Virus record (IMG/VR): IMGVR_UViG_3300047510_003149
Location: 1-27,983 of that record
Strand: one strand, 5' to 3'
DNA length: 27,983 bases
Origin: a virus
Under the pieces are notes generated by a model. It was not told where the DNA came from and did not search any database. It saw nothing but the letters and a program-made list of their open reading frames with translations. The translations under genes were made by a program, and so were the position numbers. This document shows, piece after piece, positions 1 to 27,983 of the stretch (positions are counted from its first letter, which is position 1; each line of letters begins with the position of its first letter).

Positions 1-848
1 GTGGCGGTGGTGCTGGTGGTGGGGCAACAGGACCTAGTAATGGAACTGCAAATACTGGTGGAGGTGGTGGAGGTGGATTTGGTTCTAATGCAGGTGCAGG
101 TGGTTCAGGAATCGTAATAGTAAGATATCCAGGACCCCAAAGAGCAATAGGTGGTACAGTAACATCTTCAGGTGGATACACGATTCATACATTTACCACA
201 GTAGAAACCACTTCATTTACTCCATTAGTCGCAACGAATAACTCTACGATTCTTGGACTTGCTGATTTCTCTGGGAATAATAACTTTGGGACTACTGCAA
301 ACTCACCAGTATATTCAAGTGCTTTTGGTGGAAGTGTAAGTTTTGATGGGAGTAATGAATATATTCAAAGTTTATCTTTTATTCCAAATATAACTAATAA
401 AACACTTTCTGGTTGGGTAAAACTTGGTTCAACCACACAACAAGGAGGAGGACTAATTAATTTACAAAGTGATGATGGTATAACATTTGATGCTATTGTT
501 TATAATGAAACAGACCAAGGATGGGGATTTGGGTCTAATGGTTTTACAAGAACTGGTTGGTCAAATGTAAAAGAAACATCTACTTCTGTTTGGGTTAATA
601 TAGTCGCAACTTATGAAAATTTAAATTATAAAATGTATAGAAATGGTAATTTGATATTAACTCTAACTTCTTTTAATGCTTTAAATTATAATTTTTCTTC
701 TAAAAGTCTTATAGGATATAGACATACCGGTGGTTCCAATGCTTATTTAAACGCAAACATAGCACAAGTTCAAATCTACAACAGAGCACTCACAGCATCA
801 GAAGTCCAACAAAACTTTAATGCATCGAGAGGGAGGTTTGGAATCTAA
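1..848 (+). CDS. Glycine-rich / LamG-like tail fibre protein, 5' truncated
   Basis: The reading frame is open from base 3 and the start lies outside the window. The first ~35 codons are almost pure Gly/Ala/Ser/Asn and lead into GGSGIVIVRYPG, a junction common at the end of glycine-rich modules in T4-like cyanophage virion proteins. From about base 230 the sequence resembles a concanavalin A/LamG-like jelly-roll (LADFSGNNNFG, VSFDGSNEYI, LSGWVKLG, IAQVQIYNRALTASEVQQNF) and ends in RGRFGI. Glycine-rich plus lectin-like modules suggest a distal fibre or receptor-binding protein on the virion; no enzyme motif is visible. The stop TAA shares its last A with the ATG of the next gene, so the two are probably translated together. 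Role inferred from architecture only. Confidence 0.75.
   Translation, partial: GGGAGGGATGPSNGTANTGGGGGGGFGSNAGAGGSGIVIVRYPGPQRAIGGTVTSSGGYTIHTFTTVETTSFTPLVATNNSTILGLADFSGNNNFGTTANSPVYSSAFGGSVSFDGSNEYIQSLSFIPNITNKTLSGWVKLGSTTQQGGGLINLQSDDGITFDAIVYNETDQGWGFGSNGFTRTGWSNVKETSTSVWVNIVATYENLNYKMYRNGNLILTLTSFNALNYNFSSKSLIGYRHTGGSNAYLNANIAQVQIYNRALTASEVQQNFNASRGRFGI
778..848 (+). repeat. Direct repeat encoding a shared C-terminal module (second copy 1500-1570)
   Basis: The last 71 bases of this gene and of the next one align without gaps at about 80% identity, with the best match in the first ~40 bases. Both encode an IYNRALTAxExQQNFNAxRGRFGI-type tail ending at the stop codon. The rest of the two proteins is far more diverged, so this segment is either under special constraint or was exchanged by recombination. 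Confidence 0.8.
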
Positions 849-1570
849 TGTCTATAGGATATGGTCCAAAATTAATTACTGATGGATTAGTATTATGTCT
901 AGATGCTGCAGATAGTCTTTCTTATCCTGGTTCTGGAACCACTTGGACTGATTTGAGTGGGCAAGGTAATAATGGAACCATTAATGGTGCCACTTATGAC
1001 AGTTCTTATGGTGGTACTATGGTATTTGACAGTAATAATGAAAGGGTGGAAATAACTGGAACTGGATTGTCCTATACAAGTTTTTCTATAGATTCATTTA
1101 TTAAACCATCAAATAATGATGGCGAATATAATGCAATTATTAGTACTACATTAGGTACAAATAATGACTATGAATATGGATTAAATTGGGATTTGGGACC
1201 GGATGCAACTTCAAACTTCAGTGTTATGAATTTGGAAATTAGTAGAGCATATGGTGGATTTTATAATAGAGATATAATGACATCTTCAATTCCATTTGGA
1301 GTATGGACTTATGTTGCTTTAGTTGTAGATTCTGTAAATGATAATTATAAAATATATGTAAATGGAGTTGAAGATTATACTGCTTCCTATTCTGGTACAA
1401 TAACTTATTTTGACCGCATAACAATAGGTCAAAGATTTTATGGAAGTGTATATCAAGGAGGTAGTACATTTAATGGTAATATTTCATCTGTTAAAATATA
1501 CAACAGAGCACTCACAGCAGCAGAAATCCAACAAAACTTCAATGCCCTCCGTGGTCGTTTTGGAATATAA
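848..1570 (+). CDS. LamG / concanavalin A-like virion protein
   Basis: This 240-residue protein starts at the ATG overlapping the upstream stop. It opens with GPKLITDGLVLCLDAAD, followed by TWTDLSGQGNNGTI, MVFDSNNERVEI, WTYVALVVDS, YKIYVNGVED and SSVKIYNRALTAAEIQQNF. This is the typical order of strands in a single LamG/concanavalin A-like jelly-roll, which often binds carbohydrate. It has no signal peptide and no catalytic motif. It is likely a fibre-tip or fibre-decorating adhesin paralogous to the upstream protein, with which it shares the C-terminal RGRFGI tail. The fold is well supported; ligand and place on the virion are not visible. Confidence 0.8.
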   Translation: MSIGYGPKLITDGLVLCLDAADSLSYPGSGTTWTDLSGQGNNGTINGATYDSSYGGTMVFDSNNERVEITGTGLSYTSFSIDSFIKPSNNDGEYNAIISTTLGTNNDYEYGLNWDLGPDATSNFSVMNLEISRAYGGFYNRDIMTSSIPFGVWTYVALVVDSVNDNYKIYVNGVEDYTASYSGTITYFDRITIGQRFYGSVYQGGSTFNGNISSVKIYNRALTAAEIQQNFNALRGRFGI

Positions 1571-1573
1571 ATA
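1566..1573 (+). promoter_or_regulatory. T4-type late promoter TATAAATA
   Basis: An exact TATAAATA, the T4 late-promoter consensus recognised by gp55 with gp33, starts inside the stop region of the preceding gene and ends 21 bases before the ATG at 1595. Transcription would start a few bases downstream, leaving a short leader. In AT-rich DNA a few chance copies are expected per window, so position is the main support. Confidence 0.6.
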
Positions 1574-1594
1574 TCTAAAAAATAGTATAGAAGA

Positions 1595-2344
1595 ATGGCA
1601 AATTCTGATAAGGATATTCTTATAACTCCTAATAAGGGGTCGTCAAGTGATGATCCTAAAATTGAATTTAAAGGTGCCAGTTCTTCTGTAGGTCCATCGA
1701 CAATTACTGTAAAGGCATATCCAACGAATAATGGAACTGTAAGTTTTGAAGGATCTGCCGGACAATTGTTTTCTGTTACAAACAATCTTACTTCTGGATC
1801 TATTTTTTCTGTCAATGATGTTTCAGGTATTCCAAGTATTGATGTTGACGCTGATGGAACAATTGAACTTGGACCTTATGGTGGAAATATTGGAGTTGGA
1901 ACCGCAAATCCAACACAAAAATTAGACGTTGTTGGAAATATAAGAGTAAGAAATGGATTATATGACGTTTATAATAATGTAGGTGCTGCTGGTAGTGTTT
2001 TAACTTCTACTGGTGCTGGAGTTAGTTGGACTACTCCGCTTGATGCTACAATCCCACAAAATTCCAAAACTTCCGGATATACTCTTCAACTATCGGATGT
2101 TGGTAAACACATATCAATTACGACAGGAGGTGTGATTGTTCCAAGTTCAGTTTTTAGTGCTGGTGATGTAATTTCTATATATAATGATTCATCTAGTGAT
2201 CAAACAATAACTGCAACCTCAGTCACTATGTATCTTGCTGGGACTTCAACCACAGGAAATAGAACTCTTGCACAAAGAGGATTGTGTACGATTCTCTGTG
2301 TTGGTTCAAATACTTTTGTTACATTAGGGGGGGGTTTAACTTAA
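1595..2344 (+). CDS. Putative virion structural (fibre) protein
   Basis: This 249-residue protein is rich in Ser, Thr, Gly, Val and Asn and has no enzyme motif. Residues ~1-90 are short beta-like segments (ITPNKGSSSDDPKIEFKG, FSVNDVSGIPSIDVDADGTI). They are followed by NIGVGTANPTQKLDVVGNI, a phrase widespread in phage and marine bacterial fibre proteins, often just before an intramolecular chaperone domain. No chaperone domain follows; the C-terminal half is another beta-rich stretch (GKHISITTGGVIV, VISIYNDSSSDQTITAT). It follows a perfect late promoter and precedes the RCC1-repeat protein by one base, so late expression as a virion component is likely. An eight-G run lies at its 3' end. Confidence 0.65.
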   Translation: MANSDKDILITPNKGSSSDDPKIEFKGASSSVGPSTITVKAYPTNNGTVSFEGSAGQLFSVTNNLTSGSIFSVNDVSGIPSIDVDADGTIELGPYGGNIGVGTANPTQKLDVVGNIRVRNGLYDVYNNVGAAGSVLTSTGAGVSWTTPLDATIPQNSKTSGYTLQLSDVGKHISITTGGVIVPSSVFSAGDVISIYNDSSSDQTITATSVTMYLAGTSTTGNRTLAQRGLCTILCVGSNTFVTLGGGLT

Positions 2345-2345
2345 T

Positions 2346-5300
2346 ATGCCTATAATTCAAGCTCTTTTTTATAATTCTGTAGTAGCAATTCCTTATCTGT
2401 TATATCTTTGGGGATCGGGGTATGGAATAGGAACCGGTGGCACTGGTGCAAGTACTCCAGTAACAACTTTTGCTGGAGGAACCACCTGGAAACAAATTTC
2501 TTGTGGAGACAGTCATACTGCAGCAATTAAAAATGATGGAACTTTATGGACTTGGGGAAGTCAATTTTCTCCAGATAATAGATTGGGGCAAAATTTATAT
2601 ATAAATGGAGGTGTAACTGTTAGTACTCCAATAACCACATTTGCTGGAGGCACCAACTGGAAACAAGTTTCTTGTGGGTACAGACATACTTTAGCAATCA
2701 AGACCGATGGAACCTTATGGACTTGGGGACATCCTAACGACGGACAATTGGGAACAATAGATGCACTTGAATTTAGATTAACGCCAGTAACTACATTTGC
2801 TGGAGGAACAAATTGGGCAGATACTGCAACAACAGATCCTTCTGATCTTTATACTATTGGCATATCTGCTTCAACCACATCTAATACTTTTGCAATCAAG
2901 AGTGATGGAACTTTATGGGGATGGGGTAGTAATTCTGATAGAAATGTTGGAAACGCACAAGGAACTGCTGTTGTTACTACGGGAGTACTTGGCGCACAAA
3001 CTCCAGTAACCACATTTGCCGGAGGAACCGACTGGAAACAAGTTTTTTGTGGGAATCAACATACTGCAGCAATCAAGACTGATGGAACTTTATGGATTTG
3101 GGGAAGTCCAATTTCAGGAAAAATGGGAAATGCAATTACATCTACATCGATATCCACTCCAGTAACCACATTTGCTGGAGGCACCAACTGGAAACAAGTT
3201 TGTTGTTCAAATACATTTAGTGTAGCAATTAAAACCGATGGAACCTTATGGACTTGGGGAGAACCATCAGGTGGAAAATTAGGAAATCGAGTTGTATCCT
3301 TTGGACTTAGTGTCTCTACTCCAATAACCACATTTGCCGGAGGTACCGACTGGAAACAAGTTTCTTGTGGGAGAGGACACACTGCAGCAGTTAAGACCGA
3401 TGGAACTTTATGGACTTGGGGATATAGTAGCAATGGAAGATTAGGAAATAGTGCCACATCGATTGATAGATCTACTCCAATAACCACATTTGCTGGAGGA
3501 ACCGACTGGAAACAAGTTTCTTGTGGATACAGTCATACTGCAGCAATCAAGACCGATGGAACTTTATGGATGTGGGGATTCGAAAATAATGGTAGATTAG
3601 GAAATGGAGTTGCAACTTTTTCAAATGTGTCCACTCCAATAACCACATTTGCTGGAGGAACCGACTGGAAACAAGTTTCTTGTGGGAATCAACATACTGC
3701 AGCAATCAAGACCGATGGAACTTTATGGACTTGGGGATATTCGTCTTATGGGAGATTAGGTAATAATATAAATTCTAATGGAGGAATATCTACTCCAATA
3801 ACTACATTTGCTGGAGGAACCAATTGGAAACAAGTTTGTTGTGGGGACAGACATGTAATAGCATTACAAGACGATGGTGTAAATAAACAAATTTTTCTTT
3901 GGGGAAGAAATAATGAACAACAATTAGGAATTAATAATATTGCTCAATTTGTTCTTTCCGGAACAAATTGGGATCAAGCAGATGCTTCAATTTTTTCTCA
4001 TAGTGCGGCAATTAAAACGGATGGAACACTATGGGTTTGGGGAAGAAATAATCAGGCACAACTTGGTTCTGGTGACTTGAATAATAGATTTACTCCAATA
4101 ACTACGTTTGCTGGAGGAACCAACTGGAAACAAGTCTCTTGTGGAAATAATGCTATTGCAGCAACCAAGACCGATGGAACTTTATGGATTTGGGGAGGTA
4201 CTCGTGGTGATATACTAGGAATTCCTCCCACAAATGACCTTGCAGATGCTCCATTTCAAATTAGCACTCCAATAACTACATTTGCTGGAGGAACCAACTG
4301 GAAACAAGTGAGTTGTGGTGGGCAAAGTGATAATATTGTTACTGCAATTAAAACTGATGGAACTTTATGGACTTGGGGATCTTTAGTGAACCTACTCGGA
4401 ACCAAAAGTGGACTTCGTTATAGAGATACTCCAGTAACTACATTTGCTGGAGGAACAAATTGGGCAGATACTGCAACAACAGATCCTTCTGATCTTTATA
4501 CTATTTTTACCACAGGAACATCTGGTGCAATAAAAACTGACGGAACTTTATGGACTTGGGGATATAATGGTAGAGGACAAATAGGTAATGGAACAATTTC
4601 TGCTGTAAATACTCCAATAACCACATTTGCTGGAGGTACCGACTGGAAAGAAGTTTCTGGTGGATCTAGTGCAACTAGACATTGTGCAGCAATCAAGACT
4701 GATGGAACTTTATGGACTTGGGGAGATCTTGGCAGTGGAAAATTAGGAAATAGACTTACAAGTGGTCTTGTATCTACTCCAATAACCACATTTGCTGGAG
4801 GCACCAACTGGAAACAAGTTTCTTGTGGGAATGGATTTACTGCAGCAATCAAGACTGATGGAACTTTATGGACTTGGGGATCTTCAGGATCTGGGGCATT
4901 AGCAAATCGACTTGTAACGGGCAATATATCTACTCCAGTAACCACATTTGCCGGAGGAACCAACTGGAATCAAGTTTCTAGTTCGGGTGTATATGCTGCA
5001 GCAATCAAGACCGATGGAACTTTATGGATGTGGGGATCCGCAAGTAATGGTAGATTAGGAAATAGTGTCACATCGATTAATAGATCTACTCCAGTAACCA
5101 CATTTGCCGGAGGAACCGACTGGAAACAAGTTTCTTGTGGGAATCAACATACTGCAGCAATCAAGACTGATGGAACCTTATGGACTTGGGGATATGCTTC
5201 TAGGGGTAGATTGGGAAATGGAGTTACAACTTTTTCAAATGTGTCCACTCCAATAACCACATTTGCTGGAGGAACCGACTGGAAACAAGTTTGTTGTGGA

Positions 5301-5798
5301 AATGATTTTACGGCAGCAGTCAAGACTGATGGAACCTTATGGACTTGGGGATATTCGTCTTATGGTGCAATCGGAAATGGCAATAATAATACCATATCTA
5401 CTCCAATAACTACATTTGCTGGAGGAACCAATTGGAAACAAGTTTGTTGTGGGTATAACAATGTAATAGCATTGCAAGATGATGGAGTAAATAAACAAAT
5501 TTTTCTTTGGGGGAGAGATTGGAGAAAAGGACTATTTGATATGTCCTTGGGAATCAAAACGGTTGTTGTTAATCAATATCAAATTGATGGGAACAACTGG
5601 AGTATAATCAATAGTAAAGGTGGATCAGGTGTAGCAGCTATTAAAACTGATGGAACTTTATGGAATTGGGGAACAAATGGCATTTTAGGTGCCAATGATA
5701 ATGTAATCAGACCTACTCCAATTACTACATTTCTCGGAGGAACTAAATGGATTGATATAAGTAGTGGTAGGAATGTTATTGCTGGAATAACTACATAA
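2346..5798 (+). CDS. Giant RCC1-repeat beta-propeller protein, putative fibre/adhesin
   Basis: The protein has 1150 residues, nearly all RCC1-like repeats of ~50 residues with the consensus TTFAGGTxWKQVSCGxxHTAAIKTDGTLWTWGxxxxGxLGN...STPI. I count 20 complete units plus a C-terminal half unit (TTFLGGTKWIDISSG). The N-terminus has the complementary half unit (LYLWGSGYGIGTGGTGASTPV), as expected for propeller ring closure. RCC1 repeats form seven-bladed propellers used for protein binding. No nuclear or enzymatic role is expected here; position after fibre genes suggests an adhesin or host-range protein. Units with WADTATTDPSDLYTI (nos. 3 and 13) and IALQDDGVNKQIFLWG (nos. 9 and 19) show a 10-unit super-period. 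The ATG lies 11 bases after a G8 run that might act as a crude ribosome-binding site. Confidence 0.85.
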   Translation: MPIIQALFYNSVVAIPYLLYLWGSGYGIGTGGTGASTPVTTFAGGTTWKQISCGDSHTAAIKNDGTLWTWGSQFSPDNRLGQNLYINGGVTVSTPITTFAGGTNWKQVSCGYRHTLAIKTDGTLWTWGHPNDGQLGTIDALEFRLTPVTTFAGGTNWADTATTDPSDLYTIGISASTTSNTFAIKSDGTLWGWGSNSDRNVGNAQGTAVVTTGVLGAQTPVTTFAGGTDWKQVFCGNQHTAAIKTDGTLWIWGSPISGKMGNAITSTSISTPVTTFAGGTNWKQVCCSNTFSVAIKTDGTLWTWGEPSGGKLGNRVVSFGLSVSTPITTFAGGTDWKQVSCGRGHTAAVKTDGTLWTWGYSSNGRLGNSATSIDRSTPITTFAGGTDWKQVSCGYSHTAAIKTDGTLWMWGFENNGRLGNGVATFSNVSTPITTFAGGTDWKQVSCGNQHTAAIKTDGTLWTWGYSSYGRLGNNINSNGGISTPITTFAGGTNWKQVCCGDRHVIALQDDGVNKQIFLWGRNNEQQLGINNIAQFVLSGTNWDQADASIFSHSAAIKTDGTLWVWGRNNQAQLGSGDLNNRFTPITTFAGGTNWKQVSCGNNAIAATKTDGTLWIWGGTRGDILGIPPTNDLADAPFQISTPITTFAGGTNWKQVSCGGQSDNIVTAIKTDGTLWTWGSLVNLLGTKSGLRYRDTPVTTFAGGTNWADTATTDPSDLYTIFTTGTSGAIKTDGTLWTWGYNGRGQIGNGTISAVNTPITTFAGGTDWKEVSGGSSATRHCAAIKTDGTLWTWGDLGSGKLGNRLTSGLVSTPITTFAGGTNWKQVSCGNGFTAAIKTDGTLWTWGSSGSGALANRLVTGNISTPVTTFAGGTNWNQVSSSGVYAAAIKTDGTLWMWGSASNGRLGNSVTSINRSTPVTTFAGGTDWKQVSCGNQHTAAIKTDGTLWTWGYASRGRLGNGVTTFSNVSTPITTFAGGTDWKQVCCGNDFTAAVKTDGTLWTWGYSSYGAIGNGNNNTISTPITTFAGGTNWKQVCCGYNNVIALQDDGVNKQIFLWGRDWRKGLFDMSLGIKTVVVNQYQIDGNNWSIINSKGGSGVAAIKTDGTLWNWGTNGILGANDNVIRPTPITTFLGGTKWIDISSGRNVIAGITT
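2463..4100 (+). repeat. RCC1 array, super-block 1 (repeats 1-10)
   Basis: Ten RCC1 units of ~160 bases each. Unit boundaries taken at the TTFAGG codons give 1638 bases. Special units 3, 6, 7, 8, 9 and 10 each match the unit ten positions later better than their neighbours, for example the SATSID/SVTSIN pair and the FSNVSTPI pair. Confidence 0.75.
4101..5723 (+). repeat. RCC1 array, super-block 2 (repeats 11-20)
   Basis: Second set of ten units, 1623 bases, followed by half unit 21. The stretch starting ACTACATTTGCTGG at 4437 continues identically for over 60 bases to that starting at 2790, an offset of 1647 bases. The unusual DDGVNKQIFLWG unit recurs at an offset of 1608 bases. This indicates duplication of a ten-repeat block followed by divergence and small indels. 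Confidence 0.75.
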
Positions 5799-5823
5799 TT
5801 ATGTAAACATATAATATATTTAC

Positions 5824-7170
5824 ATGAACCCCCTTGAGTTGGTAGCAAAAACTTTATATTCTTTTGAAGAAAAAGATCTTACTATAAAATTACTTGAAGC
5901 ATTTAAAAATAGAGCAAAAACATTTCAACAATATGATGATGTGGCAAAAATTTTTTTTGAAATAAAACACTTTTCGAATGCCATCGAATGTGGAGAAAAA
6001 GCACTTAAACTTGCACAGACAAAAGATGAAAAATATATAACAGCGAAAAACTTGATTAATGCATATAATCAAAACAATTTTCCAGAAAAATCAATCACTC
6101 AAATATCAAAAATTAAATCATTGAATCCACAAGATACAGAACTTCTTTTGGAGGAAACTTTTGCATATTCTGCATTAGGACAAAAAGACAAATCAGAAAA
6201 ATTACTTTTCAATTTAATACAAAAAAAATTACCAGAGGAAATAGAAAGAAAAGCATATCACAATCTTTCTGGGTATTATTTTAGAAAAGATGACCTCTAT
6301 ACAGGACTTCAACATTTTCTTAGGGCAGGTGAAGTTGAAGCATATAAAAATAAAGATCTTCCTTCATTTGCTAAATGGGACGGTACAATTATTCCTGGAC
6401 AAACAATTATCATTGACAGCCAGTGTGGTGCTGGAGATGAGATTATACATGTAAGATTTATGAAACATCTTAAGAAACTTGGAATGAATCCAATTTGGAC
6501 TACAACAAGGAAAGACTTACAAAAAATCTTTAACTATAATGGATTTAAAACTGAATTAGTCTGGGACAATCCTATATTTCCGCAAGATTCTAAGTGGGTT
6601 TATGCTCTTGCACTTCCTTATTATATGAATATCACCGTAGAAGATTTGGGTAGAGAACCATATCTAAAACCATTACCGGAAAAAGAAAGAAAGTATTATC
6701 ACATTCAACAAGATACTAAGTATAAAATTGGAATGTTTTGGAACTCTGGTTCTGGATTTGAGCAAGCACATTTTAGAAATGTAGATTTCTTTGATTTGTG
6801 GAATGTAATTTCTAATCCAAAACATTCATTGTATTCACTTCAAATGAATGATACTCCAGTTCCAAAAACTTGTAAAAACCATATTAAAGAGTTTCATTCA
6901 AAAGATAGAGAGTTTGCTGATACTTTCTCCATTGTAAATCAAATGGATTTGGTGATTACTTCTTGTACTTCTATTGCACACATTGCTGCTTCTATTGGTA
7001 AAGAGGTATGTGTCTTTGTTCCTATTATGGAATATTATGTGTGGACAAGTTCTAATGGTAAATCTTGGTGGTATGGTGATAATGTCCATTTGTTTAAACA
7101 AAAAAAACCAAGAACTTGGAATGAACCATTACAAGAACTGAGGGAGTTTTTGAATGATAGAGGAATATAA
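5824..7170 (+). CDS. TPR-domain glycosyltransferase (GT9/GT41-like GT-B fold)
   Basis: This 448-residue protein has helical TPR-like repeats over residues ~1-170 (paired helices such as FSNAIECGEKALKLA and ELLLEETFAYSALGQKDKSE), then a glycosyltransferase module. The motif QCGAGDEIIHVRF (residues ~200-210) corresponds to the QGLGDEI/F loop of TPR-linked GT-B enzymes. Near the C-terminus, MDLVITSCTSIAHIAASIGKEV is the usual nucleotide-sugar-binding region of GT9-like proteins, followed by WYGDNVHLFKQ. It probably transfers a sugar to a protein or glycan; donor and acceptor are unknown. It is the first gene of the glycan cassette and overlaps the oxygenase gene by 17 bases. A 7-bp inverted repeat (ATGTAAA/TTTACAT, 5801-5825) covers its start codon. 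Confidence 0.8.
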   Translation: MNPLELVAKTLYSFEEKDLTIKLLEAFKNRAKTFQQYDDVAKIFFEIKHFSNAIECGEKALKLAQTKDEKYITAKNLINAYNQNNFPEKSITQISKIKSLNPQDTELLLEETFAYSALGQKDKSEKLLFNLIQKKLPEEIERKAYHNLSGYYFRKDDLYTGLQHFLRAGEVEAYKNKDLPSFAKWDGTIIPGQTIIIDSQCGAGDEIIHVRFMKHLKKLGMNPIWTTTRKDLQKIFNYNGFKTELVWDNPIFPQDSKWVYALALPYYMNITVEDLGREPYLKPLPEKERKYYHIQQDTKYKIGMFWNSGSGFEQAHFRNVDFFDLWNVISNPKHSLYSLQMNDTPVPKTCKNHIKEFHSKDREFADTFSIVNQMDLVITSCTSIAHIAASIGKEVCVFVPIMEYYVWTSSNGKSWWYGDNVHLFKQKKPRTWNEPLQELREFLNDRGI

Positions 7171-7633
7171 TCTTTCATTTTTAAATTTAGATTTTATTAA
7201 AGATATACTATTACAATATCGAGGTGATGTTCATGGACTTTTAACTGATGGAAGATCAAGTTACAATGTTGGAATGCCTATTTTAATGTATCCAGAATTG
7301 AAACCACTCTATACTATATTAAAACGATATGTTAGAATGTATTGTAATAAGTATGATATTCCAAAAGTAAAATTTATCAATAGTTGGTTTAACATTACCA
7401 ATCCTGGTAATAAATTAAAAGTACATAATCACCCACAAAGTATTGTAAGTGGGGCATTTTATTTTTCTGGAAAAACTCCTTTGATTTTTCCAGATACAAA
7501 AGTAGAACCTTATCCTGGATTATTGGTTATTTTTCCAAGTGATATGAATCATTATACAAAAGAAGAACAGGAACAAAGAATTGTGATAAGTTTCAATACG
7601 GATTATTTAAAAAACGAGGACATTGAATTATGA
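7154..7633 (+). CDS. 2OG-Fe(II) oxygenase (PF13759/TIGR02466-like)
   Basis: This 159-residue protein matches the small phage 2-oxoglutarate/Fe(II)-dependent oxygenases. Iron ligands are likely in VHNHPQSIVSGAFYF (His91, His93; this family has an HxHP motif where others have HxD) and the distal His133 of FPSDMNHYT. Arg142 of RIVISFN is the probable 2-oxoglutarate anchor. Such enzymes hydroxylate or otherwise oxidise a substrate while converting 2-oxoglutarate to succinate. Its overlap with the TPR-glycosyltransferase and the next gene (ATGA) suggests action on a sugar or glycoprotein, though the substrate cannot be read from sequence. The length is somewhat short for the family, lacking an N-terminal extension. 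Confidence 0.85.
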   Translation: MIEEYNLSFLNLDFIKDILLQYRGDVHGLLTDGRSSYNVGMPILMYPELKPLYTILKRYVRMYCNKYDIPKVKFINSWFNITNPGNKLKVHNHPQSIVSGAFYFSGKTPLIFPDTKVEPYPGLLVIFPSDMNHYTKEEQEQRIVISFNTDYLKNEDIEL

Positions 7634-8418
7634 AATTTTTATTTTTAATTGGATCAGCACTTAAACATTTTCAACAAGAAAAATTTAGTGCTTATGACGA
7701 AGAACAGAGATTTAATCAAACATTGAAAACTATTGAATCTGTTAGAAATAAAGTTCCTAATTCTTATATCGTTTTATTTGAGTGTTCCGCTTACTCTATT
7801 GATGAAAAATACAAAGAAATTTTAAGAAAAGAGTGTGATTTATTTTTAGAATTTTATGATGAACAAACTCTAAAACAATTATATGAAAATATTTCTGCAA
7901 GACCAGAATTGATTACTTATGGAAAGTCTTTATTGGAAACTAGAGGATTACTTAATACTCTTTATGAGATTGAAAAAAATAATTTGTTTAGTGATAGTCA
8001 AAGAGTTTTTAAATTGACTGGAAGATATTTGTTGAATGATGATTTTGATATAAAAGATTATGAGAGTAAATTGTTAGAAAATAAATATGTAATTAAAAAA
8101 TATGATTATCTTACCCAAGAAGAAAATAATCTTAATGAAAAATCATTAGAGAATGTTTATGCTTATCTGTATGGAGCAAAGGGAATGATGGTGACCGGAT
8201 TATGGTCTTTTGATAGAATTTTATTTAATGAAACAGTACAAGCACTTGAAAAATCATTTTTTTATATGGAAAAAATGATACAATTTACTGCAGGAACAGA
8301 TATAGAACATTCTTTATATCGTTTTATTGATAAAAAGAAAATAATAGATACTTATAATCTTGGACTTACTCTAGTGAAAGGAATGAAAGGAGAAAATGGA
8401 GGAACCTATAGTACATGA
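7630..8418 (+). CDS. Unassigned cassette protein, possibly glycosyltransferase-like
   Basis: I do not recognise a family with certainty. The 262-residue protein begins with a beta strand (MKFLFLIGSALKHF) and has a Rossmann-like early pattern (SYIVLFECSAYSIDEKY). Residues ~130-145 read RVFKLTGRYLLNDDFDI, a KLTGRY-type segment also seen in putative phage and bacterial GT-A-like proteins, with an acidic DDFD that could bind metal. The C-terminal part includes WSFDRILFNE and a predicted helix. It starts at an ATGA overlap with the oxygenase and ends at an ATGA overlap with the next transferase-like gene, so it is translated as part of the same chain. A role in glycan synthesis is inference from motif and location. 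Confidence 0.5.
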   Translation: MKFLFLIGSALKHFQQEKFSAYDEEQRFNQTLKTIESVRNKVPNSYIVLFECSAYSIDEKYKEILRKECDLFLEFYDEQTLKQLYENISARPELITYGKSLLETRGLLNTLYEIEKNNLFSDSQRVFKLTGRYLLNDDFDIKDYESKLLENKYVIKKYDYLTQEENNLNEKSLENVYAYLYGAKGMMVTGLWSFDRILFNETVQALEKSFFYMEKMIQFTAGTDIEHSLYRFIDKKKIIDTYNLGLTLVKGMKGENGGTYST

Positions 8419-9098
8419 AAATAGCAATTTTTTATCACATAGCACAAATGGGTTTAGGTGCCTTCGTTTATCAGCAACAAGTTCATCGTTTATATACATC
8501 AGGTATTATTGAAGCAGCAGATTACATTCATTTTGGAGTGAATGGAGATCAAGAACTTTTCAATATCCCAGAAAAAGTGAAAGTTAAATATAACAAAAAA
8601 CAAAATTGGGGAACAGAAAAAGAAACTTTGTTAGATTTGAGAGAATTTTGTAAGAACAATCCAGAATATAAAATTCTTTATTTTCATACAAAAGGAGCAA
8701 CTAAAAGTGAATTATCTGTTCATTCTTGGAGATTAATGATGGAGTATTTTACAATTGATAAATGGCAAGAGTGTATAAAATATCTTGAAAGATACACTTG
8801 TGTTGGTTGTCACTTAGGAACTATTGGACCAAGTATTTTTTCTGATGGTACTTTAATTGAAAATGATAAAACATACGCTTATATGGGAAATTTTTGGTGG
8901 GCAAATGCATCATATATAAATATCTTAAAATCTAGATATGTAGAATCTGAATGTAGAATGGAAAAAGAGAGATGGATTGGAGATAGTGATAGTTGTTATC
9001 CAAAGACTTTATATAATAATTTAGATTTTGATTCGGATCCTTCTAACTTTAATAATTATTCTTATTATTTTAGAGAAAAAGATTATATAAATTATTAA
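8415..9098 (+). CDS. HTKG-motif glycosyltransferase-like protein, copy 1
   Basis: This 227-residue protein starts MKIAIFYHIAQMGLGAF. Its hallmarks are YFHTKGATKS (His91-Thr-Lys-Gly94), SWRLMMEYF, a DCVG-like strand (YTCVGCHLG) and MGNFWWANASYI. This set recurs in uncharacterised phage and bacterial glycan-cluster proteins, and HTKG is also seen in rhamnan-synthesis-F-like proteins. The charged motif in an alpha/beta fold suggests a nucleotide-sugar-dependent transferase, but no classical DxD is obvious. The next gene is a clear paralogue, so this is a tandem duplication. The start codon overlaps the upstream stop (ATGA). Confidence 0.65.
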   Translation: MKIAIFYHIAQMGLGAFVYQQQVHRLYTSGIIEAADYIHFGVNGDQELFNIPEKVKVKYNKKQNWGTEKETLLDLREFCKNNPEYKILYFHTKGATKSELSVHSWRLMMEYFTIDKWQECIKYLERYTCVGCHLGTIGPSIFSDGTLIENDKTYAYMGNFWWANASYINILKSRYVESECRMEKERWIGDSDSCYPKTLYNNLDFDSDPSNFNNYSYYFREKDYINY

Positions 9099-9105
9099 AT
9101 CAAGT

Positions 9106-9810
9106 ATGAAAATAGCAATTTTTTATCATGTGCTTCAAAATGAAATTTCTGATTTAATATATCAATCTCAGATGCATAGATTACATTCCTCTGGATTGCT
9201 CAATAATGCAGATTATGTTCATATTGGAATTAATGGAGATCGACAAATTTTTAATATCCCAGAAAAAGCAAATGTAGTTTATAATAAAAACTGGAAAGAA
9301 GAAACTGAAACTTTAATCTCAGTTAAAAAATTTTCATACAACAATCCGAACTATAAAATTTTATATTTTCATACAAAAGGAACAAGTAAAAAAACTCTCA
9401 TTGCAAGTTCTTGGAGATTAATGATGGAATATTTTGTGATAGATAAATGGAAACAATGTATTAATTACTTGGATGAATATGATTGCGTTGGACAGACATT
9501 TAAACCATTGGGTCAAACATTGTGGAGCGATGGTTCAATGACTAACAATGATGGATATGGATGTTATTGTGGCAATTTTTGGTGGGCAAATGCATCTTAT
9601 ATTAAAACTTTAAATCATGATTACTTAACTAGCAACTATAGATTTGATAGAGAGTTTTGGATAGGTACTAATAGAAATGTAAAGGCAAAATCATTCATGG
9701 AATACACAGAAGATGATTATGTTGCTGAAAATCACCCAATCCCACTTAAAAAAAATATCAAAGATTATGAACCATATACTCATTATTTTGAGGAAGTAGA
9801 ATACTTATGA
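9106..9810 (+). CDS. HTKG-motif glycosyltransferase-like protein, copy 2
   Basis: This 234-residue paralogue of the preceding protein shares MKIAIFYH, QMHRLHSSG, FNIPEKA, NYKILYFHTKGTSK (His89-Gly92), SSWRLMMEYF, YDCVG and GNFWWANASYI at matching places. The C-terminal ~60 residues (RFDREFWIGTNRNVKAKSF onward) have diverged, and specificity may lie there. Only seven bases separate the two genes, and a TATAAATT lies upstream of this start. Two related but diverged copies suggest two successive or alternative transfer steps on the same glycan. Confidence 0.65.
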   Translation: MKIAIFYHVLQNEISDLIYQSQMHRLHSSGLLNNADYVHIGINGDRQIFNIPEKANVVYNKNWKEETETLISVKKFSYNNPNYKILYFHTKGTSKKTLIASSWRLMMEYFVIDKWKQCINYLDEYDCVGQTFKPLGQTLWSDGSMTNNDGYGCYCGNFWWANASYIKTLNHDYLTSNYRFDREFWIGTNRNVKAKSFMEYTEDDYVAENHPIPLKKNIKDYEPYTHYFEEVEYL

Positions 9811-10157
9811 GAGAATGTGGAGAATGTACTGCTTGTTGTACTTGGTTAGTTGGAAATGCGTTTCATTGGGAATTTGGACAAGGTAAGTCTTGTAAATTTT
9901 TAGAATGTTCTGGATGTGGTGTATATAAAGCACGTCCAGAAACCTGTAGGAATTATCAATGTGCATGGTCTCAAAATTTACTAGCAGAAGATATGAGACC
10001 AGACAAATGCAATGCTTTGGTTTCAGTAGAAAAAAATGAATATGGGCAGTATTTAAAAATTTTACCAATAAATAATAAAAAAATAGATCAAAAGTATATA
10101 CAATATTTTAAAGAGTGGAGTGAAAAAATGAATACACCTGTAATTTTTGTACAATAA
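9807..10157 (+). CDS. YkgJ-like zinc/iron-chelating cysteine-cluster protein
   Basis: The 116-residue protein opens MRECGECTACC (Cys4, Cys7, Cys10, Cys11), followed by GKSCKFLECSGCGVYKARPETCRNYQCAW. The CxxCxxCC cluster with a later RPxxCRxYxCxW segment is the signature of the YkgJ/PF03692 family, thought to bind zinc or iron. No enzymatic activity is established for most members; some act in methylation or metal-dependent modification systems. Here it overlaps the upstream transferase gene by ATGA and sits among iron- and radical-dependent enzymes, so a metal-handling or accessory role is possible. Confidence 0.75.
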   Translation: MRECGECTACCTWLVGNAFHWEFGQGKSCKFLECSGCGVYKARPETCRNYQCAWSQNLLAEDMRPDKCNALVSVEKNEYGQYLKILPINNKKIDQKYIQYFKEWSEKMNTPVIFVQ

Positions 10158-10167
10158 AGTCTATATT

Positions 10168-10950
10168 ATGAAAAAATTATATTTTCTTGGTGGAGTTCCT
10201 AGAAGTGGATCCACTTTATTGGGGTCTCTTTTGAGTCAGCATCCAGATATTCACGCTACATCAACTTCTCCCCTTGGTAAATTAGTTACAGATATTGAAA
10301 AATGTTTTAACGAATATGATATCCAATATACTTTTGATAGAGAACAAATTTCTTTTAATGTATATAAATCTATTTTATCAAATTTTTACAATCATATTGA
10401 AAAACCCATAGTATTAGACAAGCACAGATTTTGGGGTAAAAATTTAGACACGGTTCAAACTTTTCTTTCCAATTCTCCCAAAATTATATTAACTTATCGA
10501 CCTATACCAGAAGTCATTACTTCTTATATTTCTCTAATAGAAAAAAATAATTACGAAGATAATTTTATAGATGAACATTTAAGAAAAGACAATCTACCAA
10601 TTACAAATAATAATCGTACAGAATACATCTGGAGATATTATGTATCCTTATCTTATGAATCTATGATTTATGCTATAAATAAATATCCTAATTGGATACA
10701 TCTAGTAGAATATAATTCTTTAATTAAAAATACACAAAAAGAATTGGATAAAATTTATAATTTTTTAGAAGTACCTTTACATTTAAATGATTTTAATAAC
10801 ATCAAAAATTATTGTAAAGAAGATAAAGACGAAAAGTGGGGATTACGAGGACTTCATGATATACGTCCTAACCTTTCTAGTATTTCTAAAAATCCAAATG
10901 ATATAATCGGCAAAGAAAATGTAAAAATATATTCAAAATTTAATATATGA
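10168..10950 (+). CDS. Sulfotransferase family protein
   Basis: I place the start at the ATG at 10168, giving MKKLYFLGGVPRSGSTLLGS, rather than at an upstream TTG. The 260-residue protein has the PAPS 5'-phosphosulfate loop PRSGST (residues 11-16) and a 3'-phosphate-binding-like segment (KIILTYRPIPEVITSYISLIE). It also has a conserved late segment VEYNSLIKNTQKELDKIYNFLEVP. These are standard for PAPS-dependent sulfotransferases acting on carbohydrates or tyrosine. It would place sulfate on a glycan or surface protein using host PAPS. The acceptor is unknown; location in the glycan cassette favours a sugar. Confidence 0.85.
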   Translation: MKKLYFLGGVPRSGSTLLGSLLSQHPDIHATSTSPLGKLVTDIEKCFNEYDIQYTFDREQISFNVYKSILSNFYNHIEKPIVLDKHRFWGKNLDTVQTFLSNSPKIILTYRPIPEVITSYISLIEKNNYEDNFIDEHLRKDNLPITNNNRTEYIWRYYVSLSYESMIYAINKYPNWIHLVEYNSLIKNTQKELDKIYNFLEVPLHLNDFNNIKNYCKEDKDEKWGLRGLHDIRPNLSSISKNPNDIIGKENVKIYSKFNI

Positions 10951-10997
10951 AATGAGTGCATTTAAACAAATATTATAAATTTATCTAAGAAAAATAA

Positions 10998-11690
10998 ATG
11001 AAAAAAATTGAAGTATTTTTAAGGCATTGTTACACATCCAAAGTAAATATCTCTAGTACAAATCGTCCCAAATGGTGGAATAAAGAAAAGGTATTTCTAA
11101 ATTTTAAGAATACACTTAATCCTAAAACCACTAACTATACAATTATTTTTGATGAGTATTATGGAAAACAAGAAGGTACTTTTCTTAAAGATGAAGAAGC
11201 AGTTAAAATTAATAGTGGAAAAGAGTCATTAAGTTTTATAGAAACTTTAAATTATATTCTTTCACAAGACTTTGATGATGATACAATCATCTATTTTCTT
11301 GAGGATGATTATGTACATCGTCCAGAATGGGATAGAGTTCTCATAGATGCATTTACTCTTCCAGTTCAGTATGCAACCTTGTACGACCACGGAGATAAGT
11401 ATCAGGAGATGTATAAGGACTTTATGACTAAAGTTCTAGCAACAAAATATTCTCATTGGATGCCAACTCCTTCAACAACAAATACCTTTGCTGTTAAATT
11501 TAAAACACTCAAAGAAGACCAAGAAATTCATAGACATTTCTCAACAGGATTTGAACCCTCTGCAGACCATGGTAAATTTATCGAACTACATAAGAGAGGA
11601 AGAAATTTAATTTCAAGTATTCCTGGTTATTCTACACACTGCCATTCGCAATTTTTATCACCCTGTATTGATTGGAGAACTTACTTATGA
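10998..11690 (+). CDS. Glycosyltransferase-like protein with EDDY motif
   Basis: This 230-residue protein starts MKKIEVFLRHCYTS and has the acidic motif YFLEDDYVHRPEW (Glu102-Asp103-Asp104-Tyr105), typical of GT-A-fold transferases where the acidic pair binds a divalent cation and the nucleotide sugar. C-terminal features are TPSTTNTFAVKFKTL, HFSTGFEPSADHGKF and STHCHSQFLSPCIDW. Similar small proteins occur in marine phage genomes. Its stop overlaps the next start by ATGA. A 47-base AT-rich gap with TATAAATT (10974-10981) precedes it, a weak late-promoter candidate. Donor and acceptor are unknown. Confidence 0.65.
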   Translation: MKKIEVFLRHCYTSKVNISSTNRPKWWNKEKVFLNFKNTLNPKTTNYTIIFDEYYGKQEGTFLKDEEAVKINSGKESLSFIETLNYILSQDFDDDTIIYFLEDDYVHRPEWDRVLIDAFTLPVQYATLYDHGDKYQEMYKDFMTKVLATKYSHWMPTPSTTNTFAVKFKTLKEDQEIHRHFSTGFEPSADHGKFIELHKRGRNLISSIPGYSTHCHSQFLSPCIDWRTYL

Positions 11691-13222
11691 AAGTAACATT
11701 ATACGCAATAGCAAAGAACGAAGAAAAAAATATTGAAAGGTTTCTTAAAAATGCAAAGAAGTTTGATGATGCAATTGTAGTTGATACTGGGAGTACAGAT
11801 AATACAGTTCAACTACTTAAAGATGCTGGCATTGAAGTGTACGAGCATCCACAGACTCGTGAAGAGTTTGATTTTTCAAAAGCAAGAAATAAAGCACTTT
11901 CTTATGTGAAAACTGATTGGGCATTTTCACTTGATTTTAATGAAGATATTGATGATCTTTTTATTCAAGGATTATATGTAATATGTAATGATTTTACTGC
12001 ATTTAAGCACATACGTTATGACAAAATTGAAGATCAAGAACCCACAGTTGGACAAGCATCGCATATTCGTCTTCATAGAACAAAAAATTATTCTTGGATA
12101 AATGCAGTTCATGAAACTCCAATGTTTATCCCTACTGAATTTCATTCTGAAGAAGTTACAGTAGATACAACAATTAAAATTACAAAAAATATAGAACCAA
12201 GTATTGATAAACAACTTTTTTATCTTTCAATATGTGAAAGAGAATACAAAAATAATCCAGAAAATACTTATTATCTTTGGTTCATATTTAAACATTATTA
12301 TGATGTGAACAATTATAGTAAATCAATTCAACTTGGAAAAGAGTATCTCAATATTTCTAAACCATATTTTGATCCAATTAGAGTTGAAGTATTCATTATG
12401 ACTAGTATTGCCATGGTATTTGAATCTCAAAATATTCAACAGGCTTGTAATTATTCAATTCATGCTTTAAGTGAGTCACTAAATATTAATAGTGATCTGA
12501 CTGGCAAAGCATTTTTACATTTACTTGAAATTGGAAAACTTACAATGAACCCAAACATCATTGTATTTGCTTCAGCATTTTCTACAGAAACATTAAGAAT
12601 TAAAGAAAGATTTGATGCAATCGATCAACTATTTTTGACTAACCTTGATGATATTTCGACCAGTTCTTGGGCAGGTCATCGAAATTTTGCAGACTGGTTA
12701 GTTAGATTCATTAAACCAAAAGTTATTGTGGATCTTGGAGTTGATCATGGATTTTCTACTTTTTGTTTTGCCATTCCAAGAATTGGGCATGTTTATGGAA
12801 TTGATAATTTTATTGGAGATGATTTTATAGGAACAGATCATAATAAATTTAAATATGATTTTGTAATGAATAAAAGAGAAAAATTACACCTTCAAGATAA
12901 CTTGACATTTATAGAAGGTACTTTTGATGAAGTATCAAAGACATGGAACAAAACTATTGATATTCTCCATATTGATGGAAGTCACCATTATGAAGATATT
13001 AAGAGAGATTTTGAAACCTGGATTAATTTTGTAAGTGACGATGGAGTAATTTTAATGCATGATACTTCAGTTGAAGAGTATAATGGAAAAACATATGGAG
13101 TTAAAAAATATTTTGAAGAAATAAAACTTCCAAAATTTAATTTTGACAATTCATATGGACTTGGCGTTGTTTGTAAAAATGAAACTGTTTTAAATAATAT
13201 TAAAAACAATTTTTTTAGTTGA
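11687..13222 (+). CDS. GT2 glycosyltransferase fused to a class I methyltransferase
   Basis: The start is taken at the ATG overlapping the previous stop (ATGA), giving 511 residues beginning MKVTLYAIAKNEEKNIERFL. Residues ~1-160 are a family-2 glycosyltransferase: VDTGSTDNT (Asp33), FDFSKARNKAL and SLDFNEDID (Asp83) in place of the usual DADE-type motif. Residues ~180-330 are helical and TPR-like. Residues ~335-511 are a SAM-dependent methyltransferase of the Methyltransf_24/cephalosporin-hydroxylase type: VDLGVDHGFS (Asp349) for SAM and HIDGSHHYEDIKRDFE (Asp430) with VILMHDTS. Transfer of a sugar and methylation of the product are probably coupled. Having Asn-Glu where many GT2 enzymes have Asp-Xaa-Asp is unusual but known in this branch. 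Confidence 0.85.
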   Translation: MKVTLYAIAKNEEKNIERFLKNAKKFDDAIVVDTGSTDNTVQLLKDAGIEVYEHPQTREEFDFSKARNKALSYVKTDWAFSLDFNEDIDDLFIQGLYVICNDFTAFKHIRYDKIEDQEPTVGQASHIRLHRTKNYSWINAVHETPMFIPTEFHSEEVTVDTTIKITKNIEPSIDKQLFYLSICEREYKNNPENTYYLWFIFKHYYDVNNYSKSIQLGKEYLNISKPYFDPIRVEVFIMTSIAMVFESQNIQQACNYSIHALSESLNINSDLTGKAFLHLLEIGKLTMNPNIIVFASAFSTETLRIKERFDAIDQLFLTNLDDISTSSWAGHRNFADWLVRFIKPKVIVDLGVDHGFSTFCFAIPRIGHVYGIDNFIGDDFIGTDHNKFKYDFVMNKREKLHLQDNLTFIEGTFDEVSKTWNKTIDILHIDGSHHYEDIKRDFETWINFVSDDGVILMHDTSVEEYNGKTYGVKKYFEEIKLPKFNFDNSYGLGVVCKNETVLNNIKNNFFS

Positions 13223-13241
13223 AATATTTTGGAGAAATCTT

Positions 13242-13604
13242 ATGGAATTATTAGTACCAATCTCACCAGGGCAATTTGTAGATAGAGTGACAATTCTTGA
13301 AATAAAAGCCAACCATAGTCAAAATGAATATGTGATAAAAGAACTACGCAAATTATATGAAATTAGGGATCAAATTAATAGTTATATAGAGGGAATAGAA
13401 TGGGACGAGATGAGATCAATAAATATGGAATTGTGGAATATTGAAGAAAGATTAAGAGAAAAAGAAACCATTCAAGAATTTGATGAAGAATTTATTGAGC
13501 TTGCTAGAAGTGTATATATTACTAATGATAAAAGAGCACAATTAAAGGCACAAATTGATGAACGATCCGGTTCCAAATATAGAGATGTAAAAATATATTC
13601 CTAA
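13242..13604 (+). CDS. DUF6165 family protein
   Basis: This 120-residue protein starts MELLVPISPGQFVDRVTILEIK, with GGAG at 13231-13234 as ribosome-binding site. The PISPGxxxDRxTILEIK opening, a central LWNIEERLREKE helix and a C-terminal FIELARSVYITNDKRAQLKAQI are the DUF6165 pattern. No activity is known for the family; it is found near TPR and glycosyltransferase genes in bacteria and phages. Mostly helical and charged, it could be an accessory or adaptor protein of the glycan machinery. It ends the first transcription block, followed by a 208-base gap. Confidence 0.75.
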   Translation: MELLVPISPGQFVDRVTILEIKANHSQNEYVIKELRKLYEIRDQINSYIEGIEWDEMRSINMELWNIEERLREKETIQEFDEEFIELARSVYITNDKRAQLKAQIDERSGSKYRDVKIYS

Positions 13605-13812
13605 GGGATAATTATCCTAATAATGATGATAAAGAAATAAAAATAAAACTTATTGATGGGTAATACTAGACAATATAATCAATATGCATTAATATGTCAT
13701 TAAAACTATGAAGTTAATTTAAATGGAATATCTTATCTTACTAAAAAACAAAAAAATTCTAAAATCAATTTTTGAATTAAACTAATATCTTTTTTAATCA
13801 TTTTATAAAAAT
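13605..13812 (+). other. 208-base intergenic region within the glycan cassette
   Basis: This is the largest gap in the cassette. It starts with a perfect 12-base palindrome GGATAATTATCC (13606-13617) just after the DUF6165 stop. A possible promoter follows: TTGATG (13653-13658) and TATAAT (13674-13679), but with only 15 bases between them. TATAAAAAT lies directly before the ATG at 13813. The rest is AT-rich with stops in all frames. A transcript boundary is likely; the individual signals are weak. Confidence 0.35.
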
Positions 13813-14787
13813 ATGTGTAATTTTGTAAAACTTGCATTGGAAAATGGTGGTTCTATTCATCCACTAGTTATTCCTTCCGAATTGACAAATGGAACTGGAA
13901 TTATGAATCCATCTATTTTTTTAGATGGAGATAAAATAATTCTAGTTTTAAGACACGTTAATTATACGTTTTATCACTCCGAAAAAAAACTTTTTCAACA
14001 TCAATGGGGTCCATTGACTTATGTGCATCCTGAAAATGATATGCATCTAAGGACCATAAATTATTATTGTGAACTTGATGAAGACTTTAATATTACTCGT
14101 TACAATAAAATTGATACTTCCAAATTTCCTGATAAAGAACTTTGGGATTTTGTAGGTCTTGAAGATGCAAGAATTTTTAGATGGAATGGAAAATTATATA
14201 TTTCTGGAGTAAGAAGAGATCTTGATACAATTGGAACAGGAAGAATGGAACTTTGTGAAATTGAAGTTCGTGAAGATTCTGTTGTAGAAGTAGATAGATT
14301 TAGAATTCCTCCACCAAATGATCCTAATTCTTATTGTGAAAAAAATTGGATGCCAATTCTTGATAGACCATATCATTATGTAAAATGGAGTAATCCAACA
14401 GAAGTTGTAGAAGTAAATCCAGAAACAGGGCAATCTAAAACTATTTCTTTAGGTCAATGGAATGATCTTCCTAGAGATCTAAGAGGAGGTTCTCAAGTTA
14501 TTCCCTGGAGAGGTTATTACATAGCAATAACTCATGAGGTAGATCTTTTTAATAGTGAAGTTGGAAGAAAAGATGCTGTTTATTACCATAGAATTATTAT
14601 TTGGGATAGAGATTTCAATTTAATACAATGGTCAAAGGAATTTTCCTTGATGTCTGGACATGTAGAGTTTTGTATTGGTCTTAGCCAAAGGGGAGATGAC
14701 TTTTTAATGACCTTTGGATTTCAAGATAATGCTGCATATTTGCTTAAGTTTCCTGAGAGAACAATTATGGAGGTTTTAAATGGATAA
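13813..14787 (+). CDS. GH130-like five-bladed propeller protein
   Basis: The 324-residue protein resembles the five-bladed beta-propeller fold of mannoside phosphorylases (GH130) and related GH43/GH32-like proteins. Seen motifs are GTGIMNPSIFLDGDKIILVLRHVNY near the start, GLEDARIF (residues 115-122; the family usually has GxEDPRI), then KNWMPI, VKWSNPTEVVEV, RGGSQVIPW, YYHRIIIWD and FGFQDNAAYLLKFP. Each blade carries a repeated strand pattern. GH130 enzymes phosphorolyse beta-mannosides, but many viral and bacterial relatives in glycan clusters are uncharacterised and may only bind sugar. No strong Shine-Dalgarno is visible. It overlaps the next gene by 8 bases. Confidence 0.65.
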   Translation: MCNFVKLALENGGSIHPLVIPSELTNGTGIMNPSIFLDGDKIILVLRHVNYTFYHSEKKLFQHQWGPLTYVHPENDMHLRTINYYCELDEDFNITRYNKIDTSKFPDKELWDFVGLEDARIFRWNGKLYISGVRRDLDTIGTGRMELCEIEVREDSVVEVDRFRIPPPNDPNSYCEKNWMPILDRPYHYVKWSNPTEVVEVNPETGQSKTISLGQWNDLPRDLRGGSQVIPWRGYYIAITHEVDLFNSEVGRKDAVYYHRIIIWDRDFNLIQWSKEFSLMSGHVEFCIGLSQRGDDFLMTFGFQDNAAYLLKFPERTIMEVLNG

Positions 14788-17614
14788 TTATTCATTGACT
14801 GATTTATTGTATAAGTTTATAGATGATTCGGAAGATCCAATTAGTAATTTTAATCTTGCTGTTCATTACCATTCTATAGGTCAAACAGCATCTGCACTTT
14901 CTTATTATCTCAGAACTGCTGAGAGAAGTGACGAAAAGATAATGCAGTATCAGTGCTTGTTGTCTGCTGCAAACTGTTTTAAATCTCAGGGAACTAGAAA
15001 TTTTACAGTAAAAAGTCTACTTCAAAATGCTCTTACGACTTGTCCAGAAAGACCAGAAGCATATTATTTGTTGGGTAATTTTTACTTAATAGAACAAAAC
15101 CATCACGAAGCATACTTACTCTTTTCTATTGGTGAAGGTATTTGTAATGACAATCAAGAACCTTTGGATATAGATGTTGAGTATCCTGGTTTTTACTCTC
15201 TTATTATGGGAAAAGCGGAAGCAGCATATCCTTGTGGGTTATGTGAAGAATCTCGCAAATTATTTTTTAAACTTAAAAAGGAGTATTCTTCTATGATGAC
15301 TGAAGAACACAGAAATTATTTACAAGAAAAATTAAGTTCTTTAGGTGCCCATGGTTCGAACTATAAGTTTAGAACATATCATAAAAATGATTATCCAAAA
15401 TTAAGATATAAATTTAGAAGATCTAGATATATTGAGAATAATTTCTCACAAGTATTCCAAGACATGTTTGTTTTGTCGATACTAGATGGTAAAAGAAATG
15501 GAACGTATCTTGAAATCGGTGGTGGATTTCCCTACCATAAAAACAACACAGCATTGTTGGAAAAAGATTTTGGGTGGAAAGGAGTATCAATTGAGTTTAA
15601 TGAAATTTGTGTAAATGATTACAAACAACATAGACCTAATGCAAATGTCTTACATGCAAATGCTCTACTGATTAATTACTCAAAACTAATTAAAGAATAT
15701 TTTAATTCTGAAACAGTCATTGATTATTTGCAACTTGATATTGAACCATCGGCAAATACTTACGAAGCATTACTTTCAATTCCTTTTGATGAGTATAAGT
15801 TTCGGGTAATCACTTATGAGCATGATCATTATGTTGATGTATCAGAGTCTTATAGAGATAAGTCGAGAGAGTATCTTACTAAGATGGGATATCAACTCGT
15901 GGTTACAAATGTTGCTGAAGATGATGAGTCTGCATTTGAAGATTGGTGGGTTCATCCAGATTTGGTTGATAGTAGAATTGTAAAAAAAATGACTTCTATC
16001 ACTGATGAACCACAAAATGCTGCAAAATATATGCTATGTGATAACTTTGATTGGGGAGATATGGATTATGAATATCTATACCTTTTTAATAGGGAAAACT
16101 TCATAGATCACATTTACGAAAAACATTATTCAGTCAAAGAAAATGATATTATTCTAGATATAGGTGCAAATTGTGGTAGTTTTACTTGTTCAGTATTGGA
16201 TAAGAATGTTAAACATGTTTATGCAATAGAACCTTCCAATAAAATTATTAAGGCATTAATTAATAATACAAAAGAAAAACCAGTTACTGTAATTAATAAA
16301 TTGATTGATAGTAATGTAGAAGAAAATAAGTTAATTCCAAATAAAAATGTTTATGTGTATGAACATGAAGGTAATACGGTTAATACGACAACATTTAAAA
16401 ATATTATAGAAGAAAATAATATTACTCAAATTAATTTATTTAAATGTGATTGTGAAGGAGGAGAATATTTTATTTTCACAGAAGAAAATAAAGATTTAAT
16501 TTTCAATACTGTTAAAAATATAGCAATTGAGTTTCATATTTCAGAATCATTATGGGATAATACTATTGAACGATTTAAAATTTTTAGGGATAATTATCTT
16601 TTACCACTTAAAGGAACTAAAAAATTCCACGTATATGAAAGATTTAATGATGTAGATGTTACTGAACATATTTTTGATGATAACTATCTACAGATTTTTA
16701 AAGATTATTGGGATAGAGAAAATGCATATTATGGAAATTTTATGATCTACATTGATTATGAAAAAATGGAAGATAAATTTTGGAATATGACTCCTTGGCC
16801 AACCATGGAGTTTACTACATCAATTCCAAAGAAGGGGTGTGTAGTTGATTGTGTATATTGCCCTCAAAGAATTCTTGAGAGATCTTATGTTGATGAAGAA
16901 AGGTATCTTACCTTAGACAATTTTAAAAGAGCAGTTGATAAACTTCCACAAAATGTGAGAGTAACATTTGCTGGATTCACTGAACCATGGTTGAACAAAG
17001 ATTGTACAGATATGCTATTATATGCTCATGAAAAGGGGCATCCAATCGCAGTATTTACTACTGGCATTGGAATGAAAGTCGAAGATGTATATCGAATTAA
17101 AAACATTCCTTATAATCTAGGTCCCAATGGTAGATTTGTTCTTCATCTTCCAGACAATGAGAGACGAGCAAAGCATCCCATCACTAAAAACTACATTGAA
17201 GTTATTGAAGCATTTAAAGAAGTTCATCATGAAATTCAAGGATTTTATACTATGGCGATGGGTACGGTTCATAATGATGTTAAACATCTTTTCCCAGAAG
17301 CAGTTGTTCCAGCATTCTGGTCTAGAGCAGGTAATTTGGTTGGAGAAGCAATGTTAAAACCAGAACTTCTTAACCTTCAACAAGAATACAAATCAATATA
17401 TCATGGTGAAGAACCAAGAACTTGTGGGTGTGATGAACATTTGTATCACAACATTATGCTACCTAATGGAGATGTTTCTCTGTGCTGTATGGACTATAGT
17501 TTGAAGTTTATTATTGGAAATCTTTTTGAACAATCCTATGAAGAGATTGTACCTAAACCACAGTCTTGTTTTGATATGTGCCGCTTCTGTGAAAATGGAG
17601 TAAAACCTGTATGA
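14780..17614 (+). CDS. TPR - FkbM - FkbM - radical SAM/SPASM fusion enzyme
   Basis: This 944-residue protein joins four modules. Residues ~1-190 are TPR-like helices (ALSYYLRTAER, EAYYLLGNFYLIEQNHHEAY). Residues ~205-415 are an FkbM-type methyltransferase with FSQVFQDMFVLSIL and YLEIGGGFPYHKNN (Glu245). Residues ~425-665 are a second one with LDIGANCGSF (Asp460) and LFKCDCEGGE. Residues ~670-944 are a radical SAM domain with CVVDCVYCPQ (Cys687, Cys691, Cys694) and a C-terminal SPASM/twitch-like set (Cys882, Cys884, Cys902, Cys903, Cys930, Cys934, Cys937) that would hold extra Fe-S clusters. FkbM enzymes O-methylate sugars; radical SAM/SPASM enzymes do radical chemistry on peptides or sugars. 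It overlaps its neighbours by 8 and 4 bases. Confidence 0.85.
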   Translation: MDNYSLTDLLYKFIDDSEDPISNFNLAVHYHSIGQTASALSYYLRTAERSDEKIMQYQCLLSAANCFKSQGTRNFTVKSLLQNALTTCPERPEAYYLLGNFYLIEQNHHEAYLLFSIGEGICNDNQEPLDIDVEYPGFYSLIMGKAEAAYPCGLCEESRKLFFKLKKEYSSMMTEEHRNYLQEKLSSLGAHGSNYKFRTYHKNDYPKLRYKFRRSRYIENNFSQVFQDMFVLSILDGKRNGTYLEIGGGFPYHKNNTALLEKDFGWKGVSIEFNEICVNDYKQHRPNANVLHANALLINYSKLIKEYFNSETVIDYLQLDIEPSANTYEALLSIPFDEYKFRVITYEHDHYVDVSESYRDKSREYLTKMGYQLVVTNVAEDDESAFEDWWVHPDLVDSRIVKKMTSITDEPQNAAKYMLCDNFDWGDMDYEYLYLFNRENFIDHIYEKHYSVKENDIILDIGANCGSFTCSVLDKNVKHVYAIEPSNKIIKALINNTKEKPVTVINKLIDSNVEENKLIPNKNVYVYEHEGNTVNTTTFKNIIEENNITQINLFKCDCEGGEYFIFTEENKDLIFNTVKNIAIEFHISESLWDNTIERFKIFRDNYLLPLKGTKKFHVYERFNDVDVTEHIFDDNYLQIFKDYWDRENAYYGNFMIYIDYEKMEDKFWNMTPWPTMEFTTSIPKKGCVVDCVYCPQRILERSYVDEERYLTLDNFKRAVDKLPQNVRVTFAGFTEPWLNKDCTDMLLYAHEKGHPIAVFTTGIGMKVEDVYRIKNIPYNLGPNGRFVLHLPDNERRAKHPITKNYIEVIEAFKEVHHEIQGFYTMAMGTVHNDVKHLFPEAVVPAFWSRAGNLVGEAMLKPELLNLQQEYKSIYHGEEPRTCGCDEHLYHNIMLPNGDVSLCCMDYSLKFIIGNLFEQSYEEIVPKPQSCFDMCRFCENGVKPV

Positions 17615-17877
17615 CTTTATCTGTAGTGTTTTTCTTTGGAGAAAAAAGAGAAGATCTTTGGGAATATGATTATATTATCAATGATGCAGATTCAGAAAAA
17701 AATATAAAATTTATTGCAGTTTCAAATATAAACAATATTAAGGAAACTTGTGATGTCTTTGTTTATTCTTACAGAGATCCCCAAAACTATCATTGGGGAT
17801 TTATTCCTTCATATTGTAAATCTTTATTGGAACAACCTGAAATTTTAATTGAAAAACAAAAATATATTTTAGAATAG
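17611..17877 (+). CDS. Small protein of unknown function between two fusion enzymes
   Basis: This 88-residue protein is not recognised. It starts by ATGA overlap with the radical SAM fusion. The sequence alternates strands and helices (LSVVFFFGEKREDLW, KNIKFIAVSNI, CDVFVYSYRDPQNYHWGF) like a half Rossmann fold, with no known binding loop and no membrane segment. It may be a partner of one of the flanking fusion enzymes or the remnant of a larger domain. It ends 12 bases before the next gene. Confidence 0.6.
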   Translation: MTLSVVFFFGEKREDLWEYDYIINDADSEKNIKFIAVSNINNIKETCDVFVYSYRDPQNYHWGFIPSYCKSLLEQPEILIEKQKYILE

Positions 17878-17889
17878 TGGAGCACTAGA

Positions 17890-20889
17890 ATGGAGAAAAT
17901 AAGGTCTATTTTTGGAAAACTTCTTAGGGATAAATCTATTCAATCTATAGTTCAAATAGGATCTAATTATGGTGATGATGAACTAGCGGATTATATCAAA
18001 AGTAATTTATCTAGCTTAGATTTTGCACTTTTTGTTGAGGCAAATCAAATTCATATTCCTAGATTAAAAGAATGTTATAAGGATTATCCAAATGCCATCA
18101 TAGAAAACATTGCAGTAAAAGTTCCAGATAATCCTAATAAAGAATTAACAATTTATTATCATACCAATGATGCCCCTCAATATGGAATTGCTTCTTGTAA
18201 TATAGAACACATTTATAAGCATATGGAGTTTGTTCCATACCTTAAAGATGGTGAAATTAAATCTTTTACTGTTCCTTGTATTACAATGGAAGATTTATTT
18301 GAAAAATATCAAATTAAAGAACTTGATTGGCTTTTATTAGATGTTGAGGGTATTGATGCTGAATTACTACTCTCCTTTGATTGGAAAAAATACAAGATCA
18401 AAAGAGTCGAATTTGAACACTTGCACCTGGGAAAACATAAAGAACAGATTCGAAAGATGTTTCTTGAAATGGGATACATTGAAAGAAATTCATTGCACGA
18501 ATATGATTGGTGCTTCCAACTCCCATCCGATTTAAGTGATGAGAATAAGTTACAAGGTATTCCCAGTATCCATTGCATAAGTCTAGAAGAATCTAAAGAA
18601 AGAAGAGAGTTCTTTGTTAACCAGTTCAAAAAATATGGTGTAGAAGATAAAATCAGTTTTTATATCTCTGAAAGATTTGGAGATGTAAAAGAAACTTTAG
18701 AATTTGAAGAAGGATTTGAAGACAAATCTTGTGATGGAAACAAATCTATTTTTGTTGCTCATCTTAAGAACATTAAAAATTGGTATGATAACACCACTGA
18801 AGAGTATGCTTTGTTCTGCGAAGATGATTTATCTTTACACCCAGTAAAGTATTGGAACTTTACTTGGGAAGATCTAATGGAGCATCTCCCAAGTGATTGG
18901 GAATGTGTTCAGTTAACATACACTGGAGATACTTTCCATGAGGAATTGATTCGTCTTCAGAAAAGAAGATGGTACTTCTGGGGTATTCAAGCGTTTTTAG
19001 TGAAGAGAGAGTACGCTAAGAAACTTTTAGATACTTATTATCGCCATGATAGAATTATCATGAAGATTCAAGATCCTGAACCATATTATTATAAAGGATA
19101 TGATTTCTTTCCAGACTTTCACAGATATCCTTATGCTGAAAGTCTGCTTCTAAGAGGAATTGGTAATGTATATGCTCTTCCTATCTTAGCGGAGGATGTA
19201 AATTTTCCTGCTACATTCTTCTTAAACAATCCAGATTTTTATAAAGAGAAGCAAAAACCAGGGCATTTTGAATCTTACAGAATTGCTCTTAATTGGTGGA
19301 AAGAAAAAGGACACAAAAAATCAATTAAAGAGTTGACAACTATGATTAAAATTATTGATTACTTCCCATACTTTGATGAAACTGGTAGAGAACTTTTAGA
19401 CCTGAGAGTTAATTTGTTAAAAGATCATGTTGATCAATTTATTATTTGTGAATCAAATAAGACTCATAGTGGAATTCCTACTAAACCAGGACTTAGAGAT
19501 GCAATAAAATATTATAACTTACCAGAAGAAAAAATTCGTATTATTGATCTTGATATTCCTGATGAAGAACATCTTGTCGTGGAAGAAATAGATCGTTTAA
19601 ATTGTTATGATGGTAATGACCAAGATATTAATTCTCTGAGAGCAAGAGTTAGAGAACGAATGCAAAAAGATGCACTTCTTCAGGTATTGGATGATTATGA
19701 TGATGATTGTATGATCATTCATAGTGATAGTGATGAAATTATAAATCCAATTTACATTAAGGATATTAAAAATACTCTCTTGAATCATCCAAATGGATAT
19801 GTTACAATTCCATTATCTTATCATGAAGGTCGAGCAGACTTAAGAGTGTACGATAGGAATACTGGGAACCCAGTTTATTGGGGTATGTTCGCTACGAATA
19901 GATCAGTTTTTAAAAAAACAACACCAATTCGTATGAGGTCTGATAAAGAAGTTCCATCCGAATTTTATATTCTTTATATGATTAATTCGGATGGAAAAGA
20001 AATTGATGAACTGGGATGGCACTTCTCTTGGATGGGTGATTCTAAAAGGAAATCTATTAAGGCAAAATCATTTGCACATTATAATGATAATCTTCCATTC
20101 TTATCTAACTCTAGGTATGAAAATGAAAACCTATCAAAGACTTACTCTGCAGGATCTATACCACCATGTGGAAATGTGAATTATATTTTGAAGAAATATC
20201 CTATTGAAAATCTCCCCCAAATAATGATTGAGACTCCAAGAATGAGAGAATTTTTCTTATCTGAAAACCCAAGTTATAAACTTTCAGTTTCAAAAGAACC
20301 GAAAACTTCAATTATTGTTTGTGAGAATTTTTACGAAGATCCATATTCTGTAAGAGATTATGCTCTTAGTTTGGAGTATGAAGAAAGTGATTATCACAGG
20401 GGAAGAAGAACTCATGAACCTCATGTCTTTCCAGGAACAAAAGAAAAGTTTGAACAACTTTTAGGAAAAAAGATTACTCGTTGGACAGAAACTTATGGTA
20501 TGTGTGGTAGATTTCAATACTGCACTGCAGAGGATGCAATTGTTTATCACGGAGATGCTCAGCAATGGGCAGCAGTTATATATCTAACTCCAGATGCTCC
20601 ACATGAAGCGGGAACATCTTTATTAAGGCATAAAAGAACAGGAGCTAGACATTGTAGCGATCCTAATATTTGGGAAGCGTGGAAAGATACTGCACCTACA
20701 GGTTTATACTTAGATGGAACTCCTTGGGATGAGATTGATAAAGTTGGAAATGTCTTTAACAGATTAATAATTTGGGATGGTCATTGTCCACATGCTGCAT
20801 CAAAATATTTTGGATTCACTAAAGAAACATCAAGACTCTTTCATATTTTCTTCTTTGATACTGATGATACTCCTTCGTGGGTTAGATAA
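17890..20889 (+). CDS. FkbM - GT25 - GT17 - DUF6445 four-domain fusion enzyme
   Basis: This 999-residue protein has four apparent catalytic modules. Residues ~1-215 are FkbM-like methyltransferase (IVQIGSNYGDDELADYI, DWLLLDVEGIDAELL with Asp151). Residues ~222-470 are like GT25/LPS glycosyltransferase (HCISLEESKERREFF, LFCEDDLSL with Glu311-Asp313). Residues ~485-790 resemble GT17 N-acetylglucosaminyltransferases (IIDYFPYFDETGRELLDLR, FIICESNKTHSG, HSDSDEI at Asp613-Glu616, GWHFSWMG). Residues ~805-999 look like DUF6445, a 2OG-Fe(II)-type double-stranded beta-helix: YHGDAQQWAAVIYLTP (His887, Asp889), CPHAASKYFG (His968), SRLFHIFFFD (Arg982). Together they could methylate, add two sugars and oxidise one glycan. 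Confidence 0.85.
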   Translation: MEKIRSIFGKLLRDKSIQSIVQIGSNYGDDELADYIKSNLSSLDFALFVEANQIHIPRLKECYKDYPNAIIENIAVKVPDNPNKELTIYYHTNDAPQYGIASCNIEHIYKHMEFVPYLKDGEIKSFTVPCITMEDLFEKYQIKELDWLLLDVEGIDAELLLSFDWKKYKIKRVEFEHLHLGKHKEQIRKMFLEMGYIERNSLHEYDWCFQLPSDLSDENKLQGIPSIHCISLEESKERREFFVNQFKKYGVEDKISFYISERFGDVKETLEFEEGFEDKSCDGNKSIFVAHLKNIKNWYDNTTEEYALFCEDDLSLHPVKYWNFTWEDLMEHLPSDWECVQLTYTGDTFHEELIRLQKRRWYFWGIQAFLVKREYAKKLLDTYYRHDRIIMKIQDPEPYYYKGYDFFPDFHRYPYAESLLLRGIGNVYALPILAEDVNFPATFFLNNPDFYKEKQKPGHFESYRIALNWWKEKGHKKSIKELTTMIKIIDYFPYFDETGRELLDLRVNLLKDHVDQFIICESNKTHSGIPTKPGLRDAIKYYNLPEEKIRIIDLDIPDEEHLVVEEIDRLNCYDGNDQDINSLRARVRERMQKDALLQVLDDYDDDCMIIHSDSDEIINPIYIKDIKNTLLNHPNGYVTIPLSYHEGRADLRVYDRNTGNPVYWGMFATNRSVFKKTTPIRMRSDKEVPSEFYILYMINSDGKEIDELGWHFSWMGDSKRKSIKAKSFAHYNDNLPFLSNSRYENENLSKTYSAGSIPPCGNVNYILKKYPIENLPQIMIETPRMREFFLSENPSYKLSVSKEPKTSIIVCENFYEDPYSVRDYALSLEYEESDYHRGRRTHEPHVFPGTKEKFEQLLGKKITRWTETYGMCGRFQYCTAEDAIVYHGDAQQWAAVIYLTPDAPHEAGTSLLRHKRTGARHCSDPNIWEAWKDTAPTGLYLDGTPWDEIDKVGNVFNRLIIWDGHCPHAASKYFGFTKETSRLFHIFFFDTDDTPSWVR

Positions 20890-20983
20890 TGGTATTTTTT
20901 TAAAGCATGTAAGTATAATCATTAATTTAATCAAATCACTAAATATCATTTTATAAAAACTTTATAAATTATAATAAACAATT

Positions 20984-21220
20984 ATGAATTTTACTGTATA
21001 TTCAAAAAACGACTGTCCTTATTGCTATAAAATTAAACAAGTATTAGAGTTGACAGGAAATAGCTTTGTCGTTTATAATCTTGGAGAACATTTTACCAAA
21101 GATGAATTTTATGCGGAATTTGGTAAAGGATCTACATTCCCTCAAGTAATTTGTAATGATAAAAAACTTGGTGGTTGTAATGATACTGTTAAATTCTTAA
21201 AAGAAAATCAAATTGTCTAA
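20984..21220 (+). CDS. grx: Glutaredoxin
   Basis: The 78-residue protein is a complete small glutaredoxin: CPYC active site (Cys11-Cys14), the cis-proline loop STFPQV and GGCNDT near the end. It reduces disulfides with glutathione, in phages typically to supply electrons to ribonucleotide reductase during dNTP synthesis. It follows a 94-base gap containing TATAAATT (20963-20970), a near match to a late promoter, but no clear terminator of the upstream glycan cassette. T4 encodes a functional analogue, NrdC. Identification is firm; its partner enzyme is outside the window. Confidence 0.92.
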   Translation: MNFTVYSKNDCPYCYKIKQVLELTGNSFVVYNLGEHFTKDEFYAEFGKGSTFPQVICNDKKLGGCNDTVKFLKENQIV

Positions 21221-21226
21221 TACAAT

Positions 21227-21234
21227 CATAAATA
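21227..21234 (+). promoter_or_regulatory. Late promoter candidate CATAAATA
   Basis: CATAAATA fits the NATAAATA late-promoter form described for cyanomyoviruses. It lies seven bases after the glutaredoxin stop, at the front of a 190-base leader that has no obvious ORF longer than 21 codons. Confidence 0.5.
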
Positions 21235-21241
21235 ATTCAAA

Positions 21242-21405
21242 CCACAAAAATCGTGGAGTTGAACTTATTCTTAATGGAGGTAAAAGAAAGCAAACTTATC
21301 CTTTCCATATCATCTTCGAAAAGATGGTTTGCTTTCTAAAACGGGAAGTAACCATTTATTTTGAATTTTCCTTTAAAATTAGGAAAAAATAGTAGTTTCC
21401 CGGAG
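21242..21405 (+). ncRNA. Structured 5' leader of unknown class
   Basis: Three nested or serial hairpins are readable. The first is CCAC/GTGG (21242-21256). The second is a long one, GAAAGCAAAC (21286-21295) with GTTTGCTTTC (21327-21336), enclosing CATCTT-CGAA-AAGATG (21311-21326) with a 15-base bulge. The third has outer arms CGGGAA (21342-21347)/TTCCCG (21397-21402) around TTTTCCT (21366-21372)/AGGAAAA (21381-21387). The outer arm reaches into the GGAG ribosome-binding site (21402-21405) of the next gene, so folding could limit translation. I cannot match it to a known family from memory; a tiny 21-codon ORF (21274-21339) lies inside. Confidence 0.5.
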
Positions 21406-21411
21406 AAAAAA

Positions 21412-21642
21412 ATGTTAGCAGTTAGTCTAGTATTCGGTTCATTTTTAACCGTTTTGTTTCTTATAGTGGGGATTATAGGTGGATGGGTTGCTAGAGAATA
21501 TATGATGAACTATCGGGAAATTCCAAGACCTCATCCCGAAATGTTTGACAATCAAGGAAATTTAATTCCAGATGAGGTAATTGCATTTAATTTTGAGAAC
21601 TATCATGACTACGACGACACAGAAGAAGACGACGAAATCTAA
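21412..21642 (+). CDS. Small single-span membrane protein
   Basis: The 76-residue protein starts at the ATG preceded by CGGAG, not at an upstream TTG. Residues ~4-25 (VSLVFGSFLTVLFLIVGIIGG) form one transmembrane helix, followed by WVAREYMMNYREIPRPHPEMF and a very acidic C-terminus (DDTEEDDEI). It probably sits in the host inner membrane or thylakoid with an acidic cytoplasmic tail. No function is known to me. It overlaps the DUF6433 gene by 38 bases in another frame, and its translation may be controlled by the structured leader. Confidence 0.75.
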   Translation: MLAVSLVFGSFLTVLFLIVGIIGGWVAREYMMNYREIPRPHPEMFDNQGNLIPDEVIAFNFENYHDYDDTEEDDEI

Positions 21643-22204
21643 AGTTATAACAACTAAATCAACAGAAACAAGTATTGAACTACCTTCAAATCCTTTTATT
21701 TTTGAAATTCTTCAACTTGCTTCAAAACAAAGATCAAATTCAAAAAAAGTGGAAGTTCTAAAAAAGTATGAACATCCATCTTTGAAAGTAATTTTTGTTT
21801 GGAATTTTGATGAAAGTGTAATTTCTAATCTTCCAGAGGGGGAAGTCCCATATTCTGGATTAAACGAACAAAATTCTTTCTCAGGAACTCTAAGCGGAAA
21901 AATTACAGATGCTGTTTCTAAGATGGAGGAGATTAATACTAATTCTCTTGGTTCTCAAGATCAAGGAAGATCTTCTATTAGAAAAGAGTATACTAAATTC
22001 TTTAATTTTGTAAAGGGTGGTAATGATGGATTAAGTTCAATGCGAAGGGAAACAATGTTTATTAATGTCTTAGAAGGACTTCATCCTTTAGAAGCAGAAA
22101 TTATATGTCTTTGTAAGGATAAAAAACTTGAAACAAAATATAAGATTACGAAAGAGATTGTTTCACAGGCGTATCCTGATATTCATTGGGGAGGACGTTC
22201 GTGA
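21605..22204 (+). CDS. DUF6433 family protein
   Basis: The start is the ATG at 21605 (MTTTTQKKTTKSKV), giving 199 residues. Conserved stretches typical of the T4-like phage DUF6433 family are FIFEILQLASKQR, KKVEVLKKYEHPSLKVIFVW, NFDESVISNLPEGEVPY, KFFNFVKGGNDGLSSMRRETMF, LEGLHPLEAEIICLCKDKKL and QAYPDIHWGGRS. It is soluble, alpha-helical, and found across cyanomyoviruses and related T4-like phages without an assigned role. The N-terminal Thr/Lys stretch looks disordered. Its stop overlaps the next start (GTGA). Confidence 0.8.
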   Translation: MTTTTQKKTTKSKVITTKSTETSIELPSNPFIFEILQLASKQRSNSKKVEVLKKYEHPSLKVIFVWNFDESVISNLPEGEVPYSGLNEQNSFSGTLSGKITDAVSKMEEINTNSLGSQDQGRSSIRKEYTKFFNFVKGGNDGLSSMRRETMFINVLEGLHPLEAEIICLCKDKKLETKYKITKEIVSQAYPDIHWGGRS

Positions 22205-22554
22205 GTAAACTTCGTGATGTAATTGAAAGAGCACAACACACCGAAAAGCATATGGATTCCTGGACACCAGCAGAAAAAGAAACCTGTAAATCAAAATATG
22301 GTTGTGAGATTCTGATTCAAGATGGATCTTATGCTGAAGTATGTACTAAAGATTCTCCTAATGATGCTTATATTGTTAAATATATGACTAATGATAAGAT
22401 TTGTTTTGATCTTACTCGTGGTGGGAGAATTAAGTTATTTGATATGTATTGGGATAAGTTTCGTGAGAATCTAAAGAGTATTGACTTTGGATATGGTAGA
22501 ATTAATCCAAAACTTTGGGGATATAAGTCACCCGAAAAGAAAAAGCGAAAGTGA
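22201..22554 (+). CDS. Conserved small phage protein, GTG start
   Basis: I choose the GTG at 22201, which overlaps the upstream stop and follows GGAGG at 22190, over a TTG 15 bases earlier. The 117-residue product reads MSKLRDVIERAQHTEKHMDSW, then PAEKETCKSKYGCEILIQDGSY, YIVKYMTNDKICFDLTRGGRI and a Lys-rich end (SPEKKKRK). No known motif is visible; the basic tail could bind nucleic acid. It is the last gene before a strong terminator. Confidence 0.7.
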   Translation: MSKLRDVIERAQHTEKHMDSWTPAEKETCKSKYGCEILIQDGSYAEVCTKDSPNDAYIVKYMTNDKICFDLTRGGRIKLFDMYWDKFRENLKSIDFGYGRINPKLWGYKSPEKKKRK

Positions 22555-22564
22555 ATTCACAGAT

Positions 22565-22593
22565 GCCGGGAAAAAAATCCCGGCAATTTTTTT
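22565..22593 (+). terminator. Rho-independent terminator
   Basis: Stem GCCGGGA (22565-22571)/TCCCGGC (22578-22584) with a 6-A loop, then AA and seven Ts. This is GC-rich in very AT-rich surroundings, 10 bases after the stop at 22554. It ends the glutaredoxin-to-22554 block and isolates the following promoter. Confidence 0.92.
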
Positions 22594-22615
22594 GCCTCTT
22601 AAGATTTTTAAAAAT

Positions 22616-22631
22616 TGTAACAAAAGTTACA
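22616..22631 (+). promoter_or_regulatory. NtcA-type binding site candidate
   Basis: The perfect palindrome TGTAACAAAAGTTACA contains GTA-N8-TAC, the binding consensus of NtcA, the cyanobacterial nitrogen regulator activated by 2-oxoglutarate. It sits between a terminator and a promoter. The distance from TAC to the -10 box is 31 bases, whereas the classic activator position gives about 22, so the mode of action is uncertain. The bare consensus is expected by chance several times in a window of this size and composition; the full 6-bp arms and the position raise the odds. Confidence 0.5.
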
Positions 22632-22638
22632 TTCAGAC

Positions 22639-22667
22639 TTGCTAAATATTAATACAGGGTCTATAAT
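22639..22667 (+). promoter_or_regulatory. Sigma-70-type promoter for the riboswitch transcript
   Basis: TTGCTA (22639-22644), a 17-base spacer, then TATAAT (22662-22667). The -10 box is perfect and the spacing optimal. Transcription would start near 22673-22675, exactly at the first base-paired arm of the riboswitch. Host RNA polymerase could use it without phage factors. Confidence 0.75.
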
Positions 22668-22674
22668 GACCTTA

Positions 22675-22760
22675 CGTTCATCAGAGGAAACTCTGACGCA
22701 AGTAGGACGGCGGAACGGATCGTTCATCCCAATGGGACGCAAACCGCCTGAAGGAACGGG
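22675..22760 (+). ncRNA. Glutamine riboswitch (downstream-peptide/glnA type), doubled core
   Basis: The region carries the conserved elements of glutamine-binding RNAs: CGTTCAT (22675-22681), hairpin CAGAG-GAAA-CTCTG (22682-22695), ACGCAAGTAGG (22696-22706) and CCTGAAGGAACG (22747-22758). CGTTC pairs with GAACG as P1. A second CGTTCAT-CCCAATGGG-ACGCAA lies at 22721-22742, and a GGCGGAACG at 22709-22717 could close the first unit, so it reads as two overlapping modules. Alternatively GGCGG (22709-22713)/CCGCC (22744-22748) forms P3 of one large aptamer. The GGAG ribosome-binding site at 22782 and ATG at 22792 follow. The downstream-peptide class is known from cyanobacteria and their phages, upstream of short ORFs. 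Confidence 0.8.
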
Positions 22761-22791
22761 GCCTAAAAATCTCATTTCTTTGGAGCAAAAA

Positions 22792-22929
22792 ATGGCAAAG
22801 GTAGTTTATCGTGGAATCGAATATGATACTCAAAAGCGTCTTGAGTATCAGCAACAAATGATGCAACAACCTCAACAGTACAACGAAACCTATCGTGGTG
22901 TTAAGTTTACTAAGGAGGGTCACAAGTGA
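22792..22929 (+). CDS. DUF4278-like microprotein under riboswitch control
   Basis: The ATG at 22792 follows GGAG by six bases and gives 45 residues. An in-frame upstream extension runs through the riboswitch and is rejected. The sequence has two copies of a YRGxxY/F motif (VVYRGIEYDTQ near the start, ETYRGVKFTKEG near the end) separated by a Gln-rich helix (YQQQMMQQPQQY). YRGV-type motifs are typical of DUF4278 proteins of cyanobacteria and their phages. It fits the short peptide encoded after downstream-peptide RNAs. A link to nitrogen or glutamine metabolism of the infected cell is inferred from the regulation only. Confidence 0.75.
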   Translation: MAKVVYRGIEYDTQKRLEYQQQMMQQPQQYNETYRGVKFTKEGHK

Positions 22930-23027
22930 TGAAGAAACTCAATGTACTTCAACTCATTAAAGAGAAGAAGCAAAAAGAAGATCGTCGTCACCAAGCACAA
23001 TTAGCACAATTAATTGGTGCAAAATGA
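22929..23027 (+). CDS. 32-residue basic microprotein
   Basis: A 32-codon ORF starts with the ATG of a TGATG overlap, nine bases after GGAGG (22915-22919), one of the best ribosome-binding sites in the window. The product is MKKLNVLQLIKEKKQKEDRR followed by HQAQLAQLIGAK. It is strongly basic and predicted as one amphipathic helix. Function is unknown. Coupled overlaps on both sides support translation. Confidence 0.6.
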   Translation: MKKLNVLQLIKEKKQKEDRRHQAQLAQLIGAK

Positions 23028-23113
23028 TGGCACAACTACTCATTTCTACCACTGCTGGAATTGCATTAACAACTATTCTGTTATCTGCATATATTCAGTG
23101 GTTGTATAAGTAA
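23024..23113 (+). CDS. 29-residue transmembrane microprotein
   Basis: The ORF starts at ATGATG, overlapping the previous stop; either Met could be used (29 or 28 residues). The product is essentially one membrane helix: MAQLLISTTAGIALTTILLS then AYIQWLYK. It ends by sharing an A with the ATG of the next gene. Small single-span proteins like this are common in phages and photosynthetic complexes; no specific homologue is recognised. Confidence 0.55.
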   Translation: MMAQLLISTTAGIALTTILLSAYIQWLYK

Positions 23114-23280
23114 TGGATTATCATTACCATTGGGATGATGTAGACAAAGACAACAGACCACCTGCTTGCTACCAACTAACATATAGAGGGTGTAAATATT
23201 GGTCTTGTTATCGAATACATCTCCGAGAGTGGTTTGATCAGGTTTTAAATATAGAACCAATATTTAACAGGAAGGGTTGA
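23113..23280 (+). CDS. 55-residue DUF4278-like microprotein
   Basis: The ORF starts at TAATG overlap with the upstream stop. The product begins MDYHYHWDDVDKDNRPPACY and has LTYRGCKYWSCYRIHLREW, with a YRGxxY motif like that of the 45-residue riboswitch-controlled protein. Aromatic residues, three Cys and several His make metal binding conceivable. Its stop codon lies in the loop of a terminator hairpin. Confidence 0.6.
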   Translation: MDYHYHWDDVDKDNRPPACYQLTYRGCKYWSCYRIHLREWFDQVLNIEPIFNRKG

Positions 23281-23295
23281 TCCCTTCCTTTTTTT
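23269..23295 (+). terminator. Rho-independent terminator overlapping the stop codon
   Basis: Stem AGGAAGGG (23269-23276)/CCCTTCCT (23282-23289), a 5-base loop TTGAT, then a run of Ts to 23295. The TGA stop of the 55-residue gene is in the loop. It ends the NtcA/riboswitch transcript. Confidence 0.88.
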
Positions 23296-23305
23296 ATGCT
23301 AAAAT
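23277..23305 (+). promoter_or_regulatory. Extended -10 promoter embedded in the terminator
   Basis: TTGATC (23277-23282) and TAAAAT (23300-23305) are 17 bases apart, with TG one base before the -10 box (extended -10). The -35 box coincides with the terminator loop. It would drive the 23327-24298 genes including thyX. Confidence 0.55.
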
Positions 23306-23326
23306 TCTGAGAGAGAATGGTATCTT

Positions 23327-23500
23327 ATGGACAAAGAAAAACTAAAACTCATCGTCCGTAATCTTGAACTGTTGGTTGATTCTCTGAAAGCAGAAGTATA
23401 TTCTGATGTTTCTGCTTACAAACATATAGAATCAGATGTGAGAAAAAGACCACTTTTAGATTACGACGAAATATTTGAGGATTCTGATTTAGATGACTGA
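23327..23500 (+). CDS. 57-residue acidic small protein
   Basis: This ORF starts MDKEKLKLIVRNLELLVDSL, a predicted helix with leucine spacing suited to a coiled coil. It continues KAEVYSDVSAYKHIESDVRK and ends in an acidic stretch (DYDEIFEDSDLDD). No family is recognised with confidence. It is first in the thyX operon and overlaps the next gene by 8 bases. Confidence 0.6.
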   Translation: MDKEKLKLIVRNLELLVDSLKAEVYSDVSAYKHIESDVRKRPLLDYDEIFEDSDLDD

Positions 23501-23666
23501 AACATCAAGAGCAAAGAAACTTGTAAAACTTCTTGAAAGGTTAATTAAACAAGACCATCTTTATAATGATGACAAAATTCAGGAAATGAAAGCACAACTT
23601 CGTGCTGTAAAAGAACAAATCAAAGAGTTAGAAGCACAAACATCAAAAGGATTTGGAAAGAAATGA
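23493..23666 (+). CDS. 57-residue coiled-coil small protein
   Basis: The ATG lies inside the previous gene's end. The product MTETSRAKKLVKLLERLIKQ, then DHLYNDDKIQEMKAQLRAVK and EQIKELEAQTSKGFGKK, is almost wholly helical with heptad-like Leu/Ile spacing. The stop overlaps the thyX start (ATGA), so it is translationally coupled to thyX. The role is unknown; it and the preceding protein could pair, since one is acidic and the other basic. Confidence 0.6.
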   Translation: MTETSRAKKLVKLLERLIKQDHLYNDDKIQEMKAQLRAVKEQIKELEAQTSKGFGKK

Positions 23667-24298
23667 CAGTAAAACTCATCAGTGTTACTCCCGATGCAGA
23701 AAAGACAATGGCATATGTTGCTAGAGTTAGCAATCCTGCGAATCAAGACAACGAAAACTATTCCAAGTTGCTTGCTTATTGTATTAAGCATAATCATTGG
23801 TCTGTTTTTGAGCAGGCATTTATGACATTGGAAATTGAAACAAATCGTGGTATCGCGGCTCAGATTTTACGTCACCGTTCGTTTACATATCAGGAATTTT
23901 CACAACGGTATGCAGATTCTTCTTTGTTAGCAGATTATATTCCTGTTCCAGATCTTCGTCGCCAGGACAATAAAAATCGTCAGAATTCTATTGATGATAT
24001 TGGTGAATACGAAAAACTAACCCTCCAAAGTAAAATTCAAGAGCATTTTGCGGAGGGTATGCGCCTCTATAAGGAACTTCTTGCTCATGATGTGGCAAAG
24101 GAGTGTGCAAGGTTTGTGCTGCCCCTGGCAACGCCCACACGCATCTATATGAGTGGCTCTTGCAGGTCATGGATACATTATATCAATCTGCGATCTGCAA
24201 ATGGAACTCAGAAAGAGCATATGGATATTGCTCTAGAATGTAAGAGAGTGTTTTCTGAACAATTCCCAACCGTAGCAGAAGCACTGGAGTGGATCTAA
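23663..24298 (+). CDS. thyX: Flavin-dependent thymidylate synthase ThyX
   Basis: The 211-residue protein makes dTMP from dUMP using methylene-tetrahydrofolate, FAD and NADPH. The ThyX signature is RHRSFTYQEFSQRY (residues 70-83), a variant of RHRxxSxNExSxR with Thr in place of the first Ser of the usual spacing. Also seen are HNHWSVFEQAFMTLEIET near residue 50 and ECARFVLPLATPTRIYMSGSCRSWIHYINLR toward the C-terminus, which holds the dUMP-binding Arg and active-site Ser region. Length is normal and the gene looks intact. ThyX is a standard cyanomyovirus gene supplying dTTP for replication. Confidence 0.97.
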   Translation: MTVKLISVTPDAEKTMAYVARVSNPANQDNENYSKLLAYCIKHNHWSVFEQAFMTLEIETNRGIAAQILRHRSFTYQEFSQRYADSSLLADYIPVPDLRRQDNKNRQNSIDDIGEYEKLTLQSKIQEHFAEGMRLYKELLAHDVAKECARFVLPLATPTRIYMSGSCRSWIHYINLRSANGTQKEHMDIALECKRVFSEQFPTVAEALEWI

Positions 24299-24324
24299 AT
24301 AAATTATCTTGAATTTGTAACTTT

Positions 24325-24573
24325 ATGGCAACATATCCGATTATTCATAAACAAACTGGTGAACAGAAAGAAGTGGAAATGAGTATCCACGACTGGGATC
24401 AGTGGAAAAAAGACAATCCCGAATGGATCCGCGACTGGTCTGATCCTTCTACTTGCCCATCTCCAGGAGAGGTGGGAGAATGGAGGGATAAACTGATTAA
24501 TCGCAATCCTGGATGGAATGAAGTTTTAGATCGTGCAAGTAAAGCACCAAAGTCAACTGTAAAGAAACTCTAA
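24325..24573 (+). CDS. Conserved small cyanophage protein upstream of phoH
   Basis: This 82-residue protein reads MATYPIIHKQTGEQKEVEMS, then IHDWDQWKKDNPEWIRDWSD, then PSPGEVGEWRDKLINRNPGW. The opening and the DWDQWKKDNP segment recall the N-terminal part of FmdB-type zinc-ribbon proteins, but no Cys pairs for zinc remain (one Cys only). Similar short Trp-rich proteins occur beside phoH in T4-like marine phages. It is one base from phoH and probably co-transcribed with it. Function unknown. Confidence 0.7.
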   Translation: MATYPIIHKQTGEQKEVEMSIHDWDQWKKDNPEWIRDWSDPSTCPSPGEVGEWRDKLINRNPGWNEVLDRASKAPKSTVKKL

Positions 24574-24574
24574 T

Positions 24575-25327
24575 ATGGCAAGAAGAAAAAGAGCAGAGCA
24601 ACCAATCGGGGTTGGTCTTACTACTCGTCAAATGAAGCGCAAAAAACCACTGAGTTCAGAATATCTTGTAGATATTGAACCTCTTACAGACAACCAAAGA
24701 AAGTTATTTGATTCTTACAAAGAGCAAAAGCACTTGGTTGCCTATGGTTGTGCTGGAACTGGTAAGACTTTTATCACACTCTTTAATGCCATTAAAGATG
24801 TATTAGATGAAAGAAGTCCATACGAAAGAGTTTATATTGTCCGCTCACTAGTTGCTACTCGTGAAATTGGATTTTTGCCTGGAAGTCACGATGATAAGGC
24901 AGACATTTACCAAATTCCTTATAAGAATATGGTAAAGTATATGTTTCAGATGCCTTCTGATGCAGACTTTGAAATGCTTTATGGAAATCTAAAGTCACAA
25001 GAAACAATCAAGTTTTGGTCCACATCATTCCTTCGTGGCACAACTCTTGATAATGCTATTATTATTGTTGATGAATTCCAGAACGCAAATTTCCACGAGT
25101 TATGTTCTATAATTACTCGTGTTGGTGAAAACTGTAAAATTATGTTTTGTGGAGATGCAACTCAAAGTGATCTTATAAAAACAAATGAAAAAAATGGTGT
25201 AATTGATTTTATGAAAATTTTACGCACTATGCCTTCTTTTGATATAATTGAGTTTGGTATAGATGATATTGTTAGATCTGGTTTAGTTCGAGAGTTCATT
25301 ATTGCAAAAATGGATGCAGGTTTTTGA
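24575..25327 (+). CDS. phoH: PhoH-like P-loop ATPase
   Basis: The 250-residue protein has LTDNQRKLFDSYKEQKHLVAYG leading to Walker A GCAGTGKT (residues 58-65) and Walker B IIIVDEFQN (Asp166-Glu167). Sensor-type segments are MFCGDATQSDL and IVRSLVATREIGFLPG. These are diagnostic of PhoH, an ATPase related to the superfamily 1 helicase core and frequent in marine phages. Its phage function is not settled; RNA-related roles and phosphate-stress regulation have been proposed for family members. The stop overlaps the next ATG by one base. Confidence 0.95.
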   Translation: MARRKRAEQPIGVGLTTRQMKRKKPLSSEYLVDIEPLTDNQRKLFDSYKEQKHLVAYGCAGTGKTFITLFNAIKDVLDERSPYERVYIVRSLVATREIGFLPGSHDDKADIYQIPYKNMVKYMFQMPSDADFEMLYGNLKSQETIKFWSTSFLRGTTLDNAIIIVDEFQNANFHELCSIITRVGENCKIMFCGDATQSDLIKTNEKNGVIDFMKILRTMPSFDIIEFGIDDIVRSGLVREFIIAKMDAGF

Positions 25328-26007
25328 TGTTTAATCACGTTGATTTGAATTTACCCCAACTTGAGAGAGAAACGATTGATGGGGTAAGATACTATAAAGT
25401 TCCTGATAATGATGAATTAATCAAACTTGTTTCTATTACCTCTGTCACCAGTCATAAAAATCGCCAGATATTTGTCAACTGGCGAAAAAAGATTGGTGAA
25501 GAAGAAGCAGATAAGATTACTCGTCAATCGACAAGTCGTGGCACTGATATGCACACACTTGTTGAAAACTATTTGTACAATAGAGATCTTCCAGAAGTTC
25601 AACCTTTGTCTGATTTCTTATTCAAGATTTCTAAGTCAACTCTCAATCGTATAAATAATATTCACGCTCTTGAAGGGTCACTTTACAGTAAGCAACTAGG
25701 CATTGCTGGCACTGTTGACTGTATCGCAGAGTTTGATGGCGAATTGTCAATCATAGACTTTAAGACTTCTAAAAAACCAAAACCACGAGAGTGGATCGAA
25801 CACTATTTCGTTCAATGTATGGCATATGGTTGTATGCTTTACGAACTGACTGGTATTCCAGTTAAAAAACTTGTAATCATTATGGCTTGCGAAAATGGAG
25901 AATGCGTCGTCTATGAAGAAAGAGACAAAACAAAATACATCAAACTACTCACCGAATACATTAGAGAGTTTGTTAGAGATAAACTGGAACAGTATGGAAA
26001 AGAATAA
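25327..26007 (+). CDS. RecB-like PD-(D/E)XK exonuclease
   Basis: I use the ATG at 25327 (TGATG overlap), giving 226 residues beginning MFNHVDLNLPQLER. The nuclease core reads GIAGTVDCIAEFDG (Asp131) and LSIIDFKTSKK (Asp144, Lys146), the D...DxK arrangement of RecB-family and MGME1-like nucleases. The upstream GTDMHTLVENYL supplies the usual N-terminal His/Glu, and HYFVQCMAYGCML is the conserved QxxxY helix. It probably processes DNA ends or single strands during replication and recombination. It lies directly upstream of genes 33-59-32. Confidence 0.85.
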   Translation: MFNHVDLNLPQLERETIDGVRYYKVPDNDELIKLVSITSVTSHKNRQIFVNWRKKIGEEEADKITRQSTSRGTDMHTLVENYLYNRDLPEVQPLSDFLFKISKSTLNRINNIHALEGSLYSKQLGIAGTVDCIAEFDGELSIIDFKTSKKPKPREWIEHYFVQCMAYGCMLYELTGIPVKKLVIIMACENGECVVYEERDKTKYIKLLTEYIREFVRDKLEQYGKE

Positions 26008-26254
26008 AGAACTAGAACAAGTTATAGAGAATAAGTTTCTTACACCCTCCAAGTTTGCTCTAGAAATAGAGCACATTGTAGCAAGTGAAAATATAAATTA
26101 TATTGATGCTATTTGTCACTATTGTGATATCAATAATCTTGAAGTCGACTCAGTAACGAAACTTATTTCAAAACCTCTTAAAGAAAGACTGAAATGGGAC
26201 GCCATTCGTCTTAATTTTATGAAGAAAACATCAAGCGCAAAACTGCCTTTATGA
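25994..26254 (+). CDS. 33: gp33-like late transcription coactivator
   Basis: The start is set at the ATG at 25994 (MEKNKELEQVIENKFLTPSK), inside the end of the exonuclease gene, giving 86 residues versus about 112 for T4 gp33. The helical core FALEIEHIVASENINYIDAI resembles the T4 gp33 region containing IIEKMVEEFGMSYLEA. Position directly before gene 59 matches T4. gp33 bridges the beta-flap of RNA polymerase to the sliding clamp and, with gp55, activates late promoters of the TATAAATA type seen here. The C-terminal SSAKLPL ends in hydrophobics, as expected of a clamp-binding tail. Confidence 0.8.
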   Translation: MEKNKELEQVIENKFLTPSKFALEIEHIVASENINYIDAICHYCDINNLEVDSVTKLISKPLKERLKWDAIRLNFMKKTSSAKLPL

Positions 26255-26847
26255 TTGTGACTCCTTTTGAAACTTATCAACATTATTTGTCACTTAAAAA
26301 TCATTTCACAAACCCAAAATACGACTTCTTTAAATACGGTGCGAAGACCCGTGCTAGTATAACTTCTTTCAACAAAAGGAAGGACAAATACTGGTTCGAG
26401 AAAACAAGTCGTAAGTATAATGACAAAGAAGTTGTGGATTTTCTTGTATCAAACTTTGTAGCAGCAGATTCTCCGAGTAATTTATGGATTGGATCAATTA
26501 TAAATTCTGGCGAAAGAACTTACGCAGAATGGATGCGAAGGCAACAGAGTTTGACTTACTTATTCAAAGAGCAAAGCAACGAATTGTTCTCGGAGACAAA
26601 ATTGCAGGATGCCTTGAATTGTTCCAAAGGGCATCCACCAGTCCTCAAAAAGTTTCTAAGCGGGCAATTATCGCTAGAAACATTAGTCATCTACGACAAA
26701 ATATTTGGTTTCTCAAAAAGTTTTGATAAGAAACTTAACGACCCTGTATGGGAAACCGTAAGTTTAAAAATTAAAAAATACACCCCATTCATAAATACTG
26801 ACATATTCCAGTTCAAACGCATTTTACGGGACATTATAGATGAGTAA
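26251..26847 (+). CDS. 59: gp59-like loader of the replicative helicase
   Basis: The 198-residue protein is collinear with T4 gp59 (about 217). Matching stretches are NPKYDFFKYGAKTRASITSF, FNKRKDKYWFEKTSRKYNDKE, VVDFLVSNFVA, WIGSI and, near the end, DPVWETVSLKIKKYTPFIN. gp59 binds forked DNA and gp32 and loads the gp41 helicase. The gene overlaps gp33 by ATGA and DUF1825 by 8 bases, and gene 32 lies just downstream, the T4 neighbourhood apart from the inserted DUF1825 gene. Confidence 0.92.
   Translation: MIVTPFETYQHYLSLKNHFTNPKYDFFKYGAKTRASITSFNKRKDKYWFEKTSRKYNDKEVVDFLVSNFVAADSPSNLWIGSIINSGERTYAEWMRRQQSLTYLFKEQSNELFSETKLQDALNCSKGHPPVLKKFLSGQLSLETLVIYDKIFGFSKSFDKKLNDPVWETVSLKIKKYTPFINTDIFQFKRILRDIIDE
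26790..26797 (+). promoter_or_regulatory. Late promoter candidate CATAAATA inside gene 59
   Basis: CATAAATA fits NATAAATA and ends 42 bases before the DUF1825 ATG. It may give extra late expression of DUF1825 and gene 32. It is intragenic and could be chance. Confidence 0.35.
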
Positions 26848-27172
26848 CTTTTTTGACTCCGATATTATTCAAGAAGAACTGAAAGAAATCAATCAGTTAC
26901 AGGAAAGCATTTACGGAAGTATTCTGTCTTTCGGTATGATGGACCGTGAGACCAAACTGGAGCACGTTGAAAAACTTGAAACTTTGCTAGAAAAGCAAAG
27001 AGTGATGTATACTAGGTTATCTCTTTCTGACGACCCCAAAGCGGTTGAGATGAAAGAGAACCTTCGCAAATCAGTTGCCCTGATGGGTTTCCCACCAGAG
27101 ACTGATATGAATATACTATTCAGTAGTATGACTAAGACCATTCAATCTCTCAAACAATATATTGACGGTTGA
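26840..27172 (+). CDS. DUF1825 family protein
   Basis: The 110-residue protein starts MSNFFDSDIIQEELKEINQL. It continues with FGMMDRETKLEHVEKLETLLEKQRVMYTRLSLSDDP and ends MNILFSSMTKTIQSLKQYID. The FFDSxIxQxE opening and FDREGK-like turn identify DUF1825, a helical family found almost only in cyanobacteria and their phages. Its function is unknown. In cyanomyoviruses it commonly sits between genes 59 and 32, as here, so a replication-linked role is suspected. Its stop codon lies between the -35 and -10 boxes of the gene 32 promoter. Confidence 0.85.
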   Translation: MSNFFDSDIIQEELKEINQLQESIYGSILSFGMMDRETKLEHVEKLETLLEKQRVMYTRLSLSDDPKAVEMKENLRKSVALMGFPPETDMNILFSSMTKTIQSLKQYIDG

Positions 27173-27190
27173 GGGAATCCCTGTTATACT
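27162..27190 (+). promoter_or_regulatory. Strong sigma-70-type promoter of gene 32 with spacer palindrome
   Basis: TTGACG (27162-27167), a 17-base spacer and TATACT (27185-27190), with a TG extended -10 element at 27182-27183. Both boxes match the bacterial consensus at five of six positions. The spacer holds AGGGA-A-TCCCT (27172-27182), an inverted repeat that may be an operator. The leader to the ATG is about 36 bases, AT-rich and apparently unstructured. Confidence 0.8.
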
Positions 27191-27232
27191 ATCCAAGTAA
27201 TCCAACAAATCTAATTTATCCGAGGTATCAAA

Positions 27233-27983
27233 ATGGGTTTTTCCGACCTTAAAAAGCAATCTAAACTTGGTTCTCTCACCGCAAAACTGGTGAAAGAAGT
27301 AGAAAAAATGAATACTGGTGGGTCAGGTTCCTCCGATGATAGGGTTTGGCGTTTAGATTGTGACAAAAGTGGCAATGGTTATGCAGTAATTCGTTTCCTG
27401 CCTGCCCCTGATGGTGAAGATCTTCCTTTTGTGAAAGTTTATAGTCACGCATTCCAAGGTCCTGGTGGTTGGTTGATCGACACTTGCCTAACAACTGTAA
27501 ATCAAAAGTGTCCTGTGTGTGAGCACAACTCTGGTCTGTGGAATAATGGCACCGATGCTGGCAAAGAAGTTGCCCGTAAGCAGAAGCGTAAACTAACTTA
27601 TATGTCTAACATCTATGTGGTAAAAGATCCTGCCAATCCTGAGAATGAAGGTAAAGTTTTTCTCTTCAAGTATGGTAAGAAAATCTTTGATAAACTCACT
27701 GCAGCAATGCAACCTGAGTTTGAAGATGAGGAAGCAATTGATCCGTTTGACTTCTGGCAAGGTGCTAACTTCAAACTAAAGGCAAAGAATGTTGCTGGTT
27801 ATCGCAACTATGATTCTAGTGAGTTTGCCCGTCCTGAGGCACTTTTAGATGATGATGATGCTCTGGAAGCAATCTGGAAAAAGCAATATTCTCTTGCCGA
27901 GTTTGTTTCTCCTGACCAATTCAAGACTTATGAAGAATTGAAAGCACGCCTTCATTCTGTGCTTGGATCTAAAGCATCTGTGC
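27233..27983 (+). CDS. 32: gp32-like single-stranded DNA-binding protein, 3' truncated
   Basis: 250 codons are present and the gene runs off the window. The start follows CGAGG by seven bases. It is collinear with T4 gp32: LDCDKSGNGYAVIRFLP, TYMSNIYVVKDPANPENEGKVF, FKYGKKIFDKL, FWQGANFKLKAKNVAGYRNYD. The zinc site His-Cys-Cys-Cys is conserved at His72, Cys85, Cys93 and Cys96 (CPVC). The protein coats single-stranded DNA in replication and recombination and contacts gp59. The acidic C-terminal tail is beyond the end of the window. T4 gp32 represses its own translation by binding its leader; the short AT-rich leader here would suit that, by inference. Confidence 0.97.
   Translation, partial: MGFSDLKKQSKLGSLTAKLVKEVEKMNTGGSGSSDDRVWRLDCDKSGNGYAVIRFLPAPDGEDLPFVKVYSHAFQGPGGWLIDTCLTTVNQKCPVCEHNSGLWNNGTDAGKEVARKQKRKLTYMSNIYVVKDPANPENEGKVFLFKYGKKIFDKLTAAMQPEFEDEEAIDPFDFWQGANFKLKAKNVAGYRNYDSSEFARPEALLDDDDALEAIWKKQYSLAEFVSPDQFKTYEELKARLHSVLGSKASV

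Follow-up and report, generated by a model that had tools for sequence, protein, structure and literature searches.

Introduction

Glutamine riboswitches of class I (glnA, RF01739) and class II (Downstream-peptide, RF01704) work as ON switches in cyanophage hosts (PMC6316151). In the solved glutamine-I aptamer a long-range pair closes P1, and contacts to the ligand are made by C1:G59, G22 and C58 (PMC6698751). Among the host genes concerned, gifB/IF17 is controlled by NtcA and a glutamine riboswitch; the N-terminal part of this glutamine synthetase inactivating factor, IF17, is a DUF4278 domain, reported to be dispensable for inhibition but stabilising, and Prochlorococcus PMM1846 combines all three, NtcA motif, glutamine riboswitch and DUF4278 (PMC6316151). 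Glutamine riboswitches (PMC9964418) and NtcA sites, which are frequent in cyanomyophages (PMC3037559), were already known in cyanophages. Side-by-side glutamine doublets have also been described (PMC9481103, PMC2864571).

The DNA analysed here was a stretch of 27,983 nt from a virus (IMG/VR record IMGVR_UViG_3300047510_003149; hereafter the window), for which a first-pass annotation had pointed to an NtcA-type palindrome, a promoter and a glutamine-riboswitch-like leader in front of a 45-aa ORF, between two terminators. All of these elements were found. The stacking of NtcA and glutamine control, which the first-pass annotation had proposed, was already described for PMM1846 (PMC6316151); like gifB/IF17 and PMM1846, the locus joins NtcA motif, glutamine riboswitch and DUF4278-type protein, and it differs from them in that those two are genes of hosts and have aptamers of type 1 or type 2. 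The known doublets also have two glutamine cores per leader, but these are consecutive and separable, whereas here one helix is common to both cores and neither is complete alone.

Results

The nearest relatives of the window were the Synechococcus T4-like phages S-SRM01, S-SKS1 and DSL-LC02, and its gene order, with thyX and phoH downstream of the microprotein operon, was the same as in S-PM2. The operon was flanked on both sides by hairpins on the + strand, as had been proposed: an intrinsic terminator with an 8-pair stem and T tract closing the upstream operon (22564-22585), and a terminator-like hairpin of the microprotein operon itself (23269-23289). The 45-aa peptide was encoded at 22792-22929 (+). 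Besides this gene, the operon contained three further microprotein ORFs on the + strand within 22929-23280, namely a 32-aa ORF (22929-23027) overlapping the stop of the 45-aa ORF as ATGA, a 29-aa hydrophobic ORF (23024-23113), and a 55-aa ORF (23113-23280) with a second YRG motif, LTYRGCKYW, and without Pfam match. Elsewhere in the window, two large modular proteins (14780-17614 and 17890-20889) gave FkbM methyltransferase, radical SAM/SPASM, TPR and glycosyltransferase-like matches.

The 45-aa DUF4278-like (YRG) peptide matched the PHROG profile phrog_5049 with E 1.5e-11, and scored 19.9 bits (E 0.001) with Pfam DUF4278 (PF14105), below the cut-off of 25.3. Its relatives shared Y6, R7, G8 and Y11, and a YRG-motif ORF lay at the equivalent position in 173/176 relatives, so that the DUF4278-like nature of the target was borne out. 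No PDB relative of the peptide was found, and its structure model was of low confidence (pLDDT 66). Sequence rows taken from annotated records were kept out of the structure modelling. Since the N-terminal part of IF17 is reportedly dispensable for inhibition, a function of the phage peptide as glutamine synthetase inhibitor is speculation.

Upstream of the leader, the palindrome TGTAACAAAAGTTACA (22616-22631) contained the NtcA-type site GTAACAAAAGTTAC (22617-22630, no strand), which has the GTAN8TAC half sites of an NtcA-activated promoter. Across the relatives, the comparison that had been suggested for this motif was carried out: GTAN8TAC was kept in 93 of the 176 loci, 54-64 nt and mostly 58-60 nt upstream of the aptamer, versus 0.67 expected, which confirmed a palindrome at a fixed place. 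It was followed by a sigma-70-like promoter (22639-22667, +) with -35 TTGCTA at 22639-22644 (4/6), a 17-nt spacer and -10 TATAAT at 22662-22667 (6/6). The promoter claimed earlier was therefore present, but "optimal" was too strong and it was graded good, as only 4/6 of the -35 box agreed. TTGAC(T)...TATAAT occurred at the equivalent position in most relatives. In classic NtcA promoters, the site is separated from the -10 box by about 22-24 nt. The window had 31 nt between GTAN8TAC and the -10 box, in agreement with the caveat of the first-pass annotation that the site lies about 9 bases too far away. The -10 box was also surrounded by a dyad, GGTC-TATAAT-GACC (22658-22671, no strand). Arms of at least 5 were found in 122/159 relatives, and the dyad was present at 72/90 of these promoters, compared with 45/360 when the remaining TTGAC promoters on those contigs were counted. 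The arms of relatives fell into families such as TGTGTTA/TAACACA, TGTCATG/CATGACA and GGTATG/CATACC, and the dyads are perhaps operators for a repressor having several specificities.

The leader held two CGUUCA...GGAACG units, with CGUUCA at 22675 and 22721 and GGAACG at 22712 and 22753. The loop-E halves were split between them, AAGUA being found in unit 1 only and GAA in unit 2 only, and the sequence after AAGUA was complementary to the sequence before GAA; the canonical aptamer therefore opens with the first CGUUC and closes with the last GAACG. The contents of its P3 loop, GGAACG-GAU-CGUUCAUC-P2-GACGCAAA, were the same core in permuted order. Comparison with the relatives showed that the leader (22675-22759, +) is one nested RNA made of two glutamine-I-type cores, interlocked on a common P3, and that the outer lobe A is of canonical order, while the inner lobe B is circularly permuted and takes the place of the P3 loop.

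In the predicted lobe A (all positions on the + strand), the P1 strands CGUUC (22675-22679) and GAACG (22754-22758) paired with each other, P2 (P2a, 22681-22696) was formed by 22681-22686 and 22691-22696, and X at 22699 made a long-range pair with 22759. The AAGUA strand of loop-E (22700-22704), opposite GAA at 22750-22752, matched the glutamine-I consensus (PMC5393176). The 5' strand GGACGG of the common P3 (22705-22710) paired with CCGCCU (22744-22749), the 3' strand and the GAA of J3/1 together covering 22744-22752. Lobe B comprised a P1 hairpin (22713-22725; GAACG 22713-22717, GAU, CGUUC 22721-22725), Y at 22718 in a long-range pair with X at 22740, and P2 (P2b, 22727-22737) of the form UCCC-AAU-GGGA, the loop of which holds a whole ORF in relatives. 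The P1, junction and X-Y bases with which solved aptamers build their glutamine pocket were kept in both lobes; the equivalent of X-Y in those aptamers is the pair G23-C60. As lobe B was without the loop-E strands, binding by this lobe is less sure. The glutamine-riboswitch-like RNA noticed before was thus of glutamine-I type with every known pocket position, but the single glnA-type element turned out to be two lobes.

The topology was evaluated with 187 distinct RNAs, obtained with search patterns that left X (the base in CGXAA) and Y (the base after GGAACG) free. The nested fold predicts that X pairs with Y of the same lobe. X_A paired with Y2 in 187/187 RNAs (165 C-G, 22 G-C) with zero exceptions, and X_B with Y1 in 184/187 (179 C-G, 5 G-C) with 3 exceptions, while the side-by-side pairing of X_A with Y1 failed in 25/187. 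In a 57-row alignment, nested X-Y pairs were formed in 57/57 rows, compared with 80.7% for side-by-side pairs. On the tree, X_A and Y2 had 9 changes apiece and X_B and Y1 had 4, and partners always changed in step; the independent change pairs were all concordant, with only 4 (lobe A) and 2 (lobe B) on supported branches. The common P3 varied as well: AU 24, GC 24 and GU 7 were counted for the first of its pairs, the last one occurred as G-C, U-A and A-U, and the observed pairing was reached in 0/5000 trials of partner permutation; conserved A.C mismatches were also carried by P3. Compensatory changes were found in 4/4 counted pairs of P2a, and P2b covaried among relatives. P1 gives no covariation evidence, because CGUUC and GGAACG were invariant and part of the search patterns. 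The double-lobe pattern was present in 13 annotated phage loci that were reached by DNA or protein similarity and not by the pattern, including S-PM2, S-SKS1, Bellamy, S-CAM7, S-SSM4, ACG-2014b, ACG-2014d, S-SZBM1, S-SRM01, DSL-LC02 and P-SSM2. The X-Y bases of the window are compatible with either topology, and its fold therefore rests on the relatives together with folding, in which the free minimum (-33.1 kcal/mol) contained an anti-SD helix and forcing P1 of lobe A alone gave the full nested fold at -30.9 kcal/mol.

With covariance models, the search proposed by the first-pass annotation gave matches to both Rfam families, but both were below the cut-offs. RF01739 matched 22719-22762 with 32.6 bits (E 2.4e-5, 401 bases searched) against a gathering score of 35, and this match combined the inner lobe's 5' half with the outer lobe's 3' half. 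RF01704 gave 24.9 bits against 33, and membership in glutamine-II, a pseudoknot class with its own P2, was rejected. The P1 CGUUC/GAACG, P2 and three-way junction of RF01739 were all present, lobe A alone had the loop-E (AGUA/GAA) at the P3 base, and the long-range X-Y pair was found in both lobes. The RNA was classified as a glutamine-I variant and not as a plain member, because 32.6 bits is below 35 and 14/15 tested interlocked leaders missed the cut-off too. A plain Rfam scan of the window, which returned nothing at gathering level, is misleading here, the permuted insert being more than the model can bridge. A covariance model, R1, was built from ORF-less interlocked forms; it scored such forms at 74-100 bits (its own alignment rows included), single-lobe RNAs at no more than 37 bits, and ORF-bearing interlocked forms low, at 21-32 bits.

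The strand that builds the end of P3, the loop-E strand and the start of P1 of lobe A (CUGAAGGAA, 22748-22756, +) was shown to have an alternative partner in the Shine-Dalgarno (SD) region (22775-22785, +), which comprises UUUCUUUGG (22775-22783) and the SD GGAG (22782-22785). In the predicted free fold, 22748-22756 paired with 22775-22783 and covered part of the SD, competing with lobe A. The junction pair of this anti-SD helix was A-U in 59, G-C in 41, G-U in 34 and A-C in 0 of the relatives, and total pairing was 10.8, compared with a maximum of 10.3 in partner-permuted sets. The helix found in 45/179 leaders stopped short of the tested junction base, and mean SD accessibility in simple folding barely moved, from 0.30 to 0.34. 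Because lobe A and the anti-SD helix are mutually exclusive, glutamine should turn translation on.

Among 232 distinct interlocked RNAs, 67 had two short P2 loops, and 3 were cut by contig ends; an ORF occupied the loop of lobe B in 117, that of lobe A in 11 and each of the two in 34; these shares are no fair census, because one search pattern required ATG after the lobe-B stem. Complete ORFs in one or both P2 loops were thus carried by about 70% of the relatives sampled, and the window represents the ORF-less form. The lobe-B loop accommodated 140-245 nt. Its ORFs started just within the P2 stem in 113/120 cases and stopped at one aptamer position, GAC-UGA/UAA-AGG in the junction, and aptamer bases encoded the C-terminal WDAND or DAKAD. 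The frame was kept in 119/120 with a median dN/dS of 0.19, and the P2b stem was kept in 118/120 ORF forms with compensatory changes. The inner proteins belonged to phrog_504, phrog_13397 or no family; the main family had invariant Cys12 and Cys47. A fold search with a model of the inner protein, a helical hairpin (pLDDT 80), gave no significant match. A GAG loop of P1-B, which gives the SD-like AACGGAG, was found in 74/120 ORF forms versus 0/67 hairpin forms, and on the tree this association was concordant, short of significance. ORFs in the lobe-A P2 loop were observed at L261, L272, L359 and 42 other loci, several of them ending in AAG-UAA, within loop-E. As the ORFs in the loops have their ends within the aptamer, they should not be translated while the aptamer is folded, nor the reverse; with a ribosome on the inner ORF, P3 and the anti-SD strand would be covered, and inner translation and outer control are therefore probably coupled.

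A search with R1 over 300 host-family genomes, with strict filters and a model from ORF-less forms, scored no interlocked aptamer, while RF01739 was found in 99 of the same genomes. The absence from hosts is provisional, because the filters were strict and ORF-bearing forms score low with R1. A host origin of the interlocked form was considered and provisionally rejected, the sole R1 match (42 bits) being an ordinary glnA site. A pattern scan of genome contigs yielded mostly chance matches, and the lone Prochlorococcus contig obtained (L359) had ORFs in both loops and phage-like DNA by appearance.

Discussion

The locus is best explained jointly by a nested two-core fold, an anti-SD ON switch for the DUF4278-like peptide and an NtcA input, to which we assign a probability of roughly 0.77, the ligand effects being predicted. 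Glutamine in one or both pockets would favour the lobed form, which would free the SD so that the peptide is translated; NtcA may add a 2-oxoglutarate input at the promoter. In relatives the P2 loops serve as sites for additional small genes.

Lobe A agrees with glutamine-I (RF01739) in P1, P2, loop-E, P3 and X-Y, and the DUF4278-type genes downstream and predicted ON logic are also alike; the unlike features are the permuted second core in place of the P3 loop, the score below the Rfam cut-off and the ORFs in the P2 loops of relatives. Glutamine-II (RF01704) has small DUF4278 target peptides and a near-identical pocket, and it resembles lobe B in having no loop-E of the glutamine-I kind, but it is a pseudoknot with its own P2, and the window falls below its cut-off (24.9 versus 33 bits). 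Guanidine-II and tandem glycine riboswitches likewise have two binding sites coupled within a single RNA, by loop-loop contact or between separate aptamers; here coupling would depend on permutation on a common helix. Group I introns are structured RNAs hosting genes, with ORFs in peripheral loops; those are ribozymes with homing endonucleases, whereas here an aptamer holds proteins of 50-70 aa whose codons double as aptamer sequence. The coupled sites of guanidine-II are also treated in PMC6698751.

The alternatives concern the ligand sites, the topology and the promoter. It is possible, though we lean against it, that the fold is interlocked and glutamine is bound by lobe A alone, with lobe B as a structural cap or ORF-carrying site. 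Lobe B is without loop-E, its P2 loop accepts 140-245 nt, and its P1, a local hairpin, is stable and may not depend on a ligand; against this, lobe B retains the pocket positions, its X-Y pair covaries (184/187), and an almost identical pocket exists in glutamine-II, which is without that loop-E (PMC6698751). A side-by-side doublet of two ordinary glutamine-I aptamers, each with its own P1 and giving a steeper response, is highly improbable: such doublets are common (157 were counted in PMC9481103) and genuine ones occurred in other contigs here (L009, L020), but AAGUA is limited to unit 1 and GAA to unit 2, P3 pairs between units, and side-by-side X-Y pairs fail in 25/187 RNAs and 19% of aligned cells. 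Genuine doublets also scored 50-63 bits with Rfam, whereas 14/15 interlocked forms were missed at the gathering cut-off. Two complete separable aptamers were ruled out by the P3 and X-Y pairs crossing the units. Variant riboswitches with altered ligands exist, and the RNA could sense a different, glutamine-like ligand; this is very improbable, as the pocket positions agree with glutamine-I and the genes downstream are from the family that follows host glutamine riboswitches.

At the promoter, the GTAN8TAC site may belong to a factor other than NtcA, or NtcA may act as a repressor here, which we consider unlikely. The site lies 31 nt from the -10 box and just 5' of the -35 box, about one helical turn beyond classic activator sites, and gif genes of hosts are repressed by NtcA (PMC6316151), but half sites and position are strongly conserved (93/176) in phages whose hosts bear NtcA.

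Beyond the nested two-core fold with its ON switch and NtcA input, the leader may represent a new riboswitch architecture, a reading for and against which we see even odds. It would have two cooperative pockets, with canonical and permuted aptamers on one helix, and would also be a gene chassis in cyanophages, in which ribosome traffic would be read out by ligand binding and vice versa, with up to 2 complete ORFs in the P2 loops, starts usually at the stem and the lobe-B stop in the binding junction. If true, this would be a natural case of an aptamer that was duplicated, permuted and threaded through itself, with two coupled sites and no need of two domains. That protein genes can lie within the loops of an aptamer is also shown, and cooperativity, co-translational folding and nitrogen sensing in infection become directly testable on an RNA of about 90 nt. 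Neither the interlocked permuted architecture nor an ORF within an aptamer loop was found in the literature searched, which did not cover the original glutamine papers, and priority is uncertain in both cases. The element is present in the well-studied S-PM2, P-SSM2, S-SSM4, S-SKS1 and Bellamy, and is mostly overlooked there by standard Rfam annotation; in one survey no riboswitches were reported for these phages (PMC7029224).

Several observations were made on other contigs. The same DUF4278-type gene stood behind a single canonical glutamine-I aptamer in L003, L013, L030 and L040; single and interlocked forms therefore replace each other before orthologous genes. The contig L003 also carried a PhotoRC-II RNA (8471-8565). 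Genuine side-by-side glutamine doublets were found in L009, L020, L071, L092 and L098, which are other marine phage contigs. In L072, the leader was interrupted after the GGAACG of unit 1 by an ORF with a GIY-YIG endonuclease-like start, and the second lobe was missing there. In L128 (phage S-B68), the public record has an antisense protein across the riboswitch (1457-1666), which is probably a false gene.
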